NCBI RefSeq assembly: GCF_004340665.1
Contig: NZ_SLWO01000003.1
Coordinates: 372,001 to 436,000, forward strand
Reading direction: 5' to 3'
Origin: Pedobacter psychrotolerans
GTDB lineage: Bacteria; Bacteroidota; Bacteroidia; Sphingobacteriales; Sphingobacteriaceae
Length of the DNA stretch: 64,000 nucleotides
This document shows, piece by piece, positions 1 to 64,000 of this stretch. The notes below the pieces were generated by a model. That model was not told the DNA's origin. It did no database searches and was given only the letters and a program-made list of their open reading frames with translations. A program made the position numbers and the translations under genes. The first letter of the stretch is position 1, and the number at the start of each line of letters is the position of its first letter.

Positions 1-1
1 T

Positions 2-409
2 GCCGATATGAATGGTAAGCTTGTGCCCTACTTTGTTGCGGAATCGAAATTGCAAGCGAATAAAACTGGTTATTTTAATTTTGATGATGTTGATCACATA
101 GATAAAGCGCAGCCTTTATTAAAGAAAAAATTATACCTACCGTTAAGTCAAAAACCGGAGCGTGACGAGAGTGAGTTTTTCTATACCGACCTGAAAGGCT
201 TCATGGCTATTGATGAAACAATGGGCAAACTTGGCGAAATTTTAGAAGTAAACGAATATCCACAGCAATTCGTAGCAACAGTTATGTATCAGGAAACTGA
301 AATCCTTTTCCCTTTGAACGAAGATTTTATTTTTGAAATTGATGATGAAGGAAAAATTCTCAAATTGGATTTACCTGATGGCCTGCTGGATATTTATCTT
401 GTAAATTAA
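2..409 (+). CDS. rimM: Ribosome maturation factor RimM, 5' end missing
   Basis: This is the C-terminal part of RimM, which binds ribosomal protein S19 and helps mature the 16S rRNA 3' domain of the small subunit. The reading frame is open to the left edge (Ala-Asp precede the first Met at position 8), so the true start lies outside; about 135 residues are visible of an expected 170 or so. The visible part holds the end of the RimM domain and a PRC-barrel-like end (ETEILFPLNEDFIFEID, then LPDGLLDIY). The call rests on these motifs and on trmD and rplS following in the same direction, as in the conserved rpsP-rimM-trmD-rplS operon. The stop codon overlaps the stop of a toxin gene on the other strand. 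Confidence 0.85.
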   Translation, partial: ADMNGKLVPYFVAESKLQANKTGYFNFDDVDHIDKAQPLLKKKLYLPLSQKPERDESEFFYTDLKGFMAIDETMGKLGEILEVNEYPQQFVATVMYQETEILFPLNEDFIFEIDDEGKILKLDLPDGLLDIYLVN

Positions 410-738
410 ATTTTAATTTTCTTAGACGCTTTAATTGTCGTTGGTTTTCTGCTTCCGTGTAAGGCATTTAAAACTTCGATCCGCTTCGGGGTAATTCTAT
501 AGATTATTAAATAGTTGCCGTGGATAATATTCCTGTAGATATGCGTTTTTGTCGGGAGAAAATTACATTCTGAATGTACAAAGTATTCTTCAGATAGCTT
601 ATAAATACGATTATATAATTCATCTATAAAAATCGTAGCGGCATTATATGCGAATGTTTCGATTCCATATTCATAAATTTTCTCTAAACTTTCAATCGCA
701 ATATTGCTAATTACAACTTCTCGTGTTTTAATTTCCAT
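406..738 (-). CDS. ParE/RelE-superfamily toxin
   Basis: A 110-residue protein with the ParE toxin layout: an early strand (VVISNIAIESLEKIYEYG), a helical hairpin around residues 12-50, and a C-terminal sheet with RNIIHGNYLIIYRI and EVLNALHGSRKP, the usual ParE ending. Known ParE toxins poison DNA gyrase, while RelE relatives cut mRNA on the ribosome; the sequence alone does not decide between these. Its start overlaps by 28 bp the end of a 55-residue upstream gene on the same strand, as expected for a toxin-antitoxin pair. Its stop overlaps that of rimM, so the module is packed tightly into the rimM-trmD gap on the opposite strand. Confidence 0.85.
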   Translation of the reverse strand: MEIKTREVVISNIAIESLEKIYEYGIETFAYNAATIFIDELYNRIYKLSEEYFVHSECNFLPTKTHIYRNIIHGNYLIIYRITPKRIEVLNALHGSRKPTTIKASKKIKI

Positions 739-878
739 CCCAAAATCTTCTTTTTTAACTCTTCCATGGAATGAAAAGTGCCATTTTCAGCTTTCCTAAT
801 CACTTCTTCCATTTCTTGTTGAGTCATTGGATTTCCGGGGATGGCTAAATTTTTATTATCGGATTTCAATTTGCCCAT
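711..878 (-). CDS. Small antitoxin-like protein paired with the ParE toxin
   Basis: Reading the minus strand from ATG at 878 gives a 55-residue protein that starts MGKLKSDNKNLAIPGNPMTQ, continues with a charged helix (EEMEEVIRKAEN-like stretch) and ends KLKHEKL. Its stop codon lies inside the first codons of the toxin gene. Size, order and overlap are typical of an antitoxin, and the helical C-terminal half fits a toxin-wrapping segment. I do not recognise a named DNA-binding fold, so the family is unassigned. A promoter-like TATATTTG lies only 3 bp upstream of the start codon. Confidence 0.7.
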   Translation of the reverse strand: MGKLKSDNKNLAIPGNPMTQQEMEEVIRKAENGTFHSMEELKKKILGWKLKHEKL

Positions 879-881
879 AAT

Positions 882-889
882 CAAATATA
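882..889 (-). promoter_or_regulatory. -7 promoter box for the toxin-antitoxin pair
   Basis: The minus strand reads TATATTTG, an exact match to the Bacteroidota sigma-A -7 consensus TAnnTTTG. It ends 3 bp before the antitoxin ATG, so the transcript may have no leader. I see no clear -33 TTG at the usual spacing. Confidence 0.5.
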
Positions 890-919
890 AATAATTTTAT
901 TATTATTTGGATATTGCCC

Positions 920-927
920 TACCTTTG
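920..927 (+). promoter_or_regulatory. -7 promoter box for trmD
   Basis: TACCTTTG matches the Bacteroidota -7 consensus exactly and lies 4 bp before the chosen trmD start at 932. It suggests that trmD has its own, nearly leaderless promoter, which would make it independent of rimM. Confidence 0.5.
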
Positions 928-931
928 CGCC

Positions 932-1606
932 ATGCGTTTCGATATTATCACTGTTTTGCCAGCTCTATTAGAAAGTCCATTTGCTCATTCGATTTTACAA
1001 CGGGCCCAGAAAAAAGGCATTGCCGAAATTGTTGTGCATAATTTGAGGGATTATTCTACCAGTAAACAAAAGAGTGTAGATGATTATCAATATGGTGGCG
1101 GAAGTGGGATGGTAATGAGTATCGAACCTTTTGCGGCCTGTATTGAAAAACTCAAAGCCGAACGGGAATATGATGAGATTATCTTCATGAGCCCAGATGG
1201 CGTGACACTTAATCAGAGCACGGCTAACGAACTTTCAATTAAAAAGAACATCATTATTCTTTGTGGTCATTATAAGGGGATAGATCAGCGCATTCGGGAT
1301 ATTTTCGTTACGCGTGAGATCTCTGTTGGCGATTACGTGTTGAGTGGTGGAGAATTACCAGCTGCTATTGTAGTAGATGCGGTTGTACGATTAATTCCGG
1401 GGGTTTTAAATGATGAAACCTCTGCCCTCTCCGATAGCTTTCAAGGCGAGCTTTTAGATGCACCCGTTTACACCCGTCCAGCAGATTGGCGGGGACATAA
1501 AGTGCCTGATGTTTTATTAAGCGGACATGAGGCCAAAGTGAATGAATGGCGGCATGAACAAGCGTTGGAGCGAACCAGACTACGTCGTCCTGACCTTTTG
1601 GAATAG
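932..1606 (+). CDS. trmD: tRNA (guanosine(37)-N1)-methyltransferase TrmD
   Basis: TrmD transfers a methyl group from S-adenosylmethionine to N1 of G37 in tRNAs, preventing +1 frameshifting. The 224-residue protein begins [10 protein letters not shown] and has the trefoil-knot SPOUT motifs: YGGGSGMVM near residue 55, [11 protein letters not shown] near 110 and the knot loop [16 protein letters not shown] near 135. The C-terminal [15 protein letters not shown] is also typical. A Met six codons further upstream (914) is in frame but overlaps the promoter box, so 932 is the better start. It precedes rplS as in most bacteria. Confidence 0.97.
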
Positions 1607-1743
1607 AAGAGTTTACATAGGCTTAATGTGGATTCCTAAAAGATTGTGGAAAAAATAAAATTAGTTTTTTTAATTGAAAAAAAATCCCTAATATTGCAAT
1701 CCGAATTTCACGGGTTGAAATATCGATTTAATAGCTTAAAATC

Positions 1744-2091
1744 ATGGATTTAGTAAAATTTGTTGAAGAGCAGGCCATCGCGAAAAAAGATTTTCCTGCG
1801 TTCAAGTCTGGGGATACAGTGAGCGTACACTATAAAATTCGCGAAGGTAATAAAGAACGTATTCAAATTTACCAAGGTGTTGTAATTCAACGTAACAGTG
1901 CTGGTGCTAACGAAACTTTCACAGTTCGTAAAATGAGCAATAGTATTGGTGTAGAGCGTATTTTCCCTATCAATTCTCCTAATATTGAGAAGGTAGAAGT
2001 AAATAGCTATGGTAAGGTTCGTAGAGCGAAATTGTTCTATTTACGTGCTTTAACTGGTAAAGCTGCTCGTATCAAATCTTTGAGAAAATAA
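1744..2091 (+). CDS. rplS: 50S ribosomal protein L19
   Basis: A 115-residue L19, located at the 30S-50S interface of the ribosome. Family hallmarks are the early [52 protein letters not shown] and the basic C-terminus [21 protein letters not shown]. The length is normal for L19. The gene follows trmD after 137 bp that contain a -7-like TAATATTG at 1689-1696, one base off the TAnnTTTG consensus, so it may have its own promoter. A hairpin terminator follows directly. Confidence 0.98.
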
Positions 2092-2111
2092 TACTCTTTA
2101 TTATAAGATAT

Positions 2112-2144
2112 AGCCTTCACGATTAATTTCGTGGAGGTTTTTTT
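2112..2144 (+). terminator. Rho-independent terminator after rplS
   Basis: Arms 2112-2122 (AGCCTTCACGA) and 2129-2139 pair with two G:U steps around a TTAATT loop and run into a T tract at 2138-2144. It lies 20 bp after the rplS stop and closes the ribosomal operon. Confidence 0.8.
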
Positions 2145-2206
2145 GTTTACGGTATTCTTTTAACAACAAGGTTAAATGAATAAAGATTAATGACCCTTGG
2201 ATGGGT

Positions 2207-2214
2207 TAAATTTG
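2207..2214 (+). promoter_or_regulatory. -7 promoter box for the mscS-like gene
   Basis: TAAATTTG matches the Bacteroidota -7 consensus exactly and ends 5 bp before the ATG at 2220. Its position is the main reason for preferring that ATG over the in-frame one at 2190. Confidence 0.45.
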
Positions 2215-2219
2215 TAAAT

Positions 2220-3395
2220 ATGTTAGATGCTGCCTTTTTCGATCAGGTGTTTTGGGGTAATACAGTAAAAGCTTATTGCCTTTTTGGTGCGATTCTTTTT
2301 TTTGGGATCATCTTAAAAAGAATCATTTCAAAGCTTTTAAGTAAGCTTTTGTTTATGCTCTTCAAGAATTTTTCACAGCAATCACATGATGATGCTTTTG
2401 TGGCGCTACTGATCAAACCCATTTCATTACTGATTCAATTAACTACACTTTATCTGGCCATTAACCAATTGAATCATCCACTTGAAGTGGCCATATTTCA
2501 TTATAGAAAGCTCGTAGGAAAAGTTAAAATCGCTGTGCCAGTAAGTTTAGGTGACTGTATTGACCGGATTTTTCTTTTTCTGATTATTCTTTCCGTATTC
2601 TGGATTATTTTAAGGATTATCGATTTCATTAGCCATGTATTATTGTACAAAGCCTCATTAACCAGTAATAAATCAGATGATCAATTGGTTCCCTTTCTCA
2701 AAGAATTATTTAAAACACTGGTTATTTTTATTGGCTTTTTTACCCTTCTAGGTTTCGTTTTTGAAGTTAATGTATTAACGCTGATTACTGGTTTAGGAAT
2801 TGGTGGTATAGCCATTGCCTTGGCTGCAAAAGAAAGTCTGGAAAACCTGATCGGATCGTTTACCATTTTTCTGGATAAGCCATTCGTGGTGGGTGATTTG
2901 GTCAAAGTTGATGGTGTAGAAGGAACGGTAGAAAAAGTTGGCTTCAGAAGTACCAGAATCCGCACATCTGAACGTACAATGGCAACCATCCCTAACCGAG
3001 GCATGATTGATGGTGTTTTGGAAAACCTTTCCCTCCGAAACTCCCGAAAGGTGTCTTTTATTATCGGTCTTACCTATGAAACCACTTCAGAGTCACTACG
3101 AAAAATCATTACAGAAATTGAAAGTTATATCAACAATCACATTGGTACAAGTGATGATGGTAATGCCTCATTCAAGAGCTTTGGTGATTCTGGTTTGAAT
3201 ATCGAAGTGAATTATTTTGTAACCGTATTAAACTATAGTGATTTCCTTAAAATAAGACAAGAAATTAACCTGGTTATTATGGATATCGTAATCAATAACA
3301 AATCTGATTTTGCATACCCTACCCAGCGTTTGATCAGTGATCGCCCTGTCGCTTCTGATGTAGAAAAGGAAGTTGGTAATGATGCTATAGATTAA
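2220..3395 (+). CDS. MscS-family mechanosensitive ion channel
   Basis: A 391-residue inner-membrane protein that by family should open a pore under membrane tension and release solutes on hypo-osmotic shock. There are four to five hydrophobic segments in the first 210 residues. The last is the glycine/alanine-rich pore helix (LITGLGIGGIAIALAAKES), followed by the MscS beta domain LDKPFVVGDLVKVDGVEGTVEKVGFRSTRIRT and a soluble alpha/beta C-terminus. The start at 2220 is chosen because a TAAATTTG promoter box lies just before it; an in-frame ATG at 2190 would add ten residues. It is a single gene, bounded by the rplS terminator and a convergent terminator shared with psd. Confidence 0.9.
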   Translation: MLDAAFFDQVFWGNTVKAYCLFGAILFFGIILKRIISKLLSKLLFMLFKNFSQQSHDDAFVALLIKPISLLIQLTTLYLAINQLNHPLEVAIFHYRKLVGKVKIAVPVSLGDCIDRIFLFLIILSVFWIILRIIDFISHVLLYKASLTSNKSDDQLVPFLKELFKTLVIFIGFFTLLGFVFEVNVLTLITGLGIGGIAIALAAKESLENLIGSFTIFLDKPFVVGDLVKVDGVEGTVEKVGFRSTRIRTSERTMATIPNRGMIDGVLENLSLRNSRKVSFIIGLTYETTSESLRKIITEIESYINNHIGTSDDGNASFKSFGDSGLNIEVNYFVTVLNYSDFLKIRQEINLVIMDIVINNKSDFAYPTQRLISDRPVASDVEKEVGNDAID

Positions 3396-3410
3396 TTTGC
3401 TTGGGGCGAT

Positions 3411-3480
3411 CGTCATGCTGAATTTATTTCAGCATCTTTTCTGTAGGCCAGACCCTGAAATGAATTCAGGGTGACGACAG
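3411..3480. repeat. REP-like imperfect palindromic element
   Basis: About 70 bp of spacer has nested symmetry: CGTCA at 3411-3415 is answered by TGACG at 3472-3476, TGCTGAA by TTTCAGCA next to it, and CCTGAA by TTCAGG further on. It resembles short intergenic palindromes that are dispersed in Bacteroidota genomes. It sits between convergent genes. Confidence 0.55.
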
Positions 3481-3522
3481 AGAAATATAAACCACCGCTC
3501 AAATATTTTGTAATAAACAAAG

Positions 3523-3552
3523 AAGCCGACTTAGCATAAACTAAATCGGCTT
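3523..3552. terminator. Bidirectional terminator between mscS and psd
   Basis: Arms 3523-3534 and 3541-3552 form a 12-bp stem (AAGCCGA core, one G:U) with a CATAAA loop. T-rich sequence follows on both strands, so it can serve both convergent genes. Confidence 0.75.
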
Positions 3553-3573
3553 TTCTTATATCTCTTATATGCC

Positions 3574-4233
3574 TTAACTTAATGTTGCTAAGGTGGTTAT
3601 ACCACCTTTTACTACCTGGTTAAGTTCAACATTCACTTTGGTTCCAACAGGTAAGAAAACATCCACTCTTGATCCGAATTTAATAAAACCGAATTGCTCC
3701 GTTTGTACCACCTGGTCTCCTTCTTTTACATACCAAACAATTCTACGGGCCAAAGCGCCTGCAATTTGGCGGAATAAAACAGAGGTGCCATTTTTATGTT
3801 CAACTACAGTAGTAGTGCGTTCGTTTTCTGTAGATGATTTGGGGTTCCAAGCCGCTAAGTATTTTCCTGGATGATATTTAAAAAACTTCACTACACCTGA
3901 AATAGGATTCCGGTTGATGTGTACGTTTACAGGCGACATAAAAATCGACACTTGTAGCCTTTTATCTTTAAAATATTCTCCTTCTTCAGTCTCTTCAATC
4001 ACCACAACTTTTCCATCTGCAGGGCAAATCACCAGGTTTTCACCATTAGAAAAACTCCGGCTTGGGTTGCGGAAAAATTGAAGCACAATCAAAAATAATG
4101 CTGCTGAGAAAATATAGATAAACCATCGCAACAACGTGATGTTGTAGTATTTATAATCAACAACGGCATTGATCACGAAAATGAGTAAAATGGTTATGGC
4201 TATTGTGGTATAACCTTCCTTATGTATGGTCAT
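3574..4233 (-). CDS. psd: Phosphatidylserine decarboxylase proenzyme, short type
   Basis: This enzyme decarboxylates phosphatidylserine to phosphatidylethanolamine, the main Bacteroidota phospholipid. The 219-residue protein has two membrane segments (residues 11-26 and 34-53), then CPADGKVVVIEE, SIFMSPVNVHINRNP and GALARRIV, all family motifs. The self-cleavage site that forms the pyruvoyl group is Gly187-Ser188 in FIKFGSRVD. Only about 30 residues follow it, as expected for the alpha chain. The start is ATG at 4233; a TTG at 4254 would add seven residues but overlaps a CACCTTTG promoter-like box. I see no phosphatidylserine synthase gene next to it. Confidence 0.93.
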   Translation of the reverse strand: MTIHKEGYTTIAITILLIFVINAVVDYKYYNITLLRWFIYIFSAALFLIVLQFFRNPSRSFSNGENLVICPADGKVVVIEETEEGEYFKDKRLQVSIFMSPVNVHINRNPISGVVKFFKYHPGKYLAAWNPKSSTENERTTTVVEHKNGTSVLFRQIAGALARRIVWYVKEGDQVVQTEQFGFIKFGSRVDVFLPVGTKVNVELNQVVKGGITTLATLS

Positions 4234-4287
4234 CTTGTTAAAATTATTGGGCAAAGGTGCGAAAAATAAATTAATCCAATTTAAAAA

Positions 4288-4830
4288 TTATGCCTCAGTT
4301 GCTCTATAGATGTCTATCAGGTTTCTTCCCAAGCCGTTATAATCTAATCCGTAACCTACAACAAATTCATTAGGAATTTCAAAACCAACATAGGCTAAAT
4401 CCTCAATTTCATATTTTAAAGCGCTTGGTTTAAGTAAAAGAGAAGCCACTTTAACTGATGCAGGATTTTTCTCTTTTATCATTTTAAGAATGTGTGTAAG
4501 CGTTAAACCCGTATCTACAATATCTTCAACTACAATAATATCTCTGTCTTTAATATTGGCTGGTAAGCCAATTAATTCTTTTACCTGACCAGAACTGGAA
4601 GTACCTTCATAAGATGCTACACGCATAAATGCCACCTCACATGGGATATTAACTTCTTTGATAAGATCGGCCATAAATAAAAAACTTCCATTTAGTACTC
4701 CAATAAATAACGGACACTTGTTTTCATAATCCACATTCATTTGAATGCCCATTAAACGAATTCTTTTATTGATGGTATCATTCTCTAAAAAGATTTCGAA
4801 TTCTTTATCCTCTACCTGTATTTTGTGCAT
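4288..4830 (-). CDS. hpt: Hypoxanthine phosphoribosyltransferase
   Basis: Purine-salvage enzyme that joins hypoxanthine or guanine to PRPP, giving IMP or GMP in the cytosol. The 180-residue length is normal. The PRPP-binding loop is clear at residues 102-110 (EDIVDTGLT). FIGVLNGSFLFMADL near 42-56 and the flexible-loop region MRVASYEGTSSSG near 69-81 also fit. The C-terminal VGYGLDYNGLGRNL is the base-binding end of the family. It lies between psd (54 bp downstream) and the GT51 gene (61 bp), all on the minus strand, and may be transcribed with psd. Confidence 0.95.
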   Translation of the reverse strand: MHKIQVEDKEFEIFLENDTINKRIRLMGIQMNVDYENKCPLFIGVLNGSFLFMADLIKEVNIPCEVAFMRVASYEGTSSSGQVKELIGLPANIKDRDIIVVEDIVDTGLTLTHILKMIKEKNPASVKVASLLLKPSALKYEIEDLAYVGFEIPNEFVVGYGLDYNGLGRNLIDIYRATEA

Positions 4831-4891
4831 TCTTTTGTTGTAATGTTTAATGTTGTAAAGTTGGACTATTCATTTGCCAACTGAGAACTAT

Positions 4892-7036
4892 TTAAAGTTC
4901 ATTTTCCTGTTCTTTCTCTCGCCTTCGCTGTTCTCTCCGCTCTTGCCTCAACTGTTTTTTGGTTTTTGTAGTGTCTGCTTGCTTCACCGTAGACGTGTCA
5001 CTTTTACTGCCACCAAAAATACGATCGAAAAGGTTTTTGTTGTTATCCTGCATGATTACCGGCGGCATTCCTTCATCATCACCATCAAATGCTGAGGTAT
5101 CCACAGCTGAAGTATCTGGCGCCAAATACTGACGTAAACCTTCTCTTAAACGAACATTATAAAATCCGTAACCAGAAGTATCCGCAGGCGTTAAACCTCG
5201 TCTGGCCATAATGTTTCCCATAAATCTAAAATAGTTAAACATATAAGGTTTCAGACCACCACCAGCCATAAATTTGTACATTGCTGCTTTTGGTTTAGGT
5301 ACAATACTGGCTAGAAATAATCCATCACCAATGGTTAAATCGGCAGGTTGTTTTCCAAAATAATATCTTGATGCCTCCCCAATTCCGTAGATGTTTTTGC
5401 CTAACTCCATAATGTTGAAATATACTTCCAGCATCCTGTTTTTGCTCACCAGGTGATTGTGTTCAATTAACCAGACGATTAATATTTCTTCCGCTTTTCG
5501 GGCCAGTGTTTTCTGTCGGCTGAGGTAAACGTTTTTAACCAGCTGCATGCTGATGGTACTTCCGCCTCTCTTAAATTTCTTTTCCTTATAATTTACAGCA
5601 ATTGACTTCCGGATTGATTCTTCAACAAAACCATTGTGGGTAAAGAAGGAAGGGTCTTCTGCTGTAAGCACAGCGTTGATAAAGTTTTTTGAAATCTGAT
5701 TTAATGGCGTAAAATTATGGTTAGAAGGGCCGATTGTGATATCTCGCATCGGTTTACCATATTCATAAGGTGTATAAATAAAAGGGTTATTAATTTTTTG
5801 AAGATCGGTTTTTCCCCATTTCGTAATTTTAAAATCAACAGGTGTTAATGTTGAATTAAAGCGAACACTATCCGGGATTTTAGTGTCCAGATAAAAATTA
5901 AGACTGTATTTTACTTTCCCCTGAACTTTTAAGCCTTCAAGAGACTCAAATAAACCTTGAGGAAAAGCATTCAGAACAGCTTGTGCATCCTGTTCAGGAG
6001 CATTTAGTTTAAGTTCGTAAATTTTGTTTTTCCCTAGGGTGTATTTAATAAAGGGATGTATTTCTGCGTTTTTTAAATAAGCTGTAGAGCTGCTATCTAA
6101 AGCAACGTAGTTTGGGCCGACTAAAATATCAGCATCTAATTTTGCACTTTGAACGATAATATCATTGGAAGCAATTCTCGGCTGGTTGATCAGCATATTC
6201 TTAACAGACCATGAACCAGATATTTTGTAGTCATTACCACTGTATTTTGCATTTTTAAGCTCTGTTTGAAGGGTGTCAAAACTCAGCTTGGCATGAAGCT
6301 TATTGTTGAGGTAAGGCAATTCCAGCTTTTTTCCATCCGCATAAGCCGTGAAGCTTAATTCTTTACTGCCTGGGTTCACATAACCATCCACATGCCAGGT
6401 AGATTCTCCATTGTTAACATTAATTGTTGACTTTAAATCGCCACCATCAATTACTGCAACCGTGGCAAAACTAAGCTGAGCTGTATCGTGATCATTAAAC
6501 TTAAAAATCATGTTTTTCACATCCATGTCATCAGGAATTTTATATAAAACCTGATTAAGAATGTTATTTGCAATTTCTGACAGATTGGATTTACCTTTAT
6601 TCTCTGTACTGTCCTTTTTCTTCCTTTTTAAGATAAAATCGATGTTCGTAGTAGAATCTTTTAAGACTACGCTAACAAAGCCATCTCTCATTTCCACCTC
6701 AGATAGTTTAACATTTCCAAAGATTAGTGGAAACAGTTTCACGCCGATGCTCAGTTCTCCAATGTTGGAAAGGGTATCCCGTTCTTTGGGAACTACAGAA
6801 ATAGCGGTCATTTTTACGGTGCTCAAACCTGTAAATCCGGCAGAGCCGATCTTCACTTCCAATCCGTAATCTTTATCGGCCTTAGCTATTGCTTTAGCCA
6901 CCATTTTCTTTAACAAGGCCTCTCGCTTAGAATAGGCAACAGCACCCAATGAGATACAAACAATTAAAAAAACACCCAAAACCCAGGCTCCGATTTTTAA
7001 ATATTTTTTGGGGATCTTGATTTTTGGTATTTGCAT
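4892..7036 (-). CDS. Membrane-anchored GT51 peptidoglycan transglycosylase with large AsmA-like N-terminal region
   Basis: A 714-residue protein with one N-terminal membrane helix (residues about 13-32). A periplasmic region of about 400 residues, rich in beta strands and resembling AsmA/YhdP-type proteins, follows. A GT51 glycosyltransferase domain is at about 440-610. Its motifs are AEDPSFFTHNG with the catalytic Glu460, RGGSTISMQLVKN from Arg490, and YFNIMELGKNIYGIGEASRYYFGK. It should polymerise lipid II glycan strands in the periplasm. No transpeptidase domain follows; the C-terminus is instead disordered and highly charged (residues about 650-714). It is a monofunctional-type GT51 with an unusual long N-terminal module. 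Function of that module is inferred only from its appearance. Confidence 0.85.
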   Translation of the reverse strand: MQIPKIKIPKKYLKIGAWVLGVFLIVCISLGAVAYSKREALLKKMVAKAIAKADKDYGLEVKIGSAGFTGLSTVKMTAISVVPKERDTLSNIGELSIGVKLFPLIFGNVKLSEVEMRDGFVSVVLKDSTTNIDFILKRKKKDSTENKGKSNLSEIANNILNQVLYKIPDDMDVKNMIFKFNDHDTAQLSFATVAVIDGGDLKSTINVNNGESTWHVDGYVNPGSKELSFTAYADGKKLELPYLNNKLHAKLSFDTLQTELKNAKYSGNDYKISGSWSVKNMLINQPRIASNDIIVQSAKLDADILVGPNYVALDSSSTAYLKNAEIHPFIKYTLGKNKIYELKLNAPEQDAQAVLNAFPQGLFESLEGLKVQGKVKYSLNFYLDTKIPDSVRFNSTLTPVDFKITKWGKTDLQKINNPFIYTPYEYGKPMRDITIGPSNHNFTPLNQISKNFINAVLTAEDPSFFTHNGFVEESIRKSIAVNYKEKKFKRGGSTISMQLVKNVYLSRQKTLARKAEEILIVWLIEHNHLVSKNRMLEVYFNIMELGKNIYGIGEASRYYFGKQPADLTIGDGLFLASIVPKPKAAMYKFMAGGGLKPYMFNYFRFMGNIMARRGLTPADTSGYGFYNVRLREGLRQYLAPDTSAVDTSAFDGDDEGMPPVIMQDNNKNLFDRIFGGSKSDTSTVKQADTTKTKKQLRQERREQRRREKEQENEL

Positions 7037-7143
7037 ATAGTCGTAAAAATGGTTAATTTCTTAAACGTAACAATTAAATGTTTATTTCGTGTTAAAATTA
7101 CAGTTTAAAAGCCTAAATAAAAGTATATGTAGCGATGTTTTGT

Positions 7144-7151
7144 TAATTTTG
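7144..7151 (+). promoter_or_regulatory. -7 promoter box for the mrp-nifU pair
   Basis: TAATTTTG matches TAnnTTTG exactly and lies 16 bp before the mrp ATG at 7168. Confidence 0.45.
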
Positions 7152-7167
7152 AATTTAAATTAATACA

Positions 7168-8244
7168 ATGCAAATTAGCCCGCAACAAGTTTTAGATGCA
7201 CTTAAGAATGTAGAAGATCCTGATCTTAAAAGAGATTTGGTAACCTTAAACATGATTAAGGATTTAAAAATAAGTGATCAGCATATAAGTTTTACCTTAG
7301 AGCTTACTACACCGGCCTGCCCGATGAAGGAAATGCTTAAAAACGCATGTAACAATGCCATTAAACACTTTGTGTCAGCAACTGCTGAAATAAGCATTAA
7401 TGTCACTTCCAGGGTTACTCAGCCTGTAAATTCATCTTCATTGGATAACATCAAAAATATTATTTTGGTTTCGTCAGGTAAAGGTGGCGTAGGTAAGTCT
7501 ACGGTATCAAGTAATCTTGCTGTGGTACTGGCTAGGGATGGTGCCAAAGTAGGTTTAATAGATGCTGATATTTATGGACCATCGGTGCCAACTATGTTTG
7601 ATTTGGTTGATGCAAAACCTGGTGCAGAAGAAACGGCAGATGGAAAAACCAAAATTATTCCGATTGAAAAATATGGAATTAAAATCTTATCGTTGGGTTT
7701 CTTTGCAGATCCCGGTCAGCCGGTGCCGTGGCGCGGTCCGATGGCTTCAAATGCAGTAAAGCAATTGTTTAACGATACCAATTGGGGCGAACTAGACTAT
7801 TTAATTGTGGATCTTCCACCGGGAACCGGAGATATTCACATTACCATTACGCAAAGTTTCCCAATATCTGGCGCTGTTGTGGTCACCACGCCTCAGCAAG
7901 TTGCGCTTGCAGATACACATAAGGGCCTTGCAATGTTTAAAATGCCTGGAATTAATATTCCAATATTAGGCGTAGTGGAAAACATGTCTTATTTTACGCC
8001 TGAAGAATTACCTGAAAATAAATATTACATCTTCGGTAAAGGTGGCGGAACTAAACTTGCAGAGCGATTTGATGTGCCATTTTTAGGCGAAATTCCAATT
8101 ATCCAGAGCATTTCTGAAGCTGGAGATAATGGCAAACCAGTGGCGTTAAACCAAAATCCTTTGTTGGATGTGATATTTGGAAATATAGCAAGTAAAATTG
8201 CGCAGCAAATATCCATTAACAATGCACAAATGGTGAATTGCTAA
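7168..8244 (+). CDS. Mrp/ApbC-family Fe-S carrier P-loop ATPase
   Basis: A 358-residue protein with an N-terminal MIP18/DUF59 domain (residues 1-75) and a MinD-like ATPase domain. The deviant Walker A SGKGGVGKST is at 103-112 and DADIYGPSVP and DLPPGTGD follow. Family members hold and transfer [4Fe-4S] clusters to apoproteins. The usual C-terminal CxxC that bridges the cluster in the dimer is missing: the corresponding loop reads ENMSYFTPEELPENKYY, and only Cys51, Cys61 and the terminal Cys358 are present. The next gene, 34 bp on, encodes a NifU-type scaffold, so the two probably form an Fe-S operon. Confidence 0.92.
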   Translation: MQISPQQVLDALKNVEDPDLKRDLVTLNMIKDLKISDQHISFTLELTTPACPMKEMLKNACNNAIKHFVSATAEISINVTSRVTQPVNSSSLDNIKNIILVSSGKGGVGKSTVSSNLAVVLARDGAKVGLIDADIYGPSVPTMFDLVDAKPGAEETADGKTKIIPIEKYGIKILSLGFFADPGQPVPWRGPMASNAVKQLFNDTNWGELDYLIVDLPPGTGDIHITITQSFPISGAVVVTTPQQVALADTHKGLAMFKMPGINIPILGVVENMSYFTPEELPENKYYIFGKGGGTKLAERFDVPFLGEIPIIQSISEAGDNGKPVALNQNPLLDVIFGNIASKIAQQISINNAQMVNC

Positions 8245-8278
8245 AAAATTACTATTTTTATATTTTAAAAAACCAATA

Positions 8279-8524
8279 ATGAATTTAACAGAACAAGTAG
8301 AACAGGCATTAGAAACTATCAGGCCATATTTAAAGGCTGATGGAGGGGATGTTTCTGTTGAAGAAATTACAGCTGATGGTACAGTAAAGCTTAAGTTATT
8401 AGGCAACTGTGGTTCTTGCCCAATGAGTTTCATGACCATGAAATCGGGTATTGAACAAGCCATTATGAAAGCTGTACCTCAAATCACTTCAGTAGTTGCC
8501 GTGAACATGGCAGAGCAAGCTTAG
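8279..8524 (+). CDS. NifU C-terminal-domain Fe-S scaffold protein
   Basis: An 81-residue protein made only of the NifU C-terminal (Nfu) domain. It begins with a helix followed by RPYLKADGGDVSVEEI, the family signature, and has the cluster-binding CGSC (residues about 40-43, in LLGNCGSCPMSFMTM). The domain binds a [4Fe-4S] cluster between two monomers and delivers it to target proteins. It lies 34 bp downstream of the Mrp/ApbC gene with no promoter box between, so the two are likely co-transcribed. Confidence 0.93.
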   Translation: MNLTEQVEQALETIRPYLKADGGDVSVEEITADGTVKLKLLGNCGSCPMSFMTMKSGIEQAIMKAVPQITSVVAVNMAEQA

Positions 8525-8563
8525 CTTTAACAATATTTAACAAGGAAGTTTTATTATTAAAAT

Positions 8564-8571
8564 TACTTTTG
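8564..8571 (+). promoter_or_regulatory. -7 promoter box for the exported protein at 8577
   Basis: TACTTTTG matches TAnnTTTG exactly and ends 5 bp before the ATG at 8577, again implying an almost leaderless transcript. Confidence 0.45.
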
Positions 8572-8576
8572 TCTCA

Positions 8577-9215
8577 ATGAGATATTGTGTTACCTTAATT
8601 TGCTTATTTTTTTCCTTTGCTACTTTTGCACAACAAAAGCCGGCCAGGGAAAAGCTTATCCAATTTTCAGGAATTATTACAGATATCGATAGCTCAAATG
8701 TAATCCCTTACGTAACCATTACTAACCTCTCTGCGAACAGCAAACGTGTTGCTGCAGATTACCGTGGTTATTTTACCTTTATTGTTAATCCTGGCGATAC
8801 CATTTTATTTACGGCAATTGGCTACAAAAAATTCTCTACTGTAATACCAGAAGGTACGCCAGACAGTAAGTATACGATTATGGTTAAGTTGAAATCTAAC
8901 GTAATTGATTTACCTTCTGTTCGGGTTTTTCCATGGGCAACAACAGAAGAGTTTACTCGTGAATTTTTATCCCTGAAATTGGCTGATGATGATATGGCAA
9001 TTGCCAAAAAGAATCTTTCCCGTTCATCGATAGATGGTTTGATTCAGACTTTACCTCGTGATGGGCAAGAAATTGGCAGTCAGAATTACCGATATAACTT
9101 CGATAGGATGGTTAATAAAAATATGGTGCAAACCAATCCTTTATTAAATCCTTTTGCCTGGGGTAAATTAATGCAGCAGATTTTTGACGGCGATAAGAAG
9201 CGAAGTGAGAATTAA
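8577..9215 (+). CDS. Exported carboxypeptidase-regulatory-like protein
   Basis: A 212-residue protein with a cleavable signal peptide (MRYCVTLICLFFSFATFAQQ) and a carboxypeptidase D regulatory-like beta-sandwich at about residues 27-105. The sandwich is recognised by FSGIITDIDSSNVIPYVTI, ADYRGYFTFIVNPGDTILFTAIGYKK and DLPSVRV. Such domains also occur at the N-terminus of SusC proteins. The remainder (110-212) is polar and helical and unrecognised. A periplasmic or outer-membrane-associated role is likely; a specific function cannot be given. The nearest upstream gene ends 52 bp away and a promoter box lies at the start codon, so it is probably transcribed on its own. Confidence 0.8.
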   Translation: MRYCVTLICLFFSFATFAQQKPAREKLIQFSGIITDIDSSNVIPYVTITNLSANSKRVAADYRGYFTFIVNPGDTILFTAIGYKKFSTVIPEGTPDSKYTIMVKLKSNVIDLPSVRVFPWATTEEFTREFLSLKLADDDMAIAKKNLSRSSIDGLIQTLPRDGQEIGSQNYRYNFDRMVNKNMVQTNPLLNPFAWGKLMQQIFDGDKKRSEN

Positions 9216-9267
9216 GTCTTTAGTCTGGAGTTAAGAGTCTTGAGTCCTTGGCGTCAAATCGAAAAAT

Positions 9268-9345
9268 CGTCATTGCTTGGAAGCTTTTTCAGCTGACGAA
9301 TCAATCTGTTTTGCGATTGAGATTACTTCGTGCCCCTCAATGACG
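9268..9345. repeat. 78-bp intergenic element with 8-bp terminal inverted repeats
   Basis: CGTCATTG at 9268-9275 is mirrored by CAATGACG at 9338-9345. Inside, TCAATC (9301-9306) and GATTGA (9315-9320) can pair. The sequence resembles the family of dispersed CGTCATTGCGAGG-type repeats known from many bacterial genomes. A degenerate relative may lie at 9988-9997 (GCAATGACGA). Confidence 0.55.
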
Positions 9346-9353
9346 AAATGAAT

Positions 9354-9383
9354 AAAAAAAGGGAAAACGTTTCCATTTTCCCT
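9354..9383 (-). terminator. Terminator of the def gene
   Basis: On the minus strand AGGGAAAA (9376-9383) pairs with the arm at 9360-9367 around an 8-nt loop, and seven T residues follow. It lies 20 bp past the def stop. Confidence 0.7.
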
Positions 9384-9402
9384 CTAAAATTTCATTTAAA
9401 AT

Positions 9403-9966
9403 CTATCTTTTTTTGCTCTTATTCAAAAACTTCATTTTATAATCTGTTTGAATGTTTCCTTTTGAAATGGCATCCAGCTTGCTTTTCAACATGGTTTTAC
9501 GCAGCACACTTATTTTATCAGTAAATAGCTTGCCTTCAATGTGATCATATTCATGCTGAATGACACGCGCTGGCATGCCATCTACATCATCGGTATGCTC
9601 TACAAAGTTTTCATCCAGATAAGTAATCTTAATATTTGGTTTGCGTAAAACGTTTTCACGAATATCAGGAATGCTTAAACAGCCTTCATTAAACATCCAG
9701 GCTTCGCCGGTTTCTTCCAGAATTTTTGCATTGATGAATACCTTTTTATAACCTGGAGTTCCATCTTCTTCATCTTCACCGATATCAACAATAAATAAAC
9801 GGATTGGTAAGCCAATTTGTGGTGCAGCCAAACCAACACCATTTGCATAATACATGGTGTCGAACATGTTACTGATCAACTTTTCTAATTCCGGATAATC
9901 TTTATCAATTTCGGTTCCAACCTTTTTTAAAACTGGGTCTCCGTAGGCAACTATAGGTAATTTCAT
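9403..9966 (-). CDS. def: Peptide deformylase
   Basis: Removes the N-formyl group from nascent proteins, an essential metalloenzyme step. All three catalytic motifs are present in the 187-residue protein: GVGLAAPQ at 43-50, EGCLS at 94-98 with metal ligand Cys96, and HEYDH at 138-142 with the two His ligands and catalytic Glu139. MKLPIVAYGDPVLKK is a standard N-terminus, so the start at 9966 is chosen; the longer frame to 10023 would add 19 residues with no family counterpart. The M16 protease gene lies 75 bp upstream on the same strand. Confidence 0.97.
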   Translation of the reverse strand: MKLPIVAYGDPVLKKVGTEIDKDYPELEKLISNMFDTMYYANGVGLAAPQIGLPIRLFIVDIGEDEEDGTPGYKKVFINAKILEETGEAWMFNEGCLSIPDIRENVLRKPNIKITYLDENFVEHTDDVDGMPARVIQHEYDHIEGKLFTDKISVLRKTMLKSKLDAISKGNIQTDYKMKFLNKSKKR

Positions 9967-10041
9967 TATGTAATATCTATTATTATGTCGCAATGACGAA
10001 AAAATCAAGCATTGCAAAGGCATTTTTTACAAAAATAACAA

Positions 10042-11274
10042 TTATTCTGCTATTGGTGAGAAAGTAAAAATGTTAAGCTTTTCTATATTTAAAACCTCAT
10101 CAACGATTTCTGCAACCTGCTTGGTACTTACCGCATTTATTTTCTTAAAAACCGTTTCAAGCGAATCAATTTTATCATGATCAATTAAGCTTTTTGCCAT
10201 TGAGATTATTAATCCAATTCTGTTTTCTTCTCCTAAAGCAATCTGACCAATAAATTTGTTTTTAGCTTTTTGTATTTGAAGATCATTTAACGGCTTTTCT
10301 CTTAATTTTTTAATTTCTTTAAAAATCAGGGATAAAGCTTTTTCTTGTTTTTCTATATCAGTTCCGAAATAAATGGAAAAAATTCCTGTATCACTAAGTG
10401 GTGAAAAATTTGATTCAATGGTATAGGCAATGCCGTATTTCTCTCTGATTTGCAAATTTAATACAGAACTCATTCCATTACCACCAAAATAATTATTTAG
10501 CAGCATTAATCCGACCTTTTTTTCCTGGTAAGTTGAATAAGTTTGCGTTCCTAAAATGCAATGTGACTGCATAATGGGTTTGTAAATCGTTGTCGTTACT
10601 GGCTTTAAAATGGCTGGCTTTGCCCGGTGTTTAGCTGGTGTATTTTCTTCAACATCCGCAAAGTATTTAATCCCTTTTTTAACCACGCTGTTTAAGCTAT
10701 AGTTTCCAATCACTGCCACTACGATTTCATTGGTGCGGTAATTAGCCTTTCTAAAAGCAATCACATCTTCTTTGGTAAAATTTTGAACGGAATCAGTGGT
10801 ACCCAGGATATTATTACCTAGCGGATGCCCGGCAAAAAGCATATCTTCAAAATCATCATTGATTGCTTCTTCAGGTTGGTCTAAATAAGAGGCGATTTCA
10901 TCTAAAATTACACTCTTCTCTTTATCCATTTCTTCTTCCGGGAAAGTAGAATGAAAAATAATATCATTAAAAAGATCTAATGTTCGGTCTAAATAAGGTT
11001 TTAAAAACGAAGCGTGAACGCAAGTGTACTCTTTAGTTGTATAGGCATTTAAATCAGCCCCTACGCTTTCCAGTCGATTTAAAATCTGATTGGTGCTGCG
11101 TTTCTTTGTACGTTTAAAAATTAAATGTTCAATAAAATGCGCTAAGCCAGCTTTATGTTCAGCTTCATCTCGGGAGCCAGTATTGATAATGATGCAGGCA
11201 TGCGAAATGGCTGAAGCCGATGGTACGTGCAACAAGCGAATGCCATTGGGTAAGGTGTGAACATTGTATTCCAT
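10042..11274 (-). CDS. M16-family zinc protease (insulinase-like)
   Basis: A 410-residue single-unit M16 peptidase. The inverted zinc motif HFIEH is at residues 46-50 and the third ligand Glu126 lies in KSVILDEIASY, exactly 76 residues after the motif as in the family. The C-terminal half carries the YGIAYTIES and FSIYFGTD motifs of the inactive-type second domain. There is no signal peptide, so it is probably cytoplasmic, like the bacterial mitochondrial-processing-peptidase homologues. The promoter box TATCTTTG ends 7 bp before the ATG. The substrate is unknown. Confidence 0.92.
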   Translation of the reverse strand: MEYNVHTLPNGIRLLHVPSASAISHACIIINTGSRDEAEHKAGLAHFIEHLIFKRTKKRSTNQILNRLESVGADLNAYTTKEYTCVHASFLKPYLDRTLDLFNDIIFHSTFPEEEMDKEKSVILDEIASYLDQPEEAINDDFEDMLFAGHPLGNNILGTTDSVQNFTKEDVIAFRKANYRTNEIVVAVIGNYSLNSVVKKGIKYFADVEENTPAKHRAKPAILKPVTTTIYKPIMQSHCILGTQTYSTYQEKKVGLMLLNNYFGGNGMSSVLNLQIREKYGIAYTIESNFSPLSDTGIFSIYFGTDIEKQEKALSLIFKEIKKLREKPLNDLQIQKAKNKFIGQIALGEENRIGLIISMAKSLIDHDKIDSLETVFKKINAVSTKQVAEIVDEVLNIEKLNIFTFSPIAE

Positions 11275-11281
11275 TGACCGG

Positions 11282-11289
11282 CAAAGATA
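11282..11289 (-). promoter_or_regulatory. -7 promoter box for the M16 protease gene
   Basis: The minus strand reads TATCTTTG, an exact TAnnTTTG match, 7 bp upstream of the ATG. Confidence 0.5.
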
Positions 11290-11300
11290 GGGCTAATTGA

Positions 11301-11753
11301 TTACAATGTTTCTGTATCAGGATATTGCAATTGTAAAGTGGATATCAATTTATCTTTGGTAGGCCGGTTGCGAATGAGGAAAATTAAGTTCACTGCAGCG
11401 AAAATTAAAAAGAAGGCATTTTGTGATACAAATGTACCTACAAGATTAAAAAGTGCACCTCCTTCTAATAATGCTGAACTTAAAATAAAAGCCGTTTGAT
11501 ATTGATTTATTTTTGAATCGACAGTGGCTGCCTGATCTATTTTTGTAATTAAGTTTTTGAACGCAATGATGCTCACCGAGAGCGAAATTAATCCTACAAT
11601 TGGAAATATGGGGTTGAAAGGTGCAGTATTCGCTGGATTGGCATCAAAATACAATTGATTTCTGTTAATTAAAATAGTTATAATAGCAAACAGGAAGACA
11701 AAAAAGCATAAGACCAGGTGAATAATTTGAAGAGGTTTTAATTTAGAATTCAT
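11301..11753 (-). CDS. Hypothetical four-helix membrane protein
   Basis: I do not recognise this family. The 150-residue protein has four hydrophobic segments: IIHLVLCFFVFLFAIITILI, a PIFPIVGLISLSVSIIAF stretch, AFILSSALLEGGALFNLVG, and FFLIFAAVNLIFLI. Between them are short polar loops, and the C-terminus is soluble. It resembles small uncharacterised Bacteroidota inner-membrane proteins. The start at 11753 puts the first helix at a normal distance from the N-terminus. An in-frame ATG at 11831 would add 26 residues and cannot be excluded. It lies between the S9 peptidase and the M16 protease on the same strand. Confidence 0.6.
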   Translation of the reverse strand: MNSKLKPLQIIHLVLCFFVFLFAIITILINRNQLYFDANPANTAPFNPIFPIVGLISLSVSIIAFKNLITKIDQAATVDSKINQYQTAFILSSALLEGGALFNLVGTFVSQNAFFLIFAAVNLIFLIRNRPTKDKLISTLQLQYPDTETL

Positions 11754-11842
11754 TAGGGAGTTTTTTACTATATATGAAAAGTATAAGTTGAGCGAGCGAA
11801 AGAACAATTCGTTTTCCAGCTCACTCAACATTGATATTATAA

Positions 11843-13993
11843 TTACTTCGTAATCCCTTCTAATTTAAAGAAGAAAGCATATCCCAGCGCTTCTTCTTTT
11901 AAATAATCGAAACGGCCAGATGCACCACCATGTCCAAATTCCATATTGGTTTTAAGGAACAATACATTTTGATCTGTTTTCATTGTTCGCAATTTGGCCA
12001 CCCATTTTGCGGGTTCAAAATACTGTACCTGGCTATCATGCAAGCCCGTAGTTACCAGCATATTTGGATAGGCCTTTTTCTCTACGTTTTCGTAAGGGGA
12101 ATAACTTTTCATGTAATCATAAGCATCTTTTTTCTTTGGATTTCCCCATTCATCAAACTCATTCGTGGTTAATGGAATGCTTTCATCCAGCATCGTATTG
12201 ACTACATCTACAAAAGGAACATCAGCAATTACACCATTCCATAAGTCTGGTGCCATATTTACAACAGCGCCCATCAATAAGCCTCCTGCACTTCCTCCAT
12301 TGGCATACAAATGACCCTTTGAAGTATATTTTTGATCAATTAGATACTCACCTGCGGCAATAAAATCAGTAAAAGTGTTTTTCTTTTTCATTAATTTACC
12401 GTCCTCATACCATTGGCGACCCATTTCTTGTCCGCCGCGAATGTTCGCAATTGCGAAAACAAAACCACGATCTAAAAGGCTCAAGCGAACGGAAGAAAAA
12501 TAGACATCAGAATTTGCGCCATATGAGCCATAGCCATAAAGCAGCAAAGGTGATTGACCATTCTTTTCGAAACCTTTTTTGTATACCAAAGCAACAGGAA
12601 TTTTAGTGCCATCTTTTGCGGTTGCAAAAATGCGTTCTGTTACATAATCTTTAGGATTGTAACCACCCAGAACCTCTTGCTGTTTCATCAGTTTCTGATC
12701 CTTTTTCTCCAAATCATAATCATATACTGAACTTGGTGTAGTTAAAGAGGTGTAAGAATAACGTAGGGTTTTACTATTGTATTCAGGGTTAGCGCCAACG
12801 CCAGCATCATAAGCCGGTTCATCAAACTTAATGTAATAATCGCCACCATCTTTCTTCAAAATACGCAATTCTGTTAAACCATTTTTACGTTCAGATAGAA
12901 CGGTATAATCTTTGAATTCTTCTGCACTTTCTAACAATACATCAGCACGATGTGGAATAACTTCCTTCCAGTTTTCTTTTTCTGTTTTATCCAACGGACA
13001 TTCCATCAGTCTGAAGTTCTTAGCCTTCCAGTTTGTAAGGATTAAAAACTTTCCATCAACAGGCATTACATCATATAAAACATCTTTAGAGCGGGCAGCA
13101 AAAACTTTAAAATCAGCTTCTGGATGGTCAGCGTCAATCATTTTATATTCTGAGGTCAAGGTACCCTGTGAGGCTACAAAAATGTATTTGCCATTTTTAG
13201 ACTTGCCTATACCAATATAATTGGTATTGTCTTTCTCATCATAAACTACCACATCCGCTTTTTCATCAGTACCGAGCGTGTGTTTTTTAATTTTTTCGCT
13301 TAATAAGGTGACAGGATTTTTCGAAGTATAAAACAACGTTTTATTGTCGTTTGCCCAAGCACCCGGACCTTCGGTATTGGTGATCGCATCTTTATAAATT
13401 TCGCCGGTTTCCAGATTTTTTACCTGAATGGTATATTGCCTGCGGGAAACCTTGTCTACTCCATAAGCCAGCAATTTATTATCCGGACTGATTTTAAAAC
13501 CCGTTGCACTGAAATAAGCATGTCCTTTCGCCATTTCATCAACATCTAAAAGCACTTCTTCAGGAGCAGATAAACTCCCCTTTTTTCTGCAGTATTTAAA
13601 GTATTGTTTGCCATCTTCTGTACGTGAATAATAGAAATATCCATTCCTGAAAACGGGCACGGATTCATCTTTTTCCTTAATCCTCGCTTTCATTTCTTTA
13701 AACAAATCAGCCTGGAAGGCATCTGTACTTTTCATCATCTCATCCAGATATTGATTTTCGGCTTTTAGATAATTTACCACTTTCGTACTATCCGGTCCTT
13801 TTTTAAAGTAATCAATCATCCAGTAATAATTATCTACTACTGTATCGCCGTGAATTATTCTTTTGTGCGGAATAATTTCCGCCATAGGTGCCTTTACATC
13901 AGGCCATTTTATAGGTTCCATTTCTTTCTTTTGCGGGTGATTACATGCTGAAATTGCACTGAGCAAGATCAGGGATGGTAAAATACGTTTCAT
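11843..13993 (-). CDS. S9 prolyl oligopeptidase-family lipoprotein
   Basis: A 716-residue serine peptidase with an N-terminal lipobox (LLSAISAC, Cys17), so it is probably anchored in a membrane facing the periplasm or the surface. Residues about 40-440 form the beta-propeller that gates access; the alpha/beta-hydrolase domain follows. The catalytic triad is visible: Ser568 in NGGSAGG, Asp653 in TGLHDSQV and His688 in EFGHGGASG. The layout and the sequence RRYTIQVKNLETGEIY-like propeller repeats fit oligopeptidase B/prolyl oligopeptidase. It should cut short peptides after Pro or basic residues. The start at 13993 is chosen because it gives a proper lipoprotein signal; 14020 would place nine residues before it. 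Confidence 0.92.
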   Translation of the reverse strand: MKRILPSLILLSAISACNHPQKKEMEPIKWPDVKAPMAEIIPHKRIIHGDTVVDNYYWMIDYFKKGPDSTKVVNYLKAENQYLDEMMKSTDAFQADLFKEMKARIKEKDESVPVFRNGYFYYSRTEDGKQYFKYCRKKGSLSAPEEVLLDVDEMAKGHAYFSATGFKISPDNKLLAYGVDKVSRRQYTIQVKNLETGEIYKDAITNTEGPGAWANDNKTLFYTSKNPVTLLSEKIKKHTLGTDEKADVVVYDEKDNTNYIGIGKSKNGKYIFVASQGTLTSEYKMIDADHPEADFKVFAARSKDVLYDVMPVDGKFLILTNWKAKNFRLMECPLDKTEKENWKEVIPHRADVLLESAEEFKDYTVLSERKNGLTELRILKKDGGDYYIKFDEPAYDAGVGANPEYNSKTLRYSYTSLTTPSSVYDYDLEKKDQKLMKQQEVLGGYNPKDYVTERIFATAKDGTKIPVALVYKKGFEKNGQSPLLLYGYGSYGANSDVYFSSVRLSLLDRGFVFAIANIRGGQEMGRQWYEDGKLMKKKNTFTDFIAAGEYLIDQKYTSKGHLYANGGSAGGLLMGAVVNMAPDLWNGVIADVPFVDVVNTMLDESIPLTTNEFDEWGNPKKKDAYDYMKSYSPYENVEKKAYPNMLVTTGLHDSQVQYFEPAKWVAKLRTMKTDQNVLFLKTNMEFGHGGASGRFDYLKEEALGYAFFFKLEGITK

Positions 13994-14209
13994 GTTTGGT
14001 TCAAGATTAGGTGAATGCAATTTAATGAAATAGTTTATAGTTTAATGGTCATTGCTTCATAAGTAGCGAGAAGGTTATTTGACACTCTTTAAACGGATTC
14101 AAGAAAACTGATAATTGCCATTTTAGCAAAAGTTGATCTTGCAGGGGTATAATTACCTGAATTAAAAAAAATGATATTAAATTGCCACCATAAACTGCTT
14201 TAAATCATC

Positions 14210-15289
14210 ATGAAATTAGGGTATAAAAAAATAGTTGTCAAAGTAGGATCGAATGTAATTACACAAGCGAATGGATTACCCGATGAAGCGAGAATCAATC
14301 ATCTTGTTAACCAACTGGCAGAAATCAAGCAGCAGGGTATAGAAGTTATTCTGGTTTCTTCAGGAGCTGTTGCAGCTGGCAGAAGTTTAATTAAAGTTTC
14401 AGAAAAGCAAGACGCGATTACTACAAGACAATTATTAGCTGCCATTGGTCAGGTAAAGTTGATTAATACTTATTCTAATTTCTTTGCTGCACATCAAATA
14501 AAGTGTGCTCAGGTTTTGGTAACGAAAGAAGATTTTCGCGATCGGGCGCATTACCTAAATATGAAAAACTGTATGCAAATTTTGCTGCAGAATGATGTTA
14601 TTCCTGTTGTTAATGAAAATGATGTGGTTTCGGTAACCGAATTAATGTTTACAGATAATGATGAACTGGCGGGTTTAATTGCTTCAATGTTAAATGCGGA
14701 TGCCTTGATTATCCTGTCGAATGTGGATGGGATTTATGATGGTGATCCTAAAATGGAAGGGTCACAGGTTATTGAAGAGATTTCTGGAACAGTTTCGAAT
14801 CTGGCTTCCTTTATTCAAACCGGAAAATCACAATTTGGGAGAGGTGGAATGATTACCAAATCAACAATGGCACAAAAGGTAGCTAAGCTTGGGATTACCG
14901 TTCATATTGCCAATGGAACAAAAGATGATGTGCTTATTTCTTTGCTTGATCAGAAATTGATTCACACCAGATTCGTGCCTGAAAAAAGTAAATCGGGCAA
15001 GAAAAAGTGGATTGCACACTCAGAAACTGCTGCAACTGGAATTGTAAGATTAAACGATGGCGCAAAAACTGTTCTGACATCTGGCAAGGCGACAAGCTTA
15101 TTACCTGTTGGAATTATAGAGATTCAAACTGACTTTTTAAAAGGAGATATTATTAAAATTGTAGATGAACAGAATCAGCTAATTGGTTTAGGGATTGCAG
15201 AATATGGTTCGGACAAAGCGAGAGAAAGAATCGGGCTTAAGAAGCAAAAAGCGCTGGTACATTATGATTATTTTTATTCGGTGATATAA
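14210..15289 (+). CDS. proB: Glutamate 5-kinase
   Basis: First enzyme of proline synthesis, phosphorylating glutamate to gamma-glutamyl phosphate. The 359-residue protein has the amino-acid kinase domain with KIVVKVGSNVI near the N-terminus, VLVSSGAVAAGR, PVVNENDVVS, FTDNDELAGLIA and QFGRGGMITK. A C-terminal PUA domain (about 270-359) is present, with KSGKKKWIAHS at its start. Feedback inhibition by proline is typical of this enzyme class. proA follows about 250 bp downstream after a repeat-filled spacer, so the pathway genes are adjacent but proC is not in the window. Confidence 0.96.
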   Translation: MKLGYKKIVVKVGSNVITQANGLPDEARINHLVNQLAEIKQQGIEVILVSSGAVAAGRSLIKVSEKQDAITTRQLLAAIGQVKLINTYSNFFAAHQIKCAQVLVTKEDFRDRAHYLNMKNCMQILLQNDVIPVVNENDVVSVTELMFTDNDELAGLIASMLNADALIILSNVDGIYDGDPKMEGSQVIEEISGTVSNLASFIQTGKSQFGRGGMITKSTMAQKVAKLGITVHIANGTKDDVLISLLDQKLIHTRFVPEKSKSGKKKWIAHSETAATGIVRLNDGAKTVLTSGKATSLLPVGIIEIQTDFLKGDIIKIVDEQNQLIGLGIAEYGSDKARERIGLKKQKALVHYDYFYSVI

Positions 15290-15290
15290 A

Positions 15291-15538
15291 ATTAACCGCA
15301 AAGAGAAGGCGCAAAGAAAGAAGAGTAAATACCTCTTGTGTAAAAATGAAGAAAAAGATTAACCGAGCGCACGGAGAAAGGCACCGAGCACCACAGAGCT
15401 TATAGTAAAACCTGTTTACCCTCTGTGAAAACTCAGTGTTCTCAGTGATAAAAAATACAAACTGATAAAATCTTAATGCGATCGCTATATTCTGCGCCCA
15501 GTCTTGATACTAAATACTTATTACTGAATACTCAAAAC
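15291..15538. repeat. Repeat-rich proB-proA spacer
   Basis: The 250-bp gap contains low-complexity phrases typical of dispersed intergenic repeats in this phylum: ACCGCAAAGAGAAGGCGCAA near 15295, ACCGAGCGCACGGAGAAAGG near 15361, CTCTGTGAAAACTCAGTG near 15421, then AGTCTTGATACTAAATACTT near 15499. The last phrase resembles one at 9222-9246 (AGTCTGGAGTTAAGAGTCTT). None of it looks coding. Confidence 0.5.
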
Positions 15539-16786
15539 ATGAACTACTCAACATACTTCGAAAACACCAAGAAAGCAACCAGAAACCTCATTAATCTGTC
15601 AAAAGAAAAAGTAAATGCGGTTCTTTCTGACTTAGCAGAGGCTTTGATCGAAAATACAGCAGGCATCCTCCATGAGAACGAAAAAGATTTGGCGAAAATG
15701 CCTGTTGATGATCCTAAATATGACCGACTTAAACTAACAGCACAACGGATTTTAGATATAGCCAGCGACATTAAAAGTGTGGCGAATCTGGTTAGTCCAT
15801 TGAATGAAGTTTTGTCAGAGAAAACTTTAGATAACGGTTTAAATTTAAAAAAGATCCGTGTTCCACTAGGTGTTGTTGGCGTGATCTATGAAGCACGCCC
15901 GAACGTTACTGCTGATGTTTTCTCATTGTGCTTTAAAACTGGAAATGTTGCTGTTTTGAAAGGTGGAAGTGATGCTGAATATTCGAACCTATCTATTGTA
16001 AAAGTGATTCAGGAAGTGTTAAAAAAGCATGAAATTAACCCTGATGTGCTTACCTTACTGCCTGCAGAGAGGACTGCAACTGAGGCTTTGCTGAATGCCC
16101 GAGGTTTTGTGGATGTATTAATTCCGCGTGGTAGTCAGTCGCTAATTAATTATGTAAGAGAAAATAGTAAAATCCCAGTTATTGAAACGGGTGCTGGTAT
16201 TGTACATACCTATTTTGATGAATCTGGAGATTTAGAAAAAGGCAAAGCGATTATTTTTAATGCTAAAACCAGAAGGGTGAGTGTTTGCAATGCACTGGAT
16301 TGCGTGTTGATTCATCAAAGTAGATTGAATGATTTGACAGCACTTTTAATGCCATTGGCTGAAAGACAAGTGGAGCTTTTTGCAGATGAAATAGGTTATG
16401 AGATTCTAAAATCTTCTTATCCATCAAACTTGCTAAACCAGGCTACGGAAGATCATTTCGGAACAGAATTTCTTGCTTTAAAAATGGCTGTTAAAGTTGT
16501 GGAAGATTTTGATGAAGCGATCAATCACATTGCAGATTATAGTTCTAAACATAGCGAAGCTATTATTTCTGAAGATGCGGAAAATATTACAAATTTCTTA
16601 AATCTGGTGGATGCAGCTGCGGTTTATGCAAATGCTTCTACAGGCTTTACTGATGGCGCTCAATTCGGATTAGGGGCAGAAATTGGCATTAGTACTCAAA
16701 AACTACATGCTCGCGGCCCAATGGGTTTAGAAGAATTAACCAGTTATAAATGGGTGGTTAGAGGTGATGGACAGATAAGGGGATAA
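15539..16786 (+). CDS. proA: Glutamate-5-semialdehyde dehydrogenase (gamma-glutamyl phosphate reductase)
   Basis: Second enzyme of proline synthesis, reducing gamma-glutamyl phosphate with NADPH to glutamate semialdehyde. The 415-residue length is normal. Family motifs include [17 protein letters not shown] near 108-124, LKGGSDA near 140, [14 protein letters not shown] near 212-225, and the catalytic Cys250 in [30 protein letters not shown] and [13 protein letters not shown] close the protein as expected. The start at 15539 gives a family-like N-terminus; the longer frame from 15476 reads through a repeat and is rejected. Confidence 0.97.
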
Positions 16787-16787
16787 A

Positions 16788-16972
16788 GCCCCCACCCAAC
16801 CCTCCCCGGAGGGGAGAGCTAATAGTATACAAAGTTTTAGCTAAAGAGGTAGGTATTAGGTTAACGACGACTAATTTTGAGTTACAGCAACGAACAAGTT
16901 TATATGCCCACTAAGAAACCTAAACTTTTGCCTTAAAGTCCTCCATTCAGGGGAGGATTTAGGAGGGGCTAT
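16788..16972. repeat. Pair of inverted C-rich/G-rich palindromic elements
   Basis: Just after proA lies AACCCTCCCCGGAGGGGAG (about 16799-16817), and about 120 bp on lies CCTCCATTCAGGGGAGGAT (about 16939-16957). The outer phrases AGCCCCCACCC and GGAGGGGCT are partly complementary, so the two copies bracket the spacer in inverted orientation. Each also folds on itself. This is characteristic of REP-like elements in Bacteroidota and may act as a terminator for the convergent genes. Confidence 0.55.
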
Positions 16973-18354
16973 TAAATTTCAAATACCTCTCCTCTTTCAG
17001 GTGCTACTACATCAAAACCATCTTCCTGCAAAGCAGCTGATAGGCTTTTCAAACTGTTATCTTCACCATGCACAAGAAAAACTTTTTTCGGCTGACCAGT
17101 TTGCTTCACTGTCCGCATGAGATCATCGTGGTCACCGTGTCCACTGAGCAAATCTGTTTGGCGAATAGTAGCATAAACCATCATTTCACGGTCTTTAATC
17201 CTCACAATGGGTGCGCCACTTAAGAGTTTATAACCAAGGGTACCTTTTGCGCAATAGCCAATAAAAAGAATGGTACAGTAATAATTCTGAATATTGTAAT
17301 ACAAGTGATCCTGAATACGCCCACCTTCTAACATCCCTGCGGATGAAATGATGATGCAAGGGTCAAAATAATTAGAAACATCCTTGCTTTCCTTCATGTT
17401 TTGAACGTAAGCTAAATGCTCAAATTCAAATTCATCACCCATGGTTTTATAAAAATCTTTTGCTTCCTGATTTACCAGGTTATGGTGTTTCCGGTAAACA
17501 TCTGTTGCCAATATAGCCATGGGGCTATCAACAAAAATCTGAACTGGCGGCAATAATTTCTTAGTGAAAATTTGATTTAATGCAAATACAAGCGACTGTG
17601 TTCTTCCAATGCTAAATGCAGGAATAATTAATCTGCCTGGGGTTTTAATGCAAGCTTCTTCAATTTCTTTTATCAATCTTTCTTCCAGTGTTTGGTCTTT
17701 GGTATGATAACGGCCTCCATAGGTGGCTTCGCAAACAAAATAGTCTACAGCTGGTATAGGGTCTGGTTTTACTAAAACCGGATAATGTTCCCGGCCAATA
17801 TCACCTGAAAATGCAATGCGCTTTTCTTCACCATGATCATTTATGGTTAAAACCGCAGCAGCTGCACCTAATAAGTGTCCCACAGGGATAAATGTTAGGC
17901 TGATATCACCATTAATTTTGAAAGGCTTATTAAAGGCAATGGTTACAAAACGGTCAATGGTATCCATCACATGTTTGTGCAAATACAATGGTTTCGGTCC
18001 ACTAAAATTACCACGTTTAGTGCGTGGTTTTCTACTTTGTTTACGTAAAAAAAGCTCTACAGAATCAAACAATAATATCGAAGTTAAATCGGCTGTTGGA
18101 GGTGTACAAAGCACCTGGCCATCGAAACCCAGGCGTACAAGCGTTGGTAAATTACCAGAATGGTCAATGTGTGCATGGGTTAAAATAACAAGGTTGATAC
18201 TGGCAGGGTCAAAAGGAAATTGTTGGTTTTCTTCCTGGTAAGTTTCCTTTTCATAATCCAATCCGCAATCTATCAATATTTTATAATGCCCAACTTCCAG
18301 CAGGTGCATACTTCCTGTTACCTGTTGCGCCGCGCCCCAAAACGTTAACTTCAT
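16972..18354 (-). CDS. Beta-CASP metallo-beta-lactamase RNA-processing enzyme
   Basis: A 460-residue MBL-fold protein with a beta-CASP insert, related to CPSF73/Ysh1 and bacterial RNase J-like exonucleases. The metal site HAHIDHSG is at residues 60-67, and GHLLGAAAAV, FSGDIGREHYP, CEATYGGR, IIISSAGMLEGGR and LSGHGDHDD follow in family order. It probably cleaves or trims RNA using two zinc ions in the cytosol. MKLTFWGAAQQVTGSMHLLE is a typical N-terminus. It lies convergent to proA with its stop inside a repeat. Confidence 0.9.
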   Translation of the reverse strand: MKLTFWGAAQQVTGSMHLLEVGHYKILIDCGLDYEKETYQEENQQFPFDPASINLVILTHAHIDHSGNLPTLVRLGFDGQVLCTPPTADLTSILLFDSVELFLRKQSRKPRTKRGNFSGPKPLYLHKHVMDTIDRFVTIAFNKPFKINGDISLTFIPVGHLLGAAAAVLTINDHGEEKRIAFSGDIGREHYPVLVKPDPIPAVDYFVCEATYGGRYHTKDQTLEERLIKEIEEACIKTPGRLIIPAFSIGRTQSLVFALNQIFTKKLLPPVQIFVDSPMAILATDVYRKHHNLVNQEAKDFYKTMGDEFEFEHLAYVQNMKESKDVSNYFDPCIIISSAGMLEGGRIQDHLYYNIQNYYCTILFIGYCAKGTLGYKLLSGAPIVRIKDREMMVYATIRQTDLLSGHGDHDDLMRTVKQTGQPKKVFLVHGEDNSLKSLSAALQEDGFDVVAPERGEVFEI

Positions 18355-18635
18355 CTTCTAATCTTTCGGTAAATTGTTTGTTGTAAAGTAATACAAATGA
18401 CGGGATTTTTATGCAGTGAGATGTAATTTTTTAATTATTAGGAACATTCACATTCTCTTTCAATCGTTTTGAACACCTCTTTCCAAAAGAAAATAGACAT
18501 TAACTACTCTTCCTCAGCATGGACTATACTATATTGGATTAGTTCGTTTCTCCGTACTAAATGTTCAAACTTTTCATTTAAAAATGATTATGCTTAAGCA
18601 GATTTATGATTTATCTTTATCGAAAATAATCAGCG

Positions 18636-18887
18636 ATGCAAGAACCATTTGATATAGAAATAGGCCCAGTAAATTATTCTGTTTTTCCTGAAGGAAACGA
18701 TTCATATACCATTTTTAAAGATGGAAGAGAATATATTCAGATTCAAAAAGATACCTCTTCCATTTGGTTGAAAATGGATTATAAAACGGAGCTTCCAATT
18801 TTTGAGGAAGATGAAGAGGTAAATGCAATTGGGCAGGCTATAGAAAAATATGTGCCGGAAGAAGATGATGAAGAAGAAGAATTATAA
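18636..18887 (+). CDS. Small acidic hypothetical protein
   Basis: An 83-residue protein I cannot assign. It begins MQEPFDIEIGPVNYSVFPEG, has a likely beta-rich core with aromatic residues (YTIFKDGREYIQI, SIWLKMDY), and ends in an acidic tail of about fifteen Asp and Glu residues. There is no signal peptide. It is preceded by about 280 bp of AT-rich spacer with a TATCTTTA box near 18612. It stands alone between convergent or divergent neighbours and ends at a hairpin. Confidence 0.6.
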   Translation: MQEPFDIEIGPVNYSVFPEGNDSYTIFKDGREYIQIQKDTSSIWLKMDYKTELPIFEEDEEVNAIGQAIEKYVPEEDDEEEEL

Positions 18888-18900
18888 AAGCCTTTAATAA

Positions 18901-18933
18901 CTCTACTGGTTTCTAAATCAGCAACCAGTAGAG
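18901..18933. terminator. Convergent hairpin between the small acidic gene and the DJ-1 gene
   Basis: Perfect 11-bp arms CTCTACTGGTT (18901-18911) and AACCAGTAGAG (18923-18933) with an 11-nt loop. It lacks a long T tract on either side, so termination is inferred from its place between two converging stops. Confidence 0.55.
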
Positions 18934-18948
18934 TAGATATTTTAACTA

Positions 18949-19626
18949 TTAAATCATTTTTAATAACTCTTCAGCTACTTTCTCTGATGAGGCTGGATTC
19001 TGCCCAGTTATCAATAAACCATCTACAACAGCATAAGGATTCCAGTCTCCTATTTTAGAATAAATTCCGCCGTTTTTAACCAACATATCTTCTACCAGGA
19101 ATGGCACCACATTGGTTAATTCAACACCTTCTTCTTCAGTATTGGTAAAGCCAGTTACTTTTTTACCTTTAACCAAATATTCACCATTCACTTTTACATC
19201 TTTTAATACGCCAGGCGCATGACATACAAAAGCAACAGGTTTATTTGCGGTATAAAAATCAACAATTAACTTTTGAGAAGTTGCATTTTCTGCCAGATCC
19301 CAAAGCGGACCATGGCCACCCGGATAAAATACAGCATCGTAATCCTCCATTTTCACTTCATCTAATGGAATAGTGTTTTTTAATTTATCTAAAAGGACAG
19401 AATCATTATCCATTCTTTTAGTGTTATCAGTCTGAAAAGAAGGTTCTTCACTTTTAGGGTCAATTGGTGGCTGACCACCTTTTGTAGAAGCCAATACGAT
19501 TTCTACATCCTTATCTGCCAATGCATAATATGGAGCAGCCAATTCTTCTGACCAAAAACCTGTTTTTTTACCTGTATTTCCTAATTCGTCGTGACTCGTA
19601 AGCACGAATAAAACTTTTTTATTCAT
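18949..19626 (-). CDS. DJ-1/PfpI-superfamily protein (Hsp31-like class I glutamine amidotransferase fold)
   Basis: A 225-residue protein with the DJ-1/PfpI fold. The nucleophile elbow is AFVCHAPGVL with Cys135 and neighbouring His136; DAVFYPGGHGPLWDL near 97-111 and the acidic residues near 27-28 (WSEELAAPY) complete the site. Hsp31-type members act as glyoxalases III, deglycating or holdase chaperones under stress; which applies here is not visible. It lies 85 bp downstream of a Crp/Fnr regulator gene on the same strand and has its own TAAATTTG box. Control by that regulator is plausible but unproven. Confidence 0.85.
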   Translation of the reverse strand: MNKKVLFVLTSHDELGNTGKKTGFWSEELAAPYYALADKDVEIVLASTKGGQPPIDPKSEEPSFQTDNTKRMDNDSVLLDKLKNTIPLDEVKMEDYDAVFYPGGHGPLWDLAENATSQKLIVDFYTANKPVAFVCHAPGVLKDVKVNGEYLVKGKKVTGFTNTEEEGVELTNVVPFLVEDMLVKNGGIYSKIGDWNPYAVVDGLLITGQNPASSEKVAEELLKMI

Positions 19627-19648
19627 ATCATTAATGTTTAATGTTATT

Positions 19649-19656
19649 CAAATTTA
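19649..19656 (-). promoter_or_regulatory. -7 promoter box for the DJ-1 gene
   Basis: The minus strand reads TAAATTTG, an exact TAnnTTTG match, 22 bp upstream of the ATG at 19626. Confidence 0.4.
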
Positions 19657-19711
19657 GGGCTAAGTTTTTCACTGACATAGGACTTCAATCACAAAATTCT
19701 TGTGCGTTAAA

Positions 19712-20281
19712 TCACACTTTTGATGAAAGTCTGCTTAGGCTTTCTCTTGAAATACCAAGGTAAGCCGCAATTATAGTTTTGGAGAGTCGCTGCCCCAAGT
19801 GTGGATATTGGCGGGTAAATTGTTCAAAGCGTTCTTTTGGATTGGTCGTAAGCAAAGAGAGAATTCTTTGTTGCAAGGCCACGTAACCAGAACTATTTTT
19901 TACCCTGAAAAAGTGTTCCATTTTATGACTCTCTCTGCATATCTTATCCAGGTCTTCTTTGGAGATATAAAGCAACTCTACATTTTCAAGACAACTGATA
20001 CTCGTAATAGATTTAACATTATTGTAAAAAGCCTGAAAATCTGAAATCCACCAGTTTTCTGTTGCAAACTGAATGATGTATTCTTTGCCATTTAAATCAT
20101 TAAATGTTGCTTTTAGAAGTCCACTGATCACAAAATAGATATTGTTTACCTGCTCGTCCTCCTGAATTAAATACTGATGTTTTTTAAGTTGTTTGAGCTT
20201 GAAGTGGCTGTTAATATATTCAAACTCCTCATCAGTAAGTGAGACAATCTCTTCAATATGTTTTCTTAATTCAAGGCTCAT
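19712..20281 (-). CDS. Crp/Fnr-family transcriptional regulator
   Basis: A 189-residue regulator. Residues about 10-120 form a cyclic-nucleotide-binding-like beta roll (QEDEQVNNIYFVISGLLKATF) and residues about 130-189 a winged helix with LSKTIIAAYLGISRESLSRL as recognition helix. The phosphate-binding PRARAA-type motif of cAMP-binding Crp is not evident, so the ligand is unknown. A 16-bp palindrome overlaps its likely promoter 9 bp upstream of the start, which hints at autoregulation. The DJ-1 gene lies just downstream on the same strand. Confidence 0.85.
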   Translation of the reverse strand: MSLELRKHIEEIVSLTDEEFEYINSHFKLKQLKKHQYLIQEDEQVNNIYFVISGLLKATFNDLNGKEYIIQFATENWWISDFQAFYNNVKSITSISCLENVELLYISKEDLDKICRESHKMEHFFRVKNSSGYVALQQRILSLLTTNPKERFEQFTRQYPHLGQRLSKTIIAAYLGISRESLSRLSSKV

Positions 20282-20289
20282 TCTATAAA

Positions 20290-20305
20290 TCTAAATAAAT
20301 TTAGA
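20290..20305. promoter_or_regulatory. Palindromic operator-like site upstream of the Crp/Fnr gene
   Basis: TCTAAAT-AA-ATTTAGA is a perfect 7-bp inverted repeat with a 2-bp centre. On the minus strand it overlaps TAAATTTA, close to the -7 consensus. A dimeric regulator bound here would block the promoter. Confidence 0.4.
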
Positions 20306-20350
20306 ATCTGATTTGCTTTTAGATGGGGAGATTAAAATGTTAGGGCAAAG

Positions 20351-20377
20351 AAAAAGTCCCGATTTTTGTCGGGACTT
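20351..20377 (-). terminator. Terminator of the small lipoprotein gene
   Basis: Arms AAGTCCCGA (20354-20362) and TCGGGACTT (20369-20377) form a perfect 9-bp stem. On the minus strand a T tract follows, 19 bp past the stop at 20396. Confidence 0.85.
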
Positions 20378-20395
20378 AAATTTTTTCTTTAAATC

Positions 20396-20767
20396 TTATC
20401 GGGTACAGTTGGCTGTCCAGGTACCATTTGAATTGGAAACACCAATTTTTAGAGTACTGGCATCAATTGTAATTCCAATTACACCCGTACCAATACTTAC
20501 GTAAGTATTACCACTTTCCTGAAATTTAACTCCTGTAATATCAGGAATGTTGTTTCCAAAAAAGAAGCTATACGTATCATTAACTTTTGTTACGGTAACT
20601 TTGCCGTCAGTGCTGGTGATTTGATTGCTCCCTTGTGTATAAGATACGCTTCCTCTGTAGGTACCTACAAAGAAATCTTTGTCTGCAGGGTCAGTATCTT
20701 TCTTACATGATACCATTACTGTTAATGCTATTAATAGCATGCTGAAAATTTGGATTGTCTTTTTCAT
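20396..20767 (-). CDS. Small lipoprotein of unknown function
   Basis: A 123-residue lipoprotein with signal MKKTIQIFSMLLIALTVMVSC (lipobox Cys21), followed by KKDTDPADKD. The mature part is beta-rich and low in charge: FVGTYRGSVSYTQGSN, KVTVTKVNDTYSFFF, TYVSIGTGVIGITIDAS. It resembles the small lipocalin-like or DUF-type lipoproteins common in Bacteroidota, but I cannot name a family. The start at 20767 is chosen because it gives the standard signal; an in-frame ATG at 20779 adds four residues. It is monocistronic with a strong terminator. Confidence 0.75.
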   Translation of the reverse strand: MKKTIQIFSMLLIALTVMVSCKKDTDPADKDFFVGTYRGSVSYTQGSNQITSTDGKVTVTKVNDTYSFFFGNNIPDITGVKFQESGNTYVSIGTGVIGITIDASTLKIGVSNSNGTWTANCTR

Positions 20768-20979
20768 AAATGTTTTCAATATGAATCTGAAGAAATAGTC
20801 TACAGAATCTGGTTAAATGTAACAGGCTGTTTACAACCACTATGCCAAAAGATTTTTTTAAGGGTTAGTATTGTATGCTAAGGCAATGAAATTAAATTCA
20901 ACTTTTGTAGTTTAACTTGCTGTATAATAGTTTCTTAATGATTATTTTGGCTTCTTTTTTAATTTTTTTAAATGAAATT

Positions 20980-21243
20980 TTAACCATCATTAATAAATTT
21001 CTCTAATTGGGCAAACTGTTTAGTTTTGTAGAAAGAAAAGGTAAATTGAAAATCTGAAAAGATAGGCTGAGATTGAAAATCTTTATCTAAATGATCTCTG
21101 GCTTCCAAAATCTTGGTGTAGCTAAGTGATAAAACAAAATGATTAGGCGTATGGGCATATGAATTTAAAGAAACCAGATAAATACAGTGTATAGTAATTT
21201 CATCTTGACAGGCCTTTATATTCATAATGTCTTGTTTGATCAT
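20980..21243 (-). CDS. Doubtful small hypothetical protein
   Basis: An 87-residue reading frame starting MIKQDIMNIKACQDE that overlaps the end of the upstream lipoprotein gene by 44 bp in another frame. It has no signal peptide, no recognisable motif, and a mixed composition with several aromatic residues (FSDFQFTFSFYKTKQF). Overlap by this much is more than normal translational coupling, so it may be spurious. It is listed because the 236 bp behind the lipoprotein stop hold nothing else. Confidence 0.3.
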   Translation of the reverse strand: MIKQDIMNIKACQDEITIHCIYLVSLNSYAHTPNHFVLSLSYTKILEARDHLDKDFQSQPIFSDFQFTFSFYKTKQFAQLEKFINDG

Positions 21244-21718
21244 GACTGGCCAAGAATAAAAATACCCAACCCCATTGATTATTTAAACAATCTACCTGTA
21301 ATGTATTGTTTTCACTTAATGCAAATTGAAACTGGTTGTTTTTAAATTTTCCGAATATAAATGGAATTGGTATAATGGTTCGTTTATGAATGGATACAAA
21401 GTAATTATTCATCAGCTTACCTTTTAAGATTAATTCCGATTTTTGTTCGCTGCCCAGGAATAAAATTGCCTTTATTTTGCTTTTACTTATAGCCTGGAGT
21501 TCAATTCTTTCTCCTTGGTCGCTAGATGTAGAAATTTGACCTAAACTTAACTGATTCCATAGGGAGGATAATGAATCAGGAGAATTTAATTTATTGTTAT
21601 AGCTGCCGTTAAAGCTACTTAAATCAGTGATTTTTATAATGCCAGCTTGTTTTGTTTGCTTTAAAGAAACACAGCTAGAAAAAAGAATTATACATGATAC
21701 ATAGAGGCACCATTTCAT
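21200..21718 (-). CDS. Hypothetical lipoprotein
   Basis: A 172-residue protein with signal peptide and lipobox MKWCLYVSCIILFSSC (Cys16). The mature part has a polar start, then beta-rich stretches (KAILFLGSEQKSELILKGKLMNNYFVSIHKRTIIPIPF is broken here only by short turns) and ends NNQWGWVFLFLASHDQTRHYEYKG. Similar short lipoproteins with a WGW motif near the end occur in Bacteroidota, but I know no function. It lies in a minus-strand group with the GxxExxY gene (about 115 bp upstream). Confidence 0.65.
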   Translation of the reverse strand: MKWCLYVSCIILFSSCVSLKQTKQAGIIKITDLSSFNGSYNNKLNSPDSLSSLWNQLSLGQISTSSDQGERIELQAISKSKIKAILFLGSEQKSELILKGKLMNNYFVSIHKRTIIPIPFIFGKFKNNQFQFALSENNTLQVDCLNNQWGWVFLFLASHDQTRHYEYKGLSR

Positions 21719-21834
21719 AAGCGAGCGTTTATTTGCTTAAACTTAGCCATTAATGCCAATAGTTTGAAAAATATTATCTGTTATGGAATAAGTTTGATAT
21801 TAAAAATGTTGTAACCGTATTATATATCGCTGAA

Positions 21835-22242
21835 TTAATCTGTTAAGTTGCGGTAAAAATCATTAACAAAAGTTTTTTGTCCATCATTAAAAATATTGAC
21901 ACAATTGAAATTTATGATCAGTCCCTGAGGTGCTTCTAATAACTTCATATAGGTTAATATTTGGGCTTCAAAAATAGGTTCTATTGTTTTTGATGCTTTT
22001 ATTTCAACTGCTAAGCAGCCTTCAATAAATAAATCTGATCTTAGATAAGTAGCAATTTCTATCTCTTTATAACATACTGGCATCGAAACTTCTGTCATAA
22101 AGTTTATATTTCTAAGCGTTAGTTCATGTTTCATACATTCATGATATACACTTTCTAAAAGACCTGGTCCAAGTGCTTTATGAATTTCTATTGCAGCACC
22201 AATAACGTTGTAAGTTATCTCTCGTAAGTATGTTTTAGTCAT
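21835..22242 (-). CDS. GxxExxY-family protein
   Basis: A 135-residue protein with the eponymous motif GPGLLESVY (Gly27, Glu30, Tyr33), followed by VCYKEIEIATYLRSDLFIEGCLAVEIKAS. The last part has the spacing of a PD-(D/E)xK nuclease core, Asp/Glu then VEIKA, and the closing FEAQILTYMKLL fits its last helix. The family is widespread, often in many copies per genome, and its function is unknown. A nuclease role is inference. Here it lies next to a structured tandem repeat at 22391-22544, downstream of comM on the same strand. Confidence 0.85.
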   Translation of the reverse strand: MTKTYLREITYNVIGAAIEIHKALGPGLLESVYHECMKHELTLRNINFMTEVSMPVCYKEIEIATYLRSDLFIEGCLAVEIKASKTIEPIFEAQILTYMKLLEAPQGLIINFNCVNIFNDGQKTFVNDFYRNLTD

Positions 22243-22323
22243 TGTTTTAAAGGTTTAACAGGATATGAAATTGATTTATTATTTTTTAGTAAATATTCTA
22301 ATCGTATTTATTCTTGAACTATT

Positions 22324-22544
22324 GGCATTTAGTTCATGGAGATAATTAGTTTATAGATTTTTGCTATATGTTTAATCATTTTATTGTGGACCATATAGGC
22401 ATTTAATTCATATAAATTATTTTGCTATATGTTCTATATTCCTATATGGTTTAAGCATATTCAGTTTGAATCATTTCATTTTGGGCCATATAGGCATTTA
22501 GTTCATATAGATTATCTTGCTATATGTTCTATATTCCTATATGG
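22324..22544. repeat. 95-bp tandem repeat with nested inverted arms
   Basis: Two nearly identical units begin at 22391 and 22486 (period 95 bp); a third, degenerate and shorter, begins near 22324. In the last unit CCATATAGG (22486-22494) pairs with CCTATATGG (22536-22544), and CATATAG (22504-22510) pairs with CTATATG (22520-22526). All spacers are 9 nt. The unit at 22391-22449 keeps the same geometry with one inner mismatch. The spacer between the comM and GxxExxY genes (322 bp) holds nothing else. Confidence 0.85.
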
Positions 22545-22564
22545 TTTAAGAATATTCAGATCAT

Positions 22565-24103
22565 TTATCCAGCCCATCCATCCCGATCTAAACTTCTATA
22601 ATTAATTGATTCTGCCAAATGCTCTAGTGCTACATTTTCGCTTCCATCTAAGTCTGCAATGGTTCTGGCTACTTTCAAAATTCGATCATAAGCCCTTGCG
22701 GATAAGCCCAAGCGTTCCATAGCGGATTTGAGTAATGTTGTGCCAGCTTCATTGATCTGACAGACTTTGCGCACCATTTTTGGACTCATTTGTGCGTTGT
22801 AATGTAAATCTTGCTTATCAGCAAAGCGAAGATCTTGAATTTCCCTTGCCCGAATAACGCGTTTCCGGATGTATTCACTTTTTTCCGCTTCGCGGGATGA
22901 AGCCAGTTCAGAAAAATTGACTGGTGTAACCTCAACATGTAAATCGATTCGATCTAATAATGGCCCGGATATTTTACTGAGGTATTTCTGTACTACACCA
23001 GGTGCACATACACATTCCTTTTCGGGGTGGTTGTAAAATCCGCACGGGCATGGATTCATAGAGGCCACCAGCATGAAACTTGCAGGATATTCAACGGAAA
23101 AGCGAGCTCTTGAAATAGCGACCTTGCGATCTTCCAAAGGCTGGCGCATTACTTCTAAAACCGTTCGTTTAAACTCTGGCAATTCATCCAAAAACAAAAC
23201 GCCGTTATGAGCCAGAGAAATCTCTCCCGGTTGAGGATGTATTCCACCACCAACTAATGCCACATCCGAAATCGTATGGTGAGGAGATCGATAAGGTCGA
23301 ATGGTCATCAATGCATCTGCAGCAGATAATTTCCCGGCTACAGAATGTATTTTAGTTGTTTCGAGTGCTTCATATAGATTTAATGGCGGTAAAATAGTAG
23401 GAAGACGTTTCGCCAGCATCGTTTTACCTGCCCCTGGAGGGCCAATCAAAATTACATTGTGTCCACCGGCGGCAGCAATTTCTAGTGCGCGTTTAATATT
23501 CTCCTGTCCTTTAACGTCAGAAAAATCATGTTCATAATTACCAATATTTTTAAGAAATTCCTCCTTGGTATTAATCTTTACTTGTTCAAGCTTTTCACTT
23601 TTATTGAAGAAAGCAATTACTTGTGCAAGCGTTTCCACACCATAGGCAATCAAGCCATCGACAATAGCGGCCTCACGAACATTTTGCTTTGGTAAGATAA
23701 AGCCCTTAAAGCCATCATTTTGAGCTTGAATGGCAATGGGTAATGCACCTTTAATTGGTTGGATAGCACCATCTAATGAAAGTTCACCCATGATAAAGTA
23801 GTTCTCCAACTCTTCTGATGGAATTTGCCCGGATGCGGCTAAAATGCCAATAGCAATTGGTAAATCATATGCTGAACCTTCTTTCCTGATGTCAGCAGGA
23901 GCAAGATTAACTACAATTTTTTGTCTGGGCATTCGAAAACCAGCAATGTTGATGGCGCTTTCTACCCGCTGCAGACTTTCTTTAACTGCATTATCAGGTA
24001 GGCCAACCATATAATATTTATTGCCGCCACTGATGCTGACCTCAATGGTGATTGTAAGCGCATTTACGCCAAAAACAGCACTCCCGTAAGTTTTTACAAG
24101 CAT
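22565..24103 (-). CDS. ComM/YifB-family Mg-chelatase-like AAA ATPase
   Basis: A 512-residue protein with an N-terminal LonC/ChlI-like domain (about 20-180), an AAA+ domain and a C-terminal helical domain. Walker A GPPGAGKT is at 221-228. NPCPCGFYNHPEKECVCAPG marks the Cys-rich insert of the family, and GPLLDRIDLHVEV the sensor region. ComM is a helicase that promotes branch migration of integrated DNA in natural transformation. The name YifB is used for the same group. It is complete and its stop lies 20 bp after the structured repeat. Confidence 0.93.
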   Translation of the reverse strand: MLVKTYGSAVFGVNALTITIEVSISGGNKYYMVGLPDNAVKESLQRVESAINIAGFRMPRQKIVVNLAPADIRKEGSAYDLPIAIGILAASGQIPSEELENYFIMGELSLDGAIQPIKGALPIAIQAQNDGFKGFILPKQNVREAAIVDGLIAYGVETLAQVIAFFNKSEKLEQVKINTKEEFLKNIGNYEHDFSDVKGQENIKRALEIAAAGGHNVILIGPPGAGKTMLAKRLPTILPPLNLYEALETTKIHSVAGKLSAADALMTIRPYRSPHHTISDVALVGGGIHPQPGEISLAHNGVLFLDELPEFKRTVLEVMRQPLEDRKVAISRARFSVEYPASFMLVASMNPCPCGFYNHPEKECVCAPGVVQKYLSKISGPLLDRIDLHVEVTPVNFSELASSREAEKSEYIRKRVIRAREIQDLRFADKQDLHYNAQMSPKMVRKVCQINEAGTTLLKSAMERLGLSARAYDRILKVARTIADLDGSENVALEHLAESINYRSLDRDGWAG

Positions 24104-24182
24104 GAATTATACAAGAAATAATCGGGATGTTATATTATTCGGGGATGAATAATTGTTTTCTAATATATAAAGAAATATTTAA

Positions 24183-24216
24183 TAGATCTATAAGGTTTTA
24201 AAACCTTATAGATCTA
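24183..24216. repeat. Perfect 34-bp palindrome
   Basis: The sequence from 24183 to 24216 equals its own reverse complement, with TAGATCTATAAGG as outer arm and TTTTAAAA at the centre. There is no spacer between the 17-bp arms. It stands in the 209-bp gap between ffh and comM. Confidence 0.9.
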
Positions 24217-24221
24217 ACAAC

Positions 24222-24251
24222 AAAAATCCCAACCATTTCTGATTGGGATTT
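24222..24251 (-). terminator. Terminator of ffh
   Basis: AAATCCCAA (24224-24232) pairs with TTGGGATTT (24243-24251), and on the minus strand a T tract follows, about 60 bp past the ffh stop. Confidence 0.75.
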
Positions 24252-24312
24252 AAATATCTGCAACATGCTGTCTTCGCTTTAAGCTTTGGTCTTTCTCCTC
24301 TAAGCTTAAAAA

Positions 24313-25653
24313 CTATCTTTTTCCAAATGGCATTTTCGGCATACCTTTCATCATTGCTGCTGCTGCTGCTGGATTTGAAAACTGCTTCATCATTTTACGC
24401 ATATCTTCAAATTGCTTAATCAATTTGGTTACCTCTTCTACCTTGCTTCCAGAACCTTTGGCAATACGTATACGGCGGCTTTGCTGAATGGCATCAGGAT
24501 TTTCTTTTTCAAATGGAGTCATTGAATTGATAATGGCTTCGATAGATTTAAATGCATCATCCTGGATATCCACATTCTTCATCATTTTACCCACACCCGG
24601 AATCATACCCATCAAATCTTTCATATTACCCATTTTCTTGATCTGCTGAATCTGGCTATAGAAATCGTTGAAATCGAATTTATTTTTACGAATTTTTTTC
24701 TGTAGTTCGGCAGCTTCCTTCTCGTCGAACTGCATCTGTGCACGTTCTACAAGGGAAACCACATCACCCATACCTAAAATACGAGATGCCATACGATCTG
24801 GATAAAACACATCAAGTGCTTCCATCTTTTCGCCGGTACCGATAAATTTAATTGGTTTATTTACAACCGATTTAATGGAAAGTGCAGCACCACCACGGGT
24901 ATCTCCATCCAATTTGGTTAACACAACGCCGGTGAAGTCTAATCTATCGTTAAATATTTTTGCTGTATTTACTGCATCCTGACCCGTCATGGAATCCACA
25001 ACGAATAAAATCTCATGTGGTTGTGTCTTCGCTTTTACTTCCGAGATCTCATTCATCAGAGACTCATCAATGGCTAAACGACCGGCCGTATCTATAATAA
25101 TAACATTGTTGCCATTTTGCTTACCATGAGCAATACCCTCTAAAGCAATGGCTACAGGGTCATTAGATTGACGATTGGCATAAACAGATACACCGACAGA
25201 AGTTCCTAAAACTTCCAATTGATCTACCGCCGCAGGGCGATACATATCACCAGCAACCAATAAAGGTTTTTTGCCTTTGCCTTTTAAGTGCAATGCCAGT
25301 TTACCAGCGAAGGTGGTTTTACCCGCACCATTTAAACCTGCAATTAATATAACCGTTGGATTTGCTTTAGTATCTAACTCTGTAACCTCACCACCCATTA
25401 AGGCCGCAAGTTCATCGTTCATGATTTTGGTAAGCAACTGGCCTGGTGAAACCGCTGTAAGCACGTTCTGGCCTAATGCTTTTTGCCTCACATCATCGGT
25501 AAATGCTTTAGCTGTTTTATAGTTAACATCGGCATCCAATAATGCTTTACGAATCTCTTTCATGGTTTCTGCCACGTTGATCTCCGTAATGCTGCCTTGT
25601 CCCTTTAATACTTTAAATGCTCTGTCTAGCTTGTCCTGTAAATTATCAAACAT
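24313..25653 (-). CDS. ffh: Signal recognition particle protein Ffh
   Basis: GTPase of the SRP that binds signal sequences of nascent membrane proteins and delivers ribosomes to FtsY. The 446-residue protein has the N domain, then the G domain with GLNGAGKT at 106-113, DTAGR, and TKLDGDTRGG. A Met-rich M domain is at the end (IKKMGNMKDLMGMIPGVGKMMKN), with RIAKGSGSKVEEV as RNA-binding region. The C-terminal tail is Ala/Met rich. No 4.5S RNA gene is visible next to it. It has a promoter box about 60 bp upstream. Confidence 0.98.
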   Translation of the reverse strand: MFDNLQDKLDRAFKVLKGQGSITEINVAETMKEIRKALLDADVNYKTAKAFTDDVRQKALGQNVLTAVSPGQLLTKIMNDELAALMGGEVTELDTKANPTVILIAGLNGAGKTTFAGKLALHLKGKGKKPLLVAGDMYRPAAVDQLEVLGTSVGVSVYANRQSNDPVAIALEGIAHGKQNGNNVIIIDTAGRLAIDESLMNEISEVKAKTQPHEILFVVDSMTGQDAVNTAKIFNDRLDFTGVVLTKLDGDTRGGAALSIKSVVNKPIKFIGTGEKMEALDVFYPDRMASRILGMGDVVSLVERAQMQFDEKEAAELQKKIRKNKFDFNDFYSQIQQIKKMGNMKDLMGMIPGVGKMMKNVDIQDDAFKSIEAIINSMTPFEKENPDAIQQSRRIRIAKGSGSKVEEVTKLIKQFEDMRKMMKQFSNPAAAAAMMKGMPKMPFGKR

Positions 25654-25714
25654 CTTTTTATAAGCTAATAGCCCATTGCCTGAAAGCAGAGGCCACTTGT
25701 TTTTTAATGAAACG

Positions 25715-25722
25715 CAAATGTA
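25715..25722 (-). promoter_or_regulatory. -7 promoter box for ffh
   Basis: The minus strand reads TACATTTG, an exact match to TAnnTTTG, 61 bp upstream of the ATG at 25653. Confidence 0.4.
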
Positions 25723-25844
25723 TCAAATTTTGATTGTAAATCTCTGCAACTCAAACTCAAAACTTTGACTGTGAAGTATTAATTTTACCTGTTGGTGCAA
25801 CATTTTAATTAAAAGCCAGTCTTATGCATGACTAACCTAAATGA

Positions 25845-28268
25845 ATGAAACGCTGGCTCACCTTTTTTCTCTTGTTAATTTATTCGATTTGTAGCGCACA
25901 GGATATTGCCAAACAAAGGCAATTGCCAGCATTAAGAACCATAACCTCACCTAAAATAGATGGCATATTAGATGATGCTTGTTGGATAGATGTACCTATA
26001 GCCAGCGATTTTATTCAGATCAGGCCAAATCCGGGAAAGATAGAAACTCAAGACAGACGTACCGAAATGAAGGTACTTTATGATGATGTTGCGATTTATG
26101 TTTACGCCCGGATGTACGATCATCCTGATAGTGTTTCACATGAACTGGTATCTCGGGATCAGATTGGAAATGCTGATTTTATTTCGATTATTTTAGATCC
26201 TTTTTACGATAAAATGAATGGAAATGGTTTTTTCGTTACTGCTGCAGGTGTTCAGTTTGATGCTAAATACTCGCAGGTGGGTGATGAAGATTCGAACTGG
26301 AATGCTGTGTGGGAAAGTGCAGTTAAATTAGATGATAAAGGCTGGACTTGTGAAATGAAAATCCCCTATTCAGCCCTGCGCTTTTCTGGCAAAGACATTC
26401 AAAATTGGGGAATAAATTTTAGTCGCCGCATTCAACGAACCAATGCACAATCTTTCTGGAATTTTGTAGATCCAAAAGTGAATGGATTTATCAATCAGGA
26501 AGGGCTATTTACAGGTTTAAAAGATCTAAAGCCACCCTTGCGGCTTTCTTTTTCTCCATATGTTTCAGGCTATATTAACCATTATCCAGCCAATTTGCCA
26601 GGGATTAAAAACACCACTTCACGCTTTAATGGTGGTATGGACGTTAAATATGGCATAAATAACAGTTTTACACTAGATATGACATTGGTTCCTGATTTTG
26701 GTCAGGTGCAGTCAGATAACCGCATATTAAACCTGACGCCCTTTGAAGTTAAATTTAATGAAAACAGGCAATTCTTTACCGAGGGAACTGAACTTTTCAA
26801 CAAAGGTGATTTGTTTTATTCCAAACGGATTGGTTCTATTCCAGCTTATTATAATTACAGTGCAATTGGCGAAACCGATAAGGTGATAAAAGACCAAACT
26901 GAAGCCAAGGTTCTAAATGCTACTAAGATTTCTGGAAGAACGGCAAAAGGCTTAGGGATCGGGATTTTTAATGCAATCACCAACAGCATGCAAACGGAAG
27001 TAGAAGATGCGCAGGGCAATTTCCGTGAGGTAGAAACACAACCTTTAACCAATTATAATATTTTAGTTTTTGATCAGTCATTAAAAAACAATAGCTCTGC
27101 TACGTTTATCAATACCAATGTTTTACGTCAGGGCAGCGCATATGATGCAAATGTTACGGCACTACTACTCAACCTAAACAACAAAGGCAATAAATATTTT
27201 ATCAATGGAAATGGTAAAATGAGTTATTTGCGTGGTGAAGAAACCAGTACTGGCTACAGTTATACCCTTCGTTTTGGAAAGCAAAGCGGAAATTTTACCT
27301 GGAGTTACAATCAGGTATACGCAGATGATCAGTTTGACCCATCGGATATGGGTTTCTTCACCAATAATAATTTTCTGGATCAGCGGGTAGGTTTAGGTTA
27401 CAATATTTTTAAACCCGGCAAATGGTATAATGAATGGCAAAACTGGTTCAACATGACCTATTCGAGGCGGGCTACTCCAGGCGATTATCAAAGCCTTGGC
27501 ATTGAAACCGGATCTTATGTGCGGTTTAAAAATTTATGGTCGGCAGAACTGGATGTAAACTATGATGCTAAAGCCAATAACTTTTACGAAGCCAGAAATG
27601 GCCAGATTTATAAAGCGCCAGAAAACTACACCATTGGTCTTTATATCAATCCCAATCGAGCGAAGGCTTACAATTTTGGGGGTAACATCCGTTATCAGGA
27701 ACAACAGCTTTTTAAAGGAAAATCTTACAATTTTTATTTGTTTCAAAACTTTCGATTAAATGATAAAGTGGCATTTGGACTTGATTTAAGCTTCAATCCA
27801 AATTATGATTTTGTAAATTGGGTAACCACTCAGGGTAGTCAATCAATCTTTTCCAAATACGACAGAAGAACGGTAGAAAATTCTTTTGATGCCAAATATA
27901 CCTTCACCAATTTAATGGGCGTTACTGTAGTGTTCAGACATTATTGGAGTGATAGAAGAAACAAAGATTTTTATCTTCTTAAACCTGATGGAAATTTAAC
28001 AGATTATCAAGGACCGGCTTTAACCGCATTGGATCGGAATTACAATGTATTTAATATCGATTTGATTTACATCTGGCAATTTGCACCAGGGAGTACGCTT
28101 TCTGTTTCTTATAAAGATGCCGCAGAAACTTCTGATCCTTTCTACAGACAACGCTACAATAAAAACTTAAGTGGAATTTTAAATGCCCCACAGAATAATA
28201 GCCTTTCAGTTAAAGTGTTATATTTTGTTGATTATTTGGATTTAAAGAAAAAACGGAAGAAAGCTTAA
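25845..28268 (+). CDS. DUF5916-family outer-membrane protein with CBM9-like domain
   Basis: An 807-residue exported protein (signal peptide MKRWLTFFLLLIYSICSAQ). Residues about 30-220 form a CBM9-like carbohydrate-binding domain (SPKIDGILDDACWIDVPIA, VLYDDVAIYVYARMYD, WTCEMKIPYSALRF). The rest is the DUF5916 region, which has regular amphipathic strands and repeated aromatic residues, consistent with an outer-membrane barrel. The family is common in Bacteroidota but its biochemical role is not established. It is monocistronic, convergent with the AraC gene behind it, and I see no SusC/SusD partner adjacent. Confidence 0.85.
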   Translation: MKRWLTFFLLLIYSICSAQDIAKQRQLPALRTITSPKIDGILDDACWIDVPIASDFIQIRPNPGKIETQDRRTEMKVLYDDVAIYVYARMYDHPDSVSHELVSRDQIGNADFISIILDPFYDKMNGNGFFVTAAGVQFDAKYSQVGDEDSNWNAVWESAVKLDDKGWTCEMKIPYSALRFSGKDIQNWGINFSRRIQRTNAQSFWNFVDPKVNGFINQEGLFTGLKDLKPPLRLSFSPYVSGYINHYPANLPGIKNTTSRFNGGMDVKYGINNSFTLDMTLVPDFGQVQSDNRILNLTPFEVKFNENRQFFTEGTELFNKGDLFYSKRIGSIPAYYNYSAIGETDKVIKDQTEAKVLNATKISGRTAKGLGIGIFNAITNSMQTEVEDAQGNFREVETQPLTNYNILVFDQSLKNNSSATFINTNVLRQGSAYDANVTALLLNLNNKGNKYFINGNGKMSYLRGEETSTGYSYTLRFGKQSGNFTWSYNQVYADDQFDPSDMGFFTNNNFLDQRVGLGYNIFKPGKWYNEWQNWFNMTYSRRATPGDYQSLGIETGSYVRFKNLWSAELDVNYDAKANNFYEARNGQIYKAPENYTIGLYINPNRAKAYNFGGNIRYQEQQLFKGKSYNFYLFQNFRLNDKVAFGLDLSFNPNYDFVNWVTTQGSQSIFSKYDRRTVENSFDAKYTFTNLMGVTVVFRHYWSDRRNKDFYLLKPDGNLTDYQGPALTALDRNYNVFNIDLIYIWQFAPGSTLSVSYKDAAETSDPFYRQRYNKNLSGILNAPQNNSLSVKVLYFVDYLDLKKKRKKA

Positions 28269-28323
28269 ACTTTTTTCGTCAGGCGTTTACTCAAAAACTA
28301 ATGACTGTGGACTCCCAATTAAT

Positions 28324-29313
28324 CTATCTCGCTTTCCCCGGACTCACACCAAATTTCTTATTAAATGCATGGCTAAAATGTTGAACGGACGAATAGCCTA
28401 GTTGTTCGGAAATATTTTTAATGTCCAACTGATGATCTGCTAAAAGTTCCTTGGCTTCCATCAATTTATAATCGCTTAAATAACCAAAAACAGTATTATT
28501 AAAGGTTTCTTTAAAGCCCTTTTTTAGTTTAAACTCATTAATTCCGGCAGCCTTGGCTAATTCAGTTAAAGATGGTGGATGATGAGCATGTTTCAGCAAA
28601 TATTCTCTGGCGTAATAAATCCTTTCCTTATCGTAGTCTGATTTTAAGGTCTTAGGCGCTGATTTTTTATTGGCATATTCAAATGCCTGTGCCTGCAGGG
28701 CTAATAGCTCAACACATTTAGATTGGAGGAACAATAACTTCAGGCCGCCCGTAAAGGTGCAGTTCATAATATCATTGATGCATGCATACATGGCTATACT
28801 GATGGGCAGATTATCAGAAGAAATGGCCATAGGTCTATTGTTCATAATAGTGTCGCCAAATCTCTTTAAAAGGGAACTGCTATCGCTGGTTAAATCCACG
28901 AATTTCTCCCGCTGAAAATGAACCTCAAAAAATTTGTGTGATTTTTCAGTGTTAAATTTTGCAATACCATCAAAATATGGTGTATAAATAATATTATGCT
29001 GATTGCCTTTAATGGCTATCGTTTTTTTCGTTAGAAAATTCTCTAAAATTCCGTCTCCTTTAATCGAGAAATGAAGCTCAACCAATTCTGCATCGTCAAA
29101 AGATTTTATTCGCAACTGGTTTTCCTTTACAATAACATCACCATAAACAATAAAAATTCCTGAAAAAGCAATCTGCACAAGTTCTGCGTCGCCAAATGGA
29201 AAACTGAATTTTTCTCTTCGCTCTGTAACCAGTGGAAGGTTTATCTCAGCCTGATCAATCATATGGTCAACAACATATTGCTGGTTTGATTTATCGTAAA
29301 TACTTAAAGCCAT
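28324..29313 (-). CDS. AraC-family transcriptional regulator
   Basis: A 329-residue regulator with an N-terminal sensor-like domain and a C-terminal double helix-turn-helix at about 235-329. The latter shows PSLTELAKAAGINEFKLKKG, GYLSDYKLMEAKELL and NISEQLGYSSVQHFSHAFNKKFGVSP. It is transcribed divergently from a siderophore-interacting protein gene with a 95-bp shared gap. AraC regulators paired with siderophore genes often respond to ferric-siderophore complexes (PchR-type), so it probably controls that neighbour. The inducer cannot be read from the sequence. Confidence 0.88.
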   Translation of the reverse strand: MALSIYDKSNQQYVVDHMIDQAEINLPLVTERREKFSFPFGDAELVQIAFSGIFIVYGDVIVKENQLRIKSFDDAELVELHFSIKGDGILENFLTKKTIAIKGNQHNIIYTPYFDGIAKFNTEKSHKFFEVHFQREKFVDLTSDSSSLLKRFGDTIMNNRPMAISSDNLPISIAMYACINDIMNCTFTGGLKLLFLQSKCVELLALQAQAFEYANKKSAPKTLKSDYDKERIYYAREYLLKHAHHPPSLTELAKAAGINEFKLKKGFKETFNNTVFGYLSDYKLMEAKELLADHQLDIKNISEQLGYSSVQHFSHAFNKKFGVSPGKAR

Positions 29314-29374
29314 AAAATCCCTTTCATATAAGTTTTAATCCTTTTGGTGTAAAATGTACATGGCATTTGACAAT

Positions 29375-29382
29375 TACTTTTG
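29375..29382 (+). promoter_or_regulatory. -7 promoter box for the siderophore-interacting protein gene
   Basis: TACTTTTG matches TAnnTTTG exactly and lies 26 bp before the ATG at 29409, within the gap shared with the divergent AraC gene. Confidence 0.45.
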
Positions 29383-29408
29383 TTTAATGTTACTAAACAA
29401 TTAATACG

Positions 29409-30137
29409 ATGCCGAAATTACCATCATGGCTGGCTAATACAATGGAAAAAATGATCAGCAACAAAATATTTGACGTTGAAGTGGTTGATATTAGAATGCT
29501 GAGCAATAATATTAAAGAAGTTACGCTTAAAGGCGATTTTTTAAGTCTGGATTTTATACCAGGAAAAGAGGTTTTGTTCAGGATAAATTCAAACGAATAT
29601 AGGCATTACACCCTCTCTGGTTTTGATCAGGAAGCAGGAACCTGCCAGATCATCTTTTTTTTAAACCGTAAAGGTACAGGGAGCAGCTGGGCGGCAAATA
29701 TAGAAAAGGGCGACCAATTAAAACTTATTGCAGATCAGGCTAAAGTGAAATACAATTACGATTCGAACCAACATTTCTTTTTTGGTGATGAAACCAGTAT
29801 CGGTTTGTATGCGTCATTCGGTAAAGTTGCTGAAGATTTACAACACGAATGCTTTGGAATTTTAGAAATGAATGAAGAAAATGATCAAGCTTTAGCCAAC
29901 ATCAGGTTATTGATTGATGTAGTACCCTCAGAAATAACTTCGCCGGCAGGAAATGCGATAGAATGGATGGAAAATATGCACCCCAAATGTTGGGAAATGT
30001 GGGAAGACGCAAGCTTTTATCTTACCGGAAGAGGTAAATCCGTACAAAAATTTAAAAAATACCTTAAAGATAGAGGGGTTAGCTATAAACAAATCCAAAC
30101 TACCTGTTATTGGGAAAACGGTAAAACAGGTGGTTAG
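29409..30137 (+). CDS. Siderophore-interacting flavoprotein (SIP family)
   Basis: A 242-residue member of the FAD-binding SIP family, which reduces ferric siderophores to release iron in the cytosol. The flavin motif RHYTLS is at residues 65-70, and HHFFFGDETSIGLYASFG-like and WMENMHPKCWEMWEDASFYLTGRGKSVQ stretches follow as in the NAD(P)H-binding half. The C-terminal YKQIQTTCYWENGKTG matches the family ending. It is divergent from an AraC regulator and its stop directly abuts that of the DUF3078 gene on the other strand. Neither a siderophore biosynthesis gene nor a TonB receptor of that type is in sight. Confidence 0.88.
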   Translation: MPKLPSWLANTMEKMISNKIFDVEVVDIRMLSNNIKEVTLKGDFLSLDFIPGKEVLFRINSNEYRHYTLSGFDQEAGTCQIIFFLNRKGTGSSWAANIEKGDQLKLIADQAKVKYNYDSNQHFFFGDETSIGLYASFGKVAEDLQHECFGILEMNEENDQALANIRLLIDVVPSEITSPAGNAIEWMENMHPKCWEMWEDASFYLTGRGKSVQKFKKYLKDRGVSYKQIQTTCYWENGKTGG

Positions 30138-31160
30138 TTATCTTGGAAAAACGAAAGCAAAACCTAGCGCCAGGGTTTGACTGGCTTGAATTTTATTTGT
30201 GCCTGTATCTTCATCAAATAGCGCGATGCCAGTTATGCTTGTGTTCATAAAGCGGTTAATTTTTGCTGTTAAAGCAATATCAAGTCGATGATCAATTCTG
30301 TTCCATCCAAAATCTTCATAAGGAATAAGCATCGCATAACGAGCCTTTAGATTGGTATTGGTAAAAATATCCTTATCAAAAGCAGAAACAATTTGGAAGG
30401 CAAGGTCATTTCTAAACGTTTTGCCATAGTCAACGCCGTATACTGATTCCTTAGGTGGTTTTGTCGGATCAGGATCAATGAATAGCGCCTTATCAAGTAC
30501 AAATGTTTGGCGGGCAGTACCTGTACCAAATCGGGTTGAAAAGTATTTTGATGGTTTATATTCAAAACCAATGGATTCTGTTAAATAACCCGGACCCATA
30601 AATTTTGAAATTAGTGTAGCCGTTTCAGCACCATCTACAGTAGCGTAAGAAAAACCTTTATCAAATTGTGATTCAAAGTTGATCGAACCGAAAAAATACC
30701 AGTTTTTAGATAATTGAAATGATGCTTTATTATCCCAGAAAATCCTGTCATTAGTTTTCTTTTGCAACTGGTCTTTATTTTTAATTTTACCGTATTGCAG
30801 AATAAGCTCACTTACATAGCTATAATTATTTTTGTTGTATTCTGCCTTCCAGTTTAACAAACCGCCAACAGCTACCGAGTTTACCCCACCACCTTTCCAG
30901 TTATCACTAAATTGTGCCTGATTTACATTAATGCCTATTGAAGTCTTGGTTTTCCAGTAATTTACCTTTGCATTAACGATATAAGGCGGGATTTTAACAG
31001 GTTCGAAGTTTAAAGGTCCCTGCCTGCTTGGTAAGGGGCTACGTTTTAACTTTATATTCAGGTCTTTCGTATTAATTGGAATTGTATCAATTTCCTGTGC
31101 ATATAAATCTATAGAGCAGATACTTAGAATAAGGATTAGGATAGCTAAACAATTCTTCAT
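30138..31160 (-). CDS. DUF3078-family exported protein
   Basis: A 340-residue protein with a signal peptide (MKNCLAILILILSICSIDLYAQ). The mature part shows alternating-strand regions with aromatic girdles: YWKTKTSIGINVNQAQFSDN, NWKGGGVNSVAVGGLLNWKAEY, YVSELILQYGKIKNKD. It ends KIQASQTLALGFAFVFPR. This fits DUF3078, an outer-membrane barrel family of unknown function in Bacteroidota. It is the last gene in a minus-strand series that runs from ruvX, but its distance of 92 bp leaves room for an own promoter. Confidence 0.85.
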   Translation of the reverse strand: MKNCLAILILILSICSIDLYAQEIDTIPINTKDLNIKLKRSPLPSRQGPLNFEPVKIPPYIVNAKVNYWKTKTSIGINVNQAQFSDNWKGGGVNSVAVGGLLNWKAEYNKNNYSYVSELILQYGKIKNKDQLQKKTNDRIFWDNKASFQLSKNWYFFGSINFESQFDKGFSYATVDGAETATLISKFMGPGYLTESIGFEYKPSKYFSTRFGTGTARQTFVLDKALFIDPDPTKPPKESVYGVDYGKTFRNDLAFQIVSAFDKDIFTNTNLKARYAMLIPYEDFGWNRIDHRLDIALTAKINRFMNTSITGIALFDEDTGTNKIQASQTLALGFAFVFPR

Positions 31161-31252
31161 GGGTTACAAAGAAAACGAAAAAAATTATAGATCAAAAGTT
31201 TTAAGAGAATGAATCTCTGGTTTGTGGCGAATTTGTTCTTAAAATCCAATGG

Positions 31253-31576
31253 TTAAATCATCCTGATCCATCCATACCAATTGCGTTTTATAAGGTATTC
31301 CATGTTCAATTCGTTATGGTATGCCTCTTTCTCAAAAACGATGTTTAAATAAGCTTTATGGTGCTCCTGGTATCGGATTAAATTGATAAAATAATTGATC
31401 AGGTATAAAATATAGAACGGTAAAATCAATAGCTCCAATTGTTGGCGGAGATGAATTTTTTCATGATTAATGATGCTTTGGTCTTGCTTAAGTTTTACAT
31501 GTTTAAGCAAAATAAAGGGAAAGATAGCCATACCTGCCGCAGGTAAGTTTTTTACAATCAAAATAGGTGCTTTCAC
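31253..31576 (-). CDS. Small membrane protein with an HExxH motif
   Basis: A 107-residue protein with HEKIH at residues 38-42 and FEKEAYHNE at 81-89, the pattern of a minimal gluzincin-type zinc site (HExxH plus a downstream Glu). Hydrophobic stretches lie at about 11-25 and 50-67. The M56-type peptidase domain has a related layout but is much longer, so this may be a minimal relative or a catalytically inactive remnant. I know no function. Its start overlaps the end of the upstream gene by 4 bp (ATGA-type), which shows translational coupling. Confidence 0.7.
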   Translation of the reverse strand: MKAPILIVKNLPAAGMAIFPFILLKHVKLKQDQSIINHEKIHLRQQLELLILPFYILYLINYFINLIRYQEHHKAYLNIVFEKEAYHNELNMEYLIKRNWYGWIRMI

Positions 31577-32328
31577 AGATTTTCAATTGTTATGTTAGGC
31601 AATTTTGGTAGTTGCAATGCCTTTGGATTAATGCGATAACTCCTGTATGCATTTTTGATAAATACATTGAAAGAATAGTCATCAGCATCAAGCACAAACT
31701 GGTAAGTTGGTCGGTATTGCTGCATGAAGTCAATTAGTTCCGCATCTTTTATTCCCAATACCTGATGCACTAAATTAGGGTTAAAACGATAATCAATTAA
31801 ATCTTCATGATAATCTTTTTCCAGGATCTTCTGAAGGTGACGGGCATTTCTGCCTTGTTTGCTGAGTAAATTGTAAATGGCATCAATACCCAAACCAACA
31901 CCTCCGTTCCCTAAGTTAATCAAATCTTTACTGCTGCCTTTTTTGGTTTGATAACGATATTCCTGTACAGATTTTTCATAAAGCTGTTGTGGCGTTAATC
32001 TTTTTTGCTGGATAACAACATCCCTTAACCTGATGCCTAAAGATTTCAATTGGAAATAGGCAGTCGGCTGACCGTGGAAAACCAATGTATCTACTCCGTA
32101 GCCTGAAAGTGCAGCAACTAGGGTATCTCCTGGAATGGCAGCAGTGCTAAACTCTCCTTTTGTATTGTTGTAAAGCCCATCGCCAGTGCGAAGATTATAA
32201 ATATAAACTTTTGCTAAACGCTGTTTACTTTCCTTATCAATAACAAGGCCCTGCACAGGTTTGGTTTGTGCATGAACAAGCATCGAAAAGAAGCTAAGTG
32301 ATAATAGTAAAGCTGCAAAAAGTTTCAT
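31573..32328 (-). CDS. Exported carboxypeptidase-regulatory-like protein
   Basis: A 251-residue protein with a signal peptide (MKLFAALLLSLSFFSMLVHAQ) and a carboxypeptidase D regulatory-like domain (about 24-105: VQGLVIDKESKQRLAKVYI, NTKGEFSTAAIPGDTLVAALSGYG, IRLRDVVIQQKR). The remainder is unknown but ends in aromatic-rich strands. It differs from the protein encoded at 8577-9215 in its C-terminal half. It is translationally coupled to the HExxH protein, so the two may work together. Confidence 0.8.
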   Translation of the reverse strand: MKLFAALLLSLSFFSMLVHAQTKPVQGLVIDKESKQRLAKVYIYNLRTGDGLYNNTKGEFSTAAIPGDTLVAALSGYGVDTLVFHGQPTAYFQLKSLGIRLRDVVIQQKRLTPQQLYEKSVQEYRYQTKKGSSKDLINLGNGGVGLGIDAIYNLLSKQGRNARHLQKILEKDYHEDLIDYRFNPNLVHQVLGIKDAELIDFMQQYRPTYQFVLDADDYSFNVFIKNAYRSYRINPKALQLPKLPNITIENL

Positions 32329-32376
32329 TAGTCTACAAAACTACAAATATCCTATATGGAATGTTTAGGCTTAACA

Positions 32377-33213
32377 TTATTTAACCTTAAGCACCTGGCC
32401 AAGTTTGATCCCGTCGCTTGTCATTTCATTCAGCATTTTCAACTCGTCAACACTCAGGTTAAATCTTTTTGCAATGTTGTATAAGGTGTCGCCCTTTACC
32501 ACCGTGTAAGTTCCATCAGCTATAATGGGCTTTGCTCCTGGTGGAGGGGTTTCAACTGGTGCAAATTTTTCTTTTTCTTTCGGAATATTTTGATTGATCT
32601 CCGTAAAAACCCGGTCTTCTCTGGCAATTTTTTGTTTTTCGCTTTCCGGTTGATCGTATTGATAGAGTTGATATTTTTCAATCACGCCAATTAATAAATC
32701 AGGATATTTTGGGTTAGTAGCATAACCTGCCGTCTTTAAACCCTGGGCCCAGCTTTTGTAATCATTTCTATCCAGTTGAAATAAAAAGCTGTAGCGTTTC
32801 CGCTTTAGAAATTCGGAGTGATCTCTAAATGATTCTCGGGCATCTTTATACACCCTGAAGCAATCGTTTTTCTGATCGTCATCTCTGAAATAATTTTTAC
32901 CCTTCCAGTCTGAGGTACATTTAATTCCGAAATGATTGTTGGCATATTTCGCTAAATCACTGTTGCCACTACCCGATTCCAGAATGCCCTGTGCCAGGGT
33001 TATACTTGCCGGGATTCCATCAGAATTCATTTCCTCAATGGCAACCGCTTTAAACTCGTCTATATAACTTAATGTATTGTAGCTCTTGTAAGTATTGTTG
33101 TTGGCCTTGTTTGCTGCCTTTTCAATTTGCTTATTGTTTTTTGAGTATTTACGTGTTCCGCAAGCACTTAAAAGCAGCACGGCAAAAGCAACATAGAAGA
33201 AGATGAATTTCAT
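32377..33213 (-). CDS. Lipoprotein with glucosaminidase (GH73-like) and LysM domains
   Basis: A 278-residue lipoprotein (LLLSAC, Cys18) with a mannosyl-glycoprotein endo-beta-N-acetylglucosaminidase domain at about 50-195. The catalytic Glu is probably Glu79 in QGILESGSGNS, and NHFGIKC, FRVYKDARESFRDHSEFL and WAQGLKTAGYATNPKY are family motifs. A LysM domain (TYTVVKGDTLYNIAKRFNL) at about 233-277 should bind peptidoglycan. It probably cuts glycan strands in the periplasm during growth or separation. Its paralogue lies 48 bp upstream on the same strand. Confidence 0.92.
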   Translation of the reverse strand: MKFIFFYVAFAVLLLSACGTRKYSKNNKQIEKAANKANNNTYKSYNTLSYIDEFKAVAIEEMNSDGIPASITLAQGILESGSGNSDLAKYANNHFGIKCTSDWKGKNYFRDDDQKNDCFRVYKDARESFRDHSEFLKRKRYSFLFQLDRNDYKSWAQGLKTAGYATNPKYPDLLIGVIEKYQLYQYDQPESEKQKIAREDRVFTEINQNIPKEKEKFAPVETPPPGAKPIIADGTYTVVKGDTLYNIAKRFNLSVDELKMLNEMTSDGIKLGQVLKVK

Positions 33214-33261
33214 AATAATGATCAGATATTAATTGATTTTTTTAAGAACGATATAGAATAA

Positions 33262-33936
33262 CTACAATCTAATTTTTTGTCCAGGTTTTAATTTCGAACT
33301 TTTCATGCCGTTTTTTCTCATAATGGCTTTAACTGTTGTGTGCTTTTTCTTGGCAATTAAATTTAAGTTATCGCCAGATTTTACGGTATATCTTGCAGAA
33401 ACGTTATGCCTCTTTTTCGGGTGATAAACTGGTTTGGCAGGAATGGGTTCAACATAATCTGCAGGGCGATCATCATATTGATAAAGCTCATATTTTTTAA
33501 CCAGATTAATTACCTGGCTTGCCCATGTGCGGCTTTGTGCATAACCTGATCTTTGAATTCCCTTTGCCCAGCCTTTATAATCATATTGATCATATTTTTC
33601 AAACAGATTATTAAAAGGAGCGCGTGTTTCCATGATTTCAACAAAATGATTGTATGAATCTTGATCGCTATTATAATCCCGGTAGGCAGAACGAATTTCA
33701 GTGTTATTGTTAGGCCCTTTTACACCAAAATGATTATTTAAATGTTGTGCAATTCTGCTGTTACCTGCTGCAGATTCGTGAATGGCGACCGCTAAAATAA
33801 TGCTGGCAGGTATTTTATGGTCATGCATTAATTCTTGTGCACATTCCACATGTTCTGAAATATACTCATCTGTATCTTGTGCTTTAGTAATGATTACACT
33901 TAAAAGTAAAAGGCAAATAGTAAATATAATTTTCAT
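33262..33936 (-). CDS. Exported glucosaminidase-LysM protein
   Basis: A 224-residue protein with an Sec signal peptide (MKIIFTICLLLLSVIITKAQ), a glucosaminidase domain with probable catalytic Glu54 (AIHESAAGNS), NHFGVKG, YRDYNSDQDSYNHFVEIM and WAKGIQRSGYAQSRTWA, and a C-terminal LysM (YTVKSGDNLNLIAKKKHTT). It is a paralogue of the lipoprotein just downstream but has no lipobox and a shorter linker. The pair lies between the O-methyltransferase gene and a coupled exported-protein pair, all on the same strand. Confidence 0.92.
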   Translation of the reverse strand: MKIIFTICLLLLSVIITKAQDTDEYISEHVECAQELMHDHKIPASIILAVAIHESAAGNSRIAQHLNNHFGVKGPNNNTEIRSAYRDYNSDQDSYNHFVEIMETRAPFNNLFEKYDQYDYKGWAKGIQRSGYAQSRTWASQVINLVKKYELYQYDDRPADYVEPIPAKPVYHPKKRHNVSARYTVKSGDNLNLIAKKKHTTVKAIMRKNGMKSSKLKPGQKIRL

Positions 33937-33983
33937 TTTCTTTTTATTATTGTCATTGCTTCTTGCATAGCAAAGACGAAAGT

Positions 33984-34619
33984 TTATTTTTTCCTGATCA
34001 CAAACAGCCCGTCTCTAACAGGTAAGATTAATTTTTCCACACGCTCGTCTGCAGCTATTTTATCATTAAAGTCGGTAATGTTTCTGGTGTCTTTGTCCTG
34101 CTGATCCTGAAGAACTTTACCGCTCCACAATACATTATCCACAATGATTATTCCGCCAGGGCGAACCTGATCAAAGATTAAATCATAGTAAGTACCATTA
34201 TTCTTTTTGTCAGCATCTATGAAAACAATATCAAAGGTTTCATCTAAATCATGTATGGTTTTAGTGGCATCACCTAAGATATAGTTGATCTGATTATGGT
34301 GTTTAGATTGTGCGAAATGCTTCCTTACCATGTCCTCTAGTTCAACGTTAATGTCTAAAGTATAAATGATTCCGTCTTGCGTTAATCCCTCAGCGAGGCA
34401 CAAGGTTGCATAACCAGTAAAGGTGCCAATCTCCAAGATGCGTTTTGGTGCCACCATCTTACTCAGCATACTTAAAACCCTACCCTGATAATGTCCGGAG
34501 AGCATCCGGGGCATCAAAACCTTTAAATTGGTTTCCCGATCTATTTGTTGCAGCAACTGGCTTTCAGGCTCGCAGTAATGAATTAGTAAATCTTGTAAGT
34601 TGTCGTTTATCAGGCTCAT
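33984..34619 (-). CDS. Class I cation-dependent O-methyltransferase
   Basis: A 211-residue SAM-dependent enzyme related to caffeoyl-CoA/catechol O-methyltransferases. The SAM motif ILEIGTFTGYATLCLA lies near residues 60-76, IYTLDIN near 98, and VFIDADKKNNGTYYD near 137, where Asp and Asn ligate the divalent metal. IIVDNVLWSGKV follows as in the family. The methyl acceptor cannot be told. Only 8 bp separate it from ruvX upstream, so they are co-transcribed. Confidence 0.92.
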   Translation of the reverse strand: MSLINDNLQDLLIHYCEPESQLLQQIDRETNLKVLMPRMLSGHYQGRVLSMLSKMVAPKRILEIGTFTGYATLCLAEGLTQDGIIYTLDINVELEDMVRKHFAQSKHHNQINYILGDATKTIHDLDETFDIVFIDADKKNNGTYYDLIFDQVRPGGIIIVDNVLWSGKVLQDQQDKDTRNITDFNDKIAADERVEKLILPVRDGLFVIRKK

Positions 34620-34627
34620 GTATTCGG

Positions 34628-35044
34628 TTATAAACGGTTAGTTTCCATGAAATATTGTAAAATGATGGTTGCAGCAATGGTATCCACCCGATCTTTATCT
34701 CGCCTATCCATTTTTTTTAAGCCACTTTGCATAATGGCCTGATGAGCCATTTTTGACGTAAAGCGTTCATCAACCCAGTGCTGCGGGATGGTGGGAAAGG
34801 CCTTTTTTAACAAGGTAGAAAAACCCTTTACATGTTGTTTGGAGTCTGAATCTGTTCCATCCATTTGTTTAGGATCGCCAAGTACAAAGGCTTCAACCTG
34901 TTCAGTAAGTAAATATTTTTTGATGTATTCAATTGCATCTTTTGGATGTACGGTATCCAATCCGGTTGCAATAATTTGCAAAGGATCGGTAACGGCAATG
35001 CCGATGCGTTTTGTTCCGTAATCAAAAGCCAAAATCCGGGCCAT
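34628..35044 (-). CDS. ruvX: Putative pre-16S rRNA nuclease / Holliday junction resolvase YqgF (RuvX)
   Basis: A 138-residue RNase H-fold protein. The N-terminal [15 protein letters not shown] holds the first catalytic Asp (residue 8). [11 protein letters not shown], the WVDERFTS Glu and [15 protein letters not shown] Asp complete the site. The E. coli homologue YqgF is needed for 16S rRNA 5'-end maturation, while mycobacterial RuvX resolves Holliday junctions, so the substrate here is open. It heads the minus-strand series and has a TACCTTTG box about 60 bp upstream. Confidence 0.93.
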
Positions 35045-35103
35045 AGAAAAGTTTTTGTACGTAGCCTTTGCATTTAGCAGAAAGGCATATTAAATTAAAA
35101 ATC

Positions 35104-35111
35104 CAAAGGTA
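35104..35111 (-). promoter_or_regulatory. -7 promoter box for the ruvX series
   Basis: The minus strand reads TACCTTTG, an exact match to TAnnTTTG, 59 bp before the ATG at 35044. Confidence 0.45.
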
Positions 35112-35237
35112 AGGTTTTTGAAATAACCACTAAACTTTGCGTTTTTAAGTGTCTTTCCAATTTAAAAAACATCAATACAAAGCAAGTTCATCATGACAAA
35201 TGTGTGAATCTCGCATCAATTTCTTATTTTGCACCAA

Positions 35238-36386
35238 ATGCAATTTAAAGAAATCATTGGTCAGGAAAGAATAAAGCAGCAGCTGGTGCAAACGGTTAAA
35301 GAAAATCGGATGAGTCATGCGCAACTTTTTTTATCGCCTGTTGGTTCTGGAGCGGTGGCTTTGGCCGTGGCTTATGCGCAATATGTGAATTGCCTGAACA
35401 AAGGTGATCGCGATAGCTGCGGCGATTGTTCCAGTTGTAGAAAATACGAACGACTGATCCATCCGGATTTGCATTTCTCTTATCCATTTTTTGCATCCGC
35501 CAGTACAAAAGTTGCGGTAGATGTATTGGATGAATGGCGAAATATGTTTTTGCAGGATCCTTATTTCGATATGGATATCTGGCGTTCAAAGCTCGATGCT
35601 GCGAACAAGCAGGCTAATATTCCAATTGCAGAATGCCATGATATTATCAAAAAACTAAGTTATAAAGCCTTCGAAGCAGAAACGAAAGTTTTAATTATGT
35701 GGTTGCCAGAATATTTAGATAAAGCAGGTAATGCCTTGTTAAAACTAATAGAAGAACCACCTGCCAATACCCTGTTTATTTTAATTGCTCAAAGTCAGGA
35801 TCAGATTTTAACAACCATTCTATCCCGGACTCAAATTGTTAAAATACCAAAATTAACTGGCGATGATATTTCAGGATATTTATCACAAAATAGTGGATTA
35901 ACCTCGCATCAGTCCATTGATTATGCTTTCCTGGCGGATGGAAATTTAATAGAGGCAAAAGCATTAGCTGCGGATACGCAAAATGATAGCTCTGGTACTT
36001 TTACGTCCTGGTTAAGAATGGGTTTTGGAAACAAAGTACCCGATTTGATTGATTTTACAGATGTAGCTGCAAAATGGGGACGAGAGAATCAAAAGAATTT
36101 TTTAAGGTACGGCATTAATTATTTACGTGAATGCTGTTTAATCATTAGCGGTGCAGAAGAGTTGGTGAAATTACCACCACTCACCTTAGATACTGCTAAG
36201 AAATTAAGCACTCATGTACTCAGTTTACCAATGGCAGAGGCCATTATCAGTGAATTGGAAGCGGCGCACTACCATATTGAAAGGAACGCAAACCCAAAAA
36301 TTCTCTTTTTAGATGTATCTTTACAATTGGTAAAAATTATCAAGTTTAAAACGCTCCCTGCGGGGACTCAATATATATACAATTAG
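35238..36386 (+). CDS. holB: DNA polymerase III clamp-loader subunit delta-prime
   Basis: A 382-residue clamp-loader protein. The N-terminus MQFKEIIGQERIKQQL is typical. The Walker A is degenerate (SPVGSGAVA, without the Lys-Thr), as expected for the ATPase-inactive delta-prime. A four-Cys zinc module (CLNKGDRDSCGDCSSCRKYE) lies near residues 50-70, and KAGNALLKLIEEPPANTLFIL near 165 is a conserved signature. The start at 35238 is chosen; a TTG at 35229 would be unusual. The ricT gene follows after 2 bp, so the two are translationally coupled. Confidence 0.88.
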   Translation: MQFKEIIGQERIKQQLVQTVKENRMSHAQLFLSPVGSGAVALAVAYAQYVNCLNKGDRDSCGDCSSCRKYERLIHPDLHFSYPFFASASTKVAVDVLDEWRNMFLQDPYFDMDIWRSKLDAANKQANIPIAECHDIIKKLSYKAFEAETKVLIMWLPEYLDKAGNALLKLIEEPPANTLFILIAQSQDQILTTILSRTQIVKIPKLTGDDISGYLSQNSGLTSHQSIDYAFLADGNLIEAKALAADTQNDSSGTFTSWLRMGFGNKVPDLIDFTDVAAKWGRENQKNFLRYGINYLRECCLIISGAEELVKLPPLTLDTAKKLSTHVLSLPMAEAIISELEAAHYHIERNANPKILFLDVSLQLVKIIKFKTLPAGTQYIYN

Positions 36387-36388
36387 TT

Positions 36389-37888
36389 ATGGGATGTGGA
36401 AGTTGTTCAACAGGTGGTGGTTGCACCCCTAATGGATGCAAGAGTAATGGCTCATGCGGTACTGGTGGTTGCCAGACAATGGAAGTTCACGATTGGCTAT
36501 CCAATTTGGATATGCCCTCAAATTATAAACCTTTTCAGGTTACAGAAGTAAAATTTAAAGGCTCACGTAAGGAGTTTTTCTTAAATCACGATAACATTTA
36601 TCTGGAAATTGGAGAGCTTGTGGCTGTTGAAGGGCCAACTGGTGGTTTTGATGTGGGCCATGTTTCGCTTACTGGTGAATTGGTGCGTGTGCAAATGAAA
36701 CGAAGAAAAGCACCTTTGGATCAGGTAGTGAAAAAGATTTATCGAAAGGCTACTGAAGCCGATGTAGAAAAATGGAATGCGGCGAAAGAAATGGAATGGG
36801 AAACGATGCATAAGGCCCGTAAACTGGCGCTAGACCTGCGTTTATCCATGAAAATAAGTGATGTGGATTACCAAGCCGATAAGACTAAAGCTACTTTCTT
36901 CTACACTGCCGACGGACGTGTGGATTTTCGTGAGCTGATTAAGAAAATGGCAGAAAGTTTCCGTATCCGGATCGAAATGCGCCAGATTGGAATGCGCCAG
37001 GAAGCTGGACGTTTAGGTGGAATTGGCTCCTGCGGGCGTGAATTATGTTGTTCTACCTGGCTTACCAATTTTAAAACAGTTTCTACAGCTGCGGCCCGCT
37101 ATCAGAATTTATCTTTAAATACATTAAAACTTGCCGGCCAGTGTGGGAAATTAAAATGTTGTTTAAATTATGAGTTAGATACTTACTTAGATGCACTAAA
37201 AGATATTCCGGATCGCATTGAAAACCTGGATACCGAAGCGGGTTATGCCCGCCATCAAAAGACAGATATTTTTAAAAAAATTATGTGGTTTAGTTACCAG
37301 GGCGATGAAAACTGGATTCCGGTTAAAGCGTCACGGGTTAAAGAAATCATGGTGATGAACAAAGCGGGTAAAAAAGCACCTAATTTAAAAGAAGAAGCTG
37401 TTCAGATTGCTGCACCGGTTGTGGTTGAAAAATCATTTGATTACGAAAATGTGGTTGGTCAGGATAGTCTTACCCGTTTGGATGAACGTTCAAGAGGTAA
37501 AAACAACCAGAATCGTAACCCAAAAGGCAAAACGAATAATAATCAAAACAGAAGAGAGCGGATACCAGCAGGTGAGAAAAATGCGCAGGCTAATCCTAAG
37601 CCTCAACAGGCCAATCAGAAACCTCAGTCAAACGGAAAGTCGCCACAGAATGGACCAAAGCCTCAGCAACAAGCTGTTCCAAAACCACAACACGTTAATG
37701 GTCCTAAAACTCAGAATAATCAAAAACCTCAGCAGCAAGCGCAAAAACCAATAGTGAATGCAGAGGGTGAAACTGGTGTAGATGGAGCTAGGCCGGAACC
37801 AAGCAAAAATAAAAACAGAAATAACCGTAGAAAAAATAATAACCGCAGAAAAGAGAATGGTTCAGATCAAAAGCCAGCTGCTGAATAA
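36389..37888 (+). CDS. RicT/PSP1-domain protein with Cys-rich N-terminus and disordered tail
   Basis: A 499-residue protein. Residues 1-30 are Cys/Gly/Ser-rich (seven Cys), residues about 50-330 form the PSP1 region (IGELVAVEGPTGGFDVGHVSLTG, IEMRQIGMRQEAGRLGGIGSC, CGRELCC, CGKLKCCLNYELD), and residues about 360-499 are Asn/Gln/Pro/Lys-rich and disordered. B. subtilis RicT works with RicA and RicF as an Fe-S containing complex that affects RNase Y. Whether that holds here is unknown. The tail length is far more than the family core needs. Confidence 0.85.
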   Translation: MGCGSCSTGGGCTPNGCKSNGSCGTGGCQTMEVHDWLSNLDMPSNYKPFQVTEVKFKGSRKEFFLNHDNIYLEIGELVAVEGPTGGFDVGHVSLTGELVRVQMKRRKAPLDQVVKKIYRKATEADVEKWNAAKEMEWETMHKARKLALDLRLSMKISDVDYQADKTKATFFYTADGRVDFRELIKKMAESFRIRIEMRQIGMRQEAGRLGGIGSCGRELCCSTWLTNFKTVSTAAARYQNLSLNTLKLAGQCGKLKCCLNYELDTYLDALKDIPDRIENLDTEAGYARHQKTDIFKKIMWFSYQGDENWIPVKASRVKEIMVMNKAGKKAPNLKEEAVQIAAPVVVEKSFDYENVVGQDSLTRLDERSRGKNNQNRNPKGKTNNNQNRRERIPAGEKNAQANPKPQQANQKPQSNGKSPQNGPKPQQQAVPKPQHVNGPKTQNNQKPQQQAQKPIVNAEGETGVDGARPEPSKNKNRNNRRKNNNRRKENGSDQKPAAE

Positions 37889-38351
37889 AAAAAGAGCATT
37901 TTTATTGTTTTTCCTGATAGTTGCTTCGTTTTTAATGGGCTGTACTTCCAGCGTAATTGATTCTAATCATAAGGTTCCGGAGCGGAAATGGACTTATAGA
38001 AATCACATCGTTAACTCATTTGAGATCAAGGATAACACTAAAGCCTATAATATTTATTTCAAATTAAGGCATACGGCTGATTACAAGTATTCTAATATTT
38101 TTATCCTGGCTCATTTTGGCAACGGAAAAAATGTGATCACCAAGCGTTATCAATATAAACTGGCCAAAAATGATGGAGAATGGCTGGGAAGTGGTTCCGG
38201 AAATATTTTCAGTTATATACTTCCGATGCAGACCAATTACCATTTTCCGGGAAATGGAAAATTTAGCATCGAGATTGAGCAAAACATGCGTGATAATCCC
38301 TTATTAGAAGTGGTAGATTTGGGTGTTTTGATAGAAGAAACTCCAAATTAA
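37857..38351 (+). CDS. gldH: Gliding-motility lipoprotein GldH
   Basis: A 164-residue lipoprotein with signal KKRAFLLFFLIVASFLMGC (Cys29), so it is anchored in a membrane. The mature part (RKWTYRNHIVNSFEIKD, YFKLRHTADYKYSNIFI, PMQTNYHFPGNGKFSIEIEQNMRDNPLLEVVDLGVLIEE) matches GldH. In Flavobacterium johnsoniae GldH is needed for gliding with the GldKLMN/type IX secretion machinery. No other gld or spr genes are visible here. Its start overlaps the last 32 bp of ricT in another frame; an in-frame ATG at 37782 would give a longer N-terminus without a proper signal. Confidence 0.88.
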   Translation: MVQIKSQLLNKKRAFLLFFLIVASFLMGCTSSVIDSNHKVPERKWTYRNHIVNSFEIKDNTKAYNIYFKLRHTADYKYSNIFILAHFGNGKNVITKRYQYKLAKNDGEWLGSGSGNIFSYILPMQTNYHFPGNGKFSIEIEQNMRDNPLLEVVDLGVLIEETPN

Positions 38352-38366
38352 ACAAAATTATAATGT

Positions 38367-38404
38367 ATCTAATCAGGTTCGTAAATCCACGAGCCTGATT
38401 AGAT
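38367..38404. terminator. Convergent terminator between gldH and murF
   Basis: Arms ATCTAATCAGG (38367-38377) and CCTGATTAGAT (38394-38404) form a perfect 11-bp stem with further pairing (TCG/CGA) inside. It lies between the two converging stop codons. Confidence 0.75.
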
Positions 38405-38406
38405 TC

Positions 38407-39705
38407 TTATAAAAACTGCAATAAACTTTCCAGCTTCATACCCCTTGAGCCTTTAAGTAATACTAGGCTATCTTTAATTTGCTTTTCCTGAAGGTATGTG
38501 GAGGCTTCAGCAGGTGTTTGAAAAAAGGTAGCCGTAATTTCATTTTTATAGGCGTAAAAATCCTTTCCAATCAATATAATTTCATCAATTCCACTTTCTG
38601 AAGCTTGTTTTACAATAAGTTCATGCTGTTTTGCAGATTCAGGTCCTAACTCAAACATGTCTCCTAATATTGCAATTTTGTGATCAGCCGTTAAAACAGA
38701 TAGGTTGTTTAATGCAGCAGACATACTGCTTGGATTGGCATTGTAAAAATCGCAAATTACACTGTTGCTTTCTGTTTGAGTGAGTTGAGAACGATTGTTT
38801 TTAGGTTGATAACCAGATAAGCCAGCATTAATTTGTTCTGGAGTCAGATCAAAAAAGTCGCCAATGCAAATGGCCGCCAGGATATTCTCAAAATTGTAGC
38901 TGCCTGTTAAGTTCGTCTTTACTGTTGAAGCCACATCATGATTTGTCCAGTCAATCTCAATAAAAGGATCACTGCTTTTTAAGCTTCCTTTAATGGTATT
39001 GCCATTTTCAGTTCCATAATAGATGAGTTTGTCTAGACCAGCTTTTGTGCTCATTTCCATAAGGTAAGCATTGTCACGGTTAATAAAAGTGTATCCTCGA
39101 TGCGCTTTCAGATAGGCATAAAGTTCAGCCTTGCCCTTTTTAACACCTTCAAATCCGCCAAAGCCATCTAAATGTGCCATGCCAACATTGGTAATAATGC
39201 CATGCGTAGGTTGAGCAATGGTACAAAGTAATTCTATTTCTTTCTGATGGTTGGCACCCATTTCAATCACAGCAATTTCTACATCTTTTGTAATGGATAA
39301 AATAGAAAGAGGTACACCAATATGGTTATTTAGGTTGCCGAAGGTGGCAAAAGTTTTGTATTGTTCTGATAATACCGCATTAACCAGTTCTTTACTGGTG
39401 GTTTTGCCATTACTGCCAGTCAGTCCAATGACTGGTATGTTTAATTGTTGGCGGTGATAACGTGCCAGATCTTGTAATGCTGAAAGCACATCATCTACTA
39501 ATAAGCATTGATCAGACGCAAACTTTTCTTCATCAACTATCGCATAAGAGGCACCTTTTTCAATGGCTTGTTGTGCAAATTCATTTGCATTGAAGTTATC
39601 GCCTTTTAATGCAAAAAAGATACAGCCAGTTGAGATGTTTCTGGTGTCTGTAGAAATGATGGGGTTTTCTTGATAATGGCTATATAACTTTTCAGTGGTA
39701 ATCAT
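38407..39705 (-). CDS. murF: UDP-N-acetylmuramoyl-tripeptide--D-alanyl-D-alanine ligase
   Basis: Last cytosolic step of peptidoglycan precursor synthesis, adding D-Ala-D-Ala to the muramyl tripeptide with ATP. The 432-residue protein has the Mur-ligase N domain (STDTRNISTGCIFFALKGDNFNA), ATP loop GSNGKTT at 97-103, ITNVGMAHLDGFGG, INRDNAYL and the C domain with CDFYNANPSSM, AILGDMFELG and LLKGSRGMKLE. It stands outside the usual mur-ddl-fts cluster; its neighbours are gldH and an M14 peptidase gene. Confidence 0.95.
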   Translation of the reverse strand: MITTEKLYSHYQENPIISTDTRNISTGCIFFALKGDNFNANEFAQQAIEKGASYAIVDEEKFASDQCLLVDDVLSALQDLARYHRQQLNIPVIGLTGSNGKTTSKELVNAVLSEQYKTFATFGNLNNHIGVPLSILSITKDVEIAVIEMGANHQKEIELLCTIAQPTHGIITNVGMAHLDGFGGFEGVKKGKAELYAYLKAHRGYTFINRDNAYLMEMSTKAGLDKLIYYGTENGNTIKGSLKSSDPFIEIDWTNHDVASTVKTNLTGSYNFENILAAICIGDFFDLTPEQINAGLSGYQPKNNRSQLTQTESNSVICDFYNANPSSMSAALNNLSVLTADHKIAILGDMFELGPESAKQHELIVKQASESGIDEIILIGKDFYAYKNEITATFFQTPAEASTYLQEKQIKDSLVLLKGSRGMKLESLLQFL

Positions 39706-39789
39706 GCTTTTGCTAAAAATTTGCAGTAAAATTAAGCTTTCATCGCAACAAATAACAAAATTAGTACATTAGATAAATTTATAATCCTT

Positions 39790-42285
39790 ATGAAGAAAAG
39801 CCTTACCTTCTTATTTTTTATTATCACATCGATTTTCTCCGTTAAAGCTCAAATTAAATCTCCGGATGAATTTTTGGGATATGCACTTGGAACACACTTC
39901 ACGCCTCATTATAAGGTAGCGGAATACTTTCGTCAAGTGGCAGTTGCGGCGCCTAAAAGCATGAAGTTGATCGCATATGGTATGACGAATGAAGGCAGGC
40001 CTTTAATGGTTGCGGTGATTTCCTCAGCTACGAATATGGCTAGGATAGAAGAAATTCAAAAAACCAATTTAAAGCTGGCATCTGGTACAACTAATAATAT
40101 TGATTTAAGCGCTCAGCCTGTAATTACCTGGCTCAGTTATAATGTTCATGGAAATGAAGCCAATTCAACTGAAACATCAATGAAAATGCTTTACACTTTG
40201 GTTTCTGGTACAAATCAACAGGCAAATGAATGGTTAAAGAACACAGTGGTAGTGATTGATCCCTGCCTAAATCCTGATGGACGAGACCGTTATGTAAATT
40301 ATTTTAACAGTGTGGTGGGTAAAACGCCAAATTCGGATCCGGCTGCAAGAGAGCACATTGAGCCTTGGCCTGGGGGTAGACCAAATCATTATTATTTTGA
40401 TTTAAATCGGGATTGGGCCTGGCAAACTCAAATAGAAAGCCAGCAAAGACTTGCTTTATATAACGAATGGATGCCTCAGGTACATGTTGATTTTCATGAG
40501 CAAAGTTATAATGAGCCTTATTATTTTGCTCCGGCTGCAGAGCCTGTGCATCAGGATATTACACCTTGGCAAAAAAGTTTTCAAGTCATTGTAGGAAAAA
40601 ATAATGCAAAATATTTCGATCAGGAAGGTTGGCCTTATTTTACAAAGGAGCGTTTCGATTTACTGTATCCATCTTATGGTGATACTTACCCTTTATATAA
40701 TGGATCAATTGGAATGACTTATGAGCAGGGTGGAATCAGGGCTGGTTTGTCTGTAGTGACGAATGATGGAGACACTTTAACACTGAAAGATAGGATTGCG
40801 CATCATTTTACCACAGGTATGTCTACGATAGAAGTTTCTTCACAAAATCATAATAGGTTACTGGAGGAATATAAAAAATACTTTCAGCAGGAAATGACAA
40901 GTTCGCCCGGCATTTATAAAACCTTTGTAATTAAGGCCGGTAACCTATCCCGCCAGAAGAAATTAGCTGAATTGCTAAAGAAGAATAAAATTGAGTTTGC
41001 TTATGGCGGAGAAAAATCTGGTAAGGCCTACGATTACGATACACAGAAGGAAGAAAATTTTAGCTTAACCCGGAATGATTTAATCGTCAATGTTCAACAG
41101 CCAAGAGCCGTTCTGGCTAACGTTTTATTGGAACCGCAAACACAGGTTACCGATTCTAATACCTATGATATTACTGCGTGGGCCTTGCCGTATGTTTATG
41201 GTTTAAAAAGTTATGCCAGTAAAGAAAGCTTCAAAGGTAAATATGCAGATTTAGCCATAGCTGAGGAAGCATCAAACGATATTGAAAAACCTTTAGCATG
41301 GCTATTCCCTTGGGGCTCGGCAGAGGATGCGCAGATTTTAAATGGGTTGCAGCGAGAAAATATAAAGGTACGGCAGGCCGATCAGCCATTTACTGTTTTA
41401 GGTAAAGAATATCCTGCAGGAACACTAATCGTATTTAGAAATGAAAATGAAAAATCTGTTAAAGATTTGAGGGCAAAAGTTGTGCGAATTGCAAATCAAT
41501 TAAATAAACCTATAGTGGGGATTACCAGTGGTTTTGTCGAGAAAGGAAAAGATTTTGGATCGAACGTATATCCCATCCTGAAGCAGCCAAAAGTAGCTAT
41601 CGTTTCTGGAAATGAAGTCTCTTCTTTAGCCTTTGGTGAAGTTTGGTTTTACCTGGAACATGATCTGAACCTTAGCGCATGTATTATTACTGCAAAAGAC
41701 ATCAATAATTTAGATATTAATAAAGTTAATACCCTAATTCTGCCCGATGGCAGTTACAGTACTTTTATTAATGAGGGCCTAACCGCATGGCTAAATAAGG
41801 GGGGACGACTCATTTTAATGGAAGATGCAATAGAAAGTGTATTGGATAAAAAAGGCTTCGAAATTAAAAAGAAAGAAGTGATTGCTAAAAAAGATGAAAA
41901 ACCAATACCAAGCAAACTGCTTTTTAAAGATAAGGACAAAGATGATTATGAATTTGCTATACCAGGTGCTATATATAAAGTAAATCTTGACGCTTCTCAT
42001 CCTTTTGCATACGGCTTGGGCAAAACCTATTATACCTTAAAAACCGATCGAAAAATATACGAACCATTCGCAGAAGGCTGGAATGTTGGCCTGGTAAATG
42101 ACAAAAGCTTAATGGCTGGAGTAGTGGGTAAAAAAGTGCGTGAGGAGTTAAAATCAGGGTTACTAATTGGTGTGCAGAATTTCGGGCGTGGTCAGGTAGT
42201 TTATTTGGCTAACGATCCTCTTTTTAGAAATTTTTGGGAGGGTGGTAAGACACTCTTTTGTAATCTGGTATTTTGTAGGTATTAG
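39790..42285 (+). CDS. Exported M14 zinc carboxypeptidase
   Basis: An 831-residue protein with a signal peptide (MKKSLTFLFFIITSIFSVKAQ). The peptidase domain spans about 40-330: zinc ligands His120 and Glu123 in YNVHGNEANSTE, NPDGR at 161-165, zinc ligand His236 in VDFHEQ and the likely catalytic Glu312 in TYEQGG. The 500-residue C-terminal part resembles a class-I-amidotransferase-like or partner domain (AIVSGNEVSSLAFGEVWFYL, LILPDGSYSTF, GGRLILMED). It should trim C-terminal residues from peptides in the periplasm or outside. It is monocistronic. Confidence 0.9.
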   Translation: MKKSLTFLFFIITSIFSVKAQIKSPDEFLGYALGTHFTPHYKVAEYFRQVAVAAPKSMKLIAYGMTNEGRPLMVAVISSATNMARIEEIQKTNLKLASGTTNNIDLSAQPVITWLSYNVHGNEANSTETSMKMLYTLVSGTNQQANEWLKNTVVVIDPCLNPDGRDRYVNYFNSVVGKTPNSDPAAREHIEPWPGGRPNHYYFDLNRDWAWQTQIESQQRLALYNEWMPQVHVDFHEQSYNEPYYFAPAAEPVHQDITPWQKSFQVIVGKNNAKYFDQEGWPYFTKERFDLLYPSYGDTYPLYNGSIGMTYEQGGIRAGLSVVTNDGDTLTLKDRIAHHFTTGMSTIEVSSQNHNRLLEEYKKYFQQEMTSSPGIYKTFVIKAGNLSRQKKLAELLKKNKIEFAYGGEKSGKAYDYDTQKEENFSLTRNDLIVNVQQPRAVLANVLLEPQTQVTDSNTYDITAWALPYVYGLKSYASKESFKGKYADLAIAEEASNDIEKPLAWLFPWGSAEDAQILNGLQRENIKVRQADQPFTVLGKEYPAGTLIVFRNENEKSVKDLRAKVVRIANQLNKPIVGITSGFVEKGKDFGSNVYPILKQPKVAIVSGNEVSSLAFGEVWFYLEHDLNLSACIITAKDINNLDINKVNTLILPDGSYSTFINEGLTAWLNKGGRLILMEDAIESVLDKKGFEIKKKEVIAKKDEKPIPSKLLFKDKDKDDYEFAIPGAIYKVNLDASHPFAYGLGKTYYTLKTDRKIYEPFAEGWNVGLVNDKSLMAGVVGKKVREELKSGLLIGVQNFGRGQVVYLANDPLFRNFWEGGKTLFCNLVFCRY

Positions 42286-42693
42286 TCTGGATTTCCCGTG
42301 TTTAGCGATTCGTAAATAGTCTTTACTAGGAATACCCTAGGTTTAATTCGTAAGGGCTTTAATTTTTTAGCACCATAGTGTAAATTTTACAATATGTTTG
42401 GTTGATTTTGATTTTTTTTAATCAAAAAAATAATTTATTCCGATTAAAATATTTTTTTATCTATAAATGTGTCACATTTTAACGTTTAATTACTTTTTTA
42501 TTAGGTTCTTTTTGTAAGAACTAAAACGTTTAATGGAATTTTACTTTTTGTAAGTATTTGTTTTTCAGATTCTTATTGTATGCGTTGTGATTTTTTTAAC
42601 AATGTTAAAAAATGTTAAAATAAATTTTCTTTAGTGATTTTCAATTCTTAGATTAGAAAAATCATTAATCATTAACTAACCTATTATTAAATT
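42286..42693 (+). other. AT-rich leader region upstream of the first susC
   Basis: A 408-bp gap without a gene. It is mostly A/T homopolymer runs. A direct repeat AATGTTAAAA (42601-42610, again 42611-42620) lies about 75-90 bp before the susC1 start and resembles motifs in front of the other susC genes. I see no exact TAnnTTTG box. Confidence 0.4.
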
Positions 42694-45600
42694 ATGAAAA
42701 AACTTCTACAAAGTTTGTTCATTCTTATGCTTTTTGCTGTAACGGCAATAGCTCAAGATCGAACAATCAGTGGTACAGTTACTTCTGCGGACGACAAACT
42801 ACCGCTTCCCGGAGTAAATGTGAAAATTAAAGGTGCAAAGGGTGGTACAGTTACTGGAGCAGACGGAAAATATTCTGTAAGAGTACCATCAGGCGTAACA
42901 GCACTAGAATTCAGTTCAATTGGATTTACAACTCAAACCAAGACGATTGGATCGGCTGGATCCATCAATGTTGCATTATTAGGTGATGCCAAATCATTAA
43001 GTGAAGTCGTAGTAACAGGACTTGGCGGTGCTAGAGATCAAAAGGCACTTGGTTATTCTGTCGCTAAAGTTGATGGGGATCGATTAAACAATGCAAGAAT
43101 AACCGATGTTAACACTGCTTTGGCGGGTAAGGTTGCCGGTGTTCAATTAAACGGATCTCCTAGTTCGTCATTTGACAATGCTTCAATCATTATTCGCGGT
43201 ATCAATGGTGTATCATTAGGAGCGCCATTATTTGTAATTGATGGTACGCCTACTACAGCAGACAATGTAAATATGGACAATGTTGAAAGTTTGACAGTTT
43301 TAAAAGGTGCAGCAGCAGCAGCGTTGTATGGTCAACGGGCCTATAATGGTGTAGTTGTAATTACTAATAAAAAAGGATCAAGAAGACCGGGAACTTCTGT
43401 TGAATTGAATACGGGTTATACAGCAGAGAAAGTTGCATTATTGCCAGATTATCAAAATGAATATGCTGGTGGTTATACAGCTGAATGGCCTATTTTTGAA
43501 TACAATCCAGCTATACACCCTGCTTCATGGGCTGCATTCAATGGTCAAAAAATGTTAGAATATGGTGCGGATGCAAGTTTTGGACCAAAAATAGACGGTA
43601 GCCAATATAGACCATACTATAGTTGGTTACCTGGTGAAAATTTTGGTAAAACTACTGCAATAACTGCTCAGCCAGATAATATTAAAGATTTCCTTCAAAC
43701 TGGTGGAAACTTCAATACCTCTCTTGCTTTTACAACTGGCGGAGATGCTTATAACTTGCGCGTAGGATACACGAACCAAACTAGAACACTTGTTCAGCAA
43801 AACTCAAATAGAAATATTAATATTTTCAATGTTAACGGGAGTTATGATATTAGCAAGAAATTAACAGTTTCTACTGACTTACAGTTCTCTAGAGAGGAAA
43901 GAAAAGGACAGCCCTATGAAGGTTATAGAAACGATGGTTTAAATATCGTTCAGGGTTTCAATCAGTGGTTTCAAAGGCAATTAGATATGAAGGAAATGGA
44001 GGGTAATCAGGTATTGGCTAACGGAAACCCAACATCCTGGAATATTGGCGATCCAAATGGAAGTGGTGATTTAGATGAAATAAATACACCTCAATATTGG
44101 GATAATCCATTTTGGGTAGCAAATAACAATTACCGTACCGCCAGAAGGAATAGGATATTTGGAAACTTAGGATTGAAATATAATATCACTAATGAGTTAG
44201 CATTGCAAGGTATAGTCCGTGCAGATGTAAATACACTTTTGGGTGATGAGCGTATGGCTACAGGTGGACTTCAGCAGGATTATTTCAAAACAACCTCAAA
44301 CAATAACAATGAGTTTAATTATGAATTAAATGCAACTTATAAAAAATCATGGGGAGACTTTAGCTTCGATGCATTACTGGGTGGAAACATCAGACATGAA
44401 AGAAGAGAAGGGTTGAACATGGAAACGGCTGGCGGTTTAAGCTTCCGTAATTATTTTAACATTGCAGCTTCGGTTGCAAGACCGATTACCGCAAACACTT
44501 TTTATGAGAAAGAAGTAAGAAGTATTTATGGAAAAGCATCATTAGGCTATAAAGGCTTTCTATATCTGGATGTTACTGGAAGAAATGACTGGTCATCTGT
44601 TTTTGCGCCTGACTTAAACTCTTACTTTTATCCTTCTGTATCAGGATCGTTCATCGCATCTCAATTTTTCTCACAAGGTGTGAAGAATATAATTTCATTT
44701 GCAAAAGTTAGAGCTTCTTATGCGAGAGTTGGCTCTGATTTGGATCCTTTCCAGTTAATGTTGCAATATAATATTAGACAATCTTATGGCGATAATGCGG
44801 CCATAAACATTGGCGATCAATTAAGAGACGGTAGAATTAAGCCAGCCTTGTCTGGATCAATTGAAGTTGGTACAGAATTGAAGTTCTTAAACGACAGAAT
44901 TGGAGTAGACTTCTCATATTATAAGAATAACAATAAAGACCAGATTATTTCGGTTACTGCAAATGGTGCTACAGGTTTCTCAAGCAATTTGATTAACGCA
45001 GGACAGCTGACTAACCGAGGTTTAGAATTAGCCTTAACAGGTACACCTGTAAAAACAAGAAATGTATCTTGGGACATATCAGTTAATTATAGCAGAAGCA
45101 GAACTATAGTTGATGAAATTACCCCAACTCAAGACAATGTTTTATATGAGAACTCTACTTTTTTTGGAAGCAGTTTGAATTTAACAAAAGGTGAAGAATG
45201 GGGAAGAGTATTAGGTAATAAATTTAATAGGGATGCTAATGGTAATATGATTATTGGCGCAAATGGTCAGCCAACTTTCAGTACCGCTCAGTTTATTGGT
45301 TTTGCCAGACCGAGGTATAATGGTGGTGCATTCAGTTCATTGAGAGTTTACAATTTTGATTTCTCGTTCTCTTTAGATTTTCAAAAGGGTGGTTTATTTA
45401 ATTCAACTACGCGTGCATTTAATATGGGAAGTGGTTTATCTACAGAAACATTAGGTGTAAATGATAAAGGCATTGATTGGAGGTTACCTGTATCACAAGG
45501 CGGTGGTTATAAATTTGCAGGAGTATTAGCAAATGGGCAGCCAAATAACAGATACATTGAGGCAAGTTCAGCGTTCTATACCGGAATGCAAAACGGAGCT

Positions 45601-45864
45601 GGAGAGATGTTTATGATTGACGCTTCCTATTTAAAACTAAGAGAAGTAAGATTAGGTTATTCAGTGCCAACTCAATTCCTTAAAAGTAAGTTGGGTTTAG
45701 TTAAATCTGCAAACCTAGGTTTGATCGTAGGAAATGCCTGGTTAATATCTGCACCAGGTAAAAAATATGGAGTAGATCCTTCAGAATTAGAAAATTTCTG
45801 GCAGGAAGGTGGTCAATTGCCTCAAACTAGAACTTTCGGTTTTAATTTAAGAGTTGGCTTTTAA
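42694..45864 (+). CDS. SusC/RagA-family TonB-dependent outer-membrane transporter, pair 1
   Basis: A 1056-residue transporter: signal peptide (MKKLLQSLFILMLFAVTAIAQ), carboxypeptidase-regulatory-like domain at about 22-100 (SGTVTSADDKLPLPGVNVKI), TonB-box-like LSEVVVTGLGG, a plug at about 115-225 and the barrel. It ends in Phe (LRVGF), as outer-membrane barrels usually do. By family it imports an oligomeric nutrient across the outer membrane with SusD as lid. The TonB-box phrase (VTGLGG) and SusD partner differ from those of pairs 2-4, so it belongs to another lineage. The substrate is unknown. Confidence 0.93.
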   Translation: MKKLLQSLFILMLFAVTAIAQDRTISGTVTSADDKLPLPGVNVKIKGAKGGTVTGADGKYSVRVPSGVTALEFSSIGFTTQTKTIGSAGSINVALLGDAKSLSEVVVTGLGGARDQKALGYSVAKVDGDRLNNARITDVNTALAGKVAGVQLNGSPSSSFDNASIIIRGINGVSLGAPLFVIDGTPTTADNVNMDNVESLTVLKGAAAAALYGQRAYNGVVVITNKKGSRRPGTSVELNTGYTAEKVALLPDYQNEYAGGYTAEWPIFEYNPAIHPASWAAFNGQKMLEYGADASFGPKIDGSQYRPYYSWLPGENFGKTTAITAQPDNIKDFLQTGGNFNTSLAFTTGGDAYNLRVGYTNQTRTLVQQNSNRNINIFNVNGSYDISKKLTVSTDLQFSREERKGQPYEGYRNDGLNIVQGFNQWFQRQLDMKEMEGNQVLANGNPTSWNIGDPNGSGDLDEINTPQYWDNPFWVANNNYRTARRNRIFGNLGLKYNITNELALQGIVRADVNTLLGDERMATGGLQQDYFKTTSNNNNEFNYELNATYKKSWGDFSFDALLGGNIRHERREGLNMETAGGLSFRNYFNIAASVARPITANTFYEKEVRSIYGKASLGYKGFLYLDVTGRNDWSSVFAPDLNSYFYPSVSGSFIASQFFSQGVKNIISFAKVRASYARVGSDLDPFQLMLQYNIRQSYGDNAAINIGDQLRDGRIKPALSGSIEVGTELKFLNDRIGVDFSYYKNNNKDQIISVTANGATGFSSNLINAGQLTNRGLELALTGTPVKTRNVSWDISVNYSRSRTIVDEITPTQDNVLYENSTFFGSSLNLTKGEEWGRVLGNKFNRDANGNMIIGANGQPTFSTAQFIGFARPRYNGGAFSSLRVYNFDFSFSLDFQKGGLFNSTTRAFNMGSGLSTETLGVNDKGIDWRLPVSQGGGYKFAGVLANGQPNNRYIEASSAFYTGMQNGAGEMFMIDASYLKLREVRLGYSVPTQFLKSKLGLVKSANLGLIVGNAWLISAPGKKYGVDPSELENFWQEGGQLPQTRTFGFNLRVGF

Positions 45865-45882
45865 TTGATAATAGAAGAAATC

Positions 45883-47391
45883 ATGACTAAGATAAAACAA
45901 TATATAGCACTCTCACTTGTTTTTACAAGTGTGGTGCTGAATGGCTGTAAGAAGCCTGGTGATTTTGGGGATATGAATATCGACCCAACGCAAGTGCCAA
46001 ATCCTACAACAAAATCTCTATTTACAAATTCACTACAGGCACTTTCAGGATCTGTAACTACAACAACAGGTCAGGCACAAACTCTGCCTGCTTTGGTAAT
46101 TGGCAATAATGTAGGCTTTATTTGGGCACAACACATGTCTGAAGGCCCATATTTAACCAGTTCCAATTACGCCGACGCCGCCGCAGGACAATCATATTGG
46201 GCATATTACACAGGAGCATTAATCAATCTTAAAAAAATAATTGATTCAAATAATGCAGGAGGACTCGAAGCCGAAGTAACGGCAAATGGATCTAAAAATA
46301 ATCAGCTTGCAGCAGCTAGAATACTGAAAGCATTTGTTTTCTGGAAGCTTACTGACAGATGGGGGGATTTACCATATGAGGAAGCCCTTCAAGGGGCCAC
46401 TATTCTGACACCGAAGTACCAAAAGCAAGAACTTATTTATGCAGATTTATTTAAAGAGCTTAAGGAAGCGGCAGCACAAATAGATGGTGGTTCTGGTATG
46501 CAAGGAGATATTCTACTAAATGGAGATATGGCAATGTGGAAAAAGTTTGCTGCTACTCAAAGATTATTTATGGCCTTGAGGTTATCCAAGTTATATCCTG
46601 CAGCTGGCGGTTTAGCTGCTACAGAGTTTAACGCTGCTCTTCCTGATGTTATTGGAGCAGGCGAAGATGTTGCATATACTTATTTATCTGGAGATCCAAT
46701 TAATAATAATCCTTGGTATGTAAATTACTCTGTTTCAAATAGAAACGATTTTGCAATAAGTGAACCTTTAGTACGTTACATGAGGGCAAATGGATCTGGA
46801 ACTGATCCTAGATTGCCAGTTTTTGCCGAAACACTTCCAAATGGAACAATCCGGGGTTTGGAATATGGTAGAACAACACAAGTAAATATTCCAAATGTTT
46901 ATAGCCGTTTAGGTACTGCTTTTAGAAGTCAGGATTCCCCTGGTTATTGGTTAACCTATGCCCAAGTGTGTTTTGCAAAAGCAGAAGCAGCTAAACTTGG
47001 ATGGATTTCTGGTGGTGATGCTTCGGCTAAAACATTTTATGATGAAGGTATAGATGCATCATTAGAACTTTATGGTGTGCCTAATGCAACATTTAAAAAT
47101 CAAACTGGCGTTGCTTATGTACCAGCAACAGCTATTCAACAGATATCAACTCAAAGATGGATTCATCTGTTTCTTAATGGTTGGGAAGCATGGTCTGAAT
47201 GGAGAAGGACAGGTTTTCCGGTATTAACCCCCGGTTCTGGAAATACAAATAGTGGCGGCGGTATTCCAAGAAGACAGGCTTATCCAGTAGCCGATAAAAC
47301 TTCGAACAAAGCTAATTATGATGCAGTTCTTGTGCAGCAAGGACCTGATAATATTAACACCAGGATGTGGTGGGATAAACCAAATCCATAG
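45883..47391 (+). CDS. SusD/RagB-family nutrient-binding lipoprotein, pair 1 (SusD-like type 2)
   Basis: A 502-residue surface lipoprotein with lipobox (SVVLNGC, Cys22) that should form the lid on SusC1. Motifs (NNVGFIWAQHMSEGPYL, AAARILKAFVFWKLTDRWGDLPYEEAL, ISTQRWIHLFLNGWEAWSEWRRTGFP, RRQAYP) point to the PF12771 SusD-like family. The other three SusD proteins of the window are of the classic SusD family. The start is ATG at 45883, 18 bp after the susC1 stop; the TTG directly after the stop is not needed. A terminator follows. Confidence 0.92.
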   Translation: MTKIKQYIALSLVFTSVVLNGCKKPGDFGDMNIDPTQVPNPTTKSLFTNSLQALSGSVTTTTGQAQTLPALVIGNNVGFIWAQHMSEGPYLTSSNYADAAAGQSYWAYYTGALINLKKIIDSNNAGGLEAEVTANGSKNNQLAAARILKAFVFWKLTDRWGDLPYEEALQGATILTPKYQKQELIYADLFKELKEAAAQIDGGSGMQGDILLNGDMAMWKKFAATQRLFMALRLSKLYPAAGGLAATEFNAALPDVIGAGEDVAYTYLSGDPINNNPWYVNYSVSNRNDFAISEPLVRYMRANGSGTDPRLPVFAETLPNGTIRGLEYGRTTQVNIPNVYSRLGTAFRSQDSPGYWLTYAQVCFAKAEAAKLGWISGGDASAKTFYDEGIDASLELYGVPNATFKNQTGVAYVPATAIQQISTQRWIHLFLNGWEAWSEWRRTGFPVLTPGSGNTNSGGGIPRRQAYPVADKTSNKANYDAVLVQQGPDNINTRMWWDKPNP

Positions 47392-47405
47392 TAAAAATCA
47401 ATTAG

Positions 47406-47431
47406 AGGGAGCCACTAAAGCTCCCTTTTTT
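47406..47431 (+). terminator. Terminator after susD1
   Basis: AGGGAGC (47406-47412) pairs with GCTCCCT (47420-47426) around a CACTAAA loop, followed by a T tract. It separates susD1 from the exported protein gene that starts at 47445. Confidence 0.85.
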
Positions 47432-47444
47432 AATTTAAAAATAA

Positions 47445-48122
47445 ATGAAAAACATATTATCCCTTATTATAACTCTTTTAAGCCTACAACATAGTTTTGC
47501 TCAACAGGATATTCTTCGTTTGAAAAATGTTGTTGGGAAAACACCTTTGAGGACACAACAATATAGTGAGTATGTTGGCAGTGCTTTCTTCAGTGATGTT
47601 TGGAGCAAAGGCATTGTTAAAGATGTTAACGGTACGTCAATTAAAGATATCGAACTTAAATATGATGAACTTACAGATGAACTTTTATTTCGTTCAAATG
47701 ATGGACAGGAACTTGGTTTTGCCGTACAGGTTTCACAATTTGAAATCAATATAAACACATCTGGAAATTTAAAGAAACATTTTTTCAAGAACGGTTTTCC
47801 AGCGATAGCCAAGTCTAGTGAAAGATCTTTTTTTGAAATCCTTCACAATGGAAAAATAAACTTGCTGAAGAAGAATTATAAAAGGGTAGAAGAATCAAGA
47901 GCATTCAATACCGCTACTGTTACCAAGACAATTATTAATAGACTTAAGTATTTTACTTATGATGGGTTTAGGATAACGGAGTTCAAAAGAGATATTAAAT
48001 CCTTACAAAAGGTTTTTGGAGAGACATCGTTAGTTGTTATAGAGTATATTAAGAACCAAAAACTAGATATAAAAAATGATGATGATTTAATAAAGGTATT
48101 GGAATTTTATTCAGGTTTATAA
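47445..48122 (+). CDS. Exported protein of unknown function
   Basis: A 225-residue protein with a signal peptide (MKNILSLIITLLSLQHSFAQQ). The mature part is rich in Lys, Asp and Asn and shows alternating strands (DIELKYDELTDELLFRSNDGQELGFAVQVSQFEININ), then a helical Lys-rich half (SLQKVFGETSLVVIEYIKNQKLD). I cannot assign a family. It lies only about 14 bp beyond the T tract of the susD1 terminator, between two SusC/SusD pairs. It may depend on read-through or on a promoter inside that narrow gap; no box is obvious. Confidence 0.7.
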   Translation: MKNILSLIITLLSLQHSFAQQDILRLKNVVGKTPLRTQQYSEYVGSAFFSDVWSKGIVKDVNGTSIKDIELKYDELTDELLFRSNDGQELGFAVQVSQFEININTSGNLKKHFFKNGFPAIAKSSERSFFEILHNGKINLLKKNYKRVEESRAFNTATVTKTIINRLKYFTYDGFRITEFKRDIKSLQKVFGETSLVVIEYIKNQKLDIKNDDDLIKVLEFYSGL

Positions 48123-48483
48123 ATAAATGGCAGAACTTATAAGTTTTGTTATTTGTTTATTATATGTATAATATCCCGTAATTGTCTGTTAAACAATAGA
48201 TTACTTATGATGATTGCAATACAGCTACATATAGATATTAGTATAAATAAATATTTAATAGGTCATTTTTACCCATAAACAATCTATTCGGATAAGTTAA
48301 TACAATGATATGATTTCAAATAAATGTTGGATTAAAATTTAATGGGTGTACAACAAGGAAGTTTAATTATATGTTTAACATATAAATGTCATTTGTTTCT
48401 ATGAGTTGTTAAAATGTGTTAAATAATAGTTTTGCAATATTACATTTGCTACCCTAAAAATAATCACATCTAACTTCAAATTC
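48123..48483 (+). other. AT-rich leader region upstream of susC2
   Basis: A 361-bp gap without a gene. It holds a TTGTTAAAATGTGTTAAAT stretch (about 48406-48424) and a TACATTTG box at 48441-48448, described separately. I see nothing else except A/T-rich sequence. Confidence 0.4.
48441..48448 (+). promoter_or_regulatory. -7 promoter box for susC2
   Basis: TACATTTG matches TAnnTTTG exactly and lies 35 bp before the susC2 ATG at 48484. Confidence 0.5.
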
Positions 48484-51400
48484 ATGAAAAAACTTCTACA
48501 AAGTTTGTTTGTCCTTATGTTTGTTGCATTTACTGCGATGGCTCAGGATAGAACAATTACTGGTACAGTTACTTCACAGGACGACAAATTGCCAGTTCCT
48601 GGGGTAACCGTAAAAGTCAAAGGTACTTCCGCCGGTGCAGTAACGGATTCCAATGGTAAGTATTCTGTAAGTATTCCTTCTGGATCTAATACTTTAGAAT
48701 TCAGCTATATTGGGTATGTAACTAAAGAGCAGACTATTTCTACAAAAACTGTTTTAAATATTGTTTTAGTAGCAGATTCTAAGACATTAACTGATGTGGT
48801 TGTTGTTGGTTACGGTACGACTACAAAACAAGCTTTTACAGGTTCGGCAAAAACCATTAGTGCAGAACAATTGGGAAATAAGAGAGTGTCCAATTTATCT
48901 CAGGCATTAGCTGGTGAGGTTTCTGGTGTACGTGTAATAACGCAAAGTGGCCAGCCAGGTACTGAAGCAAAAGTTCGTATTAGGGGTATTGGCTCAGTGT
49001 CAGGTAACCGCGACCCTTTATATGTTGTTGATGGTGTTCCATTTTACGGAAGTTTAAATTCTGTTAATATCAACGATATCGAATCGACAACTGTGTTAAA
49101 AGATGCGGCTGCAACGGCTATTTATGGTTCACGAGGTTCAAACGGTGTAATTTTAATCACAACCAGATCAGGAAAAGGTAAAAGTTCCTTCATTGAAGGG
49201 GATGTAAATTTTGGAACAAACATGGCATTATTGCCACGTTATGATGTAATCAAATCTCCAGAAGAATTTATTGGTTTAGCATGGGAAGGTTTATATAATC
49301 AAGGTAGAGGTTTAGCAACTCCATTGAATGATGCAGCCGCAATTACATATGCTAACAATAGAATTTTTGGCCCAACGGCTGGCGGCTTACCAGCTGCATC
49401 TAACATTTGGAATTCTACGGGTGCTAATTTGATTGATCCAGCTACAAGACAAGTAAGATCTGGTGTAACTAGAAAATTTGATCCTGAAAACTGGGAAGAT
49501 TATGCATTTCAAAACTCGGCCCGTACAGAAGTAAATGTGAGAATTGGTGGCAGCTCTGATAAAACCAGTTATTTTACATCTCTTGGCTATTTAGATGATA
49601 TCGGTTACTCAATAAAATCTAACTATAAACGCCTGAATGCAAGGTTAAACTTAACGCATGAAGTTAAACCTTGGTTAATTGGTGGCATGAATTTAGGCTA
49701 TACCAACTCAAAAAGAAACTTTGGTGGTCAAACTTCAGATTCTGGAAGCGTTTTCTGGTTTGTTGATAATATTCCTCCAATTTATCCACTTTTCTTAAGG
49801 GATGCAACTGGAGGTATCATTCAAGACCCGGTTTTTGGTGGTAATCAATACGATTATGGTAATGCAGGTAGAAGATTTGGTTCTTTAACCAATGCAATCG
49901 CTGACACTCAATATAACACAGATAGAGATGATAGAAACGAATTAAACGGAAATGTTTCTCTAACAGCTAAAATTATTCCAGGTTTGACTTTCGAAAATAC
50001 TTTTGGTTTACAATACTATAACAATGAGAGTGTAACTAGAAATAATAAATATTATGGTTCTGCTGCTTCTCAAGGAGGTGCAATCTATTTAGAAAATACT
50101 AGCTTAATGTCTTATAATCTTTTGAATTTGTTAAGATATAAGAAAACATTCGGCGATAATAGTTTTGAGGCATTAGCTGCTCATGAAGTAACTGACTGGA
50201 AATTAAAAACCTTACAAGCTTCAAGATATAATTTAGTTTTAAATGATTCTGAAGATCTAAATAATGGCACAGTAACTAATCCAAGTAACTCTTATAGTGA
50301 GCAATATAAATTAGAAAGTTATTTTGGTCAGATTAACTATGATTATCAAAAGAAATATTTCTTATCAGGAAGTTTAAGAAGAGACGGTTCATCTAGATTT
50401 AAAACCAATAGATGGGGAACTTTTGGATCTGTAGGTGCAGGATGGTTGGTTTCTAGTGAAGAATTCATGAAGTCTCAAAATATCTTCAGCTCACTAAAGT
50501 TGAAGGCGAGTTATGGTTTAATTGGTGATCAAGGTGGTGTTGGATATTATCCAGGATACAATACGTTCAATATTGATAACGTAAATGACCAGCCAGGTCT
50601 TTCAATTGATTTGGTAGGTAACCCTGATTTAACCTGGGAAACTTCAAAAATGTTCCAAACAGGAGTTGAATTTAATTTAGGCACTTATTTAACAGGTTCC
50701 GTTGATTATTATTTGAAAAATACAGATGATTTAATTTTTGACAGAAGAATAGGTCCATCAAGTGGATATGCTATTGTTAAAGTTAACGGAGGTTCACTAA
50801 GAAATCAAGGGGTAGAGTTTGACCTAACTGGCCATATCTTTAAAAAGAAGGATTTTTATCTTGATTTAGGAATTAATGGTGAAATTTTCTCCAATAAAAT
50901 GACTGCAATGCCAATTGATCCATCAACGGGATTACCAAAACCAATTGATGTTCAAGGCAACTACGCCTGGTCTGTTGGACATTCAATTTATGATTTCTAT
51001 GTACGTAAGTATACAGGAGTTGACGCCGCAGATGGTAAATCTACTTGGGAAGCTTATTATCTTGATGCTAATAACAATGGTGTTCCAGATGGTGGTTTAT
51101 TAGAAAATCAGGCAGGTGAGTATATTGGTTCGTTAAGTTCTTATTTAGCTGCTAATCCTGATAAAGAAGGTCAATTAAAGAAAACCACTACAAAAACCTA
51201 TCAAAATGCTACCCAGCAATATGACGGTCGCTCTGCAATTCCTGATGTAAGAGGTGCAATTAATTTGAGTACTGGTTATAAAGGGTTTGATTTAAGCGTT
51301 CAAATGCTTTATAGTTTAGGTGGATATGTTTATGATGGTGCTTACGCAGGTTTAATGGGTAATGGATTAATTGCCAACAATAACTGGCATAAAGACATCT

Positions 51401-51753
51401 TAAACAGATGGCAATCTCCAAGTCAGCCAGGTGATGGAATTGTTCCTAGAATTTCTAACAACCAAGATGCAAACGTAAATTCAGCATCATCTCGTTTTAT
51501 TACAAAGGCAGATTATTTTTCACTTAATAACGTACGTTTAGGGTACACTTTCACGAAAAAAATCACTGATAAATTAGGTTTGGCAGGTTTAAGTTTATGG
51601 GTTTCTGGAGACAATCTTTATTTAGGTACAGCTCGTGCGGGATTAAATCCAATGACTGCAGAGCCAGCTAACAGTACCGAAACTGGAGGTAGTGATACAT
51701 ACAGATATTCGCCATTATCTACTATTTCTGCAGGTTTAAGAGTTAAGCTTTAA
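48484..51753 (+). CDS. SusC/RagA-family TonB-dependent outer-membrane transporter, pair 2
   Basis: A 1089-residue transporter with signal peptide (MKKLLQSLFVLMFVAFTAMAQ), regulatory-like domain (TGTVTSQDDKLPVPGVTVKV), TonB-box-like LTDVVVVGYG and a plug with VRIRGIGSVSGNRDPLYVVDG and AIYGSRGSNGVILITT. The barrel follows. Unusually, the last residue is Leu (LRVKL) instead of Phe or another aromatic residue. The susD2 gene starts 12 bp after its stop. The transported nutrient is unknown. Confidence 0.95.
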   Translation: MKKLLQSLFVLMFVAFTAMAQDRTITGTVTSQDDKLPVPGVTVKVKGTSAGAVTDSNGKYSVSIPSGSNTLEFSYIGYVTKEQTISTKTVLNIVLVADSKTLTDVVVVGYGTTTKQAFTGSAKTISAEQLGNKRVSNLSQALAGEVSGVRVITQSGQPGTEAKVRIRGIGSVSGNRDPLYVVDGVPFYGSLNSVNINDIESTTVLKDAAATAIYGSRGSNGVILITTRSGKGKSSFIEGDVNFGTNMALLPRYDVIKSPEEFIGLAWEGLYNQGRGLATPLNDAAAITYANNRIFGPTAGGLPAASNIWNSTGANLIDPATRQVRSGVTRKFDPENWEDYAFQNSARTEVNVRIGGSSDKTSYFTSLGYLDDIGYSIKSNYKRLNARLNLTHEVKPWLIGGMNLGYTNSKRNFGGQTSDSGSVFWFVDNIPPIYPLFLRDATGGIIQDPVFGGNQYDYGNAGRRFGSLTNAIADTQYNTDRDDRNELNGNVSLTAKIIPGLTFENTFGLQYYNNESVTRNNKYYGSAASQGGAIYLENTSLMSYNLLNLLRYKKTFGDNSFEALAAHEVTDWKLKTLQASRYNLVLNDSEDLNNGTVTNPSNSYSEQYKLESYFGQINYDYQKKYFLSGSLRRDGSSRFKTNRWGTFGSVGAGWLVSSEEFMKSQNIFSSLKLKASYGLIGDQGGVGYYPGYNTFNIDNVNDQPGLSIDLVGNPDLTWETSKMFQTGVEFNLGTYLTGSVDYYLKNTDDLIFDRRIGPSSGYAIVKVNGGSLRNQGVEFDLTGHIFKKKDFYLDLGINGEIFSNKMTAMPIDPSTGLPKPIDVQGNYAWSVGHSIYDFYVRKYTGVDAADGKSTWEAYYLDANNNGVPDGGLLENQAGEYIGSLSSYLAANPDKEGQLKKTTTKTYQNATQQYDGRSAIPDVRGAINLSTGYKGFDLSVQMLYSLGGYVYDGAYAGLMGNGLIANNNWHKDILNRWQSPSQPGDGIVPRISNNQDANVNSASSRFITKADYFSLNNVRLGYTFTKKITDKLGLAGLSLWVSGDNLYLGTARAGLNPMTAEPANSTETGGSDTYRYSPLSTISAGLRVKL

Positions 51754-51765
51754 TAATAAACTAAA

Positions 51766-53247
51766 ATGAAAAATACTAAATATATATATATCGCATTTGC
51801 ACTCTTGGTATTGGCAAGTGGATGTAAAAAAAGTTTCCTGGACGAAAGACCAAGTGAAAAAGTTTCACCAGAACAAATTAGTGAAGAAGCTTTAAGAGAT
51901 CCTACCGTATTAAATGCTTATACACGGGGACTGTATTCGAGCATGTATAATACCGGTACAGGTGGTACAACAGGTCATGATGATTTTGGCCAAAAAGGCT
52001 ATGATATTTATTCTGATATGTTAGCATCAGACATGGCGCTAGGATCACTTAATTATGGCTGGTATAGCACTGTCGTTAGATATCAGGCTACAAAAGATTT
52101 CACTCAAAATGCCGCCTACATTCCTTGGCGTTATTATTATAAAATTATTTTTGGTGCTAACTCTTTAATAGATGTTTTAGGTGGTAACAACGCTACATTT
52201 ACTAATAAAACTTTAGCATACAGTATGGGGCAGGCAAAAGCCATGAGGGCCTATGCCTATTTTTATCTTACTCAGTTTTATGCCCCCCAGGGTTATGGAA
52301 CGGGATCTGAAAGAATTCTACCCCTTTACACCGATGCTAAAACAACCAATCAACCACTGGTTACATCTGCTGTTATTTTTGATCAAATGATCAAAGATTT
52401 GACTGACGCTTCAACATTGTTAGCAGATTACAGCAGAACTGGTAAGGGAGAAATTAACGCTGATGTAGCAAAAGGTCTACTGGCTTATGTTTATGCTGCT
52501 CGCGGTACTGCTGCAGATTTAGCTCAGGTGGTTACTTTAACTGATCAGATCATTCCAAAATTTCCGGTTTTAGCTAAAGCGAATGTGACTACCGATGGAT
52601 TTAATAATCTGCCAAATAGCGCTAACTGGATGTGGGGAGCTGATCTTCAGATTTCCAGTAATTTAGATCTAATTTCTTGGTGGGGACAGATCGATATTTT
52701 TACCTATAGCTATGCATGGGCAGGAGATCCTAAATTTATAGATGATAAATTATATGCTTCTATTCCGGCTACAGATACCCGTAAAGCACAGTTTGATGAT
52801 AATGCTGATTATGGTGGTCTTCTTCCAACTGGAAAATTCTTTGATCCTGCAAGGATTGAAGGGGGGCAAAGGACGGTTATTACTGATTATGTATATATGC
52901 GTGTTGAAGAAATGATCCTCTTAAATGCAGAAGCTAAAGCGAGATTAAATCAGGATGCACCAGCAAGAACGGAGCTCAAGAAACTTTTAATTGAGCGTGT
53001 TTCTAACCCTAATTTTATAGATGCATTAAGTGGTAACGATTTAAAAGAAGAAATTTATAAACAAACCAGAATTGAGCTTTGGGGAGAGGGCAAGGTTTAT
53101 TTAGCAATGAAAAGAAATAAACACTCTATTACTAGAGGAACAAACCATTTGTTCTTTGCTGGCGACACATTTGCCTATGATGCTGATGAATTAACGTTCC
53201 CAATACCACAGGCAGAGGTTATTAATAATCCAAATCTTAACAAATAG
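51766..53247 (+). CDS. SusD/RagB-family nutrient-binding lipoprotein, pair 2
   Basis: A 493-residue lipoprotein (lipobox VLASGC, Cys20) of the classic SusD family. It starts SFLDERPSEKVSPEQ after the Cys, and GQAKAMRAYAYFYLTQFYAP and MRVEEMILLNAEAKARLNQ are typical TPR-like helices. It ends ELTFPIPQAEVINNPNLNK, the family C-terminus. It should sit on SusC2 as the surface lid. The substrate cannot be told. The gene ends at a very strong hairpin. Confidence 0.94.
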   Translation: MKNTKYIYIAFALLVLASGCKKSFLDERPSEKVSPEQISEEALRDPTVLNAYTRGLYSSMYNTGTGGTTGHDDFGQKGYDIYSDMLASDMALGSLNYGWYSTVVRYQATKDFTQNAAYIPWRYYYKIIFGANSLIDVLGGNNATFTNKTLAYSMGQAKAMRAYAYFYLTQFYAPQGYGTGSERILPLYTDAKTTNQPLVTSAVIFDQMIKDLTDASTLLADYSRTGKGEINADVAKGLLAYVYAARGTAADLAQVVTLTDQIIPKFPVLAKANVTTDGFNNLPNSANWMWGADLQISSNLDLISWWGQIDIFTYSYAWAGDPKFIDDKLYASIPATDTRKAQFDDNADYGGLLPTGKFFDPARIEGGQRTVITDYVYMRVEEMILLNAEAKARLNQDAPARTELKKLLIERVSNPNFIDALSGNDLKEEIYKQTRIELWGEGKVYLAMKRNKHSITRGTNHLFFAGDTFAYDADELTFPIPQAEVINNPNLNK

Positions 53248-53263
53248 CGTAATAATATAATTT

Positions 53264-53304
53264 ATGCAAAACGCCAACTTTCGAAGAAAGTTGGCGTTTT
53301 GCAT
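53264..53304 (+). terminator. Long hairpin terminator after susD2
   Basis: Arms of 18 bp (53264-53281 and 53287-53304, core AAAACGCCAACTTTC) plus one extra pair close a GAA loop. A T run in the second arm (GCGTTTT) and TTTAAAAA after it follow. Confidence 0.85.
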
Positions 53305-53510
53305 TTAAAAAAACTGATAGTGATTAAATTCTAACATTGGACAGGACTTTAGATACCAATCAAAAGGATTCAATATTTTATCATTTTAATGTAAATACCT
53401 TTTATATTGGCGTTAAATGTTTTTATTATTTTGGAAATGTTGCGTATTTTTTTTTGATATGTTATAAATTGCGATTTAATTCAATTAATCAAACAAACTA
53501 ATTTAAATTC

Positions 53511-56500
53511 ATGAAAAAACTTTTACAAAGTTTGTTCGTGCTTATGTTTTTTGCATTTAATGCAATGGCTCAAGACCGAACAATTAATGGAACAGTAACG
53601 TCAACAGAAGATGGTATTCCTCTACCCGGTGTTAGTGTTAAAGCTGTAGGTGCACAAACCGTTGCCGTAACCAATAGCGAGGGTAAGTATTCAATCAGAA
53701 TTTCTTCCTCAGTTCAAAGCCTGCAGTTTTCTTATTTAGGCTTTACAACCAAAACCATTAATGTTACTTCCTCCAGTATAATTAATGTTGGTTTAGTGAA
53801 TGATGCTCAGTCATTATCAGATGTGGTGGTAGTTGCTTACGGAACACAAAAGAAAGAGGCGTTAACAGGATCGGTAGCTCAGCTCAGTAAAGCCGATTTA
53901 GAAGACAGGCCACTCACCAATGTGAATAGCGCCTTGTCTGGAATGGCCCCAGGTATTCAGTCAACTGCTGGTAGCGGACAGCCTGGCTCGAGTGGTTCAA
54001 TTAGAATTCGCGGTATTGGCTCCATTAATGCTTCAAGCGCACCATTATACGTGGTGGATGGTGTGCCATATGATGGTTCAATTGCAAATTTAAATATGAA
54101 TGATGTGGAGAATGTTTCTGTATTGAAAGATGCATCATCTTCTGCACTTTATGGATCCAGGGCTGCAAATGGCGTAGTCATTATCACCACTTCAAAAGGT
54201 AAAAAGGGTAAAGAAAGCTTAAATTTAGCGCTTAGTCAGGGTTTTAGCACTCGCGGTATTCCTGAATATGATAGAGTTGACGCATTTGAATATTATCCAC
54301 TGGCTTGGCAGGCTTACAGAAATAGTTTGGTTTATCCGGCATCTGGAACCGGACAAGCACCTGCAGCAGCTGGTGCAGCGGCAAGTAATGCAATCAAAGG
54401 ATTATTGGGATATAACCCATTTAATGTAGCTGATAACGCGATTGTCGGTGCAGATGGATCGATTAATCCAAATGCAGCTTTAAAGTATAATGACTTCGAT
54501 TGGACTGAGCCATTAGAGCGTTTAGGTAAAAGAACCGATGTAAATCTAAATTATAGTGGCGGGAACGAAAAATCTGATTATTTTGCCTCTTTTGGTTATC
54601 TAAATGATAAAGGATATGTCGTAAGATCAGATTTCAGCAGGTATACAGGTCGTGTAAATGTTAATACAACTCCGTTAAGCTGGTTTAAAACAGGGTTAAA
54701 TTTATCGGCAAACATTACAAAATCTAATCAGGCAAGTACAGGAGCCAGTTCTTATAACAATATATTTTTCTTCGCAAGAAACATTGGTCCGATCTATCCA
54801 GTGTATGAACATAATGCTAGTGGAGATTTCGTATTAGATGCGAATGGAAACAAAGTTTATGATCTGGGTGCGGTAAGAGGTGCTGGTGGAAGTCCAGGTA
54901 GACATGTTATCCAGGAAACATTATTAAACTCTGATTTATTCCGTAGGAATGTAATTAGCGCACGTACTTATGGTGAGGTTCGTTTTTTAAAAGACTTTAC
55001 TTTTACACCAACAATTAGTGTTGACGTAACCAATAATGATGCATCTACCTATGACAATAAAATTGTTGGAGATGGTGCACCAGGAGGTAGAGCAACTAAA
55101 AATGCTGCAACCCAAACCAGCTATACTTTTAACCAGATTTTAAAGTATGCAAAAACCTTCTCGAAAAATAATATTGAAGTGCTTGCTGGTCACGAAAACT
55201 ATAATTTTAAATATGATTATTTGACTGGTTCTAGAAATACACAGGTTTTAGATGGAAATACCGAATTAGGAAATTTCACTACTACAAGTAATCTAAATTC
55301 ATACCTGAATCGTTATACCATCGAATCTTACCTATCGCAGGTAAACTATAATTACGATGGTAAATATTTCTTGAACGGATCATTCAGGGCAGATGGATCT
55401 TCTAAATTCTCTACAGAAACCCGCTGGGGAAATTTCTTTTCAGTTGGAGGTGCATGGTTAATAACCGCTGAAAAGTTTATGGAAAACTTAAGTGCCATAA
55501 ATTATTTAAAACTAAGGGCTTCATATGGATCTGTGGGTAATGATAGAATTTTAGATGCAGATGGCAATGAAACTTACTATAACTATCAGTCATTTTATAA
55601 TTTAAACAACAATAATGCCGCTGAACCAGGTTTGTTATTAAATTCATTGCCAACTCCTAATTTGCAATGGGAAACAAACTATTCTTCTGATATTGCTTTG
55701 GAATTTGCCATGTTTAATAACAGATTAAGAGGTACTGTTGAAGCATTTGACAGGAGGTCTAGTAACTTATTGTTTAATGTTCCGCTTCCTGTATCTGCAG
55801 GTATAGCAACAATTTCAAGAAACGTAGGTACCATGTATAACAGGGGTTTTGAAATCCAACTTGGTGGAGATATTATTAAGAAAAAAGATTTCAACTGGGA
55901 TGCAACTTTAAATTGGTCCTTAACCAGAAACAAGATTACGCAAATGCCACCTGAACAACCAGGTATTATTAGTGGAACAAAAAAGTTAGAAGTAGGCCAT
56001 TCTATCTATGATTACTATACACGTATCTGGGCAGGTATAGATCCTACGGATGGATTGTCATTATATGTTCGAGATCCAAAAATTGCTGTTTCAAATCCAT
56101 CACAAACAAGAGTAATTAATGGAGTAGATTATACAACTAATCAAAGCAATGCTTTGCTTGACTATACTGGTGATACAGCAATACCAGATTTTTATGGAAG
56201 TTTCAATAACAACATCAGATATAAGAATTTCCAATTCTCCTTTCTGATAAATTATTCGGTAGGTGGAAAAGTTTATGATTCTGCTTATGCCAGCTTAATG
56301 TCGTATTCTTCAAGTAACTATGGAAGTGCATTACATGTTGATGCACTAAATGCATGGAAAAATCCTGGAGACAATACCAATGTACCTCGGTTAGATGTTG
56401 TAGCATCAAATAACAATAATGTAACTTCAAGCAGATGGTTGATTGATGCTTCTTACTTAAGCTTACGTACAGCGACATTATCCTATACATTACCTAAAGA

Positions 56501-56672
56501 ATGGGTGTCAAAGGTTGACATGAAAAATGCAAGGATATATGTTAGTGGTGAAAACTTATTTTTACTGTCAAAACGTAAAGGAATGGATCCAAGTTATGCT
56601 TATACAGGAGTTACTTCAAATAACTACTCACCAACACGTACAGTTAGTATTGGGTTAAATGTTGCATTCTAA
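53511..56672 (+). CDS. SusC/RagA-family TonB-dependent outer-membrane transporter, pair 3
   Basis: A 1053-residue transporter: signal peptide (MKKLLQSLFVLMFFAFNAMAQ), regulatory-like domain (NGTVTSTEDGIPLPGVSVKA), TonB-box-like LSDVVVVAYGTQKK, plug (SIRIRGIGSINASSAPLYVVDG, ALYGSRAANGVVIITT) and barrel ending in Phe (LNVAF). The first 26 nucleotides differ from those of the other three susC genes by one synonymous change only. SusD3 follows 12 bp on. Function as for the family; the nutrient is unknown. Confidence 0.95.
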   Translation: MKKLLQSLFVLMFFAFNAMAQDRTINGTVTSTEDGIPLPGVSVKAVGAQTVAVTNSEGKYSIRISSSVQSLQFSYLGFTTKTINVTSSSIINVGLVNDAQSLSDVVVVAYGTQKKEALTGSVAQLSKADLEDRPLTNVNSALSGMAPGIQSTAGSGQPGSSGSIRIRGIGSINASSAPLYVVDGVPYDGSIANLNMNDVENVSVLKDASSSALYGSRAANGVVIITTSKGKKGKESLNLALSQGFSTRGIPEYDRVDAFEYYPLAWQAYRNSLVYPASGTGQAPAAAGAAASNAIKGLLGYNPFNVADNAIVGADGSINPNAALKYNDFDWTEPLERLGKRTDVNLNYSGGNEKSDYFASFGYLNDKGYVVRSDFSRYTGRVNVNTTPLSWFKTGLNLSANITKSNQASTGASSYNNIFFFARNIGPIYPVYEHNASGDFVLDANGNKVYDLGAVRGAGGSPGRHVIQETLLNSDLFRRNVISARTYGEVRFLKDFTFTPTISVDVTNNDASTYDNKIVGDGAPGGRATKNAATQTSYTFNQILKYAKTFSKNNIEVLAGHENYNFKYDYLTGSRNTQVLDGNTELGNFTTTSNLNSYLNRYTIESYLSQVNYNYDGKYFLNGSFRADGSSKFSTETRWGNFFSVGGAWLITAEKFMENLSAINYLKLRASYGSVGNDRILDADGNETYYNYQSFYNLNNNNAAEPGLLLNSLPTPNLQWETNYSSDIALEFAMFNNRLRGTVEAFDRRSSNLLFNVPLPVSAGIATISRNVGTMYNRGFEIQLGGDIIKKKDFNWDATLNWSLTRNKITQMPPEQPGIISGTKKLEVGHSIYDYYTRIWAGIDPTDGLSLYVRDPKIAVSNPSQTRVINGVDYTTNQSNALLDYTGDTAIPDFYGSFNNNIRYKNFQFSFLINYSVGGKVYDSAYASLMSYSSSNYGSALHVDALNAWKNPGDNTNVPRLDVVASNNNNVTSSRWLIDASYLSLRTATLSYTLPKEWVSKVDMKNARIYVSGENLFLLSKRKGMDPSYAYTGVTSNNYSPTRTVSIGLNVAF

Positions 56673-56684
56673 AACTAGATAGAA

Positions 56685-58175
56685 ATGAAAAAATTAAAAT
56701 ACATTATATTTCCATTGATGCTTTTAGTAATCGGAGCACAATCATGTAAAAAAGATTATTTAGAAACAACACCTACCAATCAGGTTGACGATTCTGCAAT
56801 ATTTACCACTACAACTAATGCACTGGCTGCATTAAATGGAATCCATAGATCATTATACAAACAATATGATAGCCAAGATCAGGGTGGTGAAGGCGGAGTA
56901 AAAATCAACTTAGATATGTTGGGCGAGGATCTTGTCCAAACAGCAGGAGGAAATGGCTGGTATAATAACATGTATAAGTGGATTAGCCATAGAACCTCAA
57001 CTGATGGTTCTGTAAAGTTCGTATATAAGTTCTATTATCAGGTTATCGCAAATGCAAATTTGATTATTGAAAATATTGATAATGCAGAAGGCCCTCAGGC
57101 AGATAAAAATCTGATAAAAGGCGAAGCGCTGTGTTATAGAGCATGGGCACATTATGTTTTGGTACAATTATTTGGCAAAAGATATGACGCTGCTGTTAAT
57201 AACACCCAATTAGGTGTTCCGCTTATTTTAACCAGTGGAACTGAAGGTCAGCCAAGATCTAGTGTAGAGCAGGTGTATGCTCAGGTAAATACTGATCTTG
57301 ACAACGCAGTTACCCTGCTTGGGTCAGCATCGGGCAGACCTAATGCATCACATTTTAATGTGAATGTTGCAAAAGGCTTGCGGGCTAGAGTGGCTTTAAC
57401 TCAAGGTGCCTGGACAAAAGCAGCTACAAATGCAGCTGAAGCGAGAGCGGGATTTAATCTAATGACAAATGCTCAGTATTTGCAGGGCTTCAACGATTAT
57501 ACCAATCCAGAATGGATGTGGGGAAGTCATCAGGTTGAAGACCAGACACAGTTTTTCTATTCATTTTTTGCATATATGTCAGCTAACTTTGCTTCCACTA
57601 ATATCAGAAGTAATCCAAAGGCAATTAACTCTACCCTATATAGTCAAATTGCAAATGGCGACGTAAGAAGAGGTCTTTGGGATCCAACTGGAACAAATAC
57701 TGCTTTTCCAATTCCTTCAAGTGGCCTTCGCAAGCCTTATATGAATAGGAAATTCTTAGTTGCAGGAACCACAAGTGTTGGCGATGTGCCGCACATGAGG
57801 GTTGCTGAAATGTATTTAATAGAAGCCGAAGCAAGAGCAAGAGTTGGTAATGCATCTGAAACAACGGCGGCGCAAAATGTATTGTTTACGCTCGCGAAAA
57901 ATAGAAATTCTAGCTATATTTTGTCTACAAAAACAGGAAATGATCTAATCAATGAAATTTTAGTACAAAGGCGTGTGGAGCTTTGGGGTGAAGGTTTTAG
58001 ATTTTTAGATTTAAAACGGTTAAATGCACCATTAAACAGAACACTTTCTAACCATACAGTGGCTTTGGCGCAAACTCTAAGCGAAACCCCTGGTGATGCA
58101 AGGTGGCAATGGCTTATTCCTCAAGATGAAATCAATGCAAATCCTGCTATTGGTTCTGGGGGACAAAACCCGTAA
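56685..58175 (+). CDS. SusD/RagB-family nutrient-binding lipoprotein, pair 3
   Basis: A 496-residue lipoprotein (lipobox IGAQSC, Cys21) with DYLETTPTNQVDDSAIF after the Cys, a common SusD N-terminus. GEALCYRAWAHYVLVQLFGKRYD, MRVAEMYLIEAEARARVG and EILVQRRVELWGEGFRFLDLKRLN are classic SusD motifs. The C-terminus WLIPQDEINANPAIG matches the family. It pairs with the adjacent SusC3, and a terminator follows. Confidence 0.95.
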   Translation: MKKLKYIIFPLMLLVIGAQSCKKDYLETTPTNQVDDSAIFTTTTNALAALNGIHRSLYKQYDSQDQGGEGGVKINLDMLGEDLVQTAGGNGWYNNMYKWISHRTSTDGSVKFVYKFYYQVIANANLIIENIDNAEGPQADKNLIKGEALCYRAWAHYVLVQLFGKRYDAAVNNTQLGVPLILTSGTEGQPRSSVEQVYAQVNTDLDNAVTLLGSASGRPNASHFNVNVAKGLRARVALTQGAWTKAATNAAEARAGFNLMTNAQYLQGFNDYTNPEWMWGSHQVEDQTQFFYSFFAYMSANFASTNIRSNPKAINSTLYSQIANGDVRRGLWDPTGTNTAFPIPSSGLRKPYMNRKFLVAGTTSVGDVPHMRVAEMYLIEAEARARVGNASETTAAQNVLFTLAKNRNSSYILSTKTGNDLINEILVQRRVELWGEGFRFLDLKRLNAPLNRTLSNHTVALAQTLSETPGDARWQWLIPQDEINANPAIGSGGQNP

Positions 58176-58207
58176 TCGTATCATAATTAATAAATATCAC
58201 AATCATA

Positions 58208-58240
58208 AAGGAGGCTGTTTTAAACAGCCTCCTTTTTTTT
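58208..58240 (+). terminator. Terminator after susD3
   Basis: AAGGAGGCTGTTT (58208-58220) pairs perfectly with AAACAGCCTCCTT (58222-58234), followed by T residues to 58240. Confidence 0.9.
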
Positions 58241-58737
58241 GAGCATATTTCTGCAATATGAGTTATAGAATTAATGATAAATGCTGAAATACTAAATTTA
58301 AATGAGCCTTTTTTAATTTAGCTTATATTTTATTACACGATGAATAACTAATAAATTATACAAAGAAAATTAGCTTGCTTACTAAAAGTAAATCACCATT
58401 ATTTTATCTTACAGAACAGGTTTTGTAAGATTATATATAACCTAATTATTTAAATCATCGATTATTCTAATAATATTGCTTTTTAAATGAAATAAAATAT
58501 TTTAATACCGCTTTAATGTATTTGTATCTTCTTCGATAAATAAAACATGCTCAAATAGATTTTTATACTCTTATTTAGTTAATAATTGCATTTATTTTAA
58601 TGTATTCGGGTTTTTTTATAGAGTTATCTTTTTGTTGTAGCTAATAATGCATTTAATATTTGTTTTGTAAAATTTGCTTTACAAGTTGTTAAATTTTATA
58701 TTGTGCTCTCATTAACTAAACTAAACTAAACTAATTT
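58241..58737 (+). other. AT-rich leader region upstream of susC4
   Basis: About 500 bp without a gene. It contains long A/T runs, a TTGTTAAAT phrase at 58686-58694 and a short tandem repeat of CTAAA at 58716-58733 directly before the susC4 ATG. No exact -7 box is visible. Confidence 0.4.
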
Positions 58738-61700
58738 ATGAAAAAACTTCTACAAAGTTTGTTCATATTGCTATTCGTTGCAAGCAGTGCAATGGCGCAA
58801 GAAAGAACAATTACTGGTACAGTTACAGGGAAGGAAGACGGTTTGCCGCTTCCTGGAGTAAGTGTAAAAATTAAAGGCGCATCAGGAGGAACCACAACTG
58901 GTGCTGATGGTAAATTCGTTATCAGAGCTACAACAGGTGCAAGTATTGAGTTTTCGTCTATTGGGTTTTCGCCTGTATCTCGCGTTGTTGCCAATTCAAA
59001 TGTGCTCAATGTAATGTTAACTAATGATGCAAGATCTCTATCTGATGTTGTGGTTGTAGGTTACGGATCAGTAAATAGAAAAGATGTTACTGGTTCTCAA
59101 ACTAGTGTATCTGCTCAGGAATTTACAGACAGGGCTATTCCTTCATTTGATAAAGCTTTAGCTGGTAAAGCTGCAGGTGTTCAGGTAATTACTGCTAATG
59201 GGTTATTAGGTCAGCCTGCGCAGGTCCGTATTCGTGGCACGAATACCATTACATCTGGTCAGGGACCACTTTATGTAGTAGATGGTGTGCCTATTTTCTC
59301 AGGAGATGTTGGTGGATTTACATCATCGAATGCTTTGGCAGATATTAACCCTAATGACATTGAATCTTTTGAAGTATTAAAAGATGGAGCCTCAACCGCA
59401 ATTTATGGGTCAAGAGCAGCAGGTGGTGTTATCTTAATTACTACTAAAAAAGGTAAAGCCGGACAAGCTACTTTTACTTATGACGGCTACTACGCTGTTG
59501 GTAAAGTTTCTAAAAGATATGACCAGCTAAATGCAGCACAATTTATAGAAATTGCAAATGAGCGTTTAGTAGCTGCAGGTAATGCGCCACAGGCTTTTTC
59601 TATGCCTGATGGGCAAGGCGGTATAGTGGACACAGATTGGCAGGATTATTTGTTCAGAACTGCTCAACAGCAAAACCACAGTGTTTCTGCTTCTGGAGGT
59701 ACTGAAAAAGCGAAGTATTATTTCTCATTGGGATATAGTGATCAGGAAGGTGTAATCATTTCTAATTCTTTAAAAAGATATTCCTTAAAAGCTAACTTTG
59801 ATCAAAAGGTAAACAAAGTATTTAGCTTCGGTTTAACCTCTGGTTTTACTTATCAGGATAATACAGGTCCTCAAACAGGAAGCAATACCTTATCAGGTAA
59901 TATCTTCGGAGGTTTAAGGATGTTGCCTAATGTACCGGTTTACGATGATGCAAATGTTACCGGTTACAATATTGCGCCGAATAAAACTGCATTGGGTAGG
60001 GGTAATAACTTAATCACGATCTCAGATAATATTGGTAACCAACGTTTCGTATTGGATAATAACATCAGAAGATCTCAAACCTATCGTTTACTCGCTACTG
60101 CATATGCAGAGGTTAACCTTTTCGATGGCTTAAAATTCCGTACCCAGGTAGGTGTTGATAATCAAAATGTAGATGACTTTATCTATACTGATCCTCGTGC
60201 AGGAGACGGGGTAAGTAGCAATGGTAGTATGTCTCAAGCATTTACTCCAAGTATTAGGTTGGATCTTCAAAACGTACTATCTTATAATAAAAGCTTTGCA
60301 GATGCACATAACTTAAGTGTAACATTGGTTCAAGAATTTCAAAATGATAGAACATCCTTCTATCAAGCCTCTGTTTCGAATTTAACAGATATCTACTGGA
60401 ACCAAAATATCGTAACTGGTACTTTTGTTACGCCAACAGCGTCTGGAAGTTTAGCAAGAACGGCTTTAGAATCTTATCTTGCCCGTGTAAACTATAACTA
60501 TAAAAATAAGTATTATATCGGCGGATCTATTCGTTCGGATAAAAACTCTAATCTACCAGCTGCAAATCGCGTAGGTTATTTCCCTGGTGTATCTGCAGCA
60601 TATCGTGTATCTGAAGAATCTTTCTTTAAGAACTCTTCAGGCTTAAGCTTTATTTCTGATTTACGTCTTCGTGGATCATACGCAGAAGTAGGTAACGTAA
60701 GCATTGGTAATTTTAGGTATTTAGGCCAATACAATGCAGCTGTATATGGTGCACAACCTGGAATCGGCTTTAGTAATATTGGTAACTATAACCTTCAGTG
60801 GGAATCTCAAAAGAAAGTTGACGTTGGTTTAGAATTGGGTTTATTCGGTGGCAGACTTAATGTAACTGCTGATTATTTCAGGCAGAATACAGATGCTTTA
60901 GTTCAAAATGCACCTACAGCACCTTCTTTAGGTGTACCTAGTAATACCATCACCCAAAACGTAGGTAATATTCTAAATTCTGGATTTGAATTTTCAATAG
61001 GTGGTGATATTATTAAAAACGATAATTTCTCTTACAATGCAAATTTTACCTTCACCGCTCAAAAGAACATTGTAGAATCTTTAAGAGAAGGCCAAGATCA
61101 AATCAGTACATATAATATCATTCGTGTAGGTGAATCATTAAACGCTTTTTATGGATATGAGTATGCAGGTGTAAATCCAGCTAATGGTAATCCATTATAT
61201 GTTAAAGGTAACGGACAAATTATTCAAGGTAATGTAACCAATCAAACATACAATGTATACGATCCAGCTAACCCAAGTGCAACTGGTGCTTCTGCTATAT
61301 TATCCGCTTCAACAGATAAAAAGGTTTTAGGTAGTTCGTTGCCCAAATGGTTTGGTGGATTAAACAATACCTTCACTTATAAAGGTTTCGACCTGAATGT
61401 GTTTCTTAGATTTCAAGGTGGAAACAAAATCTATAATAGAACACGTGTTGATCAGTTAAATCAAAATTTCGTGAACAACGGAACTGAGATTTTAGGCAGA
61501 TGGCAGAGTGTAGCTAATCCTGGTGATGGAGTAACACCAAGACAATGGTTTGGAAGATCTACATTTATCAACAGAGATGGTGATGCAACAACACGTTTCC
61601 TGGAAGATGGCAAATTTTTAAGATTGGATAATGTAGCCTTTGGATACAAATTGCCAGAGAGTGTAGTAAGTAAATTGAAAGTTAGTGGCATCAGGTTATA

Positions 61701-61854
61701 TGCTTCAGCACAAAACTTATTTGTAATTACAGGTTATAAAGGTTTAGATCCAGAAACCAATACAGCAGCTTCGGCTACTGCAGGATACGGAACGGATTTC
61801 AATGGTAACCCTCAACAGCGTACCCTCACTTTTGGCGCTAACGTTAGATTTTAA
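58738..61854 (+). CDS. SusC/RagA-family TonB-dependent outer-membrane transporter, pair 4
   Basis: A 1038-residue transporter: signal peptide (MKKLLQSLFILLFVASSAMAQ), regulatory-like domain (TGTVTGKEDGLPLPGVSVKI), TonB-box-like LSDVVVVGYGSVNRKD, plug (VRIRGTNTITSGQGPLYVVDG, AIYGSRAAGGVILITT) and barrel ending in Phe (ANVRF). SusD4 follows 19 bp on. It is the last of the four susC genes and the shortest. The substrate is unknown; no sigma/anti-sigma pair or enzyme lies beside it. Confidence 0.95.
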   Translation: MKKLLQSLFILLFVASSAMAQERTITGTVTGKEDGLPLPGVSVKIKGASGGTTTGADGKFVIRATTGASIEFSSIGFSPVSRVVANSNVLNVMLTNDARSLSDVVVVGYGSVNRKDVTGSQTSVSAQEFTDRAIPSFDKALAGKAAGVQVITANGLLGQPAQVRIRGTNTITSGQGPLYVVDGVPIFSGDVGGFTSSNALADINPNDIESFEVLKDGASTAIYGSRAAGGVILITTKKGKAGQATFTYDGYYAVGKVSKRYDQLNAAQFIEIANERLVAAGNAPQAFSMPDGQGGIVDTDWQDYLFRTAQQQNHSVSASGGTEKAKYYFSLGYSDQEGVIISNSLKRYSLKANFDQKVNKVFSFGLTSGFTYQDNTGPQTGSNTLSGNIFGGLRMLPNVPVYDDANVTGYNIAPNKTALGRGNNLITISDNIGNQRFVLDNNIRRSQTYRLLATAYAEVNLFDGLKFRTQVGVDNQNVDDFIYTDPRAGDGVSSNGSMSQAFTPSIRLDLQNVLSYNKSFADAHNLSVTLVQEFQNDRTSFYQASVSNLTDIYWNQNIVTGTFVTPTASGSLARTALESYLARVNYNYKNKYYIGGSIRSDKNSNLPAANRVGYFPGVSAAYRVSEESFFKNSSGLSFISDLRLRGSYAEVGNVSIGNFRYLGQYNAAVYGAQPGIGFSNIGNYNLQWESQKKVDVGLELGLFGGRLNVTADYFRQNTDALVQNAPTAPSLGVPSNTITQNVGNILNSGFEFSIGGDIIKNDNFSYNANFTFTAQKNIVESLREGQDQISTYNIIRVGESLNAFYGYEYAGVNPANGNPLYVKGNGQIIQGNVTNQTYNVYDPANPSATGASAILSASTDKKVLGSSLPKWFGGLNNTFTYKGFDLNVFLRFQGGNKIYNRTRVDQLNQNFVNNGTEILGRWQSVANPGDGVTPRQWFGRSTFINRDGDATTRFLEDGKFLRLDNVAFGYKLPESVVSKLKVSGIRLYASAQNLFVITGYKGLDPETNTAASATAGYGTDFNGNPQQRTLTFGANVRF

Positions 61855-61873
61855 CTGACTAAAGAAATTAACA

Positions 61874-63505
61874 ATGAAAAATAGATATTTCAAAAATAAA
61901 AAGGCTTGGGTATTGCCCTTATTAGGCTTAATGTTATTTGCAGGATCCTGCAAAAAGTACACCGAAATTGTTCCGGATAATACCTTCGCTGAAGATGATG
62001 CTTATTCTAATCCTCAACGGGCAGCTTTAGCCATTACAGGGGTATATAGTGCAGCCCAGTCAAGTCCATATACAGATAACTCCAACCGTGGGTATCCTTT
62101 TGGTGCTGCAAACACCATTCAAGGTGATATGAGAGGTGAAGATATGATGGCTATCCCTTCATTCTTCTTGGTAACATATGAAAACAGTTATGATGCTACG
62201 ACAGCTAATAATACGGCATTGTGGACAAGCTTATATGCAACAATCAACAGAGCTAATATCGTAATAGCTAAATTAAAAGAAGCTGCTGCTGCTGGTACCA
62301 TTACAGCTGATGTGGCAACAGCAGGTGAAGCAGAGTGCCGTTTTATAAGGGCGTTGAGCTATCATGAGTTATTAATTCAATTTGCTCGTCCATATAACGA
62401 AACTTCTGGTGCAACACATCAGGGTGTTGTAATTAGAACTGTTGGAATTAATACGCCGGAGTTAGTAGATCAATACAAAAATGAGGGACGCAGTACTGTT
62501 AAGCAAGGATATGATCTGATTCTTTCAGATCTAGATTTTGCTGAAGCTAATTTAGCTGCGCAATCATCCGCGTCTCTTAGAATTACTAGAGCCACTAAAG
62601 GTGCAGCTGTTGCTTTAAAAACACGAGTTAAGTTGCATATGGGTGATTATGCTGGTGTAATTACTGAAGGTACAAAGTTAGGGACATCTGCTGCTGGAAC
62701 TACTTTCACTTCTCCAACTGCGCTTGGTGGGTATGCATTAACTGCTACACCTGATGGTCCATTTGCCAGTGTTGGTGCGAATTATGGAAATACTGAATCA
62801 ATTTTCTCAATTGAAAATTCAACGATCCGTAATGCAGGAACCAATGGTTCGTTAAGTACGATGTATTCAAAAGCGCCTGGAAGAGCACTAGCAGTAATAT
62901 CACCTATCATCTGGAATGATCCATCTTGGAAAGCAACAGATACACGAAGAACATTATTGACAACAACTGATGCTGCCACTGGAGTTGCAGCCAAATATTA
63001 CTTTAGTGCTAAATACAAAGATCCGGCAACCTGGACTGATGCAAATCCGATAATTAGATATGCAGAAGTTTTATTAAACGTTTCTGAAGCATATGCCAGA
63101 ACAGGAAATACTACTCAGGCTTTAGCTTTATTAAACGCCGTTAGAAATAGATCAGTATTAGCTGCAGACAGATATACTTCTGCCAGTTTTGCAACTGCTG
63201 CTGCATTAATTCAAGGTATTATCAATGAAAGAAGAATTGAGTTTTTAGGTGAAGGTAAACGATGGATGGATATCCATCGCCTGGCAAAAGAAAACCTATA
63301 TGGTCCTAATGGTATTCCTGCAAAAACAAGTTCTACTGTACCTTTCTCTGCATATAATGCAGCGGCAGGATATACTGGCGTTAGATCTGTTGCTGCGATT
63401 CCTTATACAGGTGCCACAACAAGCTTTAGATTTATCTGGCCTATTCCAACTGTTGAAACTCAGGCAAACCCTGTTTTAGCCGGACAACAAAACCCAGGCT
63501 ATTAA
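61874..63505 (+). CDS. SusD/RagB-family nutrient-binding lipoprotein, pair 4
   Basis: A 543-residue lipoprotein (lipobox LFAGSC, Cys26) with the SusD motifs GEAECRFIRALSYHELLIQFARPY, IRYAEVLLNVSEAYARTGN, and IINERRIEFLGEGKRWMDIHRL. It ends FIWPIPTVETQANPVLAG, as SusD proteins do. It is longer than the other three by about 50 residues. It should be the lid of SusC4. It is followed by a convergent terminator. Confidence 0.95.
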   Translation: MKNRYFKNKKAWVLPLLGLMLFAGSCKKYTEIVPDNTFAEDDAYSNPQRAALAITGVYSAAQSSPYTDNSNRGYPFGAANTIQGDMRGEDMMAIPSFFLVTYENSYDATTANNTALWTSLYATINRANIVIAKLKEAAAAGTITADVATAGEAECRFIRALSYHELLIQFARPYNETSGATHQGVVIRTVGINTPELVDQYKNEGRSTVKQGYDLILSDLDFAEANLAAQSSASLRITRATKGAAVALKTRVKLHMGDYAGVITEGTKLGTSAAGTTFTSPTALGGYALTATPDGPFASVGANYGNTESIFSIENSTIRNAGTNGSLSTMYSKAPGRALAVISPIIWNDPSWKATDTRRTLLTTTDAATGVAAKYYFSAKYKDPATWTDANPIIRYAEVLLNVSEAYARTGNTTQALALLNAVRNRSVLAADRYTSASFATAAALIQGIINERRIEFLGEGKRWMDIHRLAKENLYGPNGIPAKTSSTVPFSAYNAAAGYTGVRSVAAIPYTGATTSFRFIWPIPTVETQANPVLAGQQNPGY

Positions 63506-63572
63506 CAACTGATTTATAATTAGATTACAGATAAAGTTTGTGACCTCCATTTAGATAGACTAGTAGCCTTTT

Positions 63573-63612
63573 AAAACGACAAAAGCCAGCAAATGCTGGC
63601 TTTTGTCGTTTT
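63573..63612. terminator. Bidirectional terminator between susD4 and the DoxX gene
   Basis: Arms 63573-63591 and 63594-63612 form a perfect 19-bp stem (ACGACAAAAGCCAGC core) with a tiny AA loop. AT tracts flank both ends (AAAA and TTTT), which suits termination in both directions. Confidence 0.9.
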
Positions 63613-63623
63613 GGAAATTTTCC

Positions 63624-64000
63624 TCACTTCTTATCCACACTATACTTTCCAGGCCCAATAAAAATTAAGCTGAAAAACACAATGCCTAACTCTATGGCAT
63701 GGCTGGCACCACCCAATCCATCACCTTTACCAAAGTGAACCAAGGCTGCAATAATCATGGTAAAAACCAGGGCTATGCATGCAGGGCGGAAAAATAGACC
63801 AACAATTAGTAAAAAGCCTCCAAAGGTTTCGGCAACAGCAGCCATAAAGCCCCAGAATACAGGTAAAAAATTTACCCCCACTACTTTCATACTGCCACCT
63901 AATTCTGCCCAACCCGCCGGGCCGCCTGCCAGCTTTGGAAAGCCGTGAACTATAAACATGATGCCAATGCCTATACGCATGATTAATAAACCAGTGTTCC
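63624..64000 (-). CDS. DoxX-family membrane protein, start outside the window
   Basis: The visible part encodes about 124 residues. A Met at 63980 could be a start, but the frame stays open to the right edge and reads Asn-Thr-Gly-Leu-Leu-Ile before it. This completes the first membrane helix (TGLLIMRIGIGIMFIVHGFPKL), so the real start probably lies beyond 64000. Four hydrophobic segments, HGFPKLAGG, and FGKGDGLGGASHAIELG near the end fit the DoxX family. Members are small quinone- or redox-linked inner-membrane proteins of mostly unknown role. Confidence 0.85.
   Translation of the reverse strand, partial: NTGLLIMRIGIGIMFIVHGFPKLAGGPAGWAELGGSMKVVGVNFLPVFWGFMAAVAETFGGFLLIVGLFFRPACIALVFTMIIAALVHFGKGDGLGGASHAIELGIVFFSLIFIGPGKYSVDKK

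Follow-up and report, generated by a model that had tools for sequence, protein, structure and literature searches.

What is the short tandem repeat with nested inverted arms that lies between two genes of Pedobacter psychrotolerans, and is the protein encoded beside it related to it in any way? The repeat occurs in a window of 64,000 nucleotides (the whole stretch of DNA analysed here; contig NZ_SLWO01000003.1, positions 372,001 to 436,000), and an initial annotation had read it as two full units of symmetric geometry preceded by a degenerate one, under selection as a folded form and conceivably paired with the adjoining GxxExxY gene in the manner of REP/RAYT systems. We consider it probable that the units of this small tandem array are gene-less copies of a palindromic element, that the complete element encloses a GxxExxY gene, and that the encoded protein cuts the folded arms and drives their copying. 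The features of the window on which the argument draws are the following:

21835-22242, minus strand: GxxExxY protein gene (135 aa, PD-(D/E)XK; PF13366, TIGR04256), the proposed partner enzyme.
~22320-22372, no strand assigned: degenerate third unit (repeat families D2 and D3).
22391-22449, no strand assigned: hairpin unit 1, within repeat unit 22371-22464, read directly; outer arms CCATATAGG (22391-22399) and CCTATATGG (22441-22449), inner arms CATATAA (22409-22415) and CTATATG (22425-22431), three 9-nt spacers.
22486-22544, no strand assigned: hairpin unit 2, within repeat unit 22466-22559, read directly; outer arms 22486-22494 and 22536-22544, inner arms CATATAG (22504-22510) and CTATATG (22520-22526).
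22565-24103, minus strand: comM/YifB-like gene (TIGR00368), outside the element and a stable neighbour for comparing the site between species.

The array is located between the comM/YifB-like gene and the GxxExxY gene, both on the minus strand, and its two full tandem units (22371-22559, each 94-95 nt) are 91% identical. The 9-9-7-9-7-9-9 succession of arms and spacers first described for them is kept in both, but the nested symmetry is complete in unit 2 alone, where the inner arms pair at 7/7 positions; those of unit 1 pair at 6/7 (CATATAA). The degenerate unit said to precede them was also seen. Each 9-nt spacer next to an outer arm is in turn a degenerate module (CATTTAG or AATATAG), and the symmetry therefore amounts to an 8-9-nt module phase in which an arm is joined to its own reverse complement; the arm of unit 2 is a run of CATATAG, CATTTAG and CATATAG at this phase. 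Units start with ACC and end with GGT. Folded as RNA, units 1 and 2 were more stable than shuffled sequences on the plus strand (z -3.3 and -5.6) and on the minus strand (z -3.2 and -4.5), and the stretch with the degenerate unit folded no better than shuffles (z -0.8 and -1.9). The window contains no Rfam match at gathering score and no tRNA.

To our knowledge, no role has been assigned to GxxExxY genes, and in the open-access texts available to us the name serves as a gene label only. The attribution of the adjoining gene to this family, with a nuclease-like core, is borne out by matches of its product to PF13366 (E 3.5e-35; 121.3 bits against a cut-off of 22) and TIGR04256 (E 6.1e-37; 126.5 bits against a curated cut-off of 35), and by G27, E30, Y33, D70, E80 and K82, which are invariant in the alignment and place the protein within the family. 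Residues D70, E80 and K82 are invariant in two alignments, of 21 and 41 sequences, one of which omits a locus with a stop in its translation (L182). The structure model of the protein (pLDDT 88.7) lies closest to SSO0001, which we take to be a Cas4 protein (Foldseek E 1.4e-3; VIA Z 8.6 over 100 residues at 3.5 A). Since the next structural matches have Z values of 7.4 and below and many are PD-(D/E)XK enzymes, we limit the claim to the nuclease fold and regard the protein as a predicted PD-(D/E)XK nuclease. Searching the PDB by sequence with the protein gave no match. In the genomes of relatives, broken GxxExxY genes with stops were read at three loci (L054, L059 and L077), and the first two retain arms of the CGCAAAG type. 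The gene appears to decay frequently, and many of its copies look old, which is as compatible with domestication as with mobility.

If the repeat and the gene belong together, arms should recur around other GxxExxY genes. In a first look at six genomes of the same genus, we read the sequence flanking 30 GxxExxY matches, some of which were two pieces of one broken gene. An inverted arm pair surrounded the gene at many of them, its spelling varying by locus (CACAGAG, CACATAG, CATATAAG, CGCAGATT, CGCAAAG and others), and a stricter motif was found at just 4 of these first 30. The full flank sample took in 179 of 184 gene matches (5 lacked 350-nt flanks) and came to 153 loci once near-duplicates were removed, drawn from the six genus genomes, 296 genomes sampled across the phylum, plus 80 named genome contigs; Bacteroidota supply nearly all of these loci, one (L152) being labelled Cloacimonadota. 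An inverted-repeat score, obtained by local alignment of each upstream flank against the reverse-complemented downstream one, had a median of 22 at the 153 loci against 13 in 648 shifted windows from the same loci, and reached at least 22 in 81/153 loci against 10/648 shifted windows. Flanks paired across different loci scored in between (median 15, at least 22 in 81/912), as would be expected if loci share module types. Direct-repeat scores were high too at some loci; in those that were read, for example L165 and L201, they stem from gene-less tandem hairpins on both sides of the gene, an architecture that resembles that of the window.

The arms lie near the start and stop of the GxxExxY gene and consist of phased modules (ACCRCARAGnnCRCARAG...) inverted across the gene. 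Two or more modules of a single listed type occurred within 250 nt upstream of the gene in 84/153 loci, downstream (on the reverse strand) in 101/153 and on both sides in 70/153, a two-sided arrangement that the other 83/153 lack; at a control distance of 700-950 nt the counts fell to 1/152 upstream and 1/152 downstream. The pattern holds in each of the three data sets, with modules on both sides in 5/27, 25/64 and 40/62 loci; it is weakest in the six genomes of the genus, which often use unlisted spellings. In the window itself, the hairpins sit solely 5' of the GxxExxY gene.

The arms of one locus change together. The commonest module spelling was equal on both sides in 51/70 loci (shuffled mean 16.8, maximum 31 in 5000 shuffles), and outer 9-mers picked independently on the two sides, which was possible in 59/153 loci, agreed at 209/236 variable positions (shuffled mean 159, maximum 183), related loci not being independent events in either count. 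This joint change of spelling across the gene in relatives is the covariation that selection on a folded form would leave, and as far as sequences can tell it supports the earlier suggestion that such a form is under constraint. Within the subfamily of the window's protein, for which 20 of 21 loci could be used (L389 was too short), own pairs of flanks scored a median of 14 against 11 for cross pairs, and five loci (L378, L379, L380, L388 and L390) had no equal or better partner flank elsewhere. Two relatives in the subfamily, L058 and L378, carry both arms; no good downstream arm was found at the four members that occupy the comM site (the window and three orthologues) or at several other subfamily loci. 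Likeness between proteins and likeness between arms were related only weakly in a 7-mer test (0.109; permutation maximum 0.106 in 300), and we draw from it no claim that arms are specific to protein subfamilies.

Constraint on folding could also mean that the arms act as RNA, their stems ending or stabilising the GxxExxY or comM transcript or hiding a start, and the gene-less copies serving as terminators. The RNA folds of both units, which beat shuffles on both strands, the closeness of arms to gene start and stop, and the position of the array between two genes of the same strand all agree with such a role. Pairing within an own transcript would, however, allow G.T mismatches in excess of A.C mismatches, and in 68 aligned loci the two were about equal (138 vs 165, p 0.14); selection at the DNA level is weakly favoured over selection at the RNA level.

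The association extends to whole genomes. The GxxExxY gene is present in 152 of the 296 sampled genomes of the phylum, or about half, and in these same 296 genomes the commonest arm pattern (ACCRCARAGN{1,3}CRCARAG) occurred in 97/152 that bear the gene (869 matches) against 10/144 that do not (15 matches), with a Fisher p of 1.7e-26. The 15 matches in gene-less genomes are near the background set by the reversed control pattern, for which 7 of 9 matches across all 296 genomes fell in those that lack the gene. Because the draw was uneven, 59 of the 144 gene-negative genomes belonging to one family, the figure that matters is the one stratified by family, a Mantel-Haenszel odds ratio of 8.5 (p 8e-6). 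Numbers of genes and matches were correlated (Spearman 0.53), and 391 matches exceed two per gene, so that many copies are gene-less; arms beside genes are counted among the matches, and the genome association in part restates the flank result. The commonest pattern was absent from 55/152 gene-bearing genomes, and other spellings exist. Among 69 genomes of the genus, 10 had at least three matches of the CAYATAG type (CATATAG or CACATAG), and 6 of these 10 genomes hold an intact gene that shares 50% identity or more with that of the window; 15 of the other 59 hold such a gene without this number of matches, and spelling and gene subfamily are only loosely linked in the genus.

Outside Bacteroidota, a plasmid of Gemmatirosa (Gemmatimonadota) carries two full hairpins (AACCGCAGAGGACGCAGAGGGCCGCAGAGG...) that enclose a GxxExxY match consisting of two pieces, and the 1.1-Mb plasmid record has 59 matches to the arm pattern against 0 for the reversed control. 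Several hairpins on it are nested, one inside the loop of another; we did not count these as independent insertions, as they may be copies of one composite. On a 24.8-kb Bacteroides plasmid, two of 5 pattern matches flank its GxxExxY gene. The CRCARAG pattern was absent from 6 of 8 plasmid records with a GxxExxY gene, and flanks were inspected in 5 of the 8, those from Fusobacteria and Treponema showing just short or weak repeats. Two scans of viral contigs and a search of phage records yielded no relative. In a Sphingomonas plasmid record (L245 1937-2402), fabD and fabG are separated by a GxxExxY gene that is preceded by a phased arm and is possibly a recent insertion in an operon.

A second gene family offers a comparison. 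Around 30 loci of PF05635, a four-helix-bundle family of S23p type, modules of the GxxExxY type were found upstream in 0 and downstream in 2, and the inverted-repeat score reached at least 22 in 7/30 against 0/60 shifted windows, which suggests, from flanking sequence, a second, parallel class of element around some PF05635 genes. Flanks of these genes (L313-L342) contain recurrent phased words of their own, such as AGTGGCTAGTGGC, TTAGCTATTAGC and TAGTATT.

At the window's own site, the comM gene allows species to be compared directly. We examined the region downstream of comM in 30 of the 64 genus genomes that bear it (one flank, L263, starts inside comM). A GxxExxY gene and CATATAG-type arms occurred together in 4/30 (the window's own genome, G048, G389 and G009) and neither was present in 26/30, including one genome whose comM is 95% identical. 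Gene and array go together at this site, the 4/30 being uncorrected for kinship, and the four arrays differ in spelling and keep the hairpin plan. A scan for empty sites covered 165 gaps, of which 3 had modules on both strands, and the one of these three that was inspected held no clean insertion; none of the loci scanned offered a clean empty site that would reveal an insertion boundary or a target duplication.

Further copies in the window's own genome (5.19 Mb) follow the hairpin plan and not its exact letters. The exact search for CCATATAGG-N30-50-CCTATATGG, close to the one suggested at the outset, returned no second copy there. A looser pattern (ACCRYANAGN{2,3}CRYANAG) had 11 matches against 1 for its reversed control, and gene-less tandem hairpins spelled CACAGAG are among the 11. 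On contig C5 (~52090-52570; L240 1370-1850), gene-less tandem hairpins of the CACAGAG type are spaced by 130 and 156 nt and include a CGCAAAG-type stretch. Half-palindromes ACCATATAGRCATARAGAACATATAGG lie no more than 500 nt from the starts of three contigs of this genome (C5, L040 147-173; C2, L041 330-355; C7, L042 434-460), adjoining sequence that these contig starts have in common, perhaps upstream of rRNA operons.

When the whole array was searched as DNA against 99 genomes, clear matches beyond the window's own genome came from the related genome G048 alone, the remainder being weak. In G048, kindred hairpins form five tandem arrays; their units measure 83-126 nt, are alike within an array and differ outside the arms between arrays. 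One array occupies the orthologous site, again flanked by comM and GxxExxY, and the remaining four adjoin unrelated genes, far from the GxxExxY genes of G048. Also in G048, a 453-nt unit in about two copies (L036 2913-3794) mixes CTATATGCCCTCTATGCCTATATGG half-hairpins with another recurrent word, CCCTTCGACTCCGCTCAGGGTGACA. Gene-less hairpins that share a module phase are thus represented by the two full units of the window and by the kindred arrays of G048, and hairpins of a common plan that lack the gene are found scattered, in tandem and, here and there, one inside another.

This distribution bears on each competing account. Gene-less arrays beside unrelated genes, nested copies, and the way in which genomes with the commonest pattern track those with the GxxExxY gene, which ordinary terminators would not do, add to the mismatch counts in making an RNA role of the arms unlikely. 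Alternatively, the hairpins could be ordinary REPs moved by a RAYT or another HUH transposase, with GxxExxY genes as passengers or as elements of the same site preference. Dispersed tandem and nested palindromes do resemble REPs, and REP-type repeats with GTAG or CGTC tags are reported from Bacteroidetes (PMC3733652). We nevertheless judge this account quite unlikely, given that the arms bracket GxxExxY genes with a spelling specific to the locus, that the presence of the arm pattern in genomes tracks GxxExxY, and that the window arms open with ACC, not with the tags given there; neither GTAG nor CGTC stands at an end of the window's palindromes. That the arms are a mere by-product, slippage-prone phased repeats expanding passively beside a gene kept nearby by descent alone, is quite improbable, for although tandem arrays whose units are alike within and different between arrays would suit it, inverted arms of matching spelling on both sides (51/70 loci) and copies at unrelated places exceed what slippage would produce.

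The data support a real pairing of repeat and GxxExxY gene, at the scale of the phylum and at the window's site. Under the reading we favour, that of gene-less copies of a palindromic element, the full element would consist of a GxxExxY gene between two arms, each arm a run of 8-9-nt modules (ACCRYnnAG-nn-CRYnnAG...; CATATAG being the spelling of the window) with its reverse complement on the far side. The protein would recognise the arms when folded as single-stranded hairpins or cruciforms, for example during replication, and cut at or near them, upon which arm units would be copied into new sites and expand in tandem, much as is supposed for REPs with RAYTs. For recognition and cutting we take TnpA-REP as the analogue, an enzyme that acts on the single-stranded form of its cognate REP and processes it (PMC8266576), and mobilisation of the repeat by the GxxExxY protein is inferred on the same grounds. 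The window array would then be such an expansion beside its own gene, at a site that has lost the far arm or never had it.

More tentatively, and with slightly less confidence than doubt, we suggest a class of mobile palindromes in at least two phyla, in which a GxxExxY gene between phased arms would give rise to copies of itself and, much more frequently, of gene-less hairpins, these nesting and amplifying in tandem, enzyme and arm spelling co-evolving, with a parallel class of S23p type that has a spelling of its own. The pairing ties GxxExxY genes to a defined DNA partner and makes their function directly testable; it would account for a class of intergenic repeats that are anonymous at present, and would demonstrate that the strategy of combining repeat and enzyme arose with a nuclease unrelated to RAYTs. 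We found no account of a hairpin-GxxExxY pairing in the open-access literature searched, and such an account may be in print elsewhere.

Several known systems invite comparison. MITEs are gene-less copies that share the inverted ends of a parent element, and in this they are like the hairpins described here. They differ in that a copy here is a hairpin throughout, the enzyme does not belong to the DDE transposases and no target duplication was found among the loci scanned. Rpn (YhgA-like, recombination-promoting nuclease) proteins are PD-(D/E)XK proteins. They are described as DNA-mobilising, with a link to RecA-independent transfer, and belong to a different Pfam family (PF04754; PMC5350276); hairpin arms are not known to us from Rpn. 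The intervening sequences (IVS) with an S23p/PF05635 ORF are alike in placing a small ORF in an insert that has been called selfish, and in Coxiella heptamer repeats precede the ORF of the IVS (both PMC4990558); some PF05635 genes examined here likewise have phased inverted arms of their own. The protein fold is nevertheless unrelated, the modules are spelled differently, and the GxxExxY elements that were read have ordinary genes on either side and do not interrupt 23S rRNA.

The closest parallel is with REP/RAYT systems (TnpA-REP, REPIN), in which short palindromes are also dispersed, gene-less copies also outnumber genes and form tandem clusters, and a candidate cognate enzyme gene is flanked by the palindromes. 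The enzyme here is, however, a predicted PD-(D/E)XK protein and not an HUH (Y1) protein like RAYT, the arms are runs of 8-9-nt modules where REPs measure 20-40 bp and bear a GTAG or CGTC tag, and the GxxExxY gene sits between the two arms of a single palindrome. The REP/RAYT-like pairing first entertained for this locus is in this sense partly supported: the link of repeat and gene holds across the phylum and at the window's site, mobilisation by the protein is its conjectural part, and the idea appears right in kind, as a repeat with a candidate cognate enzyme.
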